From contig VCJN01001978.1 in assembly GCA_006384855.1 (NCBI GenBank), positions 33,369-97,368 on the forward strand: a stretch of DNA of 64,000 nt, written 5' to 3'. This DNA is from Tetraselmis striata (lineage: Eukaryota > Chlorophyta > Chlorodendrophyceae > Chlorodendrales > Chlorodendraceae). Both the position numbers and the translations under genes were made by a program. Positions 1 to 64,000 of the stretch are shown here, one piece after another. Below the pieces are notes generated by a model, which was not told the origin of the DNA, did no database searches, and saw only the letters and a program-made list of their open reading frames with translations. Position 1 is the stretch's first letter. The number at the start of each line of letters is the position of its first letter.

Positions 1-1586
1 GTCGGCGGCGGCGCGGGATGGAGCCTGATACCGGTAATCACACCCGGAGCGCTTTGGGCAGGCACGTGCGGCATTCTCAAAACCGACAGCGGAGGCAAGC
101 GCGATCCCAACAGGCAGATCTACGGCTGGAGCGGGGAGTGAAATGCATCAGGCGCAGGGTGGGCGAGGGGTGCGCGGCGCCATTAATCCGGATGGCGGCG
201 AGGGAAGATCTACATGGATAATGTACTGTCAACAGTGTGACAGTACTGCAGCGGCACACGGCAGTGTGGGCCGCCGCTACTTCGCGAGCGCCGTGCGCAC
301 CTGATTGCGTGCCACCGGGAGAATCTTGTCGGCACGGACGGCCGGGGAGTAAATGAGCGGGGGTGTCCAGAACTACCGTTACTGTGCAGAGTATGCAGGG
401 CGCCGACTGACAGCACGATGAAGGGAAGCAAAGCCAACAGCAGCTGCCGCCGCCCTCGTCAGCAAGGGGCGGCGGCCACCCCGCTCAGATGAATCGTTTA
501 TTTGAAACATGCAATCGAGTTGATTTTGCCAAAACAGGGTGCGGAGGCTGTTTTACACCGCGGAACAAGCGCCGGGTTATGGCTGGGAAGGTTCAGCGAA
601 ACGGGGGGGGGGGGGGGGGGGGGGGGGATGGGGGGGAGTCGGAGGAGCCTGCAAGGCAGAAACGGAAAACGGGAGGGCGCTGCCGAAGGCAGCGAGCTGG
701 ACGATGGAAGGCGAGATGCTGGTGGCTGTCCTAAGTAGCTCCCCGGCGGGGAGCACATGGCTCGCGGGCGATGCTGGGGCAGCCCGTACTGAAAAATGAC
801 ACGGTAACGGCAACTTAACCGGTTGAAACCACCAACAGACCGTACGGCTTGCACGAGGACTTTATGTTGGGAAACCCCATAAACAGGTTAAGATAATTTC
901 AAACAGCATGCAATCGAGTATGGTTTTGCCGGTTACACGCGGTTCTTTGACGACTGCGAGCATGGGCAGTTTGCAGGCGTGCCGACGACCAGCCAGACAA
1001 AGGTGGAAGATGTTGAGTTGTAGAAGGGTCTCGCGCCGAGAGGCTGGCAACCTTGATTGAGGCGCAGGCACAGAACATACGCGGATGGGACATGTTGACG
1101 GCGCGAACGCCGGGGCGACATAGGCCGGACGGGTCGTGAAATCAAGCCGCCGTCTCTCGAGTCCCGACGGCGGCAAGCAACAATTGCCGGGCGCTGTGGC
1201 GGCCTGCGACATGAACCGGAATTGTAGGCCAATAGGAACAAGCAGGCTGGCGACAAGTGGCCAGCAGAGTGGCACAGGTAGAACGAGCTTTACAACTAGG
1301 TGAAGTACGGCATGCCGTATGCCACGCGACGGAAAATGTGCACTTGAACCATCGGTGTACATTAAGAAGGGTGGACACGCAACCCCGCGCGACGACGGCG
1401 GTGTACGGCCGCTGCCATCACCTGAAACGCTTAACGTATCTGGGCGCGGGCACATGGGACCCAGTGCTGCGGTAGTCGTGCCGTACCGGTTCTCATGCTG
1501 TGTGTTGGGGTCGCGGTGGCCGGCGACGTCGCAGAAGACCCGCCGATTCGGTAAGTTGTTGGCGCGGGTCTCGCATCGCGGAGTGT

Positions 1587-2012
1587 GATGAGGCGGCCGC
1601 CGCCGCTGCACCAGCGATGGCTGCCGACCGCCTCACAAGTCGCAGACCTACGATGACGCCACCAAATGCATAGGTCGCGTGAAGTGGCGGAGCTGCCCCC
1701 CCCCCCCCCCCCTTCCGGCGGGCAGCTCATGTTGTCAAAGGTGGAATGTCGTGACGTCGGGAACGGCTTGGCCGGCGTAGAGGCTCTGATAGCTTATGCC
1801 GGCCCGTAACGATGCCAGTGTGGTCGGGACGACGATGGTAATGACGAGGCGGCCGCCGCCGCTGATGCACCGGCGACGGCCGTCGAGGTTCCGAACCCGG
1901 AGTCGGACAGGGGTAATTACGGTATAACCACGGAATAGATGTCGAGCACGCCACGTGGTGGAGCTGCCCCCCGGCGGGCAATTGCAGGTTGTCGTGGTCC
2001 TTATTGTGACGA
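1587..2012. repeat. Diverged direct repeat, two ~165 bp copies about 255 bp apart
   Basis: The stretch from 1587 (GATGAGGCGGCCGCCGCCGC) to about 1755 is repeated from 1841 to about 2012. The two copies share the GGCGGCCGCCGCCGCTG start and the block GTGGNGGAGCTGCCCCCC...GGCGGGCA...GTTGTC. The first copy has a longer C run at 1697-1712. It lies inside the interior of the split-direct-repeat element. Confidence 0.55.
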
Positions 2013-2472
2013 CGATGATGCCGTAGGAAGCGTCGGAGACGCGCCGGACCGAGCCGCGCTTCCTACCGCAACCACAGCAAACGTTGCTGCGGCACGGCTA
2101 GAGCGAGGGCGACGAGCCCTCCCAAAACACAGGCGCATGAGCGGCGCGGCCATCCACGTAACGGACCAATTATGTGGGCAGTTTCGTAAAACCACAACGT
2201 GTAACGACCGCCGATGTGACGACGCCATGCTGCGAGGACACGCGGATTGGGTTGAAATGTGTTACGGGACGGCAAACGGCCATCGTGACGACACGGACGT
2301 CCTCCTCCGTCCGCGCCGATTTCTTGCGGCACTTGTTGTTGTTGTTGTTGACAACCGTGACGAGCAGAGGCCGTGTACCGAGCGCATCCGCCTCACCTAA
2401 CCTCAAGAGTGGACTATTGCGAGAAGGTTCTCCACTGCGGGAGCCCACGAAAGCCCTATAAGTCGAAGTTTA

Positions 2473-2526
2473 CCCCCCCCCCACCCCCCCCCCCCCCCGC
2501 CCCCCCCCCCCCCCCCCCCCCCCCCC
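2473..2526 (+). repeat. Poly-C tract, ~54 bp, nearly pure
   Basis: Only an A and a G interrupt the run. It is one of the longest of roughly forty G or C homopolymers in the window and lies inside the split-direct-repeat element. Confidence 0.95.
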
Positions 2527-3150
2527 TCTCAACGGGCACCCCCCAGTCCTAATTCCATATACCGTGCGCATCGCCACCCGGAAACGTCCCCGCTGCAAAA
2601 ACGGAAAACGACTTCGGGCGCACAAGTTGGGGAAAACCACGCTACCGAGGGGGCTGTCTAACGCTGCCGATGATGATGATGATGGCTGTCTAACGTGCGT
2701 GGCGCGGCGACTCAATACCGGGAAAGGGAACCTCGGTGCGGACTTGATCAACCTCTGCGACCCTCGCGCGCACAAGTACGCGAAGCCGCTGCCGAAGGCA
2801 ACGAGCTTGGAGATGGCATGCGAGCTGCTGGGGGCTGTCCCAAGTAGCTCGCCGGCCAGGAGCGCACGACTCTCGAGCGATGGGGCAGCCCGTATTGAAA
2901 CATGATGGCACTGGTAATTTAGTCGGTTGAAACCACCAATCGACCGTACATGTCGCACTAGGATAGTTAAATTTGTTGGGAAACCCCATAAACACGTCTA
3001 CATCATAATCTAAAAGTATCAGCAACGCATGTATTCGTATAACCATAGCGCCTACCATACTCAGACTCTAATCACCTCGGAAGCCTTGCCAATTACCCCG
3101 CCGCATGGGCAGGTGAGGTTAATTAATGATGGCTCAAAGCCCAAGCCCTC

Positions 3151-3346
3151 TGTCTTATAGCCCTGGTGCAGGGCACGGGCGTGGGCCCCTGACGAGGGGC
3201 AGCCGAGTGGGAGGGGCAGGAGGATGCGGTGAGGTTAAAGGAAGTGTGTGGCGCCCGCAGCGCCCGCGCCGCCATGTAGCGGCGCGCGCGCCTGGCGGGC
3301 GCCCAGGATACTGCTGTCGCTGCGCTAGTACTACTGTACTATAACA
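3151..3346 (-). repeat. 3' LTR of the Copia-type element
   Basis: A 196 bp LTR with TG/CA termini that ends at 3346 on the plus strand. The matching copy at 4624-4781 starts with the same CTTATAGCCCTGGTGCAGGG block. The retained ~32 bp that the other LTR lacks shows this is the fuller copy. Confidence 0.8.
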
Positions 3347-3358
3347 TCCCCTCTCAAG
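3347..3358 (-). other. Polypurine tract of the LTR element
   Basis: On the minus strand the sequence TTGAGAGGGGA immediately precedes the 3' LTR start TGTTATAG. This is where plus-strand priming occurs in LTR retrotransposons. Confidence 0.65.
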
Positions 3359-3397
3359 CATAGGCCGGTCATACAGTTGACTAGTGCCCATGCTTGT

Positions 3398-4580
3398 CTA
3401 AGCAACATGGTGTGAGTAGGTTCTGGTAGGGCTTTGATGATGGGCACCATTGAGCATGCTGATGTCACCGGACTGAGAGCGCCGGTTGCTGGTGTCAGCG
3501 GCCCAGTCGGAGTGTGAGTAGACTACGAGGCGAGCCCCCCCCGGTTCAGTGGCCCCGTAGGTGATGCCCAGGCCAGGGGTGCCTTGAAGATGGCAGAGCA
3601 CGCATGAGGTGGGTCTTCTGCGGGGCAGACTGAAACCTTCTGAGCACGCTGACAGCGAAGGCGACGTCCGGTCCGGTGCACATCGTGAGGAAGTTGACAG
3701 AGCCCAGGAAACCAGCACCGATACGGTTCATGGTCCTCTCGGGGGAGCGGGGCCTTGTCGGTGGCGATGGCGCTGGCAAGATGGCGGCGACTGAAGGGAT
3801 GGCGGTGGGCGCTGAGGTGGCTGCGGCAGGTGCTGGCAGCGAGCGGGAAAGCGGCGGGCGCTGATATGGCGGCGGCGAGTACGGGCTCCGATCCGGCTGC
3901 GCGGGGGCCGCAGGCGGCGGAGGCACGAGCTCCGGCTGCGCGGGGGCGGCAGGCGGCGGAGGCACGGGCTCCGGCTGCACGGGGGCGGCAGGCGGCGGAG
4001 GCACGGGCTCAGGCTGCGCGGGGGCGGCAGGCGGCAGAGGCACTGGCTCCGGCTGCACGGGGGCGGCAGGCGGCGGAGGCACGGGCTCAGGCTGCGCGGG
4101 GGCGGCAGGCGGCAGAGGCACTGGCTCCGGCTGCACGGGGGCGGCAGGCGGCGGAGGCACGGGTTCAGGCTGCGCGGGGGCGGCAGGCGGCATAGGCACT
4201 GGCTCCGGCTGCGCCGTTTCGTGCTGAAGAGAGAGCCGGGGCAGGCCATGTGCCTGCAGAACCGCTCGGACGGCGGCCGTGGCAGCATCGTGCGCGATGT
4301 CTCGCATCAGCGCGAGTAGCTGAGACATCTGCTCGGCTGAGGCAGCTTGCTGGATCTGCACGGCGTGCTGCGCCGCTGCAAAGCTAACTTGTCCCCAGGA
4401 GGCAGGGGATAGGAGGCCAAAGGATTGGTCGAGTGCGGGCCACTGGTCGGAGGATCCGCCGGCGCCTGGCGGCGGCGGGGCAGGCATGAGGTCGGACATA
4501 CAAACGCTCACGGAGAAACCGGGCGACATGGCCGGGAGGGCGCTCCGTGCAGGTGGGCGCGGCGCATCGAGACGGAGCAC
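3398..4580 (-). pseudogene. Gag-like proline-rich ORF fused to Copia RT/RNase H remnant
   Basis: The ORF 4580-3546 encodes 344 residues. The first ~117 are mostly Ala/Gln-rich and helical. Next come eight copies of a 13-residue PEPV(P/L/M)PPAAP(A/V)Q unit, coded by a 39 bp minisatellite at about 3890-4205. The C-terminal ~45 residues read like the Copia polymerase stretch before RNase H (GSVNFLTMCTGPDVAFAVSV). The reading then continues in another frame (about 3610-3400) with GLGITYGATEPGGARLV and DWAADTSNRRSQSG, the Copia RNase H region. The frame break and missing integrase make this a broken gene. The Gag assignment rests only on its position after the 5' LTR. Confidence 0.65.
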
Positions 4581-4623
4581 ACAGCGGGAAGCGACGCTGT
4601 GAGGCTAGGAGGGCACCATAACC

Positions 4624-4781
4624 TCTTATAGCCCTGGTGCAGGGCACGGGCGTGGGCCCCTGACAAGGGGCAGCCGAGTGGGAGGGGCAGGAGGATGCGG
4701 TGAGGTTAAAGGAAGTGTAGCGGCGCGCGCGCCTGGCGGGCGCCCATGATACTGCTGTCGCTGCGCTAGTACTATTGTACT
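4624..4781 (-). repeat. 5' LTR of the Copia-type element (truncated outer end)
   Basis: It matches 3153-3341 but lacks ~32 bp and loses similarity at GTACT|TTCTAA, so the TGTTATA start seen in the other LTR is gone. On the minus strand the LTR is followed by GGTTATGGTGCCC, a weak match to a tRNA-Met primer site. Confidence 0.7.
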
Positions 4782-6644
4782 TTCTAATCGGATGAAAGCG
4801 CACGCGCCAGTCGGTGAAGGGCTAATATTGGTGATAATTACAAGACCAGAATAAATCCACCGCTTAAAGCAGTACTAAAAGGTGAACACAGCAAGCCGCC
4901 CACAAACGGCCCGCATTCCGCTCGAGGCCGAGATCACATTGGATGAGTGATGTACGCATGGTTGAGAGTCCGGGCCACGCGTGCACGTGTGTGCGTGTGC
5001 GAGAGTGTTCCACGGACTGCGTGATGTGCAGCTTCAACAACATGATGGCGGACAAATCCGCGCCGTCAGATGAGGCAGCGAGCGCGATCTCGAGCCGCCA
5101 TCAAGCTTAGGACCCCGAGGAAATCTTGTAAGGCCTCCTGGCGAGCCCGGGTGGTGCACCGAATGTCCCGCAATGAGCGCAGAGGGCACCCCGATCGGCG
5201 GCCAAGCATGCGACATCGCGCATAGTGCGGCGCACTCCCTTGCTCGTCACCTCACCCACTACATGTGCCGAAGAGAATGCCCGTGTACTTCGACATGTCC
5301 ATGATTTCTCACAGAGGGCCCTTCAGTCCCGGCTCCGTGTTGTGCCACGCCGCATCCCGCACTGCCGCCCCCGTTGTATGTCGTCCAATAGGGGGCGCTC
5401 AAACCGATCCACTACCGTGGCCGGGGGCACCGCAGTGTATTTGACCCCGTACCGCATAGTCTTGAACTCCAGCAGCGTGGGCTTCAAGCTCCGGGGATCA
5501 CAGTTCCCTGTCACGACGTTGGACGCCGGGAGGGAGAGCTAGTATAAGAAAATGCAAAAATGTAAAAAAGGCTATCTATACCTAACCAAAGCGCGCAGTG
5601 CCGGTATCCTTTTTAGGCGGCTCGCTGTGTTGATATTTAATTCTGCTGTTACAGGGGTGGATTTCTTACTTGCCCTACCTTTTTGGAAATTCACACCGGT
5701 ATCCCTGTATGTGTACGTACTACAGCATTGGCGGTACCTGCACAGTTTATGTTTGGTTTAAAATAGTAAAATAATAGGTTGTATAAGGATTACCCCAACT
5801 CAACATGTGACGGTTTTGTAATACGGGGTAGGGTCGGACTGAGGTAAAGTACTGCCATCGGCGGCAGGCAGAGAGGCGGGGGGTTAGGTCCACGCTGGTA
5901 GCAGCCGTCCCGGGCGTAGTACCCGTATGGCCGTATGGCGAACGGGTGGCTGATATGCTGGATGTCGATGCCGGTGTAGGTCGGCGCACGTACGGACAGA
6001 CTGGTCGCAGCAGGAGGTGCATGTACGCGAGGAGCCACCGCCAGGGCCCTCGCCTGGAAATCGCCAGTGGGCTGTCCACCTGAGGCCACCCACCTGTGAT
6101 CTGGAAGTGTCCCGGCCTTGGCCCGCCCGCGCGGCTAGATCCCGCGCCCCGTTCTTCTCCGCCCAACAGGGCTTATTCGCGTCTCGGCGCCGAGAATTTT
6201 CCTCGTCAGGCTCAGGATGCTTCTGAGAGCCGGCGCCCTCCCGGCCGTAGCGCCTGTCGGACGTTGTTGCAGGTTGGGAACCTCCCCCCCCCCCTCCCCC
6301 CCCCCCCCCCCCTCCTCCCTGTACCTACTACTTCTTGACCCAGTCGTGGCCGCCCTGCTGGGCCATATTCTATGCTGGACATTACGTCACGCTGCGATCC
6401 CTCAGGTGAGGCAGCTGTTGGCACATTTATCTGTTTATCACTACTGTTGCGTGGCATATGTTGGGCGGAATCGTGGTCAGGCCCACCCGCCTGCCTGTGC
6501 CATCTGGTCAGCTTCAGCATAGGACGAAGCCTGGGGTGAAGATTCGGCTATGTCGATGCCCAGTGTGCGGTCTTGTTGCTGTTGCATGTAGTGACTGAGT
6601 CGCTCAACTTGTGCGGAGCGGCTAGGCCTCGCGGGCGCGGTGCT
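4782..6644. other. Intergenic, no supported gene
   Basis: Only short ORFs of low coding quality occur here on both strands. A minus-strand stretch at 5514-5323 is the most protein-like but has no recognisable motif. An interrupted C-rich run lies at 6283-6315. The last ~500 bp presumably contain the promoter and leader of the downstream TPR gene, but no clear TATA box was found. Confidence 0.5.
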
Positions 6645-9581
6645 ATGCGCGCTCGGCCGGCTGCCGCCCCTTCCCGACAGGCGTCCGCCTCCAGGCCGCA
6701 CGTGGCGACCGCAGCCTCGTCTAGAGACTCCGATCCCACCAAAGCGGAGGTGCAGCCCCCAGGCGGCGACTCGGGCCGTGGGGGCACCTCCAAGGAGGAC
6801 ATCATGGCGCGGATCGCGGCGGCCAGGCAGTACAAGGATGCTCAACGGGGCGGCGCCGCGGGCGACTCAGCTGACAGCGCGCCGCCCTCACCAGCGTCGC
6901 CTCCGGCACCCCAGGTACCCACGGCCGACGCCGCGCAGGCCTTGGCACCGGAGGCCCCGGCGCCAGCCTCTGCCAGCGGCATGGATGAGGAGGCGCCTGC
7001 GGCGGAGGGGAAGGGTGAGGAGGAGGACGTCCTGAGCAAGTTCTTCCAGATTGACGAGGAGAGCCGCGCCAGGTGGGTGTGGCCGGCACAGTATGTCAAC
7101 ACATAGCTGCAGCTAGCATGTGCTGAGATACCCCCCCCCCCCCCCCCCCCCCCTCTTCTCCCCACTGGCAGGCAGCAGAGCTCGTTGCTGGATGCGCTGC
7201 AGGAGGCGTCTGATGCGAGCGCGGCGCGCCGGCCCGAGGAGATGAGCGCGGAGGAGAGGCTGTACCGGGTGGGTGCCGGCCAGGGAGGGGGCGACTGGCT
7301 GGTGTGGCGGCGCCTCTGCGCGGGCGTCTGACGGCTGGGGTGTCCCTGTGCGCAGGAGCGCACCCGCAAGGCGGACGTGAAGGCCCAGCAGGCGCCCAAC
7401 CAGGATGCGCTGTATCGCCAGGCGCGACAGGCTGCGGCCGCGGAGGAGGAGAAGGGCAAGGCTGCGCAGGAAGATAGCGGCCAGCAGGTGGGCGCTGGGG
7501 GCCCATCATACCTCCCCCAACCCTGCCCCTCGCTGAGGTGTCCGCTACGGTGATACGCCACTCATGGCAGCGCTGTGGGGCACCCAGCCGGCGCGCTTCC
7601 TGCGGGACACGCTGGCGAAGCAGGCGGCGCGGGCGTCCGGGGAGACTCGCGGCATCCAGGAGGGGCAGCGCATGGAGGTGCGTCACCTGACAGCCCACCC
7701 GGATGCCCGACCATCTGGCTGGATGCCCGCCCCATGGCTGGCGGGCCACCTGTGCGGCGACCTCAGCTGCCCCCCCCCCCCCCCCCCCAAACCTCACCGC
7801 CCCCCTCTTCGCCCCCCGATGCCCCTCGCAGGACTATCTGCTTGCCAAGGAGCAGAAGCAGCGCTCGCAGGAGGTGGAGTTCATCAGCGTGGACAAGAAC
7901 TACAAGCCCAAGGTGCGCCCCTCGGCCAATCGAGAGCGGTCGTCGGCAGTACTCGGGACAGCTTCGTGGCACCGGCGGCGTCATGCCTTCCTCGAGCGCC
8001 TGTGCGGCGCCGAGCCTGTGCCGGGGGCGTGACGCTGCCCGCCGATGCGCTGCAGGTCGCCACGTGGGGTATGTTCCCTCGCCCGGACAACATCTCGAAG
8101 GCATACGGTGGCGGCCGTACCATCAAGCCGGGCGAGGTGGCTGCCCCCGCTCTCCCCCCCCGCCCCTGTTCCCCTCCCCCTTCCACCCCGCTGATGGTGC
8201 GCTCTCTACCACTCTCGGCCATGGTACCTTGAGCTCACCCTCACCTCTGCCTCCCCCCCCCCGGGGCCCCTGTCTTCGATCCATCAGACTATGGAGTCTG
8301 ACGATGACAGGAAGGAGCGCGAGGGCCGAGTAAAAGACCGCATCCGGGATTACAAGGTAGGGATACGGGGAGTGGAGAGAATGGAGGGGGGGGGGAGGAG
8401 TGTGCCCGCATGGTAAACGGCGGCTGTATCACGACAGCGTACCGCCCGGGCGTCCTCTACGCCTGGCAGATCTCGCAGGGCCTGCTGATCGACGAAGCCA
8501 CGGAAATGCGGTGCCAGGAGCTGTACGACCGTGGCATGGCGCTCATGAAGGTGGGCCGCCGCTCGTCCGCCCATGCCCCGGCGCGCCCTGCCTTGCCTAC
8601 GGAAGGGACGGCATCCTGAGAGTGGGGCTGCGTGCTGGGCGTGCCTCGCAGGCGGGGCAGCTGGCCGCAGCAGCAGACATTTTTGGTGAGATGCAGGGGC
8701 TGGTGGTGCTCAACAGCTCCTGGGGTGGGCGCAGCCGCCTGCAGCGAGCGCTGTGCCTCGACTCCCTCGCTCGTACGGACGAGGCCAAGGAGCTGTACCA
8801 GCAGATCCGCAACCACCCCGAGGTACGGGCACCAGGACAGCCATCCCCCGCCAGGCAGCTGGCGTCCCTTACACCACTGCGGAAGCATTGCTGACAGTGG
8901 GGGGCAAATGCGCATGTGCCACAGCAATCTGATTTAAAAAACCGAGGAATGTTGAAGGTAACTGAATCATTTACTCGGAATTTGGCCGTTGCGCTGCGGG
9001 TACCGTATCGCGGCAGGTGGGATACCGAACACCAGCCGGACTATAGGCGCGAAGCGTTTCGGCAGTCGAAAGAGTGGGGCTCCCGATGGTTCGGGGCTCG
9101 ACTGACGCTCATCAAGCCCGGGGAGGGGAGATTTAGGGCAAAGGGTGCCAAAGACCGTATGTTGTTCGTTTAATGAGTTTCGGTCTAGATACAATAAACA
9201 GATGTTTCATCATATTGCGTATGGTATTCTTTTACATTCCGTGATTTTGGTCGTCCAGAAAGGAGGGACCATCCTTAATATGCGAATTAATATAAAACCG
9301 TTTGCTGCGTGCGCGGCCGGCAGGGTGCGGTGGCCAAGCAGGCCAAGCAGATGATGTTCGGCATCACCTCGATGGACTACCTCAAGACGCACACGATATC
9401 GTACCGAGTCCGCAGCGATGACTACGCGCAGTACTTCGAGCGCATCCGGAGCGACTGGGACAGCGTGTACGTGGGCAGCGAGGAGGAGGACGCAGCGGCG
9501 CTGGCGTGGCAGAGCGCCCTCGCGCTCGCAGTCATGCTGTCCCCTGTTGTCGCTGTTGGTGCATACGTAGTCACGAAGTAA
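6645..9581 (+). CDS. Plastid TPR protein, LPA1/REP27-like
   Basis: Ten exons give a ~495-residue protein: 6645-7072, 7172-7268, 7356-7487, 7588-7677, 7832-7912, 8056-8136, 8288-8356, 8470-8550 (or from 8479), 8652-8822 and 9324-9581. All joins are GT-AG and in frame. The N-terminus (MRARPAAAPSRQASASRP) is Arg/Ala/Ser-rich like a chloroplast transit peptide. An upstream in-frame ATG at 6573 is the alternative start. An acidic, low-complexity middle is followed by VATWGMFPRPDNISKAYGGG, a TPR-like helical region (ELYDRGMALMKAGQLAAAAD, then RTDEAKELYQQIRNHPE), and a C-terminal hydrophobic helix (LALAVMLSPVVAVGAYVV). This order fits, from memory, the LPA1/REP27 family of thylakoid TPR proteins that help photosystem II assembly or D1 repair. 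The exon structure is strong; the exact ortholog is uncertain. Confidence 0.75.
7131..7153 (+). repeat. Poly-C tract in intron 1 of the TPR gene
   Basis: A pure C run lies about 18 bp upstream of the acceptor (CTTCTCCCCACTGGCAG), where a polypyrimidine tract is expected. Confidence 0.9.
8823..9323 (+). other. Long intron 9 of the TPR gene
   Basis: At 501 bp this is much longer than the other introns of the gene (about 85-155 bp). It is less GC-rich than the flanking exons and includes AT-rich stretches near 8930-8950 and 9170-9300, which suggests inserted DNA. No element ends were identified. Confidence 0.5.
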
Positions 9582-11165
9582 GCTGTGCCGGGGTGCAGGG
9601 GGGGTGGGGGGTGGGGAGGCGGGGGATGCCCTTTGGAGGGCGCTTCCGGTTCCCATAGACGGTGCAGTGGCTCACTGCATGAATGCAACGACACGGCATG
9701 AGGGAATGGAACACAAACTTGCGCTTGGGGCGGGGTTGCACAGGCTGGCTTTGGCTCCATTCATGCCATGCATACACTTACTTTTTGGGAGTGATGCCCC
9801 TGGAATGCCTGTGAAATCACTTCGCCGACATGTTATCCACAAGGTGACATCCGATCATTGTGATACGCTTTCACATTCAACAACGTGCACGTGGTGTGTC
9901 ATCACTTGTGGACATACTCGGCCAAAGATATAGCAACCGTGTGAAAAGATTGAGCCCAGTATTGTTCAATTAGAGAAGTAAATCTTGCTTGCCACTTGGT
10001 GTGATGATTTGGAAGCCTTTGTGGGCGGGGCAACAGTCTCACAGCCAAGGGCATCGCTCGGACAACATGCTAGCCTGCCAGCTCACTCGGGCAAGTGTTG
10101 TTTGAATAGGACCACACTCCAAGCAACGGCGCATGACATGCGCTGCGCACAGTCCTGCTGGGCAGAAGGGTGCATCGTGCAACATGATGCTGCAGCGATT
10201 CCAAGTTTCTGCATCATCCGCTACTTTACACACAACACACAAGCACACACACACAGAGAAACAGACACACACACTCGCGCGCGCGAAAGCGCTACTGCGC
10301 CCCCACTGCCTGGCCCCTGTAGAGGTCATGCTCAGGCTCCGTAAATCTGTGGCGCAAATGCTGCCCGCCTCTCCTCATATAAGTCGCACAGGCCATCAGT
10401 TCGTTTTTCCATCGAAACATACGGCTATGCTTTGTGTGCGCCTTGTCTATTTTTGCAGCCACCGACGAGCCCTGTGGTCGTCTGGGTCACAGTAGCTAGC
10501 GCCACGCGAGGAGCTACTAGAGCTCTGCTGCACTTTGCTTGCTCACTTCAACAAGCGAGATGGATGTTATGTGCTGCTTATTGCTTGTCGTCATGGAACG
10601 AGTTGTTGGGCGCACACTATCATTCATTCCCAAGCCCCAATGGAATCATGCAACGATGCTGTTATGTACATCCTGTAAGTTCACTCAGGAAATTTGATAA
10701 ATATTCATTGTATTTAGCACATGTAACCGCGGTACTATATTTAGTACGACGACTGTCACCTTCGCGTAGAAGATTTTTTCATTCCCGTTTTGCGCAATTC
10801 TAAGTGTTACTTTTGCTCATATTGACTGTATCGGAGCTGTCGCGCCTTCACAGGGCGGGCCTTAGCTGTGGTGCTGCGAAATAAGCTGGTTCTGCCTAGT
10901 TAATGAAGACCATCCTAGCTAGCAGCAGACCATCCTAGAGACGCTAGCAGCAGTCACCCTGTTCCGGGGCGGGAAGAAAACGATGGCGACTGCATATCTT
11001 GTCACAGATAGAGCGGTGGAACACAACTATCGTCTGACATGTAGTTTACATCCACATTTCTACAATGTAGCTAATATACCAAAAAACAACCTAAAATTGT
11101 ATTGTACATATCTATATTATCGCCGTGGTGCCGTAGTAGTGTCCCTGGCTGCTGGCACCAGCGGT
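9582..11165. other. Intergenic, no supported gene
   Basis: It contains the 3' flank of the TPR gene, a CA-rich microsatellite at about 10230-10275, and AT-richer DNA from about 10670. TGTAA, the usual green-algal poly(A) signal, appears at about 10674 and 10722, far from the stop codon. No coding pattern was recognised. Confidence 0.5.
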
Positions 11166-11355
11166 ATGATCTAAACTAGTTTATGGGGTTTCCTCCCTTG
11201 GGACCTAACCGCTTTTCAGCTACAAGTGCTGTTCAGTGGTACGGGAACTAGGCACCTGTCGTTGCGCCCTTTTTGGGTGCAGCACGAGTAGACATAAAAG
11301 CAGCCATAACAACTGAGCCTGCCATCTTCCAGTTTTCGCTGCGTTCCACGCAGCG
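11166..11355 (+). repeat. Left terminal repeat A1 of the YR element
   Basis: It begins ATGATCTAAACTAGTTTATG and ends GTTCCACGCAGCG. It differs from A2 (14116-14303) at scattered positions only, including a 3-base indel after CCTCCCTTG. Confidence 0.8.
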
Positions 11356-11918
11356 ATGTTAAAACTGTCTCGTAACCTGTTGCGAGCAAGGTCACCCCAG
11401 CCAGGTTGTTCAAGACCACCCCCGGCTCAACTCCCGTGTGTGATATTCTCATCCGTACGCCCGTGCGTTACCATGCCAGATGGAGAAGAACCCGTCGTTG
11501 AGCCGACGCTCGAGTCGCTACACGCAGACGTGAAGGGCTAGTCTACATTCTTGCGAGAGCTTGCTACTGCGATGGCCCAACTGACGGCTCGTGAGCGCGT
11601 TGTTGATGGAGAAGGAGCATATGTATGGTTCCGGTTCCGGGCAGCGCATCGCGGGACAGCCGACATGCAGCGGGGGAGCCGCAGAGCGCCGCGACTTGCT
11701 AGAGCTAGCCCAGAGCGGCCATGTCGGAGCAAAATCCGTGAGATAAAATTGACGAGGATGACTATACCTCGCGGTGCCAGAACTACTGCAAAGAGCAGAG
11801 TCTGGTTACGAGGCCGGTCAGGCGGGTGCCTGGGCTCTTCCCCCCGAGCACCGACCTGACGAACGAGTACCTCAAGCAGGATGACCGGCGTCTGCCGGCC
11901 TAGGAGGAGTATCTATGG

Positions 11919-12347
11919 ATGTCGTGTTTCGGCGCCCACATGGCCGCACTTTTCGTAGCTCTCGACGAGCTGCTGCCTTACGTCCCTGCTGCAAATCAGG
12001 ACTTCACCCCCTACCTCGCGAGAGCTCGGAACCATGCCGAAGCCATCGACAAGGCGTTTCGCTTTCGTTTGGCCTTCCTCTGGAGGCTTATTGAGGTTAA
12101 GCGTGTGCACGGTGACCAAGGTGTTCTGGACGTGCTGCGAGCTCAGCACTTTCAGCCTGCTTCTGAGCATCTGGGTTCCGCGATTTTTGGGGACCTCATG
12201 AGGGACTACGAGCGTAGCGTCTTCGAGGTGACTGTGGCCAGCAACGCCAAAGCATGCAACCGCCACTGCTCGGGTGGCGGCAACAGCTGCAGGTCGCGGA
12301 CGTGGACGAGGACGTGGCGGTGGACGCGGGCGTGGCCGCGAAGGTGA
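11919..12347 (+). CDS. Gag-like ORF of the YR element
   Basis: A 142-residue frame that is open upstream to 11913. Residues ~1-105 are helix-prone (AALFVALDELLPYVPAANQD, then AFRFRLAFLWRLIEVKRVHG). The end is Arg/Trp-rich and basic after a few Cys/His. A first ORF in a YR retroelement usually encodes the capsid-like protein, and a helical core with a basic tail fits, but no database-level motif such as a CCHC knuckle is clear. Short upstream frames at 11473-11541 and 11551-11859 may belong to the same broken gene. Confidence 0.4.
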   Translation: MSCFGAHMAALFVALDELLPYVPAANQDFTPYLARARNHAEAIDKAFRFRLAFLWRLIEVKRVHGDQGVLDVLRAQHFQPASEHLGSAIFGDLMRDYERSVFEVTVASNAKACNRHCSGGGNSCRSRTWTRTWRWTRAWPRR

Positions 12348-12988
12348 GCAAGAGTGACGGTGTGGGGCACCTTTCGTCGGAGCTGCTGGAGCCTTGCGAG
12401 GCCACCTTTCGGTGATCGCCGCAAAACGCACCCTTGCAGCTCAACGACGGGATGAGGGCCCTGTGTCTGGACCTGAACCCCCCCACCTTGCAGACTTCAT
12501 TTAGACCTTCCTCGGTGTGGCGCTTCTTACAGCTACAACCGAGTGCGGCTCAACCATCCGCACACTTGCACATGGCGGCTCAACCAACCGCCTCCCGTAC
12601 CATTCCATCACTGCGTCCGCCGATTGTTAAATTGCGTGTCACAACTGGTTCGCAACGACCAAGCTTCGCGCGTGTACATTACGCGCGTGACAGGCGCTAC
12701 GAGCGCGAAGTAAGGGCGCGCGGGGCGGCCCTCCTACCTTAACCTAGCCCCGCAAACCCGTACTGGTGCTACTGCAAACCCATCCAGCAATTACGGCCAG
12801 CCGCCGGGAATCTAACCGTTGCTGCCGAGTATTCTGCAAACAGTAGTCGCACCTCTGGAACTCTGTCGGTAAAACGACGCACTTACGTAATTGACGAGCC
12901 CGAAGCTGTCGCTCCTTGGGTTGCTTCACTGCGATCTCGACTGCATGATGCTTTCGGCTCAGACGAGCTAGGACAACGGACACTCGAC

Positions 12989-14034
12989 ATGCTCTCCAGC
13001 TCCCTCACCGCTCAGACACTCAAGAGCTACGCCGGCAGACTATCTCGGTTCTTGGAGTTCTGCCACGACTCCGAGAACATCAGCCCGCTGGAGGCGACCA
13101 CTGCTACTGTCCTCCGGTACGTCGCCTGGATTGGTAAGCGAGGGCACATTGGAGCTAAGTCACTGCAACCCTACCTGTCTGCAATCAACACGTTCTTCGA
13201 ACTGCACAACCTCAACACAATCGCCAAGGACGGCCTACACCTCACTTCGGCAAGGCGTGGGCTGATGCTGCGGCAGCGCCGTCTGGAAGTCGCCCCTTTG
13301 CGAGTTCCTCTGTCTGCTGATGCATGCGCATGTAGCCTACCGCTTCGTCACAAATGCCGAGCTGATTGTGTCTGCTCCCACCCCAGAGTACCAACACGAC
13401 TTCCGAGCCCTCGTGGCCTCGGTTGTCAACTTCATGTTCTTTGCTAAAGGACTTACTGGCGTCTCCTGCCGAGTGCGGGATGTGCATGTCGACGATTACA
13501 ACATTACCCTGCAGGTGTACCGCGAGAAAGGCCGCGCTGGCCGACGGGGACCCGATGACCTGCGCGTACTTCTCCTTCCGGCGCCAGAGCACCCCCGAGT
13601 TGCACGTCTCCTACACCACTTCATCGACACGATACAGTCTGTCCCCCCTGGTTACTATTGCCTTGGCTGAAACAAACTTCTGGGCGGTCACCCCGAGCGA
13701 GCAGTCACAACCTTGGACTGCCGCTACAATGTCGGACTGGCTGTCTACAACCGTCCGTCTTGTCGGTGCTGCCCCTCCCGCCGGCACTTCTTGGACCTCA
13801 CACAGCCTTCGCAAGGGAGCAGCATCTGCGGCCAACGCCATCGGAGTACCACTGTCCCACATTCGCTACCAAGGCGGCTGGGCCACTAACTCCGACGTCG
13901 TTCTGGACTACATCGACCCCAACGTTCTTCCTTCACCTGGCGCATGGTTCTTCTTTGGCCACATCGCCCCCCTCCGCTACTTCCAAGTCCAACATGACTC
14001 CGCACCGGTGGCCTTCCCGGTGCCTCCTTCATGA
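12989..14034 (+). pseudogene. Tyrosine recombinase of the YR element (two frameshifts)
   Basis: Three overlapping frames together describe one recombinase. Frame 12989-13250 carries the SAM-like core-binding domain (TLKSYAGRLSRFLEFC, then GHIGAKSLQPYLSAINTFF). Frame 13320-13670 carries the start of the catalytic domain. Frame ~13650-14034 carries the C-terminal part with HSLRKGAASAANAIGVP (H at 13801, R at 13810), a GGWA turn and the nucleophile Tyr in LDYIDP (TAC 13909-13911). The box-I arginine is not obvious: the matching stretch reads FFAKGLTG. Two frame changes, near 13250-13320 and 13650, mean it is inactive unless they are sequence errors. The enzyme would insert the circular cDNA of the element. 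Confidence 0.75.
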
Positions 14035-14092
14035 CCTGGCGCTACCCCTTTTCCGTCAATCCACCTACCGCTCTCTCCGTTCGCTCATAACT

Positions 14093-14118
14093 GGCAAAAC
14101 CAGACTCAACTTGAAATG
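14093..14118 (+). repeat. Repeat B1 of the YR element
   Basis: A 26 bp sequence identical to 14397-14422. Its last bases (ATG) overlap the first bases of A2. Confidence 0.85.
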
Positions 14119-14303
14119 ATCTAAACTAGTTTATGGGGTTTCCTCCCTTGACCTAACCGTTTTTCAGCTACAAGTGCTGCTCAGTGGTACGGGAGCTAGG
14201 CACATGTCGTTGCGCCCTTTTTGGGTGCAGCACGAGTAGACATAAACGCAGCCATAACAGCTGAGCCTGCCATCTTCCAGTTTTCGCTGCGTTCCACGCA
14301 GCG
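14116..14303 (+). repeat. Internal repeat A2 of the YR element
   Basis: A near-identical copy of A1 that starts exactly where B1 ends. Confidence 0.8.
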
Positions 14304-14396
14304 CCCCCCCTGACTCCGTTTTCCCTCCACGCTTTCGCTAAACCATCCTGCCAATTTCGGCTCTTGACCGTGTAAAACAGCATGCGCGACCTTTTT

Positions 14397-14422
14397 GGCA
14401 AAACCAGACTCAACTTGAAATG
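14397..14422 (+). repeat. Right terminal repeat B2 of the YR element
   Basis: An identical copy of B1. Element sequence ends at ATG, followed by unrelated TGCGATGTCG. Confidence 0.8.
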
Positions 14423-14579
14423 TGCGATGTCGAGTGCTTTTGATCGTTTGCTTTATGGGACGACATATATAGCGACCACTTTTCAGAGGTATTTTATTAC
14501 TTTTCAGAGCTGGTACCCGGTATATCAGGTACAATTAAAATACCTTAATCTCACCGGGCTTACGCGCGAGATGTCATAA

Positions 14580-15503
14580 GGCTGCATTTATATTTCATTT
14601 TCGGCCGTAACCGCAATAATCGTACGGGTACCCGGTACCAATTTACGGTTGCGGCTCGCGAAAAGTCGTAAACGCTTAACACGGAGTTGTATTATTGAGC
14701 CGTAACCGTAAACTGGCGGATTTGCGGCTCGAGGATATGCGGCTGGCCTCTCTGGTCGCAAATATCGCAATATTTACGACCGCCCTAAATATGGCTCACT
14801 GAGCCGTAAATCGAAGTAATACTTTACGCATAATATACATGTTCAGCGCAATGTGTAGGCCGGCCGCAAAGGCCAATCAAAGGGCCGTAGAGGCCAGGCG
14901 GCGCCCTGCTCGCTGCTCGGCCCGGCCCCAGCCCGAGCGCCAGGGCGTGCTGATGCTGGGCCCGTTTCAACGTTTGAACTACCAGGATTGAGGGGGTGCG
15001 GTCAAACGACACTGAACTGGCGCTCATTTGCCAGTCGCCCGCCCATATCGTGCAGTGTTGGGTGCTCATCAGGCTATCTACAACACTCCCAAGCGACTGC
15101 TCGCGATGGCCACCAATCCCCCCCCTCGCCCGCGCCGCCGCGGCCGCAAGCCCCGCTTCCATGCGCTACGGGCATGGATGACGACGACTTCTGGGCGGAC
15201 GAGGAGAACGAAGAGCATGTTGGGCCTGGAGGTTGGTTGGCTGACCGCGCCGTGCGGGGTATCGTAACAACCAGAGGACAGCGATCAGGAGGATCATAGA
15301 GGATGACGAGGACGGCGGCAACGAGGACGAAGGGGATGAGGACGAGGGCGAGGGCGACGAGGAAAATAACGGCGGATACTTAGATGTCACATTTCACGGT
15401 GCCGGCTGCACCGTAAACATGCCGAATTTGCGGTTCCTACGAGCATTTTAGTACCCGTACGAATATTTGCGACTACGGTTACGGCCGAAGATGAAATGCA
15501 GCC
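14580..15503. mobile_element. DNA element with ~55 bp terminal inverted repeats
   Basis: The left end (GGCTGCATTTATATTTCATT, continuing through CGGCCGTAACCG and CGTACGGGTAC) is matched in inverse by the right end at about 15450-15503, which reads GTACCCGTACG...CGGTTACGGCCG...AAATGCAGCC. The arms differ by a few small indels. I could not define a target-site duplication with confidence. It sits ~160 bp from the YR element. The ~925 bp length and one doubtful internal ORF suggest a non-autonomous copy. Confidence 0.65.
15106..15450 (+). CDS. Possible acidic ORF fragments inside the TIR element
   Basis: A basic stretch (PPRPRRRGRKPRFHALRA, from ATG 15106) is followed in another frame by DDDDFWADEENEEHVG, and then by a long Asp/Glu/Gly run up to about 15380 and GYLDVTFHGAGCTVNMPNL. 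No single frame joins them without splicing or frameshift. The basic-then-acidic pattern may be a decayed transposase part; nothing identifies a family. Confidence 0.2.
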
Positions 15504-16660
15504 TAACTGTTTACGTAAGCAGAGCGACTAGTAACTTTTCTTAATAAGTGCTTGAGTTAACTAACCCATGCGCATGGAAGAGCGACTCTATATGCGCGTA
15601 GATACTACTAAGGATTAATCCTTACAGGTACAGGTATTCAGCAAGCTGCCTGCCGTCGGTAGTACATTAGTACTCTTCCCCCGCCCGACTCTACTGGTGC
15701 TGTAAGCAGCTGTATTCCTGCAGCATGATATGAATTTCAATCATATTCTCCTCGCCCCATCGTTGCTAAGGCCCCAATAATGACCAATATCGGCTATGGC
15801 GCGCAACTTGCACGCCGACTCTGGAGCCGTAGCATGCACATGTGACGGATTGACGGGTTTGGTTATTTACGGCTGGGTTACAGATGGCTTTGATTACATC
15901 TGGCGGATCAGTGGGTTATCACTTAATTTATGGTTGCTGGATTCATCAGGAGTCGCTACGGCCAAAACTATAGGGAATTTGTTATTACACCTGATATCTG
16001 GGCAGTCCGAAATGACCGATGATCGGAGCGACCAAAACTACAATTACCCGTACTCGCACTTTTCCAGCAGGTACTGATAAATAACTGATTAAGAATGACG
16101 AATAGATGATCATCTATACATGGCCGGGTGAGGTGCATACAGTACATGTTATACTCGTACGGCGGCGTGGACATTAGTCGCTAAATGCGCCCATTTAGCA
16201 ATTGCAGCCGCCGGAGGCCTGGGATTGCTAAATGGCATATCACCCAACCCTATCAGTTCCGTGACTGGCTGTAGCGCTGTAGTAGTAATTTATTGTCGAG
16301 TGTTTACTTCACACTATGCACATGCAGATGCAAGTACCCGTACATGTATATTATTGAGTACATGCATAATACGGGCAGCTATGAGTCATGTGTTAATATA
16401 CTTATTGAGGAAAAGACATGCGGATACTACTGCTGCTGGTGTGTACGTACAGTATCTACATAATTAATACACATGTACTTAAGCCTGCTTATAATTGAGG
16501 GCTCATAGATAGGTACCCGCAGGTCAGTTCTCTTTGCGGTGCGCATTTGTTAAAGCCCTGATGTAACATTATAAATATTCATAGGTAGGGGTGCCTGCAT
16601 TCGTTTCTCGTACTACCCATACCCATACATCATGTGCCAATGCCGCTGACGATACGACAA
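15504..16660. other. AT-richer intergenic DNA, no supported gene
   Basis: It has many short stop-rich frames, several GTACCCGTAC-like words and no coding signal. No repeat ends were identified. Confidence 0.5.
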
Positions 16661-16699
16661 TAATTTAGTTCTTCGAAAATAATAATTTATTCAGCGACT

Positions 16700-16930
16700 A
16701 CCCTAGTCGCTATGGCCGGCGACTGGGCGAGCCTCCTGCTCGCGATGAATACAGCAACGGAGCGTAGGTACATTCCTTGTCCCCTCCGTTGAGCGGTCGT
16801 CTCGTATGCGAGAGGTCCCGGGATCGACTCCTGGCCGATGTATTCCGGCAATATCGTCCCGGCGTGTCCTGGGTTTACCCGGTTGATGCATTAGCCCTTC
16901 GGGGCTCGAATGAGGCAATGGTCCAAGGCC
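16700..16930 (-). repeat. SINE-like tRNA-related dispersed repeat
   Basis: It contains GGTTGATGCATTAG...CGGGGCTCGAATGAGGC (plus strand), which resembles a pol III B box (GGTTCGAATC). It also has a second B-box-like word, GGATCGACTCC, at about 16820, next to a TCTCG-TATG-CGAGA hairpin. The GTTTACC(C/T)GGTTGATGCATTAG block recurs inverted at about 27430-27485. It does not fold as a normal tRNA. Confidence 0.4.
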
Positions 16931-17074
16931 ATGTCATACCTACGACTGCAGTTGGCGCACGAGGTCGAGTGTTGGGGCGGCTTCGGCCAATGTCCCGGGG
17001 CGAACTTTTACCTTACAACGTAGCGACTACCCGTACCGCCAGCAGTAGTGGCGTTCCACGTGCCGAAGCGGTAG

Positions 17075-17465
17075 TCAAGAAAAGGGAGAAGGGAAAAAGT
17101 GAGGAGAAAGGAAGGAAACGGGAGGAGAAAAGGACGAAAAGGAGAGGAAAAGGACGAAAACAGGGAAAATGAAGGGCAATGGCGGGGGAAAGGGCGGAAA
17201 AAGGACGAGAAAGAGGGAAAGGGATATAGCAAGGGAGGGAATATATAGGGGAAAACAGTCTGGAAAGGAGGAACAACGAGGGAAAGACAAGGAGGAAGAA
17301 AAGAGGGAGAAGAGGGAAATGGAGGAAAAGAGAGGGAAAGGGATGGAGAAGAGGGAAAAGGGGGGGGGAGAGAGTGAAAGGGGGGACTGCTGGGGAGAGA
17401 CATGGATAATGGAGGGAAAACATCGGGAAATAGCTAGAGGGGGAAAGGGAGGAACAAGAGGGGAT
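17075..17465 (+). repeat. ~390 bp polypurine tract
   Basis: The plus strand is almost only G and A, in GGGAAA/GGAGAA/GGACGAAAA words. Pyrimidines are rare. The asymmetry could allow triplex (H-DNA) structures. The ORFs in it are compositional artefacts. Confidence 0.85.
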
Positions 17466-17469
17466 AAAA

Positions 17470-17880
17470 GCAACATGCCCGGGAGCTACCCTCATGCCAC
17501 CAACGTGGCAGCCCTTGAGGAGCGCCATGGAAGGCTTGCAAGCCCACACGGGGCGTCATCCATGCTGTTCCTACACCCCCCACAATGTCTTGGGGCATGC
17601 CTTTGGCTGCCTTATGTGTTGCCCTACTTGGTGGGTTTGGCACAGGTTTACGACCGGGCAGACTGTCTCGGTCCGTAGGATTTCGTGATTGGGGTGTCCA
17701 ATATAATTGCGGCCGCACAACTTATTCACACCACTTGCAGTGTGGCGGAGCGCCGCGCTCGAGGCGCGATCGCAAGAGCAACAATGCGACCAATATACCA
17801 ATTAATGTAGCTGGTGCCATGCCCGAACCTGCTATTGGCTACTGACGCCGAGAAAAAATGATGTGTCCGCGCCGGGGCGC
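17470..17880 (+). repeat. Diverged repeat copy 1 (partner at 19500-19870)
   Basis: The block GGGAGCT(A/G)CCC...CATGCCAC...CGTGGCAG...CTTGAGG and the downstream words GGTTTGGCACA, CGAGGCGC, AATTAATGTAG and GCCGAG occur in the same order in 19500-19870. It has no coding capacity. Confidence 0.55.
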
Positions 17881-18405
17881 CAGTACGGCAATTGTTTTGA
17901 GTAATATACGTCACAAAATACTTGAAAAATGAAAATTCTTTTAACTTTATTCCCGCTCAGTTTTTTGCGAAACTGGCAAGGTGTCTTACGTTGCAGCTGC
18001 TGCACGAAACCGCATAAGGTCCGAAAATGAAAGCGCGCAGCGTGCATCATCCCTCCAAAGGCATGGCATGTTGGGGTACGGTACTATTTTTGCATCAGTA
18101 ATACAATACACTACACGTGAGTCGTACGGGGGTTCATGACGCTCGTACAAGGGCGCTAGCATGCAGTCGCTAGCCCAGCCGCAGAAATCCGTGATAGGCC
18201 ATGTGACGGTGCCGTATAAGTTCATTTTCCCGCCGGTTATTCTCCCCCGGAAGTCGTAGCCTGCACGAGCGCTACGCTCCACCGGCTACGGCCAAGCGGC
18301 GAAGCTGCTCTGCCGTCGCGCTGTTGGGATCAGCCCCCGCCTTGAGCAACTGCCAGCGGTGTCCCCAAACATCCTCGGAGATCGGAGATGAAGGCGGGGA
18401 AAACA

Positions 18406-18443
18406 AGCCCCCCCTCCCCCCCCCCCCCCCCCCCCCCCCCCCC
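18406..18443 (+). repeat. Poly-C tract
   Basis: A long C run with a single interrupting T near its start, in non-coding DNA. Confidence 0.9.
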
Positions 18444-18660
18444 ACCTGCACCGCTGGCCGTATGCTCTCCGATCATGTGCATCACCTACACCGATGCCGG
18501 ATCGCCCGACGCGCGGTAGCCACCTGCCCACGATCCTGATCGAGTTCACCGCGCGCTCGAGGGCGGCTTCCTTACCCCGTGCACGGCTGCATTAATTACA
18601 GCCGCCACCATGCACGGCTGTGCCGAGTATTGCAATGCCCCCCGTACTACTGGGCGGATC

Positions 18661-19112
18661 GCACAGCATTTTTCGAACAGTCCTCGCGAGTAGGCTGCCC
18701 CCGACCGAGTCGTACATGCCCTTTCCCCCACAAGGCTGATCTCGGAGAGGCCGACGCACGGCCGCCATATGTCATACATGAATTGTTTTTAGCAGCCCTC
18801 CGTACATGGATGCTGCCCGGCGGCGCCAGCAGGCGCTACCGCGGGACTACGACGAGTGATACATGAGAAGCCCCCGGCAGCTAGGTCACACGATATATTT
18901 CGAACAACCCACGCAAGTAGATAGGCTGCCCCCGTCTGAGTCGTACATAACCCCTCCCTACCCGTAGGCAGTTTCTCAAAGAGGCCGACGCAAGAATGAG
19001 GTCGTACAAGAATTATTTTTGGCAGCCCCCGTGCATGGCTTCTGCCCAACGGAGCCCGCATGCATGCGCTACCGGGAATACGAGTATTATTTGAGAAGTC
19101 CCCCGTGGGGCT
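18661..19112 (+). repeat. Tandem repeat, two ~227 bp units
   Basis: Unit 1 (18661-18886) and unit 2 (about 18887-19112) share TTTCGAACA, TAGGCTGCCCCCG, GAGTCGTACAT, GAGGCCGACGCA, GAATT(G/A)TTTTT(A/G)GCAGCC, GCGCTACCG and GAGAAG, all in order. The units are clearly diverged. Confidence 0.65.
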
Positions 19113-19335
19113 CCCCGGTCGTCGCACTATCCGAGGATCAGCGACAACCGGCCACCCCGCTCAGCCCCCGCCTACCGCACCGAGCCCGGCACGGATCTTG
19201 GGGGTTACCAACGCCCATCATGTGGAGGTGGAGGTGGTGCCGCCATGGCTGCGGCACTCAGGATCCTCCGCTCCAGGATGGCGTTGGTGGTGCCGCCAGA
19301 TTTATAAAAATATTATATACGAACACAAACATTTC

Positions 19336-20060
19336 ATCACAAACACGATTTTGTTTACTTCGATTCTTGGAATGGCTACATCATGCGACACATTTAGTCG
19401 CAATACATATTGTTCTACAACATGCCAGGAAAACAAGGCGCCTACATAATATGGGAGAAGGGGGAGGGGGAAGGAAACCAGAAGGGAAAATAGCACCCCG
19501 GGACTCCGGGAGCTGCCCCCATGCCACCCGCGTGGCAGACAGCCTTTGAGGGCTACCTGTCATCGACAAAGGTGCGCGCCTGGGGTGCGACCATGTTCCT
19601 CCCACTGCGTTGGAACACGCCCTCGCTGCCCTGTGGGAGTGGTGATGGTGGGTTTGGCACATGTATAATTGGGCCGTACAGCTTATTACCCCACTTCCGA
19701 TATGGCCGCGGGTCGCGATCGAGGCGCATTCGAGAAAGCAACAGATTCCTTCTTCCATAGAGCACCAGTATGACTAATATATTAATGTAGTCACTAAGAC
19801 CCACTAGTGTGGAGTGGCGCGAGGCCTAAACCTGTTGTTGGGTGCAGATGCCGAGCAATTTGATGTATCCGTCGGCACTGGCATATTTTTGAAGTTAAAC
19901 ACGCGACTCGCAATACAGTAATGTTGTTGGAAACACAATTTCATTACACCCATGATTTCGTTATTTGGTATGGCTAGATGCGACACTTTTATTCCGTATA
20001 CTACGGATTGTTTTACGACATGCCATGAAAATATGACGCCTACGTAATGATGTATGAGCA
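19336..20060 (+). repeat. Diverged direct repeat, ~125 bp copies ~594 bp apart
   Basis: 19336-19462 and 19930-20058 share TTTCAT(C/T)AC...GATTTNGTT, GGNATGGCTA, ATGCGACAC, ATTGTT(C/T)TAC, ACATGCCA and the end GCGCCTAC(A/G)TAAT. Repeat copy 2 of the 17.5 kb family lies between them (19500-19870), so the region is a degenerate array. Confidence 0.55.
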
Positions 20061-20995
20061 CGATGTATGCATGCGCCGATGCGGTGCCAATGCACATGCT
20101 CAGTCTACTGCCGCCGCCGCTGCTGGTATAGTAGCATTGCCCATGCGCTGTCTGCTGCCCGTTCTCACACCCACTGCCGCTTCCCGTACGCATGGCGCCA
20201 TTAGTACCATTCCATGCTAGTAGCGTTGGTTACAGAGCACACCCCCGCTGCCGGACGCGCAAACGGACAGCGGCGGTAACAATAACACGTGGCCATATAG
20301 ACTATTGATCGTGCACGTTAGAGCCAGAATAGCACTTCACGACTAGTACATAGCCAAGCGCGACGCGGCATACTAGCAAGAGCAGCAACAACGGGGTGGC
20401 TACCGGTGTGATGCTGGGCGGCTGGGCCGGGTGATGGGGGTTGGGTGGGGGGGGGGGGGGGGGGGGGGGGGGTGGGGGCGTGCTATGTGACGCCTACCCC
20501 CGCCGCCGCCATGCTCGCAATGCCGGACGCGCATGTGCGGGCAGTAGCGGCGAAAATATACAAGGAAAATAAAACGGTTTATACATACATGTACCTTGAT
20601 GCTCGTATGTGTTTAACGCCGATTGCTGCTGTGTTGTGCCCGATGGTTTAGAAGCGAGTGACGAAATAGTATTGACTGTGTCCGGAATTTGTTCACGTTC
20701 CGGCCCAGAGCCTTTTGTGATTTGACATTAATCACAATTTAAATTGTGAATTCATTAGCTGTATAAACCAAAATATTATCTGGTTTATACGATGAACCGC
20801 GCCATAGATATACCGTCGCGCCCGGGATATTTTATTTTTTTTGCTACTACATGTACGTCGCGCCACGCACGACATTAGTTTCAGGCAACAAGCGTCAGCG
20901 CGATGGGCGGCAGTGGCGGCGGCGGCGGCGGCGCACGCGCCGTGATGGGGTTTAGGGGGATGCGGCGACGGAGGCGCCGGACTGGGCTCATCATA
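20061..20995. other. No supported gene; contains poly-G tract at 20447-20472
   Basis: It has short frames only and simple GCC/GGC runs near 20490 and 20910-20935. Nothing else was recognised. Confidence 0.5.
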
Positions 20996-21400
20996 GGTAT
21001 GCGGCGGAGATGATAGTATCATCGCGGCGGGCGGCGCAGCGGGGCCGGGGCGGGGATGCAGCTTCCGAACACCTCCATCGCCCGCCCCCCGCTACCCGAC
21101 CGCCGCCGCCCGCCATTTCCACCGCCGCCGTGCACATATATATAGGCCGCCACCTAAGACATCAGAGGTATGTGCGTGGCGGAGATGAGATTAGCGTCGC
21201 AGCGGGCGCAGCGGCCGGGGCGGGGATGCCGCTTCCGAGCACCACCATCGTCTGCCCCCCGCTACCCGACCGCCGCCCCCCGCCATTTCCACCGCCGCCG
21301 TGCACTTATATATAGGCCGCCCCTAAGACGTCGTAGGTATGTGGCGGAGATGAGATCAGCGTCGCGGCGGGCGCATATGCAGCTTCTGAGCACCACCATG
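20996..21400 (+). repeat. Tandem repeat, ~170 bp unit, 2.4 copies
   Basis: Units start at GGTATG near 20996, 21167 and 21336. Each has GGCGGAGATGA, CGGGCG, GATGC(A/C)GCTTC, CACC(A/T)CCAT and, except in the last, CGCTACCCGACCGCCGCC followed by the TATATATAGGCCGCC(A/C)CCTAAGAC segment. Confidence 0.75.
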
Positions 21401-21857
21401 GCGCTCCCCCCCCCCCCCCCGCGCGCCCCACCCGCGATTTCCGGGCAAAACTGGCCACCCTAGAATGGTACATTTACTCCAACCGGCCTTATGTGCACCC
21501 GTGTGTGCTTTAACTCCGCCCGCCGCCGCGCGGCCGTGCGCGATGGCTCCCGGCGGGATTCACGGCGTGCCTTAGGTTGTACGCGCCAGGGTGAGCTAGG
21601 GTCGTCTCTCAATTTTGGCCGTGGGATGCTGGGGATCGGACGGCGCGGGGCGGCGAGGCGAATATCATTGGGGCGGGCTGAACGCGACGGGCCATGAATG
21701 TGGCGTACGAGGAATTTCCCCGCGCGGGATCGGATGGCGCGGGCGCGGGCAAACAACGGACGAATACCGCCGGTGGGCGCTTATGGGTACATGCGTAGGC
21801 ATTTTGCCGACATCAGTGCTTTAACATATGCGCGCTGCAAAAAGAACTATATAAAGT

Positions 21858-22432
21858 ATATGATGAAAGCAACCGTGAAAGGTTGCTAGCAAAAGAGAGA
21901 CATAATAAGCCTGAAACCAAGGGTCAAGTAGGAGGCAAGGGAGCCAAGAACCAATGAAGAGCCAAGGGAGCCAGCAAGTCGCCAAGCTGCCAAAGAACTA
22001 AAGGGTTAACGGAAACAATGAATCCAAACAACGACCAGAAAGACTAGCAAAAGGAAACATGAAACCAATGGGGACCACCGCCCAGGGGTAGGCCATCAGC
22101 GGGCGAGTGCGCTTGCAACCGATGACCCGGGTCATAGCAACACATGCTTACGAGCGACGCGACGCATGCGCAGGTAGACCATCACGTGCCGCATGCGCCG
22201 CAGCGACCCCGCCAAGAACGTTGTGTGCATGTGCCATGTTGATGAGCAAGGAGAAACAACGGCGCCACGCAGACAAGAGATGGCCGATTTTCTGGCAAGT
22301 GTGCGCTCCACCAAGAAGGCATCAACGTGCGGGGCCAGCGAGCCGAACTCGGAGACGGCGAAGGGACAAAGCGAAGCATGCCGGCGGCGTTTCGGACACC
22401 CTAGTCATTCTTTTGGATTTTGTGGCGCTCTG
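21858..22432 (-). mobile_element. 3' fragment of RLE-type non-LTR retrotransposon
   Basis: The part 22130-22432 matches 59130-59455 closely: ATAGCAACACATG, CGCCAAGAACGTTGT and GTTGATGAGCAAGGAGAAAC are shared in order. The part 21880-22140 matches 50780-50957 (AGAGAGACATAA...AAGCCTGAAACCAAG, then GGTAGGC(C/T)ATCAGC and CAATGACCCGG(G/A)TCATA). In minus-strand sense this is the distal end of the element, truncated at its 5' side. Confidence 0.65.
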
Positions 22433-25129
22433 TGTAACACACGTTGGCGCTACGTTGGTACCCCTACGAGTGCCGGTTTCAGCCAGTCATTCAGTAGATT
22501 ACTCAGTACCGGTACGACGATTAGCGTCTTTATTCAGCGGCAGCAGCAGCAATACGAGAACAATATGATAAAGCAGGTCGCAGCCCTCCGCACCGCCTGT
22601 ACCAGGCCAGGGCAAGCACTATACAGTACTGTAAATCCTTACAGGTACGCGGCGGTACGGGTATAAAGGATTACCTGATGTCGTCGCGCTGCTACGGCGG
22701 GTAGAGGCTCTAGCGCTACGGGTACCAGGCGCCTCGTACAGGGTACATATATATGGGCCGCCAGGCAACCCACAACAGTAGCCACTTCAAATATCGCCCC
22801 CTCCCGACAGCTGCCGCAGCTCTCTGCCTCCCCACGACACCCCAGCCACAGCAGCCCGTCCCCCGACAAGTCTACCCAAACAACGCAGCCACGCTGCGCA
22901 AGTCACCATAACTAATACCCCTCCATCTATCCGTTTCGAAACCGGGAACCAGATCCGCTCAGCCCAGCGGTCACACAGGCCAGAGGCGGCTAGGTGGTCG
23001 GCAGAACCACACCCGTGGCGCTCGCCTCGCCGGCGATCAGTTTATCCAGCAAGCGTAGAGGAACCGCCGACGGCACCCTCGAAGGTGCCCGATCCAGCTG
23101 GAAACTTAGTCAACCTCGGCGGCAGCGGTCTTTGAAGCCATCGAACACTGGGCCTGGTGTCGTCCCCGCGTCTGCCTGCTGATCGCGTGTGGTGCGTCAG
23201 CTGTTGGAGTTCACTCCGGCGGCCAGGCGCGAAGGTATATCTACATATTGTCGACGCCGGCACGACGGAGCCGCGCGGTGCTGGGGCACTGCAGCTGCGC
23301 GCTTCGGCCTGTCAAGTTCGCAGGTGGGACACCTTCGCTTTCAGTCACCCGCCCTCTCACTGCTGGCTGGTTGCTTCCCGATCGCCTGCGACGGCTGGCG
23401 TGCAGGGCTGCCTGGTTTTGACTCGCCGCGTTGCCAATTTTCGAACTTTTCAATTTTATCCAAATTGGACAACTCTGTGAGATTAAAATGTCGTCGGATG
23501 CCGCCTGTCCGTCAGCGCTTTTAAATGCGGCGGACGCATTCGGTCCGGGAGGCATGGATCGAGTGCCTCCCTACGTCCTGGGCACCTGGCGACCCATGCA
23601 AGGTGTCAAACGTCCAGGAATCCTTAGATTAGCGCTGGTAGCTCGTCGGCCGCGTGCGGGTCATGCCTCTCGGAGCCTGGGGGGGGCGAGCGGGGGGGGT
23701 ATCCAGTTCCACCCTGTCCAAGCTGCACCGGCCCCGAACTTGGACACATTAGCGGAGATCACAGTGTCACCGCCTCGCGCTTCGGGGACCGCGCGCGGGG
23801 GTGTTACGAGTACCAGTACATAGATGCGTCAGAAGTACACAACGTGTATTTCTGCACTGGTACCCGTATCTGTATTCGTAGAGTCGTCGTAGTAGTACTG
23901 GTACAGGCGGAAAGTCGCGCTCGGTCGTCGCCAGCATCCTGCTGCCGTCGTGAGCATCGGCGGTTTCTTTCAAACGAGTACTGTAGTAGAGTAGCGCGAA
24001 TCGGTTTAGATACTGCCGTATAGTACTATTTTCTGTTCGACAGTCGCAGGACGATGACGCGTCAGCCGATACCTGTAGCCAAGAAGTCCCCGAAGGCACA
24101 TCAGTATATTAGGCAATGTATTGAACTCCCCATTTTACGACTGTACTAACCGCGAGGGTACGGGATAACCGTCGGCAGGCAGCGCGCGAAAATATGAACG
24201 GGCTGGTCCAACCACACTGACAGACAGCAGCAGCTGGGGGAGTCGTCGTCGCTGCGTGTTGTGTGTCCCCGTCTCTCCGCAGCGGTACCCACCATTGTTT
24301 TGTTGACAGCCAGCCGATCCACCAGCCCCCCTTCCCGGTATGCCGCACCTCGCGAACATCGTCAGCTTGCAGCGTATCTTAGCCTCCCTCAGCAGTGCCT
24401 ATTCACTGGATGGCAGCTCAGTGCCCGCGCGACCCGACGGCCCTCGGGGTCTCCGCCGCGCTCCCTAAGCGACCCACACCCACCCCCGCCCCGCCAACCG
24501 TGCGCCTCTCCGCTTGGAACCGCATCCGCTCAGAAGGACCTATGTCACAGCATCGCTAATGCAGACGGATCACCTGTCCAGACTCCGCCTTTCACGGTCG
24601 GGAGGTGTTGAGTCGACGATGGCGCCGCGGCGGGCTCACCGCGAGTACTTTCCGCGTGTTTTCTGTTAGCTCCATCACTCGCGCTAACGCCAGTCGCGGC
24701 CACCGGTTGTTAGTCGCCCATAGCGCTGACCTCAACGTCGCCACACATGCACATCGGCGTAGAGTTCATTCTGGATCTCGCGTTTGGGTGCTTCGGCTCT
24801 TGACCACTCGTGAGGCTCCTCCGACGTCGTCCCCGAGGTGTATGTGTGTGTGTCGGCCGTTCCGACCCGAACGACCACGTCGGACCGGTCGTGTGCTCGT
24901 ACATCGTAGATTCAACTGCTCGCGGGGCGGCGTTCCCAGATTCGGCACTGACCTCGCGTGCAGCCCCAGCCGTGGGCATCCGCACAATGTGAAGTCCAGT
25001 CGCTTGGACCTCACCACGATTCTTCTTTGCTAGTGCCCGCGCACGGGAACGGCAATGTGCGCCGACTCGGCAGATTGCTGATTTCCCGCCCCCCTCCTTC
25101 GATACGTGCAGACGAGCACAGAAAGTACA
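22433..25129. other. Intergenic, no supported gene; upstream region of the cyclin gene
   Basis: It contains scattered ORFs up to ~140 codons with no recognisable domain and frequent frame conflicts. The part next to 25130 should hold the cyclin promoter. No reliable TATA or initiator could be assigned. Confidence 0.45.
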
Positions 25130-26625
25130 ATGCCGAACAGGAGCATCAGCAGGGCAGCGGCGGGCGACGAGAATGCCGCCCCGACCAGAGTTGCGAATGG
25201 CCGAAGGTACGGCACACCGCTGAGACGCACTGCCACCCTCGCCTCTTGCTGTAAACGCCTTTGCCTCTGCTGACGGCAGCGCACGGGCTCTCGCGGATCA
25301 ACCTGTCTAATCTCGGACAGGCATTCGTCCACCAAAAAAAATATTGTCCGGCGGCGCACCTCTGACGCCCGCGATGTTGCTCCCCCCACAGCCACAACTT
25401 GGTCGGCGTGCAGAATCAGGGCGCTGAGGGCCTTGGCCGCCAGGCGTCGAAGCCTGACCGCGACATGGTAGGCAAGGCGCAGGCGGCAGTAACTGCCGCC
25501 ACCGCGGGTCAGCTCGTGCAACCGCAGGTGGCGGCGGGGCGTGGACTGCGCGCGAGGGATCAGAACGCGCAGCGCGCCAACTCGCGCAGCCTGCGCCCGC
25601 GCGACCCCAACACCGGGGCGGCGGTCACCTCCACCCGCAGCCTGCGGCCTCGGGATCCCAGCACGGGGACGGCCGTCACCAACCGGGAGGGCTCGGAGGG
25701 TCGCCAGGGGGCGCCCGCCACCCAGCGCAGCCTTAGCAGTCTCCTAGCCAGTCGCAGCGAGACCAGCGCGCGTCCAACCCGCCGCGTCTCCGCCGGGACT
25801 GAGCAGCCGCGAATCAGCGACATCGACGCCGCCGACCACAGCAACTGGATGTACGAGACCAAGTACGTGAACGACATTTACAACTACTACAAGGCGGTGG
25901 AGAACCGGTACCACACCGCGCCAGAGTACATGGCCAGGCAGGCTGACATCAACGACCGCATGCGCGCCATCCTGGTGGACTGGCTGGTGGAGGTGCATCT
26001 CAAGTTCAAGCTGATGCCTGAGACCCTCTTCCTCACCGTGCAGATCATCGACCGGTACCTGGCCATCGACCCGGTGTCGCGGAAGAACCTGCAGCTCGTG
26101 GGCGTCACCGCCATGCTGATTGCCTCCAAGTATGAGGAGATCTGGGCCCCGGAGGTGCGAGACTTCGTGTTCATCTGCGACCGCGCCTACACGCGCGAGC
26201 AGATCCTAGGCATGGAGAAGGTGATGCTGAACAAGCTGCAGTTCAAGGTGACCTCGCCCACGTCGTACCACTTCCTCGCGCGCTTCATCAAGGCGTGCGG
26301 CCACACGGAGAAGAAGTTCAACATGCTGTGCATGTACGCCATCGAGATCGCGTTCCCGGAGTACAACATGCTGAGCCACCCCTTCTCCAAGCTCTCCGCC
26401 GCCGCCGTGCTGGTGGCGCGCGAGCGCATGGGCGCCGGCCCCTGGACCGCCGAGCTCGAGCACCACACCGGCTTCTCGGAGGCGGAGCTCCTCGAGTGCG
26501 CCGCCTCCATGAAGGAGCTCATGACCAAGGCCGGCCGCTCGGGCGTCAGCCTCAAGGCGGTGCACAAGAAGTACTCGAGCAGCCGCTTCTTCGAGGTCGC
26601 CAACCTCTTCCCGCCCCAGGAATGA
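25130..26625 (+). CDS. CYCB1: B-type mitotic cyclin
   Basis: Exon 2 (25392-26625) encodes almost all of a B-type cyclin. The cyclin box starts with the MRAILVDWLVEVH signature, followed by the B-type LKFKLMPETLFL. Conserved ASKYEEIWAPEV and the second cyclin fold (TSPTSYHFLARFIKACG to KYSSSRFFEVA) follow. Exon 1 (25130-25206, MPNRSISRAAAGDENAAPTR...) is proposed because its donor AAG|GTACGG and the acceptor CCCCCCACAG at 25391 join in phase, giving 436 residues. The N-terminus is Arg-rich with RGLRARDQN, RSLRPRDPN and RSLRPRDPS, which resemble imperfect destruction boxes; no canonical RxxLGxIxN or KEN box is seen. Cyclin B activates CDK1 at mitotic entry and is destroyed through the APC/C. 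The cyclin boxes have no introns. ATG 25465 is a fallback start. Confidence 0.93.
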
Positions 26626-27067
26626 GGCGGCGCCCCGTCCACACCATCGTTCCACCACCGGCAGCGCACTGGGCTGCTGAGGGAGGAACAGCCCGCCAGA
26701 GACCACGTGGCTGCCGTTATGAGAACAACACGGCGAGTTTACGGGAGTGCATGCACGATTTGATGCCTGCCTGTGACGCTGATGATTATGACGCAGCCGG
26801 CTGGGCTCCTACCGGTACATATCATCCGCGCACAGTTGAGGCATGCATGTACATAGCCCTGTATAAACCCCCGCCGCCTTACACCTCCTAGCGTGCGGCC
26901 CGCCTAGACGCATGCCTAGAGCTCACCATCAATACCATCTCTCTATTCTTTGAACCATTCCTCCTGCTGGCTTGCCCGCCCAGGAACTTAGCACCCAGCG
27001 TGACATGACCGCGTGGGCTTCGCCGTCTGCTGCGCAGCGCCCCCCGGTCGCCAACTGCTATCTGGAC

Positions 27068-27072
27068 TGTAA
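27068..27072 (+). terminator. TGTAA poly(A) signal downstream of the cyclin gene
   Basis: This is the first TGTAA after the stop at 26625, at a distance typical of a long 3' UTR. The motif is the usual chlorophyte polyadenylation signal; use here is inferred. Confidence 0.4.
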
Positions 27073-27409
27073 TTGGGGGCTGTGCCTCACCCGCCCCCTT
27101 GTACATCTCCGCCAACCCAACCGACTCTCACGAGCCCATGTAAGAATCGATCAGATTGGGTTCCACAAACATTGCAGCCAGCAGTCCCTTTTCGCGCTTT
27201 ATGTTTTCCGCAAACATGCCCCGTGATGGCCCTTAGTCGTGCAGTGTGCGCGGCACTGGATGTGACCTCCTTTTAGCTTCAATGGACAATACAACCAACG
27301 TACACAATCCTACCCCCGAGCAGAAGCCTAATTAATCAGCTCGCCGTGAGTCATTGGCCGAACCAGCACTTGACCTCTTGCGCCAACTGCTGTCGTAGGT
27401 CTGCCATAG

Positions 27410-27600
27410 CCATTTCTAGAGCATTGCCTCATTCGAACCCCGGAGGTCTAATGCATCAACCAGGTAAACCCGGGACACACCGCGTCGATGTCGCCCTCAC
27501 CGGGATAATCAGGAATCGAACCGGGGCCTGCTGCGGCCTAATAGCTGAGGCCAAATATCGGCCGAATGTAAATGCGAGGAAGGCTTCGAATATCGGCGCC
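27410..27600 (+). repeat. SINE-like dispersed repeat, inverted relative to 16.7-16.9 kb
   Basis: GCATTGCCTCATTCGAACCC and the following CTAATGCATCAACC(A/G)GGTAAACCCGGGACAC are the reverse complement of 16850-16920. A second TCGAACCGGGGCC word follows at about 27518. Confidence 0.5.
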
Positions 27601-29890
27601 TCCCAATGAATCGCCTCGTATATCGCCCGGGGCAATCGTCGCGCACGGGCGGTGATGTACTGTACCGCGCGGAGGCTGTGGTGCTTGCCGCTATTCCATA
27701 GAGGTTTAGCCTAATGGGCAAGGTGCTGAGGGGGCCTGCCATACCCGCTACATTAAGTAGTCTGTGACCGGGGACCTGAGCCAGCCTGAGCGATGGCAGC
27801 ATCGCCCCGTTGCAGGTCATTAGTCCGCACGAGGTCCGGAAAGATTGCTGTTTCCAGGCACTGGCAGTATACCGACCGCACGATTAAATACGGTCAGTGG
27901 GATTATGAATTGTTTTGCTCCTTCGCATCATAATATTCGTAATGTATTCGTAAGTTGTTCTGATTTATTCCCCCGCTTTAATATTTTTTCCCTCTGCGGG
28001 GGGGGGGATCGAAAACGTTGTCTATCCGCAGACCGCTTGTATTTGTACGCTGATAGGGACCATGACGCATTTCTATGGTACCGCTGAGGACTGGGAGGCG
28101 CATAGCACTGTGGCAGACGAGTCTGACGTATGCAGTGTCCGCCCGCCAAAGCCCCAACACTGCCCAGCATCAGAGGTCCTTCCCCATTCCTCAGCTGGAG
28201 AGACACCTGGCCCAACCCAGCCCCAACGCTGTCATCTTGGCATGGAAGCTGGACACGTCGTCCACATGCCTGTAGTCTTCATGACACGTTGAGCCCAAAC
28301 AACTGGGCAGATGCAACTCCCGTGGGCGCCAGCAGCGCTTCATCCCAGCGGTGAGTCGCAGCCGCAGTGTTGTGCCCAGTAGGCATCAGGCACTCCACCA
28401 GTGTCTACGAATTCAGAGCGCACTCGTCACCGGGCTGCGGAGGCAGACATGCAGCCGCGCAGGGATCAGCCGCTCGGCAGGGACCCACGTGCCTGGCTTG
28501 GATGAACACGTTACAGAGAGCTACCACCACCTGCACCAAACAAAAGCAATGCTGCCCCTTCACTGGATTCCGCAGCGTCGCGGGCCGCGCTCGTGAACGC
28601 GGCAAAGTATGAAAATTGGGGAGCGGGCGTAGGCGGCAGCCCGGCTCCCTAAACCCTAAAACCCTAGTCCGACGCGCGTCATGTCGCGCAGGGGACGTCA
28701 CGCCAGACGATGCGGCAGACGCATCAAGCGGACGGCGGTCTTCACGCGATGAGAATCTCCTCGGAGCGCGGAACATCCTGGGGCAGCACACCGTACGACA
28801 GCGGCCGCACCGCACGTGCCGCGTCAGCAGCTGGGCGGCGGGGCGGCTGGCGGAAACAGGAGCGTGACATCGACGGGGCTCCGCGAGTCGGCATGGCGAG
28901 TGTGGGCCAAACGTACCGCCGACGCGCGCCGAGCCTTCTCTGGGGAATTCGGGACGTCGTCCGAGTCCACCGTTGCCGCCACGTACTCTCCGTCAGCATC
29001 CGGAATGGCGTCCATCACTGCGGCAGACGGTGCGAATTGTCGATTCTCAAAAGCCGTTCTACCATGAACTGTGATGACCAGACTTTTGACAACCTAAAAG
29101 CCCAAACCCTACAACCTTTACATCTAGCGCTACTACGAGCTGCAGTTGTCAATACTGTATAATTATATTACATCAGGGCTTGGCTTGTCAATACTGTATA
29201 CAATTATATAAGAATCAAATATCAGCCACAGTCATACACTGGGCCACAAAGAATACAACTATGGCCCCATCATCAATGTGGCTTATTTATGACTATGTCA
29301 GGCCACTGAGGGCCACACTGGCTGGCCAGAGCTGGAATTATGACTATCTGGCTGCCTAATACTCATGGTGGTGGCTTGCCACCCATGGGGGATTGGTGCA
29401 CTGCGGGCCTGCGCGGGGCCGGCGGCGCCTCCGCCCACAGCATCTCTGCCGTCACCCGCTACCGACGCGGTACATATGTCTTTACCCTCACTAGTAGACA
29501 TAGCATGGTCAGGGCGATGGGCAGGGTGATAGCCGGGCCGAGCCGAGCCGGTCCAGGCTGGCGGCGGCAGACAGCAGTGCCGATGGCACCGGCATATTAC
29601 TGTAGGGCTGCCGTCCACGGTGCCAAGCATCAAGAACGCCACTGCTCATGCCCATGACATTATAAGTCTGACTACGGGTGCCGACCCGGCCATAAGAACC
29701 AAAATAGTAAGAACTCGCTATGAGTGGAGTTCATACTATATATATGAACTCTACCCATATATAGGAGTATTGGTCCAATATAAGACGAATGTATCACGAA
29801 ATCAGAACGAGAATTAAGAACATTCGCTAGCACCTCATTTCCGTCCTATGACTTTGCAATTTTGCCTAGAGTAACTGTACTCGAGGTCCA
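27601..29890. other. Intergenic, no supported gene
   Basis: It contains one perfect telomere-like run at 28647-28667, a short TTACATCAGGGCTT match to the 3' end of the non-LTR family at about 29168, and TATATA-rich DNA at about 29730-29765. ORFs are short and unrecognised. Confidence 0.5.
28647..28667 (-). repeat. Interstitial telomere-like repeat
   Basis: CCCTAAACCCTAAAACCCTA is three units of the plant-type telomere heptamer, one of them with an extra A. Confidence 0.8.
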
Positions 29891-29954
29891 ACGATCCAGG
29901 TGCCAATGTTCGCCGTTCTACGAGCCGCATCGCGCGCGCAGTTTACCCACCTTG

Positions 29955-30170
29955 TTGGAAACCAAACCCGCCGCGGGACAAGCTCTTCCTCACGCCGCCC
30001 CCGGCGGCGCTCCCGCGCTCCTCCTCCTCCGGCACCTCGGCGTCCGCCTCAAACACGCCGCCGTGCGCCTCCACCTCGCTCCCCACCTCCTCCAGCTCCT
30101 CCTCCTCCTCCTCGAAGTCATCTTCGTACTCCGCCTCCTCCACGTCGGCCTCCTCGCCGTCTGCTAGGCT
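29955..30170 (-). CDS. Possible acidic exon of an unidentified gene
   Basis: After an acceptor-like GCCTAGCAG at about 30172 the minus strand encodes DGEEADVEEAEYEDDFEEEEE and continues Glu/Ala-rich to RKSLSRGGFGFQ. It then meets CAAG|GTGGGTAA, a good donor, or continues two codons to a stop. The frame lacks stops and has C/G third positions like the real genes. Neither the flanking exons nor a family could be found. Confidence 0.3.
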
Positions 30171-30487
30171 GTCTGCGCTCGTTGACCGCGGGGAGGCGTA
30201 CCGGGGGGTCGCATGGGGGGTCAGCGATCCATGACCGAGGCATCAACAGCACACCACCCCGCCAAGAGCGCCCCATAAACGACGCCGATACATATCGATC
30301 ACTGGGCGCTCCGCCACCCCAATTCATTCGGGGCTTTATTCGGGGCTTATTCGGGGTGTAAACAAATGGCGGTCCGATTCCTCGCATTGCAGCCCCTTTC
30401 GAAGCGCCAGCACAGCCGCCGTTGCCGCACCAATCACCAGTATCAGTAGCAAAGCAGCAATGCGATGCAGATGGGACGAGGGCGCGG

Positions 30488-30490
<3 letters not shown>

Positions 30491-30543
<53 letters not shown>
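30491..30543 (+). repeat. (CT)n followed by (CA)n microsatellite
   Basis: About 20 CT units run directly into about 7 CA units. Confidence 0.95.
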
Positions 30544-30544
<1 letters not shown>

Positions 30545-31019
30545 GAACATGCGGTATCATGGATTCACATGCGCTAAATGTTTCGTTTCGCAGAATTACG
30601 TCAGCAGCAGAAGTGGGAATACCCGCGCAGGATTCGCGATACACGATTCTTAAAAGACGTCGAAATAGACCATGCCCTGTTTTGTGCGGGGAGGGGCGGA
30701 GGGTCGAGAGCAGCAGTACACGATGGACCCAAAGTGGGCGTCGTGTTCGTCGTTGTTACATGCATGTGGGCGGGTTTTAGAGTATAGAAGGCGGTGCGCA
30801 AGGAGGACGCTGCGAAACCGCCGGATGCCCGTCTTTGCACACAGAGCCATCGACCACGGGCAGCCCACGGCCCACGGGGCGATTCATAACAAAGTAGCAG
30901 CGTTGTACAAGTTGAGTATTCGAGTGCAGTACCCCGGACCGGGGGGCTTATCAGTACACCATGCTTGGGATCCCCTTGAACCACCGACGGCTTCGTGTAA
31001 CATACCCCCCTCCCCCCCT

Positions 31020-31062
31020 CCCCTCTCTCTCTCTCTCTCTCTCCCTCCCTCCCTCCCTCTCC

Positions 31063-31094
<32 letters not shown>

Positions 31095-31100
31095 CTTTCT
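31020..31100 (+). repeat. CT-rich microsatellite
   Basis: CTCTCT, CCCT and TGTC units alternate, just before the SINE-like repeat at 31101. Confidence 0.9.
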
Positions 31101-31250
31101 GCCGGACCCGGGCTGGAACCCTGCATGTCCCAGATCGTTACCCAGGCATGCGCAATCCTCCACAGACGCCGCCTACGTGCCATCGTGGGTCGGGCCTACG
31201 AGTAGCACATTTCATCGTCGCCTCATTTGAAGCCCCCAAGGGCTCATGCG
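31101..31250 (+). repeat. SINE-like dispersed repeat, family 2 copy 1
   Basis: It shares with 44771-44985 and 63517-63665 the order CCNGGNCTGGAACCCTG(C/T)ATG...GCAATCCTCC(A/G)CAG...CGTGCCATCG...GGCCTA...CGCCTCATT(T/C)GAA...CCC. The inverse of the last block resembles a pol III B box. Confidence 0.6.
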
Positions 31251-31388
31251 CAACGGCCCTGGGAGTCGCAATTGCCCCCTAGGGTTTATCCGAATCATGG
31301 GCCTTTAGGGTATAAGTTTGGTTGGCAAAGTTCAACCCGAAAGGGACGGCGCTCTGGCCGGGGCCGCCTCGCCCTGGGCGATGGAATA

Positions 31389-34300
31389 TCACTCGGCGCC
31401 GGCCTCACCCGCGGAGCTGCCGCGCCCGGGCACGAACTTCCGCTGCTCCAGGTCCTCGCGGTACGGCACCGCCAGCGCCATGGAGTGGCGCCCCCCGGCC
31501 GCGACGCTGACGATCTGGGACGTAGCGGACCGCCCGGCTCAGCAGCAGCGGCGGCGGTAAGTAGCCATGGGGCGCGCCGGGTCCCCGCCATGCAGGGCGC
31601 CCGGCGGGCCAGCGCATGCTGGCTTGGGCTCGAGGCGGGCGGGGCGCACCTTCCAGCGGCCGTAGCCGCCAGGCAGCTCCACCTCGATGGGCGAGTAGTG
31701 GTCCTGGGCAGGCGGGGCGCGTAGCGGCATAGCCAAAAGGGGGGGAGGGAAGGGCAGAGGCGCGGCGTCAGAGGGCATGACGGTGTACCACAGCTGCGGG
31801 AAGCCGGGCACTCTCCAGCGGCACACACCACACCCACACAGCTTTCGCGCTCATCGCGCATGCCACTGTCAATGGCGACGTCGAGACCGGGATGCAGCTG
31901 CGTGCTCGGCTGGGCGCTGCAAGCAGCTGCCTATCGTTGGGTAAAACGCAAGTGGACACGCACATGCACCAGCCGATGCGTCCATAGTCAGACCCACGCT
32001 CTCACACAACAGCACCGATGCATGGTGCCAACGGGGGGTGAGGAGCTATATGGTGGGCGACGAGCAGCCTGAACGGATGGGGTGAACGGATGGCTTGAAA
32101 GGCAACATAGTATTATAATATACCCTAAAGCCTTACCATGGGAGAAGGTGGGGGTCGGGGATGTCGAGATGGTAAGGGCTTTGGTTGCAGATGGAGGAAT
32201 TTGGGTTGAGATATCGCAATTAGGTTTAAGGTTTATGTTAGGGTTTTGTCTTCAGTTGGTCTGGGCAGTAATCCCGCCATAATAGGGTGTCCGTCAAAGG
32301 TATCCCCACCCCCCTGCTCCTCCTGCTCCTCCTCCTCCTCTCTCTCTCTCTCTCTCTCTCCCTTGCTTGCTCTCTCACCGGTGAAGAGCTGCCGCCATGT
32401 TGGGTCAAGTGGGCGCATCTTCCGGTGGGCCCGCGGCTGGGGGCTGGCGCACCTTCATGCTGGCGCCCAGGCGCCCGAAGGAGCCGCGCCCGAAGGCAAA
32501 CATGCGGCCCTCCGAGGTCTGCAGCAGCGTGTGGGTGCCGCCGCAGGAGGCTTGCACCACGCTGCCACCCGGCGGGGACAGCGGGGGGGGGGGGGGGGGT
32601 GGGGGGTGGAAGGGGGGTCAGGCGCGCAAACGCTGGAGCCAGCAAGAATGCAGAGGATTCAGACTCCAAACTCTAGCCCTACAAGTAAAACCCTAGATTA
32701 TAGGTCCCACAGCCACAGAGATAGAAAAATGAAGCCAATGTTCTATACCCTAAACCTAAAGCATACACCCTAGATGGTAGTTTACATTTCAGCAGAGAAG
32801 ACAGTTCTAGGGCTTCTGGGTTCAGAAAGCAAGAACCGGATTCTATGTTGAAGCCCTAAACCTCTTATGCAAACCCTATATGCTAGTTCCCATCATTCAG
32901 CAATGTAGTCGTTAAAGACGGATGTTCTAGGGATTTAGGGTTTAGTGCGGAAGACGCGACGACTCTTTCTTATTTGCCGGTCCTGTCCCGGGAGCGAAAA
33001 AAATAAAAAAAATCCAACCCTGCTGAGACGCAAATTTATTGGCCCAATGTGATGAGGCATAATAGGGTTTGGTGTTCAGGTTAGGGTTTGGTGCGGGCGG
33101 CTCACATGTGGTCGCCGATTCCGCTGACCTGGCACGGCCTCATCTTGGACGCGCCGGAGCGGTCGCCCACGCCCAGCCGGCCGTACTCCCCGCGCCCCCA
33201 GGTGAACACCTGCCAGGGGGCCGAGGATAGCGGGGGGGAAGGGAGTGGGGAGGGGGGGGGGTTAGCGCCGTTGCAGCGTTACGACGGTCAGACCGCCGAC
33301 CTCGTCGAAAAGGTCGACCAACGCCTTGTCGGATCGGGAAACGAAAGCATCGTCTACGTACAGGAGCTCTGGCCACTCTCTTTATGCACGGATGTAGCGC
33401 TCACTTTATACTACACGTTACATAGCGTCTGCATTCTGTTTCTTGTATCGAACTTTGTGTATATAACCGATCCACCAGTGCCGGATCATCGCCAAACTGA
33501 GGGAGCTGCCAAAATGTGCAGTAAAATGAAATCAAAGCGTCTTCTGTCAACGGTCAAAGCTTTTGGCGAGCTATAAACACTGGTTACATTGAATGGCAGC
33601 AATGCCAGAACAAACCCAAACACAAAGTAATCATTACGTAAAGCCCGCATTAAGTTGAGTTTCAGATATGATTTTGGTTTATGTCTACATAATGCAGGGC
33701 ATTAAATGTAATTTGAAGCCCGCGCTACCATAGTTCAACAGGAGTGCATTCATATGTGAAACAATTCATCACCAATGCCGAATGACGGACGATGCGGCGC
33801 TGCAGTTGGTACTCAGCGGACCAGCAGCCCCGAGTATGCACTTTAAAACGCAGCCCTCCTCACCTCACCGTACTTGTTGATGGCCAGGCTGTGCCAGCCG
33901 CCGGCGAAGATGTCGGCAATGTCGGGGTCCAGGTCTTCCACGGGCACCGGCAGCGTGGCGTACTCGGTGGTGCCGATGCCGAGCTGCCCGAAGTCGTTGG
34001 TGCCCCACGACAGCACCTGCCCGCCCCTGCACGTGCGACCAACAAAGGAACCCCCAGGGGGTTTCAAACGTTCACAATCCCCGCTTGGCAAAAAACTCAA
34101 TACCGCGTGAGGCAGGGCGTCTCACTCATTCAAAAAGGTAATACTGATGCAGTTTAGTTTCGCTCTGCTGCTTCTTATTCCGAACATTGTTCATCAGCCA
34201 TTACACTTTGAATAGGTAGAGTGGTATCAGGTAGTGGCCTGCCTCAGGGCTCGGCGTCCTTCCGACTGGGTGAGGCAGTACAAACACTTCGTGGCGGTGA

Positions 34301-35254
34301 TACGTACACGAGGGAGGAGGGTGAGGGGTGCAGGGGGGGGGGGGGGGGGGGGCAAGGGCAGGGGCGGGGCCGGCACGCACTCAGTGAGCGCGAGGTTGTG
34401 AAAGGCGCCGGCGGCGATGCGCGCGATGTTGCGCACGCCGGGCAGCTTGCGCGGGCAGCGCTGCACGACGAGGGAGAAGTCGCCCCAGCGCTCACCCCAC
34501 ATCAGGACCTCGCCCTCCGCGGTCAGCGCGATAGAGTGCATCCCGCCGCAGGACACCTCCTTCACCTGCGCGCAGATAGGCGCCGACACGTGCCTTAGTG
34601 GGCAGGGATGTGCGCGCAATGACGGGGTTAGGGGGGATAAGGAGAGCGTGGCGAGCTGAAGGAGCGTCAGTTGAATGCAATGTATTGGAAAAGACCGACC
34701 GTCAATAAGCAGCAGCAGCAGCAGAGAAAGCAAGGGGACGCTAAGCTGCCGAATGAGCACAGGCAGATCCGAGAAGGGAGTGGTTAGGACATGACAGGTA
34801 AAACACCAGCATTGGATGAGTCTGCGTATGTGGTTGCGAGTGGGGAGCGGAGAGTGCCTGGGTTTCTGCGGCAAAGTTTCACGACACGTGTGCCGGGACG
34901 GCTTTCAAGAGATGACACTTCGAGATTGTGGGAGGCGGAGCTGGTGAGCGGATTGCGACTCCGGCAGCCGCACAGAGCTCATTGCGAGTGATGCAATCGA
35001 GGTATAGGGCATGGAAAGGCACGACACAGCAGGGAAGAGGCGAGGGGAGGACAAGGGCTGCGGGGCGGTGAGGGGCATGCGGGTAGGGAGGTGACCACGC
35101 GACCAAAGCACAAGGCCGCCCGGAGACGCGAATTGTGGAAGAAATCCGGAGCAGAGTCATCTGGCCGGTGAATTGGTTAGCAGCGAGCGTACGGATTCAC
35201 TACAGTCTTGGTAGCGGGTTTGGCAAATGTCAGCCATCATGTATATGCAGAGAG

Positions 35255-35297
<43 letters not shown>

Positions 35298-36766
35298 GAG
35301 CCGCCAGCTGGGTAGCAGCCCCCTATCTCCATGCGGCCACTGGATGTGGAAGAGGAATGGAGTGAGCGGGGTTTTGAGCGCTGCATGCGGGGGCGAGGGT
35401 ACAGCAGGCGCTGCCCATGGGCGGTCGTCATCAGCGCGCGTGCCTTGATGCCCTGCAGCACGGGGCGCGGCACCACGATGTCGCGCTCGCTGGCCTCAAC
35501 GCCGCACTGCCCGTACTCGTTGCCTCCCCAGGAGTACACCTGCCGCAGCGCCGCCGCTGCCTCAGCGCCGCCGCCGCCTCCATGCAGACAGCCAGGCTGG
35601 TACCCCGCATGGACAGCCTCCACCCCCCCCCCCCCCCTCCCAGGCGGATTCCCGCCCCTCCCTCGGGGGCCCCCGCGCACCTGGCCACGGTCATCCACGC
35701 ACGCGCTGTGCCAGCCGCCAAGTGCCGCCTGCGTGATGCGCACGCCCTGCAGGCCGTCCTTCACGGGGCAGGGCTTGGGCACGTTGCTATCCCTGCGAGC
35801 AGATGTGTGTGTGCGTGTGGGGGGAGGGGGCGGATCCCCGATCCCGGAGTGAGGCACGCCCCCCCGCCCCCTGTAAAGTAGTTGTTCGGATCCCCGATCC
35901 CGGAGTGAGGCACGCCCCCCCGCCCCCTGTACAGTAGTTGTTCGGAGGGAGGCATCACAGAGGGAAAGTGTGTGTGTGTGCGGGGGGGGGGGGGGGGGGG
36001 GGGGGGGTTGCAGAGGGAGCAATTAGGCAGCGCGCGCGCGGCTCACCGGTGCCCCAGCCCCAGCGTCCCGCGCGCGTTCCAGCCCCACGCCAACAGCCTG
36101 CCATCCGCGCCGATGGCTAGCGTGCCGCGGCTGCCGGTCACCTGGCGGCGAGCCCAATATCCAGAGCGAAGACATGTAGGGGGAGGGGAGGGGGGGTGGG
36201 GTAAATGGGGGATGTGATTGGCGCCAACATATTTTCACTGCCCTTGGCCACCGCAGATCGGCAGCACAGTGCAGGGGGCCAGGGGGGTGGGGCGGAAAGG
36301 GGTGGCGGGAAGGGGTGCAGGGGGCGCGCACGAGGGGCTCCACGCCAAAGGCGCGCCCGCGCAGCCGCGTGCCGAGCAGCGACTCCACCACCTTCGGCTT
36401 GCTGTGGTCGTTGCGCGAGTCCAGCCCCTGGTGCCGCCGGCAGCCGGGGTGCCGAGCTCAAAGCGGTTTCAGTCGGCCGCTGACCCGGAAGGCACACAAA
36501 ATCCCAGAGCAGCTACTGGCCGCGGCGTCTCTCTGATGATGCGTGCTGGGGAGGTTCGTCGCGTTTCGTTTTGTTCGGGCCGACAGAGCGGCCGAGGGGC
36601 GCGCGTGCGGGGGGGGGGGGGGGGGGGGCACCAGCTGACTGTCTTCGTTCACGCCCCACGCAAAAACCACCGCCTCGATGGGCGGATCGTGCGCGTAAGC
36701 CGGCAGCCGCTGCGCCAAGGAGCCCACGGGTCGCTCGGCTTTGCCCATCGCCAGCGCGTTCGCCAT
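31389..36766 (-). CDS. RCC1-repeat beta-propeller protein
   Basis: Eleven exons join in frame to ~424 residues: 36766-36632, 36427-36332, 36141-36047, 35792-35681, 35539-35444, 34565-34381, 34026-33864, 33209-33106, 32561-32453, 31703-31650 and 31514-31389. RCC1 blades are marked by VFAWGVNEDSQLGLD, LLAWGWNARGTLGLG, VYSWGGNEYGQCG, VLMWGERWGDF, VLSWGTNDFGQLGIG, VFTWGRGEYGRLGVG and MFAFGRGSFGRLG, each preceded by an AAGG.HS-like turn. Length and seven blades equal RCC1 itself. The GWRHT motif of the UV-B receptor UVR8 is absent, so UVR8 is unlikely. RCC1-family proteins act as Ran exchange factors or scaffolds; the substrate here is unknown. All introns are GT-AG except intron 5, which has a GC donor. 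Start ATG 36766 is the first in-frame Met. Confidence 0.88.
32338..32361 (+). repeat. CT microsatellite in intron 9 of the RCC1-like gene
   Basis: Follows a TCCTCC run, ~90 bp past the donor in the gene's minus-strand sense. Confidence 0.9.
32680..33095 (-). repeat. Telomere-like motifs clustered in intron 8 of the RCC1-like gene
   Basis: Repeated but degenerate TTTAGGG/CCCTAAA words occur, for example CCCTAAACC near 32752 and 32853, GATTTAGGGTTTAG near 32934, and GTTAGGGTTTGG near 33080. They are dispersed rather than in one tandem run. Confidence 0.6.
35251..35300 (+). repeat. GA/GATA-rich microsatellite
   Basis: AGAGAG units with interspersed ATAG, in intron 5 of the RCC1-like gene. Confidence 0.9.
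35827..35942 (+). repeat. Perfect tandem duplication of ~58 bp in an intron
   Basis: CGGATCCCCGATCCCGGAGT and the following GAGGCACGCCCCCCCGCCCCCTGTA(A/C)AGTAGTTGTT occur twice in a row in intron 3 of the RCC1-like gene. The near identity implies a recent origin. Confidence 0.85.
35981..36007 (+). repeat. Poly-G tract in intron 3 of the RCC1-like gene
   Basis: Poly-C in the gene's sense, 40 bp past the donor. Confidence 0.9.
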
Positions 36767-37795
36767 CCCGCCGTCGCCAGCCGTATCGTCTCCGCCGATG
36801 TCGCAATCGCTTTGGAGTCGCGCGCTCGGCCCTCCCCTCCCTACCGGGCCGGACGCATCAACGTCAGCGGCACAACGAAGGAGCCGCAGGCTTCATTTTC
36901 CAGATTCCATCCTTGATACTTGGTATTTAAGGATGGAGGCAGGTGGCGGTGGTGGTGAGGTAATGAAAAGGGAGGTGAATGAGCTCGCCGGCACAAATCG
37001 GTCAGGGTGCGTTCACATGGCCGACTTCACCTCCGCACCGACACCTCCGGTATCAAGGCTGCTGGAAGCCGGACCAGGTAGCTGCTGCAAATTACATATG
37101 GTTGCCTTGGATGCGTAAAAAACCAGGCTGCTCTCGGTCAGGTGAGGCGGGCGTGAGGAAAGTATACCTACCGCACTGGTAGTCGCTGATCTGTTGCTGA
37201 TGGGTGCTCGCATAGTTTGCAGGCCAGGCACTGCGCGCGGTGGTGTTTGCTTGCTCGGCGCTGTGTGGGGACGACGGAAGGGGGCAGGCAAGAGAGATCA
37301 GCCGAAAAGTGCGCAGGCTTATTTACAAGTAGACAAGGGTGGGGGACTTGTTGCGGCAAGTAGCCACAAAAAGGAAGTGTAGTGGGTCGTGCGGAGTTTT
37401 GTGCGGGCAGGAGGCACAAAACTAAGAAGTCCCATCTAGCGGACGGGGATGGTTTTATAAGATTCGATGGGTACTAGGTGCCGATGTTCTCGCCGAAGGC
37501 GGCACGCAAAGTGCCGCACATCGGCATCTCAGTGCTGAAGCACCTCGACTGACCGCGGTCGATTACGTACTGTCTTACTGTCGATTACTGTCCAATCGGC
37601 GTAGAGGCCGCGGGCAGCCGGTGTCGACCCCCGCATACCCTAGAGTTAAGGGAGGGAAAACTCCAAGAACACCGGTCTAAACACCTCAAAGGGAGGTAGG
37701 CAAGGGAGATCCACCACCTCGGTCTTCAGGACTGCCGCGGAGGGGGCGAGGCTGCGCCCGACGGAACAGGGGCACTGCCGAGAAGACTTCAAAGG
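36767..37795. other. Upstream region of the RCC1-like gene, no gene seen
   Basis: ORFs are short and unrecognised. No TATA box could be assigned. Confidence 0.45.
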
Positions 37796-38880
37796 ACCAC
37801 AGTGGGGAAGAGCAAGCCAAACAGAAGCGCGGCGGCGCGGGTAGAAAGCGTAGCCGGGTCGATGTATTCGTTGAATACCGCAAAATTGCGAGCCTAATCG
37901 CCCCCTCGGCGGTTTTTGTTTAGGGGTACGCACGCTGCGTTTGCGCCACACGCCGCGCCCTTTCGTACGGAGTGAAAGGTCCACACGAAACCTTCTCCGG
38001 GGGGGGGGGGGGGGGGGGGTGAAGCTCGATTGATGCGGCCGATGGCCCGCTTGAGCCAGTCGCCGAGGGTGGAGGCGTTCCACGTAAGGGGTTGGTAGCC
38101 CCTCGCCGGGGAGCACCCAGAAGTCAAGTTGCTTGGCGGAGGCGGGAGCCGCCCGGAACACCGCGTCGTCGCGGCAGGTGATGAAGCTGGCTGCGTAGCA
38201 GGGTTGTTCAAGTGCTGGGCACGGCGCGGTGACAAGGATTTGAAGTAGGGGCTTGAACCCGTATCGACGACGACGCATGCGATGTCCCCACTTCTTGCGG
38301 TTGACGAAAATGGTAGACGGTTGACGAAATGGAAAATCGTTGAAGGCCATGTCGCGGAGTCGGCAGGAGACGTTGGACTCACCACGGGAGTAGAACTAGA
38401 TAAACGTCGAGCACATCGCCGCGCCGCCGCGAAGGTTGTTGCTGTAGTCGGTGGTGGTTGTGGGAAGGGTAGCAACATGGTCGTCGAGGATGACGGTGAT
38501 GACGTCGCAAGGCAGAGGGGCGCGCCGAAGTTTCTCGCTCGTTTCTCGCTCGTTTCTCGTCTTGAGGTGGCAGATTTGAAGCGCGCATGTCGTCGATGGT
38601 TGGGGCGGTGGCCGGGGCGTCATCCCGACCGGTGTGACGCAGGAAGGTAGTCTCAATGGGCGAGATGTAGAGAGCCAGTGCCGATGGTGCCGCACTCTGC
38701 AATCCAAACAAGTTAGCGGACGCACGTAAACTCAGTGCAGCAGTCTACGGGGGAGATGCCTTCCTCGTCGGTGCAGAACTCGGCAAAGAGGCGAATCTTG
38801 GCTTCGTATTTCGAGTAAGTGATGGCCGTGAGCGATGTAGTCAGGAGGTCGAGCACCTAGGCGCCCCAATTGTCTGTGCC
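37796..38880 (-). pseudogene. Degenerate tyrosine recombinase of a YR retroelement
   Basis: The minus strand encodes, in order, pieces that align with the recombinase at 12989-14034: an SAM-like core (TSLTAITYSKYEAKIRLFAE, then DEEGISPVD) near 38860-38740; CGTIGTGSLYISPIETTFL near 38690; and a catalytic C-terminal part with WTFHSVRKGAACGANA (His at 37974, Arg at 37965) and NEYIDP (Tyr TAC 37866-37864). An in-frame TAG at 37896-37894 separates HxxR from the tyrosine. A poly-G run at 38000-38019 and frame changes add to the damage. No split repeats were found around it. Confidence 0.6.
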
Positions 38881-39438
38881 GTACATGGCTTCGATGCTGC
38901 CTCGCAAGAGCCATCGGTCCAGAGCTCATATATATATAGCAGTTTCAGCAAAACCCCACCGTTCCGTTGATATTGAGCATTTCGCGCGTGAGGTCCCTAT
39001 CTTTGCTACCCAAACTTAGTATGCAGTATATATATAATTACATGAGCTAGCAGCAGAAGGCGATATCGGAAATCACCAAAATAAAAGGCATGCAGTCACA
39101 CGTACATAGACGACATATATTGTAAACAGCATAATATTTCACACGTCGTCTATATCTCTACATATCTGTGCCGTCACACATGTGTCCGTCATTGCTTGTG
39201 GCTTCGTTATCGTGGTCATTCCGCGATATAAATAATCAGTACTTCACGGCTGTATTGGAGATCGCGCGCCGCTGTTTTGCGATCCGGCCGCCGGGCCGGC
39301 GCCGCGCCGCCGCACTCGGCGCCACGGGCAGCGCGATATGTAAGCGCCGCATCCCAAGTCGTAAGCCCCCTCCCTCACCACCCGCGGTGCCGCCAGCCCT
39401 GACAGACCCGTCCCTCCCGGCCACCCGGACACGTCAAG
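38881..39438. other. Upstream region of the eL42 gene
   Basis: AT-rich with TATATATA near 38929 and 39030, then GC-rich from 39260. The eL42 leader must lie in the last ~150 bp; the exact start is not visible. Confidence 0.4.
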
Positions 39439-40954
39439 ATGGTGCGCCCCCTTCCTGATCTGAGAGCGCCTTCGCTGCTGGAGGGGACTGGCGAGTCAGC
39501 TGCGGCTTTGTGGCGGGCGCGGCAGGCAGCGGGAGGGAACTGAGCGCGGGGAACGCGCCGCCGCCGCCGCCGCCGCCTTACCCTCCCGCCCAGCCCCGCA
39601 ACCACCTGCCACGCCGGCCTCATGGAAGCCCCCCTTCACCTCACGCCCATCTTCCCCCCGCACACACCCTCCCCCCCCTTACATATACACAAGGGTCGCT
39701 GGTATTTGGCTCCGTTGCCGGCAGCCGGGCCACGAACCACGAAGCGGGCACGCGGCGGCGGCGATCGCTCGCGGGCGGAGGGCGGCACCGCGCCGCCGCG
39801 TCCACCGCAGACTGCACGGCGGCTATCGTTGCACGGATCTCGCACACCCTATCGCACCCTTAGCGCCGAGCCGACTGTACTGACAATGCTCGAATAATGG
39901 GGCCCGTTGCGGGAAAGAATTGGGAGCATCAAGAAACGAGAGATACTCGCGTTAAAACGACTTCATGTTTATGATTTGGGGGGGGGGGGGGGGGGGAGGG
40001 GGGGGGGGGGGGGTGGGAGGGGGGGGGGGGGGGGGGGGGGGGGCACAGCGTGTATGGCCCAGCGGCGCCCAGCCGCCTTCCACTTGCGCTGAAGCTTTCC
40101 CCGCTCCCCCCCTCCCCCTAGGTGAACATTCCCAAGACCAAGAAGGCCTTCTGCAAGTCCAAGGCTTGCGGGAAGCACACCGTGCACAAGGTCACGCAGT
40201 ACAAGGCCGGCAAGGCCTCTCTGTACGCGCAGGGTGGGCGCCTCTCCGCTCTCCTTCCTCCTCCTGATGTTGGTTTTACACAGGAGGCTCGCTGGGACCA
40301 GTGGCGTTGGGGGGGGGGGGGGGGGGGGTGCTGACCCGTTGGTGCGGGATGGCGCCGCGCAGGCAAGAGGCGCTACGACCGCAAGCAGGCCGGATTCGGC
40401 GGCCAGACCAAGCCCGTCTTCCACAAGAAGGCGAAGACCACCAAGAAGATTGTGCTGCGTCTGGCGTGCCAGAGCTGCAAGCAGGTCCACATGCACCCCA
40501 TCAAGGTGAGAGCCCCCCCCTCCCCCCCCCCCACCCCCGTTCACCTCTGCCCTCCCTTTGGGTCTCGATATCAGGCCGCCCTGGGAAACTGCTGGGTGCG
40601 AGGATACACGGTTTTCCTCAGCTAGCGGGCAACCTAGCTTGGGGGGGGGGGGGGGGGGGGGGGTGGGGGGTCATGGAGAGGCCTGCAGACCTAGAGCGCG
40701 TCTACCCCCCATCTGGCAGTGCACGTGAGGGCTTCAGAGGGTACCAGTTGTTGGAGATGATACCCTAGACGCACCCTGGGCCAGTGCAGTACCGTTTTGC
40801 CCCCCGAACCTTTGCTTTCAGGGGAAACCATTACATGGTAAACAGTACCTCACAAACACACTGTGGTGAACATCAATGCTGCGCTGTGAAGTGTCTCGTT
40901 CTTCTTCCGAAGGGCCCCATCATTGCAGTGAGATGTTCCGGCGGAGCGCTGAAC

Positions 40955-40985
<31 letters not shown>

Positions 40986-41058
40986 ACCCCCCACCCGGCA
41001 GCGCTGCAAGCACTTCGAGATTGGCGGAGACAAGAAGGCCAAGGGCGGCATGTACTAG
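39439..41058 (+). CDS. RPL44: 60S ribosomal protein eL42 (RPL36A/L44)
   Basis: Four exons give 104 residues: 39439-39441 (ATG alone), 40122-40233, 40363-40505 and 41002-41058. The protein starts [20 protein letters not shown] and ends [18 protein letters not shown], matching eL42 end to end. It is the zinc-ribbon protein at the E-site of the large cytosolic subunit. Metal-ligand cysteines are C12 and C17 (CKSKAC) and C74 and C77 (CQSC). Pro56, the residue whose change gives cycloheximide resistance in yeasts and algae, is present. Exon 1 is inferred from CAAGATG|GTGCGC: an intron directly after the start codon restores frame to GTG AAC. Introns hold the longest poly-G and poly-C runs of the window. 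Confidence 0.93.
39978..40043 (+). repeat. Poly-G tract, ~66 bp, in intron 1 of the eL42 gene
   Basis: Interrupted only by single A or T bases. It is the longest G run in the window and the strongest G-quadruplex candidate. Confidence 0.95.
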
Positions 41059-43463
41059 AGCGGGCCCCCTTAGGGCGGGGCGCCTAATCCCCGGACTGCG
41101 GGTCCCTCTGTGACAACATACCAACATGGGTGGTCCACCATCGCCGCTGCCCCCCCCCCCCCCCCCCCCCCCGGCTCACCATCCAGGCGCTGTTGGTAGG
41201 TGCGGGCCATTTGTCTGACTGTCTGTGGGGCGACAGCCCAGCTGGGGGCAGCCCACTAAAAAACGCAGTTCCACACAAGCGTCGGGCGGGTGGGAAAGGA
41301 ATGTCGCGGGGCCTCATCGTTGCTGCTGTCACTGCTGCTGTGGGCTGGCCCACTCCCCGACCCCGGGACCCCTCCCTGGAACAGTGCCTGGTGCCGTGTT
41401 TTGGGGCTCCGAGGGTGAGCTGGCGGGCGCCTGCCTAAACTGAGGCGCCGCCTGCCTAAACATTCCCACGAAATCATAGGGGACAAGTACCGAGGCATGC
41501 GATGATTGCCTGGTGGGGCGGGGCGGACCCACCGCCCGCAGAGAACCCGTGTACGCAGCCTGTGCGGCTCAGGCCTCGCATGATCAGAGGTGTCGTAAGC
41601 TAGCCCCCGCAGATAGACGCCTGGAATATAGGGCTGCGGGCGCGGCAGTGGGAGCACCGCGAATCAGAGCCTGCCCTGCCTGCCAGAGGCCAAAAGGCGG
41701 ACGAAAGCACCGTGGAACTGTAGCAACGTTCCTACAGGTTGCCAGCAAGCCCCGCAGTCTGAGACGTGATAGTAAGGCGCTTCTAGATGCGTCGGCGACC
41801 GCAGTCTGTCGGGGAGCCCTTTTGCCGCACCACTTCATACACCACTTGTACTGCTTCATGTATTTCAGTCACACATCCAGCTCCAGAGGCTACAGCGAAG
41901 ATTTCAGAGAAGATAGCAGAGAGAGAGACCGTGTTGACGTGTCACTACCACCACTACTACTACTACTAGCCGGTGCACAAATAGAGCATACTAAGTGCTC
42001 CAGTTGCTGGGCGAGCAGGTCAAGGAAGGGGTTCATTGGGTAGATGTGTGGCTGCCGCGCCATCCTTGCCCCCCCCCCCCCCCCCCCCCCCCCCACATTG
42101 CATTTCTGGGTGGAAGCCCACCCTTCCCTGCCGCCGATAATGTCATGCCGCCAACGCCCTGTACGCGTGTCCAAACTCCAAAACTCCCGTATGAAACACC
42201 AAGCGTATACGCGCCCATTGATGAGAATTAGTATCATTGTACTGGAGCCTAGCCACGTGGCCTGCAGAGGCCCCCGCCCATAGTGGACCCTATGCGGGTT
42301 GGTCAGGGGCGGGCCCTTCCCTGATGGGTTCAGACAGCTTGTCAAGGCAAAAGAGACAGCTTGATTCGGTTGCAACTGTAGATTTCAAATGTGCCGCCTG
42401 AAAATGGAGCAATCTCAAACTGAGATGCCTGTGCATGACATGATGTACTGGCAGCGTTCTGAGCCGTGTGCAGCGAGCCTTCCCAGTGTGCTACGCTCAG
42501 GGCTTTTTGGGGCGGTAGCCCAAATGCCGAAACGTGGGCGAGACACAGCGTTCCAGAGGGATGCCAGCCAGCCTATACGTGTAGGTGAGACAGTCTCGCC
42601 CTTGGAGACACAAAGACAAAGGTGGCGAGCAGTGGTGGTGCAAAGACAAGGGGCTTCAGTGTTTCAGAGTACTGCAATATTTTGTCACAACGCCTACCAC
42701 ACGGCAGCCATTATATCGCACATATACTCGTAGTCGCAGGTCTCAGGTAAACATCGTACAAGTACACATCCCTCTCGGACTAACCTGTAGGTTATCGTAT
42801 TTGTCCAATCGTCACAGTAGGTGTCAACCTCCGTCAGGGAATGGACCACATCACAGTGAATGGTCGCAGGATGCCCGCAGTCCGGTCCCTTCATGGAATG
42901 CCCCCCCCCCCCCCCCCCCCGGCGTGTGTCCTCCCTTCCCTACCAGTTACGCCGTGTCTCTGCCTGTGCTCTCCGCCGGGTACGCAGGCAGCGGCAAGAG
43001 ACTCCATCCACGAGTCGGCATCCTGTTTAAGCTACCAAGTAATCCAATCCGTACCACCCAGGAGCCGTCGTCCCCTGCGTACTGTACTTTCTACGAGTGA
43101 AAGCAGAGCCAGGCACCGCACGCTCCGCGCCGCCCTCTGCTCTGCTCTGGGCGGGGCTACTCCTCCATGGCCGTCCATCGGCTGCAGCACAGGCGCCGTC
43201 CGTGTCCGCAACTCCCGTTTGATGCAGGAATCTAGGTGAAGTGCGGTTTCAGCGCGGCCGGGTGCGCTTCTGCTGTGCCCTGCCCAATATGGGACGGCGG
43301 CCTGGCGCCCATTACTCCGGGGGCATGCTCAGCCACCCCATCCGGCCTCAAACAAACCGCTTCACCACCACGGGTGCCGGCGCGGTAATAAGAGCCCTGC
43401 GGACACGAACCTGCCCTTCCTGCCAGACGTCAAAGGCGGAGGAAACTATACCAGAACCATAGG
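41059..43463. other. Intergenic, no supported gene
   Basis: It contains poly-C tracts near 41150-41172, 42070-42094 and 42901-42920, and a diverged copy of the 43.5 kb repeat at about 41660-41780. ORFs are unrecognised. Confidence 0.5.
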
Positions 43464-44021
43464 GAATGCTATTATTATAGGTTGCGTCCCGGCCTAATTT
43501 GAGGCTCATGATAATAAGGTTTTCTAGGGGCGCCAGATGTCGGCACCTGTGGATGATCGGGGAGCGCGGAGTGGCCACATTTCACTGCCAGCACGTGCCC
43601 TTGTCCCCAGCCGGCGACTGAGGCGTGCTGGACGCTGAGTATGGGTCCCAGCCAATGCTTGGGTTGAGCTCAGCCAGTAGTGCGCTGTCAGCCCTTCATG
43701 GTTTTGGGTGACAAACCGGCGGGACGGGATGGTGGGGGGGGGGGGGGGGGGGGGGGGGGGGCTAGTCAGTGTGAAGCGCTGGGCTGAAATATTTGGTGGG
43801 TGACATTGGCAAGCCAGCATACTCCTGTCTAATTGTAGTAACACACCGTAACCACGCTTTGGGTTTGCGGTGTGTTATCATTTTGTTTGAATGCTATTAT
43901 GGGTTGCGTCCCGGCCCAATTTGAGGCTCATGATAATAAGGCTTTCTAGGGGCGCCAGATGTCGGCACCTGGGGGTGAGTGGGGAGCGCGGAGTGGCCAC
44001 ATTTCACTGCCAGCACGTGCC
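43464..44021 (+). repeat. Dispersed repeat present twice (43464-43600 and 43889-44021)
   Basis: The two copies are nearly identical: GAATGCTATTAT...GGTTGCGTCCCGGCC(T/C)AATT, then GAGGCTCATGATAATAAGG, GGCGCCAGATGTCGGCACCT and CATTTCACTGCCAGCACGTG. Diverged copies are seen near 41660-41780 and 62200-62390. Short, non-coding and repeated, so probably a MITE- or SINE-like family; no terminal repeats were defined. Confidence 0.7.
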
Positions 44022-44288
44022 TCAACTCGCGTTTGACTCACAGCAGGGCGCCCCTTGAATGTGATGTCACCTTGGCCGCTGCCTCTGGTGGCCAGCCCCC
44101 CCCCCCCCCCCCCCACAACACAGCGCTCTACGCGGCACCAGCGATCAGCTGCAAGTGATCCACTGGCTACGGCGCTACGCCACCGGGCGGCACTAGTCGC
44201 CCACCCCCTCCACCGCCCAGCCGCGCCGGATCGAGCCAAACTGCGGCCGGCGCAGCTAAGCTCGGCGGCACTCGGCTCGCGGTGCCCC

Positions 44289-46116
44289 TCAGGCGAGCAG
44301 CGCCTTGATCTCCGCGTTGCTGGTGATGGCGGCCGGCGTCTGGCCCTCGTGGTTGGCGAGCGCGGCCGCCTCGGGGCAGCGCTCCAGCAGCAGCCGGCAC
44401 GTCTCCACGCGCCCGTTCACCGCCGCCTGCGGGGCCATGCCAGCGCCGGCCGTGATCAGCGCGCTGCGTCACGACGCCCACAGAACAGCCCCCCCCCCCC
44501 CCCTCCCCCTCCGGGGGGGTTGCCTGAGCGCACGCTACGGATCCGGGCTCCGAAACCAACGCGAAAACGGGCGGGGCCACAAATGGTGCATGGGCCACAC
44601 AATTCGATGTTCTATTTAGCAATTTGACAGGTAGAATTGACATAAACTCTTACACATACGGGTAGAGGTGTGTATGTCGACATGTATACCCTAGATCGGC
44701 CATAACCCTACACACGCTCAACATGCTGGAAAACGGATTCTTCATTCTCAAAGAAGCCCAGTAATCCTTCCCCCGGGACCAGGGCCGGAACCCTGTATGC
44801 CCAGATTGTCGTGACTACAGGATACCTGGGCACGTGCAATCCTCCACAGACGCCGCCCACGCGTGCCATCGCAGGATAGGCCTGAAAAAGGAAAAAGGAT
44901 AGGCTCATAGCCGATGTAGCCTCTAGGTCTACAGCCGATTCGACAGTCGCCTCATTCGAACCCCGAAGAGCTGAGGCGCAGCGGTAGGAGGCGCGGGCCA
45001 ACGAGTTAGATCGACCAGCCCGAGGGTCGAGCCAGGATCCAACGACTGCCCGAGTCAGCTTCAGTTCCCGGGTCTCAGGGCAGGGACACCGGGAGCTCTC
45101 AAACTCATCCGCCACTCGTGATTTCTGTTGTTATTGAGAATGCGCCTTTTGCGCCAGTCGTCAAACTTCAGTCGCCGCACTACGAGATCTCAAACGCGAC
45201 GCGGTTGAAATGGCGCGGCGCCGCACCATGTGCAGCGGGTTGTTGCCCGCCGAGTTGGGCGCCGCCGCGTCGCAGCCGGCCTGCAGCAGCATCCGCACCG
45301 CCTCCACCGCGCTGGTGCGCGCCGCGATGTGCAGCGGCGTCCAGCCCTCCTTGTTGGGCTTGTTCACGTCGGCGCCCAGGTCGGCGAGCTGCTTGATGAG
45401 GCCCGCGCGGCCGCGGCCCGCGAGGAAGTGCAGCGGCGTGTCGTAGTCCGCGTTGCCGAGGTTGACGTCCAGGCCAGGCTGCCGCAGCAGCAGCGCCACC
45501 ATCTCCGCGTCGTTGTCCTCCAGCGCGATGTGCAGCGCGGCCTTGCCGTCGAAATCCGCCGCGTTGACCTCGGCGCCCGCCGCCAGCAGCAGCTCCGCGA
45601 TCGCCGTGTCCCTGCGGCCACCCGCGCCCCCGCGGGGCACGGCCAAAGATCGTCAGTGCCACGGGGCATTTGGGACCCAGCGAGCGGAGGAGTACGTACC
45701 ATTCGCCATGGTGACAAGGAAAGACGGGCGGCCGAAATGCTGAATGACAAGTCGGGGTATCATAGTCACATCGTGGCGGCGCCAGTAAGTGAGTGCGCCT
45801 CTCGTGCAGGCTTCTCTCCCTCTCCCTCTCCCTCCCCCCCCCCCCACACACACATTCCCCAACGCCACACACACACACACACACACACTACTTTCTTCAC
45901 ACAATAGCACGAGAGTATCAGGTAGGGCATGAGAAGGATCCCGCGGTGCAGGCCCACAATCCCCCCCCCCCCCCCCCCCCCCCCGCGCCTGCCGGGGTCG
46001 CACGCCGCACTCGTTTGCGATGAACGCAGAGGCGCATCCCAGCAGGGGCGTCGAAAGTCTTGTCTGCACCTACCTACACCCCTCCCTCCCTCCCCCCCCC
46101 CCTCTCCCCCTCTCCC

Positions 46117-46171
<55 letters not shown>

Positions 46172-49100
46172 GCATAGGTATATGAATATCATCCCCTATC
46201 TGTTGGTATTTATCCCCTTCTTCTCCAATTGCCTCCCATTGCTACGAAATGCATTTTATTCCTGCCGGAGGGCACATTCACCTACACACAATGGCGGCAT
46301 GTGGAAGGCCGGCACGGAACGCAATGTTTACTAGCGCGTGGGTGGCGATTGAACACGGCAACGGCAGTGCCTGGCCGTGGTTAAGTTTGCCACCCTTCCA
46401 GCGTTGCAATAAAACCCGAGTACTCGAGTACTGGTACTTCCAGGGTGATACACTATACGTGCCCTGTACTCATCATACTAATAGTCTGTGTGCAGGAACC
46501 GTTTACGTAATCTCATCCCCGTGCATCGGTACGCATTTGTGTGTGGCTGTCGATTTTGAAACAATGCACATAACCTTTTCCTGAATGAATACACAACCAA
46601 ACAATCAAACAATGCCCTCAGTGCTTTCCGAAATCAATTCGCAATATGACTATAATCCATCTGTCAGACCTCTTCCAAGGAAAGCCCAATTATCAAGACA
46701 ATTTTTATTCTTTCCTATTCTAATTGCCACACGTGCATCCTAGTGGACTGTTGAGTTGGGGTTCCGGACCAAACATAGGCGGCTCGAATAATCAGTGGGT
46801 GTGGAACTCCCGAAGGAGAGAACACGTGCGGGTTCCCAGCTGTGGCTGTTAGGCATGCCTCCCTTGGGGGGTCCGGGGGAGGGGGGGGGCTTAAGGCTTG
46901 ATAGGCTCGCATAGGCTTGACGAGAATGTACGATTGCTAGCGAGGTGCTCGCCCGAGAACTTCACTTTGTCTTACGAAAAAGCCCCTAGATTGCTGCGCT
47001 CCGCCGCAGATTACTAGGCATGTTTTAAATCCATACATGGAGCCTGCAAGCCTAACAATACCCGGATAATGCGGCATAGAAGTATTATACATGCGCATGG
47101 GCTCGACGACACGGCATAGGTAGATAGTTACACGCCTAGGTACATCATAATCGCGACAGCGAGCAAGAGGGGGGGGGGGGGGGGGGGGCGCACCCCTGCT
47201 CCGCCGCGATGTGCAGCGGCGTCTGGTCGTACGGCGTGAGCGTCTCCTTGCTGTCGTGGCTGAGCCACTGCCCGCTGGTATACTCGTTGATCCGCAGGTT
47301 CTGGGCCTTCGGGGTGGCGCCCGCCTCCAGCAGCAGCTTGACGGCCTCGCTGCGGAAGAGGGGGGAAAGGGGGGGGGGGGGGGGGGGGACCAGCCAACCA
47401 ACCGACCACTGGGCTCAGTGCCCGGCCCCTCTTGCCTGGGGAGGTCGTGCCGACATCTGAGCCCCCTCTCGTGGGATGGATTTACTATTGTGGGTTGCGA
47501 TGTGAAAGAGGGCGGCCCGATGCCATTGCCCTGATGAGACACACACAACATACAGAATCGGGTCGACTGTGTACGGTCCAGCCGACCCAAAGCATGTCCC
47601 ATTGACCCACTCGGGGTCGACACAGGGTTCATGCCGAGTGGGTGGGTTGTTATGGTGGGTAGACGGTCTGAATACAGACAACTGGTCCACGTCCACTATG
47701 ACATTCCAGATGCTGTTCATGTAGGGAGACGGTGGGCTTAGGGTTTAGGGTCCAAGGTGTTAGGGTTGTGATGTTCAGCCGAATGTTACGCCGAGTGCGA
47801 AATGACCTAATGACCTAAAGAACATGTTGACAACCGCAGTTAATGGGCCGTCAATGTATTCCGTGGTTGGGTCAGGAGCTGGCCCGATAATCGGGTCACC
47901 CGCAGCGGCTGCCCGCCTCCGCACAGGGGTCGCAGGCGGCGGCGCCCGCGGCCGCGCACCTGCTGCCGCCCTCCGCCGCCGCGTGCAGCGCCGAGTTGCC
48001 GCTGGTGTCCTGCATGCCGGGCTCCGCCCCGCCGGCCAGCAGCGCACGCATGACGGCGCAGTGGCCGCCCGCCGCCGCGAGCTGCAGCGCCGCCCGCCCC
48101 TCTGCGTCCACCATGCTCGTCAGCTCCGCCCCGCCCGCCAGCAGCGCCTTCACCTGCTCCTCCTGCGCCCGCCGGCCACCCCGCGCGTCAACCTTCCAGC
48201 GCGATTCCATCACGTGGGCGGAACTGTGGCCGGATCGGGGCATTCGATGCCATAGCGTAACTCTTCCTGAAACCCATTCAGAAATGCGAACTTCCCAAAA
48301 AGGAAACCCCAGCCAAATTGACATCGGTGCCTTGCATGTCAGAAAGTGATCGCCGAGGGGCGGTTTTGGTGCTTGCGTGTGTGTGGCTCATGTCTGGGCG
48401 CGTGGTGGGGTAACGACCGGGATGGGTCACTGGGAATGGAGCATGTGCTTATGTCCAGGAGCGAGTCGATCTCACGGTCAGTGTATCAATCCATGAGACA
48501 ATCACGGGCGTGAAAATGGGAGCTTTAGGGTTTAGGGTTAGGGTCACAGGGTGGTAGGCTGCACTGAGATCCAACGCGGTGCCATGTGCAGCACCGACTC
48601 CTGGAGACAAGCGCATTAAGAAGTACGGGTAAATGCGAAGTGAACATCCAGGCGCTGCCACCGTTCAAGTTATCAACGCGGGCATACCTGACCGTGCATG
48701 TGTGAAGGCCGCCATGTGATACCAAGCGCTGTGTACGCTGCGTACCTTGGGTCACTACGCGTGTAGATGTGATACCACGCTGCCGTGTGGTACGCGGTGT
48801 GCCTTTGAGGCCGATGCCGCCTCGGCCAATTAATGCGCTGATGTTGAGAGGGAGAGGGAGACAGAGAGAGACAGAGAGAGAGCTAGCTTCGTGCTAGGAC
48901 CATACCTTCAAGTGCATTGAATAGCGCTACAACCAGGGTGGCTGCCCATATGACCCTTGCAGGACAGCTCTCTCTGTCTCTCTCTGTCTCTCTCTGTCTC
49001 TCTCCTTCTCTCCCTTTTGTGCCTGTCCATCTCTCGATTCCGTATGCAGACACACATGCATGCATATAATCCTTACGTTTGGGGCAGTAGAGGAGCAGAT

Positions 49101-50182
49101 GACCTGCTTGGAACAGCAGACCGACACACTGCCCCCCCCTATCCCCACTCCCTCGAGCCCCACCCTGCCGCCCCCAGCGCGCACCTGCCCCTCGCTGGCC
49201 GCCTTGAAGAAGTTGGGGTCCGGGCCGCCCAGCATGTGCCGCAATTCCTCGTCCTCGCACCCCTCGTACGGCCGCCGCCCGAAGCCGTCCGCTATCTTGG
49301 GGTTCGCGCCCCCGTCCAGCAGCGCGCGCACCGTCTCGGCCTGCCGCTTCTTGGCGCCCGCTGCGAAGTGCAGCGGCGTGGTGCCCCTGCGCAGCCGGAG
49401 GATGCGGCCCTTTTCAGCCGCGAGCTCTCGGGCCGCCACCTCATGCCCCCCACCCCCTCTCCACCCTCCTCGCCATGATCACCAGCACAGCCCTCCTGAC
49501 CATGGGCTTTTGGGTGGTTGGAGAAAAGCCGTGTGGGTGGGGAAAAGGAGTGTGGGTGAGGGGAGGCAGGGGGACGAGGGAGGGGGGGAGGGGGGGGGAG
49601 GGGGGGGGGGGGGGGGGCGTACCGGCTGTTGGCCGCATTGGCATTGGCGCCCAGCTCAATCAGCACCTGCACCGTTTCCACGTTGCCATGCAGCGCCGCA
49701 ATGTGCAGAGCCGTCTGCCCGATCTGAAACAGGAGGGCCAGGGAAAAGGGGAAGGGGGGGGGGGGGGGGGGGGGGTCAGCCGCCATGTTCTTGGAACGTC
49801 ACGCAGCGGAGTGGTCAGATAAGGTAGTTGCCCCGAGGGCAGTCGAGGTTTCGGATGCGATCAAGCAACGTTTGCCTCGTTCCTTTTTTCTCCTTTGGGG
49901 GGCTGAGTCCGGCAAACTCAGAACAGCAGACTCCAGGGCAGCCAGGCAGCCGCCCAACCGGCGGGGGAGGGGGTTTGACACGTTCGAGCAAAGACAAGGG
50001 GGGTGCGGGGAGGGGGTGGGGGCTGTTCGAGTGCTCGGGCATCGTCTACGCAATACCTGGTTGCCGAAGTTGACGGGGCTGAGGCCCGCCTCGACCGCCC
50101 GGCGTACGTCAGATACGCGGTTGTCCCTCGCGAGCGTGAGGATGACCTGGGCCCTGCGGAACAGCGGAGAATACGTGACCAT
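44289..50182 (-). CDS. Ankyrin-repeat protein
   Basis: Seven exons join in frame to ~436 residues: 50182-50057, 49723-49623, 49386-49185, 48162-47960, 47349-47194, 45611-45227 and 44426-44289. Ankyrin repeats run almost the whole length, e.g. GQTALHIAALHGNVETVQVL, GTTPLHFAAGAKKRQAETV, GRAALQLAAAGGHCAVMRAL, GNSALHAAAEGG, QTPLHIAAEQGDTAIAELLL, YDTPLHFLAGRG, GWTPLHIAARTSAVEAVRML and NNPLHMAAVNGRVETCRLLL. Several splice sites fall inside repeats and restore the motif exactly, which supports the model. There is no other domain, signal peptide or membrane span. Ankyrin proteins bind partner proteins; the partner is not predictable. ATG 50182 (MVTYSPLFRRAQ) is in frame, but TTCCGCAG right after it could instead be an acceptor from an upstream first exon. 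Confidence 0.88.
44771..44985 (+). repeat. SINE-like dispersed repeat, family 2 copy 2
   Basis: It lies in the last intron of the ankyrin gene, antisense to it if plus is its sense. It has GGGCCGGAACCCTGTATG, GCAATCCTCCACAGACGCCG, CGTGCCATCGCAGGATAGGC and CGCCTCATTCGAACCCCGAA. It carries an extra ~40 bp (GGAAAAAGGATAGGCTCATA) compared with the copy at 63.5 kb. Confidence 0.65.
45865..45888 (+). repeat. CA microsatellite
   Basis: About 12 CA units, in an intron of the ankyrin gene. Confidence 0.9.
46120..46169 (+). repeat. CA microsatellite, ~24 units
   Basis: Uninterrupted CA run in an intron of the ankyrin gene. Confidence 0.95.
47738..47767 (+). repeat. Telomere-like motifs in an ankyrin-gene intron
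   Basis: TTAGGGTTTAGGG followed 10 bp later by TTAGGG. Confidence 0.75.
48524..48543 (+). repeat. Telomere-like repeat in an ankyrin-gene intron
   Basis: TTTAGGGTTTAGGGTTAGGG, three units, the last missing one T. Confidence 0.85.
48846..49012 (+). repeat. GA then CT microsatellites, potential hairpin
   Basis: GAGAGGGAGACAGAGAGAGA at 48847-48882 is followed ~90 bp later by CTCTCTCTGTCTCTCTCTGT (about 48967-49008). The two are largely complementary and could fold on each other in the transcript. Confidence 0.8.
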
Positions 50183-50702
50183 CGTCAGCGAGGAAATTTG
50201 CGCGCCCAGGGGAAGTGTCGCATCGCCGGCGGCCGGCAGTGTTTATCCGACGGCGGGCCGATCCCACTAGAACGCGATCCACTGAAGCAGATCGGAGACA
50301 GCGGCAGACCGGCGCGACGCGGCGTGCCCTCACATCGCTGGGGCTTCAATGAACGTCCCCGGAGTTGAGTTTTCTGAGTTAACCACTCACTGCCGAGTAA
50401 TAGGCCAAGGACGAGCAGACCGACAAGTCGTTTGGTGGGCAGAAAGGAATTGGTTGGAAGCGGGGTGGTGGGGGGGTGTGAAGAGGAGCGCTGAAGTGGC
50501 ACTTTTGCTAACACCGCCGGTAGTCGCTTACGCTGTATTATAATCCCGTCTTTGTTTCGGGACAAGAGTATTGTATTTACATCGATTAATTTGGAAATGA
50601 TGCCCTTTAATACGTTCGGACGCCTGGACGCCACCGCCGCCCATCCGTCAATAATGAGTGATGAAGGGTGTATGTTGCGCGCTGTCTAGTCCTTAATCCT
50701 CT

Positions 50703-50957
50703 TCTAATCCTTTATTATAATATTTATTACATCAGGGCTTACACAAAAGCGCACTACAAACAGAACTAACAGGAACTATGAAAAGAGAGACATAAGCCTG
50801 AAACCAAGGTCGAGCAGGAGGACAGGGAACCAAGAACCAAGAAGGAGCCAAAGGAACCACGAAGTCACTTAGCTGCCATGAACAAAAGGGACCCCCGCCC
50901 CGGGGTAGGCTATCAGCCGCGGCGAGGACGCTTGCAGCCAATGACCCGGATCATACA
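50703..50957 (-). mobile_element. 3'-terminal fragment of RLE-type non-LTR retrotransposon
   Basis: It starts with CCTTTATTATAATATTTATT, then ACATCAGGGCTTACACAAAAGC, shared with 60903-60990. It continues with AGAGACATAAGCCTGAAACC shared with 21895-21925. In minus-strand sense this is the 3' end of the family, ending CCTGATGTAA...ATAAAGG. It is 5'-truncated at 50957. Confidence 0.65.
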
Positions 50958-51525
50958 CTGAGATTCAGATGTGACGTAAATGTGCCCTACTGGTGACGAA
51001 CGACGACATACGGGGACGATACGGGACGGACGAGGGACGTGGATTTCATACCCAGTAGCGACGACTATCGCGCGCGACCTGTAAAGTACTATATGAATTT
51101 CTCGTTTCCATAATTTCATCAAATTGATATGCGCACGCGGGCTCGCGTGTCGCCCGCCGACGCGGAGTACCCGGGCTAAGTACAGGCGGCTGCAAGTACT
51201 CGCTGCACATCGCTGCACATCGCCGCGGTGTGCCGCGATGTGCGGCACGACGGGCGGAGGTGTGGGCGGATGTAGGTGGTACGGTAGGTGGTAGGCGGTA
51301 GGTGGTGTTCGTAGGTGCGCGTTTTAATGCAGCCGCCCTAACTGCTGATGATTGTGTAACGCCCCAGCACGCGCATGAAGTACGGGGTCGCCTCACGGTC
51401 ACCGCCGCTCACCGTTGAATCAAGCGCGGACAGCCGCGCACTCGCATCTGTGTTGCCTGCCGGTGGTGGGTTACATCCACCCCAACTCTCAACCCCCCCC
51501 CCGCCCCCCGCGCGCGGCAGCAGGC
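50958..51525. other. Intergenic, upstream of the transposase-like gene
   Basis: It has CGCTGCACATCGCTGCACAT direct repeats near 51210 and GTAGGTGGTA repeats at 51270-51305. No gene was recognised. Confidence 0.45.
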
Positions 51526-53712
51526 ATGCCGGCAAAGGGATGGATAGCGAGTGTGTCGAAGGATGGCGTGTACACATGCAAGCACTGCCACGGCATCGTG
51601 ACGGGTAGTAGTGAAAGGACGGCGCGAGAGCGGCACTTCCGGAAATACCCGAACTGTAGCCACTCGTTGAAGCGTGCGGCTAAGTTGCGCCGCAAGGCCG
51701 CCTTATCACAAGCAGCACCAGCAGGGGCGGCAGCAGCAGCAGCAGCAACAGCAGCAACAAGCGCGGCAGCAGGAGTAGCTGCAGCCGTCGGAAACGGCCC
51801 GCGGGCGCCGGTCTCGGACGACGGCGGCTCGAAGGTGGACGATGTGATGGGCGTGGGGGAGGACCCCGTTGGCGAAGACGGTATGGACATCGACGCGCCT
51901 GCGTGGCCGCCGGCGGGCGTCGAACCCGCGATGAGGGCGTGATATGGAAAGGCGATCCCGGCGACTTCTACATGAAGGTCATCGCCAAGAAGTTCCGGGG
52001 AGTATGGCACTACGGCGTGATAACCGGCGTCGTTACCGAGTGGGTGTTGGAGGACTACGGCGGGGCGACCCAGTGGCGCGCTGTTTTCGAGGACGGTGAC
52101 ATTGTGGACCTTCTGCGTTCAGAGGTGAGTGGGCCCGGCCTGCGTGCTGGTGGCACCACTCAACTGCGGTTGTATGGAATCACACGCACCCGCCCGGTCG
52201 GCGTGGCAGGTTGTGGAGGCTATGGCGGCTGCCCAGGAGCACCCCCCTGTGGATGCGGACGGGGATGCTCGCTTGGTAACCGTCCATCAAGGCGATGACT
52301 TGTCCAGTGAATCACGCACCTTGCCCGGCGTGCGTTCAACACAACCCGGCTGGCGGAGGCCAAGCAGAACACTGGCTGCCATGGCGTGTGCCATGTGCAT
52401 GTGGTCCTGGGCTATGTCAGCATGATCAACCTCTTCCCCCTCGCGCCGTTCCACCTGTTTTTTTTTGGCTTGGGAAGGGACTTATGGAGGAAATTTGTCA
52501 CCGTGCAGGGCCACATTGGATTCCGAGCTATGAAGCAGGAAGACCGGCGCCAGGCTTTAGTCCCGATACCCAGCAACTTTGAACGCGGGTTGCGCCCTTC
52601 GTTTGCAGTGTCCAAGAATCGAAAGGTAACCCCCCCCCACCCCCCCCGGGCGTGGGCGTGGGCGTGGGCGTGGGCGTGACGGCATTCCCCTCCATGACTG
52701 CAGGGTCAGGCAAGGTGACGGTGCAGTCCGGCTGGGTCATGGAGGACTGCTTGCACCACATGGAAACGTTTTCCATTCTTAACGCCGGTCCGCTGCTCGA
52801 GGAGGCCCGGGTGAAGGCGATCATGACCGAGAAGGAGCTTCGCGTCCCTAGGCGGTGCTTGGGCACATGTACAAGCGCATGCAAGGAGCTGCGTGGTTCG
52901 TCACGCGGTGGGGGTTGCAGAATGTGGTGACGGAGGAGGACGGCCCCGAGCGCAAGGCGCAGGTGGACGCGCTCACTAGGGAGGGGAGGACTCGATACCC
53001 CGCGCGGCGCCAAGGCGCGGCGGCCGGGGCAGCGCGGCGCCAAGGCGCGGCGGCCGGGGCAGCGCGGCGCCAAGGCGCGGCGGCCGGGGCAGCGCGGCGC
53101 CAAGGCGCGGCGGCCGGGGCAGCGCGGCGCCAAGGCGCGGCGGCCGGGGCAGCGCGGCGCCAAGACAGCGGCGGCCGGGGCAGCGCGGCGCCAAGACAGC
53201 GGCGGCCGGGGCAGCGCGGCGCCAAGACAGCGGCGGCCGGGGCAGCGCGGCGCCAAGACAGCGGCGGCCGGGGCAGCGCGGCGCCAAGACAGCGGCGGCC
53301 GGGGCAGCGCGGCGCCAAGGCGCGGCGGCCGGGGCAGCGCGGCGCCAAGGCGCGGCGGCCGGGGCAGCGCGGCGCCAAGGCGCGGCGGCCGGGGCAGCGC
53401 GGCGCCAAGGCGCGGCGGCCGGGGCAGCGCGGCGCCAAGGCGCGGCGGCCGGGGCAGCGCGGCGCCAAGGCGCGGCGGCCGGGGCAGCGCGGCGCCAAGG
53501 CGCGGCGGCCGGGGCAGCGCGGCGCCAAGGCGCGGCGGCCGGGGCAGCGCGGCGCCAAGGCGCGGCGGCCGGGGCAGCGCGGCGCCAAGGCGCGGCGGCC
53601 GGGGCAGCGCGGCGCCAAGGCGCGGCGGCCGGGGCAGCGCGGCGCCAAGACAGCGCATACAGCGGAATCGGCGGAAAGGGATGCATTACAAGCTGTGGAC
53701 GGCAGCCGCTGA
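51526..53712 (+). pseudogene. Transposase-like gene with Zn finger and Tudor-like domain, interrupted by minisatellite
   Basis: ATG 51526 opens 138 codons with a CxxC...H..C finger (YTCKHCHGIVTGSSERTARE...KYPNCSH) reminiscent of BED-type fingers in transposases, and a poly-Ala stretch. In another frame 51942-52123 encodes IAKKFRGVWHYGVITG...WRAVFEDGDIVDLL, a Tudor/Agenet-like fold, and ends at a good donor (GAG|GTGAGT). Later pieces are NLFPLAPFHLFFFGLGRDLW (about 52428) and, after an ACTGCAG acceptor at about 52704, GKVTVQSGWVMEDCLHHMET followed by LGHMYKRMQG. The order resembles DDE transposases of the CACTA/KDZ type, but the DxxH position reads APFH. The frame change near 51930 and the minisatellite suggest a decayed gene. 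The family is uncertain. Confidence 0.4.
53011..53645 (+). repeat. GC-rich minisatellite, 21 units of 30 or 31 bp
   Basis: Five 30 bp units (CAAGGCGCGGCGGCCGGGGC...), then five 31 bp units (CAAGACAGCGGCGGCCGGGG...), then eleven 30 bp units. Units of each type are identical. No unit has a stop in any of the six frames, so very long ORFs on both strands here are artefacts. The 31 bp block shifts the frame by five bases in total. Confidence 0.97.
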
Positions 53713-54060
53713 AAACTATGCGGTCATGCCGCAACAACCCCAGCACTGGCTTCTGGATACCTCTGATCTGGCTGACGGCGGCGGGCTGCGGGATGCAGGG
53801 CCGCATGACTGAGGTGGCGGTGCTGGTGAGCCCGCAGAGTCTGCATGCGGCGGAGGCGGCGCAGCCGCATAGGCACTAGACAATGCTCTGAAGCGAGCCC
53901 CAATTGTCTGCCCAGCGCCTGCCCCAATGTAACGCACCAGCTTGGCAGCAATTGGCAGCTCTTTTGCCCCCCCCCTCCACCCCACAGACACACTACCAAT
54001 ACCAGTTTCTCATCCCGGCGGGCAGTTGATGCGTATACCCAGGCTTGTGCGTACGCAGTG

Positions 54061-54061
<1 letters not shown>

Positions 54062-54095
<34 letters not shown>
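54062..54095 (+). repeat. Poly-G tract, 34 bp
   Basis: Uninterrupted G run in non-coding DNA. Confidence 0.97.
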
Positions 54096-54096
<1 letters not shown>

Positions 54097-54272
54097 ATCA
54101 CTATAGCTAAGCTAGTGATGTGAGATATGAGTGCAGCAACAGATATTGTGCAAGATATAATACGATGGCATGCAAGCGGGTCCCCGCTCTTCCACAATCA
54201 TTGGCCCTGCTCCCTCTTGCCCCGCCCCCGGTGCCCTTTAGCTGCTCTCAGCATCCCGAGTGGGATGGGCGG

Positions 54273-54408
54273 GGCAGCGGTTGCTACCGAGTGAGGCGTA
54301 GCATCGTTTGCAGTGGCAACGCAGCCTTTCCGGTGTGACGCCGCCTGGATGTAACCCAGCAGTACGCGCAAAGTGCAAGTGCAAGCTGCTGATGGCGGGG
54401 ATCCCGCG

Positions 54409-54444
<36 letters not shown>

Positions 54445-54579
54445 CGGCTGTGGGATAGGCGCGGCAGCGGTTGCTACAGAGTGAGGCGTCGCATTGTTTG
54501 CAGTAGCAACGCAGCCTTTCCGGTTGCATAGTGTGACGCAGCCTGGATGTAACCCAGCAGTACGCGCAAAGTGCAAGTG
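54273..54579 (+). repeat. Direct duplication, ~110 bp copies 190 bp apart
   Basis: Copies at 54273-54381 and 54463-54579 share GGCAGCGGTTGCTAC(C/A)GAGT, GCAACGCAGCCTTTCCGG and TGGATGTAACCCAGCAGTAC followed by GCGCAAAGTGCAAGTG. The second copy has a small insertion (TTGCATAG). A poly-G tract of about 31 bp lies between them. Confidence 0.85.
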
Positions 54580-54621
54580 TTACACGTCCGTGTGCCCCAC
54601 CCAATGACATTGCGCCCGACC

Positions 54622-55323
54622 TCACTGACGGCATGTCTCGCTCTCCTTCAGCTCCTGGGCCGTCCGCCGCCTCACCCTGCGCACCCTACCAGCCGCGCGT
54701 GCCTTCTCGGAAGCCTCACACACGGCGGCGCGAGTCGCGTCGTGGAACGCGTCCCTGACATGGCGGAACTCCGCCCTCTTCGTGGCCGTGGTCGGGCAGG
54801 GGACTGCCCGCTGATGGGTCGCCATGCATGGGTACTTGGGGCCGCACAAAGCCGGGGTGCCGTCGCAGCAACACTCCCAGTCCGTCCGTTGGCCGCAGTC
54901 CACGCATGACGGGCGTCCGGCCAGGACACGCACATGATAGTGCATGTGGCCGCCTCCCGCCACTGCTCGTAGTGCTCCGGTCAACATGGCGACGAGCAAG
55001 TCGGCATGTCCCGCAGGTGGCTGCGGGGCGGGTGGCGCGAGCGCAGCCTCGCTCGCCTCGACAACCCCCTCAGCCCGATCAGTCGCCTCGACCACGGCCT
55101 CCTCTGCCTCCTGACGCGGCGCACCAGGCGCATCATCGTCGCCTGGCAGGGCGTCCCCCCCCGCAACGGCGCCGTCGGCGGTGGCCGACGCCGTCGTGGC
55201 GGGGTGTTGTGAGGAGGTGGCCCTAGACATAGGTGGGGCCGGCACCGCCATGTGTTGCTCCACATGCGGTGCGGTTCCTGACGCGACAGCTCCGTCGCAC
55301 CAGTACCGGCGCCGGCACCCCAC
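54622..55323 (-). CDS. Cys-rich zinc-binding ORF, possibly transposase-derived
   Basis: A 233-residue uninterrupted frame. The N-terminal half is Ala/Pro/Glu-rich. Residues ~125-170 hold HYHVRVL and CVDCGQRTDWECC, then LCGPKYPCMATH, a CxxC...C...C..CxxxH pattern like the zinc-binding tail of PiggyBac-type transposases. The C-terminus is basic (RVRRVRRRTAQELKE). The ATG at 55323 is the first of the frame. No transposase core was found nearby. The coding status is supported by the coherent Cys/His cluster only. Confidence 0.4.
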   Translation of the reverse strand: MGCRRRYWCDGAVASGTAPHVEQHMAVPAPPMSRATSSQHPATTASATADGAVAGGDALPGDDDAPGAPRQEAEEAVVEATDRAEGVVEASEAALAPPAPQPPAGHADLLVAMLTGALRAVAGGGHMHYHVRVLAGRPSCVDCGQRTDWECCCDGTPALCGPKYPCMATHQRAVPCPTTATKRAEFRHVRDAFHDATRAAVCEASEKARAAGRVRRVRRRTAQELKESETCRQ

Positions 55324-55529
55324 GCACGCCTGCTGGGCTTACCACCAACCGGCATGTTTCCTTTGGGAGGCGGTTCATCCGCGTCGGAGGTGAGCGGCGG
55401 TGCCTGTGTGGGTGTGGATACTGCCCGGCCATTAGGGCTCCCGCCGCCTGTCGCTCCGCCGACCCACGCCGCGGCGTGTGCTGCGCCCCGCATAGTCGCC
55501 TCGAATATAATATACATGACGCGGGGACG

Positions 55530-55853
55530 GGGGGGGATTCGTGCGTTTCGTATGTCGGCGGAAAGGCGTGCGAAGCTGCGGCTGGCGAAGGTGGTGGAAG
55601 TAAGCGTGGCGGCGTCGGCGGCGTATTACCGTGCGTGCATGCGTGCGCAACCCCGCGGCAGCAAGCGCCGGACTCGGCGTGTGCCAGCGGCAGAGCTGCG
55701 AAGCCATGGACACGGTACGGGATGCCAAGTCTGGCTAAGCAACTGCCGAGGCTGGCGGCTTAACCCCCATGTCCGGCGGTTGAGGGACGGAAAGTGCGTA
55801 GAAGTTGATCGGGAAAGCGGGCATATAAGCCTGGCTGTGCTAGGTTCCTATTA
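55530..55853 (+). CDS. Possible basic ORF, unidentified
   Basis: The plus-strand frame ending at 55854 includes FRMSAERRAKLRLAKVVEVS, ASAAYYRACMRAQPRGSKRR and a C-terminal GHISLAVLGSY. It looks helix-rich and basic and lies divergent to the Cys-rich ORF. No family recognised; may be chance. Confidence 0.2.
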
Positions 55854-56212
55854 AGTAATGACGGTTTGTGCTAAGTAATTCTTAGGGGTAGACCATGCAG
55901 CGCAGGTAGGGGGCGGTATAAATGAGGCCGGGCACATATACTGCTCCACGAAACGACACTGTCGCACGTGTAGTTGAATAGACCCCCCCCCCCCCCCCCC
56001 CCCGCCGGGTCGGCCCGCCGACCCGCCACGGCATGTAATATTTGTCATGCATCGCTGGGGTATGTGTGAGTGGATGCCCCGCCGCCACATCCCCCCCCCC
56101 CCCCCCCCCCCCCCCATTTACACTTGTGCACTCATAAAGTTTGGGCTGGTTTCGGAGCAATACATGTACGTATGTATATACATACAATGGAACGTAGGAC
56201 CTGCGCGGAAAG

Positions 56213-57385
56213 AGGGGGGGCTGGCGGAATGCGTTGGGGGTGCGTAGAGTAGCGTGTTGGTGAGATTCGGGGTGCATCGGACGCCGGATGCCCATCCACC
56301 CAGCGTAAAAGACGCCTACGTAATATTCACACTATATATATTCACACGCAAATGTGTGAAAACCGGACATTCCGTGCGTGCCGGATGGGTGGGAATACGG
56401 CGTCCGATGCAGCCAAAACCCCAGCAACACGCTATTCTGTGCACCGCCAATGCACTCCGCCAGCACCGCCTCATTCTCTGTCGATTTCGAAAACGCCTTC
56501 ACATTACCCACCGGTAATTGCAATTGCCACCGTGTAATGTTGTCACGATGTGCGCACACAACAACACTTACTACCGGTTCCGACGCGGATGGAGGCGGGG
56601 CTTGCGGAGTGAGTTGGGGGTGCGTAGAGTAGCGTGCTGCAAATAATTGGGGTGCATCGGACGCCGGATGCCCACCCACCCGGCGTAAAAGACGCCTACG
56701 TAATATTCACACTTTATTAACACACAAATGTGTGAAAACCGGACATTCCGTGCCGGATGGGTGGGAATACGGCGTCCGATGCAGCCAAAACCCCAGCAAC
56801 ACGCTATTCTGTGCACCGCCAATGCACTCCGCCAGCACCGCCACATTCTCTGTCGATTTCGAAAACGCCTTCACATTGTCCACCGCTAATTGCAATTGCC
56901 GTGTAATGTTGTCACGATGTGCGCACACAACAACACTTACTACCGGTTCCGACGCGGATGGAGGCGAGGCTTGCGGAGTGCGTTGGGGGTGCGTAGAGTA
57001 GCGTGCTGCAAATAATTGGGGTGCATCGGACGCCGGATGCCCATCCACCCGGCGTAAAAGACGCGTAATATTCACACTGCTTTATTAACACACAAATGTG
57101 TGAAAACCGGACATTCCGTGCCGGATGGGTGGGAATACGGCGTCCGATGCAGCCAAAACCCCAGCAACACGCTATTCTGTGCACCGCCAATGCACTCCGC
57201 CAGCACCGCCTCATTCTCTGTCGATTTCGAAAACGCCTTCACATTATCCACCGCTAATAATTGCAATTGCCACCGTTTAATGTTGTCACGATGTGCGCAC
57301 ACAACAACACTTACTACCGGTTCCGACGCGGATGGAGGCGAGGCTTGCGGAGTGCACTTGCGGTGCACAGACTAGCGGGAGACTA
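56213..57385. repeat. Tandem array of alternating inverted arms, ~370-380 bp period
   Basis: The word GGTGCATCGGACGCCGGATG occurs at 56271, 56651 and 57020. Each period contains an arm of ~100 bp (from GCCGGATGGGTGGGAATACG through CGTCCGATGCAGCC and CCAATGCACTCCGCCAGC) and its near-complete inverse (GCTTGCGGAGTG(C/A)GTTGGGG through GATGCCCA(T/C)CCACCCGGCG). They are separated by two different spacers of ~65 and ~115 bp. The short spacer is centred on the palindrome CACACAAATGTGTG. Three copies are nearly identical and the last one ends inside an arm near 57345. This suggests a TIR element (MITE) amplified in tandem. No coding sequence. Confidence 0.85.
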
Positions 57386-57474
57386 GACCCATTGTCGCTT
57401 ATTTACAAGCACGGGCGGTGCTGCCAGACCTGATCGTCTACGGCCGATATAATATTCACACTATATTAACATCG

Positions 57475-57520
57475 GTGCACACCGCCGCACACCGCCGCAC
57501 ACCGCCGCACACCGCTGCGC
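57475..57520 (+). repeat. CACACCGCCG short tandem repeat
   Basis: About four 11 bp units of GCACACCGCC. Confidence 0.85.
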
Positions 57521-57748
57521 GCGCACATTCGTCGCACACATTATCCCGGATTCACTCGCCGTATCCATTACGCCGTGCTACTTCAACAATAAACATTGCG
57601 AAATTACACCGACACAATGCCGCACCGACTAGCTCTTGACAATACGTGCATATAAATAGTAGTGGCGCGCTGCTCCTCGCCTCCGATGTGTCGTTGACTG
57701 CTGCGGAAGGCGGTCGTCGACTGGGTGTTAGTTTCTCCACCTCGGCCG

Positions 57749-57794
<46 letters not shown>
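57749..57794 (+). repeat. Poly-C tract, 46 bp
   Basis: Uninterrupted C run. Confidence 0.97.
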
Positions 57795-57859
57795 TTCACC
57801 GCTCACAGCGCCATGGCCGACCTCGCCCCCCCGGGCAAAAGTGGGCGGCGAGCCTTGTT

Positions 57860-58101
57860 GTCTCGCGTGTCCGCGCCGCCGGCATCGAGGAGGACGAGAA
57901 AGACATGAGGAAACCCGTGACAAGGTGGGCGCGCAACAAAACACTCCATCCTCCGCATTAGCACGCACCCACTCGTGGCTAACTTGTGCCGCGCGCAGGT
58001 TCGTCCGGGAGCGCCGTAAGGCCCACCTCAACGCCAAGGCTTCCACAGTGCCAGCGGCGCAACTCGTGGTGGCCGAGGAGGCCGCATCCTCAGCCGCTTA
58101 A
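57860..58101 (+). CDS. Possible small basic gene, 3' part
   Basis: An exon encoding SRVRAAGIEEDEKDMRKPVT ends at ACAAG|GTGGGC (donor 57925). The acceptor GCGCGCAG at 57999 joins in frame to FVRERRKAHLNAKAS...LVVAEEAASSAA and a stop at 58101. The join is clean and the codons are GC-ending, but the 5' exon is lost in the poly-C region and the product is unknown. Confidence 0.3.
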
Positions 58102-58153
58102 AGGCGAAACGATTGTGGCTTGTTGTGGGTGTCTGGGCACAGGGGGCGTCCCG

Positions 58154-58401
58154 ACGCCAAGGTAAGGAAGCTCATGGCGGCGTCGTCGACGGCACAGCCT
58201 CCCGGGGTGGTGAAGACACTGACGGATGACAAGAAGCGGAAGAGGCCAGTGAAGAAACGCCGAGGTAAGAAACTGACGGTCGCGGAGTCGGAGGCGGAGT
58301 CGGAGGCGCAGGCGGAGGCGGAGGCGGAGGCGGAGGCGGAGGCAGCGAGATCGTCGAAGCGGAGGGTCCCCCGGGCACGCAAGAACAAGAACAAGCAGTA
58401 G
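58154..58401 (+). CDS. Possible Lys/Arg/Glu-rich nuclear-type ORF
   Basis: The frame encodes MAASSTAQPPGVVKTL, then KKRKRPVKKRRGKK, a run of Glu-Ala repeats (coded by GGCGGAGGC units) and a basic end, SSKRRVPRARKNKNKQ, with stop at 58401. The basic patches look like nuclear localisation signals. It may continue the gene at 57860 or be low-complexity chance. Confidence 0.25.
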
Positions 58402-58416
58402 CCCCCGCCCCCTTTA

Positions 58417-58505
58417 CCCCCCCCCCCCCCCCCCCCCCCCCCCCAGGCGGGAGCGGCTGGCGGCGAGGGGGGGCGGGGGGGGGCGGGGCGGGCGTGGTCC
58501 CCCCG

Positions 58506-58537
<32 letters not shown>
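58417..58537 (+). repeat. Two poly-C tracts (58417-58444, 58499-58537) around a G-rich stretch
   Basis: The middle (58447-58498) is G-rich (GGGGGGGCGGGGGGG), so C and G blocks could pair into a long GC hairpin. Confidence 0.9.
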
Positions 58538-58539
<2 letters not shown>

Positions 58540-59123
58540 GCCACATCCCCCGATGGCAGCTGTCGCGAATATTGTAATTCAATCATTCTTCGGCAAACCG
58601 CTGCCTGCCCCCGCCCTCCCCCTCGCGAATATTTATGTAACGTGAGCACTCTTTGGCAAAACATGGCAGCCAAACCGCCCATCTGATGACCTTTGATCGG
58701 ACGGCTGGCAGGCCCGATCAGCAGTACTAGTACTGCAAATTCCCCAGTGTTACCAAATACGTACGGCTGCGATTTGCGCTCCCATGTACTAATAGTCGTA
58801 CTTATCCACAGGACGACTAGGGTTCGTGCCCGGGTACCGGGTACCGGGTACTACATCCCCGGTACCGGCGTCATAAATATATCGCGTACTACCCGGTACT
58901 ACACGGACAACCTTGTACCTTGTACGTCAGTGCCATGTACGCTTCACCGGGCTGGTACGACTACCAGAATGATGACAAAAAGGATTTATCGCCCGCCGGC
59001 AATAACGCCGGATGTACTCGCACGTAACTGGATGGACGTGCCGCCACCAGCAGCAGCCTTCACGGATAAATAATAGTCGCTAGTAGTAGTGCTTCGTCAC
59101 CTGTATGTCACATCTGAATCTCA

Positions 59124-60900
59124 CAGTGTATAGCAACACATGCCGACGAGCGACGCGACGCAGGCGCATGAGCACCATCACGTGCCGCACGTACGCGCGG
59201 CCGCAACCCCGCCAAGAACGTTGTCTGCATGTGCCATGTTGATGAGCAAGGAGAAACGGCAGCGCCACGCAGACAAGAGCTGGCCGATTTTTTGGCCAGT
59301 GTGTGTGTGGCTATCTTTCGCGAGCTCCACCAAGAAAGCCTCGGCGTTTGGGGCCAGCGAGCCAAACTCGGAAACGGCGAACGGAACAAAGCGAAGCATG
59401 CATGCCGGCGGCGTTTCGGACACCCTCGTCATACTTCTGGATTTTGTGGCGCTATGCATCCCGCAAAGCAGTCGTTGGATCCGAGCATGACACGCCGAGG
59501 ATAGGGGCAATGGTGGTATCGACAGCAACCGTGTTTCCGCGGATACCGCCATACCCAAAAAGCCCAACATCGGCCGGCCGGCCGTCGCTGCCCTTCGGGA
59601 GAGAAACAAGCACCGACGGGTCCGTGAGGATCTGGACACCCACGCCCAGCGCGGACTTCACGTCGTGGCAAATGTCGGAAAGGCCATGTGCCGCCCACTC
59701 GTGTGCGGCGTGATTGGAGTCGCCCCTAGAGCAACGTGCCATGTGATCAGCGTATGCAACCGCCCAAGTTGAAGGAGTGAACTCCACGCTAGCATCCTCA
59801 AAACGGGCCAGCATACCTTGTACCGAGAAGGATCAAGAAGCACAAGAGCATGGCTCGCCAAGGGAGAGGACAGGAGCCGCCGGGAGGCCAAATGGGCGGC
59901 AAGCGGCAACACGGAACATGGAATCGGAGTACTCATGGGAACGCTCACGGACTTCACAAAGGCGACCCTCACTTGGAGGATCAGTCACCAGGAACGCTGT
60001 CGCAGTGCGTAAGAGGCGGCCTTGGAAGCGGTTGCTGTCAGGGCCGCTTGTAGGCATACGCGCAGCAAGCTTTGCGAAACGGACCGTGTGAATGCGGTGG
60101 CTCAGGGTTTCCTGTACTTTCCGCATGGAGTGCAAGGGGAAGTCCAAGTACTGCGGGATAGCTTGAAGGTCGGCCGCCGAGCGCATTGCAGACGCCGGCT
60201 CAGCCCCGGCGGCCGAGCAGCCGGCACGGGCAACGTGGGAGCGCTTGGAGGGGAGCAACTTGAGGGCTGAGGCCAACGGCCCCGCTAGATCATCGAGCAC
60301 CGCGTCTCCACACTCGTCAACGACACGGGTATGAGCGGCGCGAAGCTCGACAGCCCACATCGGCGCTGACGCGTTGGCGCGGGCATCGAGCTCCAACGTT
60401 GGGGCGGCTAAAGCCTGGTGGATCGAGGACGCCCCAACGAGGTAGAGGCTATGAGGGCTGGATACGCCGGACGGGTCGGAAAAGAACGCCCCGGCGTCGC
60501 TGAGGGTGGCGTGTTGAGCACGGAGGAAAGTCACAGCTTGGCCAACCATGAGGGCGACAGCGCCGATGTGGGAGGCATCTGCTATAACCACATTATCGCC
60601 GATGCCGAGGCCCCCAAATTGGACCGGGAGGGACAGCTGCGTGTGCATGGAGGGCGTATCCAAGAGGTCGGGGCTAACACCCCATATGCTGGCAAGCGTT
60701 GAAAATGCGGCGGCGTCTGCATCTTCGAGGAAAGACGTAATAGTGTCGCCATACCCCTCGGATCGACCCAAGCCCCGAAGCGTGGAGCGGAGATGGTGGC
60801 CAAAACGACGGCCGCAAACTTGCAGCAAACGAGTAGCAGTGTGGGAGTGGAAGTGGTCTGCCAAACCGATAAGCCGGGAGCCGAATTGGTGAAATCTTTC
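59124..60900 (-). mobile_element. 5'-truncated RLE-type non-LTR retrotransposon
   Basis: The minus strand carries the end of a reverse transcriptase polyprotein followed by an endonuclease-like region and a 3' segment shared with 21.9-22.4 kb. The start at ~60900 lies in the middle of the polymerase, typical of 5' truncation. Sense 3' ends of other copies (50.7 and 60.9 kb) end in CCTGATGTAA plus an A/T tail, which is missing here because similarity stops near 59124. Confidence 0.65.
59452..60864 (-). pseudogene. Reverse transcriptase C-terminus and restriction-like endonuclease
   Basis: The frame 60864-59833 (343 residues) has LSLPVQFGGLGIGDN, the thumb-side motif of non-LTR polymerases, then a helical linker with RFAKLAARMPTSGPDSNRFQ, and a zinc-knuckle-like CSC near the stop. 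A second frame, 59814-59452, continues with YADHMARCSRGDSNHAAHEW and RPADVGLFGYGGIRGNTVAVDT, resembling the CCHC plus PD...D of restriction-like endonucleases in RLE-type elements. The stop between the frames and absence of the catalytic polymerase core make it a dead fragment. Clade not determined. Confidence 0.6.
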
Positions 60901-60902
60901 GA

Positions 60903-61016
60903 TCCTTTATTATATTTTTACATCAGGGCTTTCACAAATGCGCACAACAAACAGAACTCACAGCAACTATGAAAGGTTTCCAGCAAAAAAGAGACATAAG
61001 CCTGAATCCTTTATTA
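60903..61016 (-). mobile_element. 3' end of a second non-LTR copy, abutting the first
   Basis: CCTTTATTATATTTTTACAT, CAGGGCTTTCACAAATGCGC and AGAGACATAAGCCTGAA match 50703-50800. In minus sense this 3' terminus is directly followed by the truncated polymerase fragment, so the two copies lie head to tail. A second CCTTTATTATATG at 61007 suggests a further junction. Confidence 0.6.
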
Positions 61017-62013
61017 TATGTCGATGAAGGGTCGTTTTATACACTATCAGGTACAGTCGGGCGACGGCAAAGTACTTCTGCTATTCCTCTATTTATCAGT
61101 AAACCGCGCGTTACAATTAAGGATTATGCTGGCACAATGCACGACTACCTGCTGTAATAATTATTTTGCTGAAATGGGTTGTTCCTTTCAACGATATCCG
61201 CAGCATGGCACGCTCTGCCCGCGCTTTTGGAGCAGTGAGGGGGTTTTAGTCAGCCGCAGCAGTTAAATTCAGCTACGGGGCAGCGACGTGCTGACCAACA
61301 CTGCTTTCGTTCAGCGACTACTGGTACCTGTCGTCTTTGTTCTGGGGAACTGCCTTTTTTGTAATTCACACCTGTCGTCTACGGTAATCCTTACACAGCG
61401 ACCAATCCTTAGCACTACCGTAGGTCATAGCAGTGGTAGCAGTGGTAGCGATTGCAATATGCCAGTAGCGGCTAACTAAAAGGGTCGGCGACTACATATT
61501 TCGTCGGCCGCGCCGTCGTGCTGCAGTTAAAAATATATCAGAGCACGCTGACGCTGACTGAGCATGGCGCTGAATTCCAGCCAGGGCTATTCCGCTAGGG
61601 GGCTTCTACTCGTAACAGGGGAAAGCCAAAGGTGAGACCAGAACCTAGGTAGGAGTACCATTACAGTACATGTAGCTATTTCGAAGGATGTTGCTCTCGC
61701 CTCTTCACATCGCACCAGCAGCGATGGCCGGCTATGTGCAAGTAGAAGCTCAGTTGAGCGGCAAACCAGTGTATAGGGTGACGGCGGCCTTCCTACATGA
61801 AGTGCCGGCATCTTCAAGGGGCGCACAGTGTCTGTTCTTCCTCTGAAAGCAACAACTCATCCCGCTAGCCAAGCATAACTACAACCCATGTCATCATGAC
61901 ACTTCAGTGTCTCTAGCAGCCTAAGGATGAGGCGGCAACGGGCCGCTCGGGGGTCTTGAGGGAGTCATGTGCGGATGGGTGAGGAGCCCGAGGCGACCAT
62001 GCGGCCGAGCGGC
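61017..62013. other. Intergenic, no supported gene
   Basis: Lower GC than the flanks, with small frames only. TTACA at about 61665 is a TGTAA signal in minus sense, ~350 bp past the OSB stop, and may serve that gene. Confidence 0.45.
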
Positions 62014-63951
62014 TCAAAAGGGGGAGAGGTCCTGCAGGCTGTCCAAGCCCTGCTGCTGCGAGGTCAGGTCCGCCATGGCGTCGGGCACCCAGGCGGGCGT
62101 GTTGTACGAGTCGAGCCACAGCGCGTCGCCACTGTCCTTGTGCTTGAAATCCGGGTACCTGCGCAAAGACCGGGGGGGGGGGGGGGGGGGGCTCAGCAAG
62201 GCAACAACCGCACCTACGGCTGCCTACGCGGAAAAGAGAGCACTGCATATAGGACTCCGCCCTGCCGGCCAAAGGTCAAAAATAGACGAAACAAAAGCGA
62301 AAATGCTATGACAGGCATACTAACGCATACTAAATTTGAGGCTTGTAGGTGTGTCGGCACCCGTGTTCCCAGTTGGAGGAGATGGCAGAGGGGCGGGGCT
62401 GGGCGGAAGGGGGGGGGGGGGGGGGTCACCTGGGGCTCCGCTCCCCCGTCTTCTTGAGGTCGCGGTTGTCATAGTAGGCGTCCGGGTTCTGGAAGTAGGC
62501 CGCCCACTGCGCGTCCAGGTCCGCAGCGCCTGGCTTGGCGGAGGACGTCGGCCGCGGCGCTGCGGGCGGCGGGGCCAGGGGTGGGCGCGGGGCTAGCCTG
62601 CCGCGGCGGCGCCTGCTGGCTCTGCGGGGGCGGGGGCGCCTGCCCTTGCCCCTGCTGTTGCCCTTGGCCCTGGCCGCCGGTGTACTGCGGGTTCGGCCTC
62701 ACCAGCTTCATCTGGTTGACGGCCACCTGGCCAGCAGGGGAGCGGTGCCACCGAGTGAGACCCAGGCAGCGATGCAGGGCCGGCGGGGATGGGGGGGCAC
62801 AACACATGCGGAACATGTACCTCGCCTTGCCCCGCCCCTGGCACGCGCATGTGTCTACATCCAATATACACATCCCAATCCATTGAAAAGGTGCCAAGCC
62901 ATCCCCTGGCACCCTCCTGATGCATCTCTGACACACGCTCGCTTGAGTGCGCCCAGCATCCATGTCCAACAATCAAGGCCCCCCCCCCCCCCCCCCCCCC
63001 CCCCGAAGCCCCACGATCGTCTCTAGTGTTTGCCATAAACGGTATCTCCAGCGGTTCCATACCATCTCCGCAAATCCGGTATTTGGTGCTCCACCATTTT
63101 CCACGTCCGGGACATGGTTATATACCCCTGACAACACTTGTCTCACAGAGGTGCATATTGCATCTCCATTCAAGAACGCAATCTCGGGAAGAGTGTATGT
63201 GTGTGTGTGTGTGTGTGTTTGGGGGGGGGGGGGGGGGGGGTAGCGTAACTACAGACATCCTTAGGAGACTTGGCCGATTGTGTTTGACGTTACGTGCTCA
63301 CACCTGTTGCACAGCTAATCCAGATGACTGGGACGCACGATGAGCGGCTCGAGTGCCAGCATGTGGGCACCTGGTGCGCGCACACTGCTCATCTTGCGTC
63401 CCAACGCGCTAACCAGCCCACCGGGGCACTTGGTTGTGCTGGGAGGGCGGAGAGGGCGGGGGGCATCTGGCAACGGGGCGACCCGCTCCCGGAGCACTGG
63501 TACATGCAAAAACAAAAGGACCCTTGCACCAGGGCCGGAGCCCTGTTTGCCCGCATCGCGACCTAGGCACGGGCAATCCTCCGCAGCCGCCGTCCGCGTG
63601 CCATCGCAGGATAGGCCTAGCCGATTCGACCACCGCCTCATCCGAACCCCGAAGGGCGAATGCGCAGTGGCAGTAGTACGAGCAACGCAATGACATCCGG
63701 TGGCAGGTACAGATACCGGCGAACAAACGTCGTCTGACTGTGCCCACCAGCCGCTCCGCAATGCGTCATGTACCGCGAGGTTGGCGGCCGTCGGTCGTCG
63801 CAGGGTTCGGGCCGGGGCAGGCGGGTGCAGAGGGCGGGGGCACGGGGGGAGTGGGGCGCACCGAGGTGCTGGTGCGCTTCTGCCCGTCCTTGGTCACCCA
63901 GTTCCGGATCTTCATCCGCCCCTGGATGGCGATCGTGCGCCCCTTTGACAC
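62014..63951 (-). CDS. OSB-type organellar single-stranded DNA-binding protein, 3' part
   Basis: Exons 63951-63862, 62726-62430 and 62158-62014 are visible; the 5' exons lie beyond the right edge, because 63952-64000 is an intron ending CTGTCAG. Exon one encodes KGRTIAIQGRMKIRNWVTKD, the end of an SSB-type OB fold that continues in the next exon as VAVNQMKLVRPNP. A Gln/Pro-rich linker follows, then AYYDNRDLKKTGERSPR joined across the last intron to YPDFKHKDSGDALWLDSYN. This is the PDF motif that defines plant OSB proteins. OSB proteins bind ssDNA in mitochondria or plastids and limit illegitimate recombination. The linker frame and the PDF frame differ by one base between about 62520 and 62620 with no usable intron, so there is an indel, a sequence error or a decayed copy. 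Confidence 0.85.
63196..63240 (+). repeat. (GT)n followed by poly-G
   Basis: About 11 GT units (TGTGTG) run into a G tract ending at 63240, in the long intron of the OSB gene. Confidence 0.9.
63517..63670 (+). repeat. SINE-like dispersed repeat, family 2 copy 3
   Basis: It has AGGGCCGGAGCCCTGTTTG, GGGCAATCCTCCGCAG, CGTGCCATCGCAGGATAGGC and CGCCTCATCCGAACCCCGAA. It lies in the 1.1 kb intron of the OSB gene, in the same plus orientation as the copies at 31.1 and 44.8 kb. Confidence 0.65.
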
Positions 63952-64000
63952 CTGACAGCGCGTCAGGGCCGCACGCCGGAAGCGCCAAAGGGGTGGGCGG

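Follow-up and report, generated by a model that had tools for sequence, protein, structure and literature searches.

The stretch of the Tetraselmis striata genome analysed here, 64,000 nt of contig VCJN01001978.1 (the window), contains a mobile element bounded by split direct repeats. Its features are:

11166..11355, + strand: A1, left split direct repeat (repeat comparison and paralogue ends)
11292..11300, + strand: TATA-like ACATAAAAG within A1, putative promoter
11337..11355, + strand: predicted hairpin at the end of A, near the putative RNA 5' end
11473..12357, + strand: ORF1, called Gag-like for its position and RG-rich tail; open copies have about 291 codons starting at MPDGEE, whereas the window copy is broken
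12358..12571, + strand: linker following the TGACGG of the gag end; its nucleotide sequence is conserved, its reading frame is not (C run of variable length)
12572..14034, + strand: ORF2, tyrosine recombinase (YR) with a SAM-like N-domain and HxxR...GGW...Y; start codon chosen by us, broken in the window copy
14092..14118, + strand: B1 (repeat comparison)
14116..14303, + strand: A2, overlapping B1 at the ATG junction that they share (repeats and junction alignment)
14371..14375, + strand: TGTAA, candidate poly(A) signal just 5' of B2, present in 37 of the 42 tails recognised
14396..14422, + strand: B2, right split direct repeat (repeats and junction alignment)

Since ORF1 has no Pfam match above cut-off, its label as Gag-like rests on position and composition; it probably encodes a capsid-like protein. 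ORF2 of an open copy (L007, 516 aa from stop to stop) matched Phage_int_SAM_1 at 4.1e-6 (27.4 bits, cut-off 22.3) and Phage_integrase at 3e-4 (21.0 bits, below the cut-off of 27.1). Its C-terminus could be aligned to Cre over HxxR, GGW and the tyrosine, and in our own reading over the upstream arginine as well. The N-domain match and the Cre alignment identify the tyrosine recombinase that is characteristic of the PAT-like group. YR and gag lie on one strand, and YR is not inverted.

In 27 of 28 copies the gag end has retained TGACGG. Thirty-five of 83 YR frames are exactly 553 codons long and, by arithmetic on copy L004, reach back to the TGACGG stop. We do not claim read-through of this stop from gag into YR: the C run of the linker varies in length among copies and the linker has little coding bias. 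A 201-nt segment that spans the gag end and the first 25 nt or so of the linker has an unremarkable predicted fold (z -0.10). ORF2 may be expressed by splicing (AAG/GTGAGC ... TTGCAG) or by separate initiation.

The first-pass annotation had seen only a Gag-like ORF and a recombinase inside the element, and profile searches agree: in six sense and two antisense frames of the window copy, Pfam returned only integrase SAM-like and Phage_integrase matches, with no reverse transcriptase (RT). No RT was found in the ORFs and frames of other copies (L037 and L038 included), and no Dam-type methyltransferase (PF05869), another mark of PAT-like elements, in the element frames scanned. The RT and RNase H typical of that group are likewise lacking, as judged by Pfam on the window copy and other copies and by gag–YR spacing.

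Termini and insertion site

The layout A1 / B1-A2 / B2 proposed in the annotation is borne out by 190-nt and 27-nt split direct repeats. A1 and A2 share 35 identical nucleotides and a further 154 at 96% identity, and B1 and B2 are identical over 27 nt. The boundaries at 11166 and 14422 are common to paralogues, 31 of the 41 matches listed (window copy included) extending from query base 1–3 to 3249–3257 of 3257. The other full-span paralogues among the matches listed are about 3.2 kb long and 87–95% identical to the window copy.

An ATG core had been proposed for all three junctions. This describes the window copy, which has ATG at both ends because its insertion site fits A^TG, but it is not a family rule. 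The internal junction reads ATG in 38 of 44 rows and AATG in 6. At 28 left ends, ATCTAA is preceded by T and then G, each in 27 cases, whereas the base 5' of this TG varies (A17, C7, T3, G1). At the right, 52 of 54 rows have A followed by T (28) or C (24); this count sets aside 4 of 58 rows as apparent internal junctions and includes 7 rows in which an additional T in B displaces the end. These alignments do not support ATG as an invariant three-base core of the two outer ends. The element proper is TG...A (about 11167–14420, from the TG at 11167 to the A at 14420) and is inserted at N^Y, with the pyrimidine following A at those 52 right ends. Before TG, the 28 left ends show mostly G, then T/G/A, then T/A, then A/C.

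Insertion without target-site duplication is a property of the PAT-like group. The same had been predicted for this element, and comparison with empty copies confirmed it at one site, on contig C2321. All 10 empty copies fetched read ...GACAAGTTC|CTCTTCTTGCC... (TTC|CTC), and the filled site reads GTTC[TG...A]CTCTTC, with neither duplication nor loss of target sequence. This site, the one compared successfully with empty copies, sits in a repeat whose copies took up each of the 40 scored rows; for four other insertion sites, no empty copy was present in 42 rows.

Family size and selection on two ORFs

We searched the genome (224 Mb, 2,903 contigs) with short motifs, allowing at most 2 mismatches. 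A gag 26-mer had 1,292 matches and a recombinase 26-mer around the catalytic tyrosine 1,314, with none for either reversed control. If all of these ~1,300 matches belonged to full-length copies, the family would make up an estimated 1.9% of the genome at most. A B 26-mer had 402 matches (reversed pattern 0), a number that undercounts copies because one subfamily has an extra T in B and is hardly matchable by the pattern. Pairs were drawn from listings of 100 gag-motif places, 100 YR-motif places and 83 places from the YR protein search, the two YR lists marking slightly different points of the gene. Among the places listed, 16 same-strand gag/YR pairs lie within 12 kb. Fourteen are spaced by 1,976–2,096 bp, one by 1,232 bp and one by 6,140 bp, the last joining the YR of C933 to a second gag match on the same contig. 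No RT-sized gap separates any gag from its own YR in these pairs.

Three diverged relatives (C602, C682 and C449) were extended and showed roughly 70–80% nucleotide identity in aligned parts. A1, gag and YR lie within one ~3.6-kb element in C602 and one ~2.6-kb element in C682, with no RT-sized gap in either; C449, for which little upstream sequence was fetched, has the linker and an interrupted YR. The RT sequence of L069, a PAT-type element of the same genome, did not match C602 or C682. A decayed YR relative (41–46% identity) lies at 37.8–38.9 kb of the window. In viral contigs, two peptide patterns each for YR and gag confirmed no relative.

Variants private to one copy look neutral, whereas those shared by three or more copies do not. 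In ORF2 (42 copies, window copy included; variants treated as independent), private variants comprise 496 nonsynonymous (N), 226 synonymous (S) and 24 stop changes (N/S 2.19; codon positions 250/231/265). Variants in exactly two copies number N98, S75 and stop 5, and those in at least three copies N97, S191 and stop 2 (N/S 0.51; codon positions 68/43/179). The shift between private variants and those in three or more copies is strong (OR 4.32, p 3e-24) and is reversed in the two other reading frames (OR 0.70 and 0.47). ORF1 (28 copies, variants likewise treated as independent) behaves similarly: N239 and S120 among private variants (N/S 1.99), N50 and S44 in exactly two copies, and N20 and S64 in at least three (N/S 0.31).

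We also compared a main group of 31 YR sequences with a group of 7 at 87–90% identity, leaving out four intermediates. Near-fixed ORF2 differences between these RT-less subfamilies are S41 and N14, against an N/S of 2.63 for all possible changes. Each side of this comparison includes full-length RT-less copies, those on the 87–90% side (C2091, C742 and C2417) being placed by overall identity; within the group of 7, the whole element is known for one YR sequence (L020, on C2091). Unless RT was lost twice in the same way, selection therefore operated on elements that already had no RT. We conclude that inserted copies decay neutrally, while the spreading lineage kept a working recombinase and a second protein under purifying selection. 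Stop-free ORF2 frames occur in 56 of the 83 best genome matches, a share that describes the best-scoring copies rather than the family.

The window copy is itself decayed, its recombinase and gag matches each being split into several pieces and frames. The annotation had left two options. Deletion of RT from this copy is disfavoured by the abundance of RT-less copies and by the two older RT-less relatives, whereas the recurring 3.2-kb form, the gag/YR spacing and the mostly synonymous shared variants in both ORFs argue for an established compact element with its own recombinase. The window element is one decayed copy of an abundant, established RT-less family and not a recent deletion.

Signs of a probable RNA step and a candidate source of RT

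Several features of the non-coding parts would be expected if the element passed through RNA. Of 72 A units, 63 contain the TATA-like AGACATAAAA without mismatch; the A2 of the window copy has AGACATAAAC in its place. Folding predicts a stem of 5 bp or more 3' of the box, again for 63 of the 72 units, by our reading 62 times at the end of A and once elsewhere. Most of the box persists in the old relatives, and in some of them paired changes preserve the stem. TGTAA is the poly(A) signal of green algae. If the box and TGTAA set the RNA ends, the RNA would be without the parts that B1-A2 holds.

The A repeats also show signs of common renewal within copies. Among 17 copies, we counted 14 A-repeat variants that are shared by just two sequences, and in 6 cases the pair is the A1 and the A2 of a single copy (1 in 33 expected by chance, p 2e-6); by distance, A1 is nearest to its own A2 in 6 of 17 copies. 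This sharing would fit RNA-templated renewal, and gene conversion could also produce such homogeneity. Between subfamilies, the non-coding A, linker and tail are 96–98.5% identical and gag and YR 89–91%. The non-coding leader (element bases 190–300), at 91%, has diverged like the coding parts, so that a rule by which all non-coding parts are conserved does not fit.

To find a possible partner, we used PF05869 (Dam) as a marker of PAT elements, because 150 scored RVT_1 matches, which we take to be of Gypsy type, did not yield one. Among 150 Dam candidates scored of 777, PF05869 was found at 122 places. One of the PAT-type elements, L069, has RVT_1 (8.5e-16), RNase H and Dam domains, followed by an ORF that looks like a YR in our own reading, with no Pfam match. 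L069 shows no significant DNA similarity to the element, and its recombinase-like ORF aligns weakly with ORF2 (40 columns, hhalign probability 3%, E 0.014). The 130 element places listed are all more than 31 kb from any of the 122 Dam places. In the YR listings, with 183 places, two (on C1455 and C132) are 6.4 and 8.0 kb from a Dam place, and we read these as neighbours. Among the candidates scored and listed, none combines an RT with these termini or this YR. RT would most plausibly come in trans from PAT-type elements of the same genome, of which L069 is an example.

Mode of transposition and relation to known elements

Collectively, these observations make it probable that the family consists of split-direct-repeat YR retroelements that encode a Gag-like protein and a YR in cis and draw their RT from another element. 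The RNA would be initiated within A1, 3' of the TATA-like box, and would terminate after TGTAA and before B2, so that it would lack the 5' part of A1 and all of B2. The missing A1 part and B2 adjoin in the internal B1-A2 segment, which could act as the template for closing a cDNA circle with the predicted junction ...GAAA/TGATCT.... By recombination between A and TG, the element's own recombinase would then insert this circle at an N^Y target of loose specificity without duplicating it, and reverse transcription would be provided by a PAT-type element bearing RT, RNase H and Dam.

It is unlikely, in our view, that the element is instead a DNA transposon whose recombinase excises a circle and reinserts it as a Crypton would, copies growing by DNA replication and the split repeats being recombination sites with no RNA involved. 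Such a transposon would explain why RT is missing from the 3.2-kb paralogues, the two old relatives and the frames scanned, why YR is strongly selected, and how exact joining without duplication takes place, which needs no RNA. It does not account for the private variants common to A1 and A2 within copies, nor for a TATA-like box and TGTAA placed so that an RNA would lack what B1-A2 holds. It leaves the selected Gag-like ORF without obvious use, and Cryptons are not known to carry a Gag-like ORF. The internal B1-A2 would, moreover, make a second cutting site. Cryptons share with the element a YR without RT, but they are described as having direct repeats of just 4 or 6 bp and as lacking both TIRs and long direct repeats (PMC3212892), whereas the element has 190-nt and 27-nt split direct repeats and no duplication at the empty site.

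Rather less likely is a two-part system in which a rare or diverged RT-carrying sister, with the same termini or YR, was overlooked and helps the element. Our searches scored and listed part of the candidates, and 402 B matches are far fewer than two per copy for ~1,300 copies, which implies that termini vary; the decayed YR relative within the window and the two YR places near Dam (C1455 and C132) are also compatible with a sister of this kind. Yet the gag and YR motifs have almost the same number of matches (1,292 and 1,314), 14 of the 16 listed same-strand pairs are about 2.0–2.1 kb apart, and 0 of 130 listed element places fall within 31 kb of a Dam place. We regard as marginally more doubtful still a self-sufficient transposon standing between the DIRS order and Cryptons, whose split repeats would be used to recombine a DNA circle, whose Gag-like protein would package or bind that circle, and which would involve no RT. 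Although the genome does have PAT-type elements with RT, RNase H and Dam, a recent internal deletion derivative of one, passively spread and with ORFs that are mere relics, is very improbable given purifying selection in both ORFs (also between RT-less subfamilies), two old relatives (roughly 70–80% identity) in which gag adjoins YR with no RT, and no RT-bearing sister among the candidates scored and listed.

Among described elements, PAT-like and Toc elements of the DIRS order have the same split direct repeats, A1 ... B1-A2 ... B2 (PMC4157794), and PAT-like elements were present in all green algae curated in PMC8226300. The element resembles them also in joining without target duplication (one site, 10/10 empty copies) and differs in its 3.2-kb length and in having no RT, RNase H or methyltransferase; its YR is weakly similar to the recombinase-like ORF of L069, the one PAT-type element of this genome that was read. 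Toc3, whose YR is not inverted (PMC4157794), matches it in YR orientation but has RT. Kangaroo of Volvox, described as having an inverted YR (PMC4157794), shares split direct repeats in an algal YR element; it has RT and an inverted YR, whereas the element has neither, and the likeness to Kangaroo drawn in the annotation is not supported, the element's YR running in the same direction as gag. Because the ends are PAT-like but RT and methyltransferase are absent, we do not file the family as a PAT element.

Non-autonomous relatives of YR retroelements include TOC1 of Chlamydomonas. SIRE of Trypanosoma cruzi, which corresponds to the A2- and B2-containing region of VIPER (PMC6681497), is another, of about 0.4 kb, whereas the family described here keeps two ORFs under selection. 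Our literature survey, which covered titles and abstract openings, with few subscription papers and without Repbase, returned no RT-less gag and YR family under selection. The most fitting description is an RT-less family of YR retroelements that has retained a recombinase and a Gag-like protein of its own.

Non-autonomous retroelements usually keep cis signals alone, or lose whichever proteins can be borrowed. The present family suggests that elements can share RT, whereas the recombinase and the Gag-like protein have to fit the ends or RNA of their own element. A small two-gene element with a separate RT source would make the unresolved replication model of DIRS and PAT elements testable.

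Insertion sites and flanks of element copies

10766-11165 and 14423-14922: flanks of the element, compared with those of the copy at L002 (contig C1297)
14638-14716: inverted repeat with 20-nt arms, immediately beyond the right end of the element

The C1297 copy occupies the same insertion site as the window copy, and the flanks of the two are 80-90% similar; two additional pairs, C2187/C2685 and C374/C2099, look like same-site pairs. Such pairs would be duplicated or allelic segments. The arms of the inverted repeat match at 90% across a 39-nt spacer; the sequence that holds it is partly repeated close to other element copies (L025/L042 and L063).

Variation within and between copies

About 12478-12484: C run in the linker between the gag-like and recombinase ORFs, of variable length among copies
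L052 (contig C272), about 1177-1191: junction of a head-to-tail element pair

Across 28 copies, element bases 1183-1500 carry net indels of -10 to +15 nt, and the linker stretch is kept between subfamilies apart from its variable C run. At L052, the B2 repeat of the first element lies only ~14 bp from the left end of the second.

Related recombinases and a PAT-type element

C793:8500-16344: PAT-type element L069, with RT-RNase H-Dam and a recombinase-like ORF
37804-38907, minus strand: second recombinase of the window, decayed and broken, kin to that of the element

Within the stretch fetched, L069 has direct repeats of 255, 148 and 66 nt, whose arrangement departs from a simple A1-B1-A2-B2 order. 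Matches to gag within the window were confined to the element itself (11166..14422). The second recombinase shares 41-46% amino-acid identity with that of the element and represents a diverged sister lineage of it.
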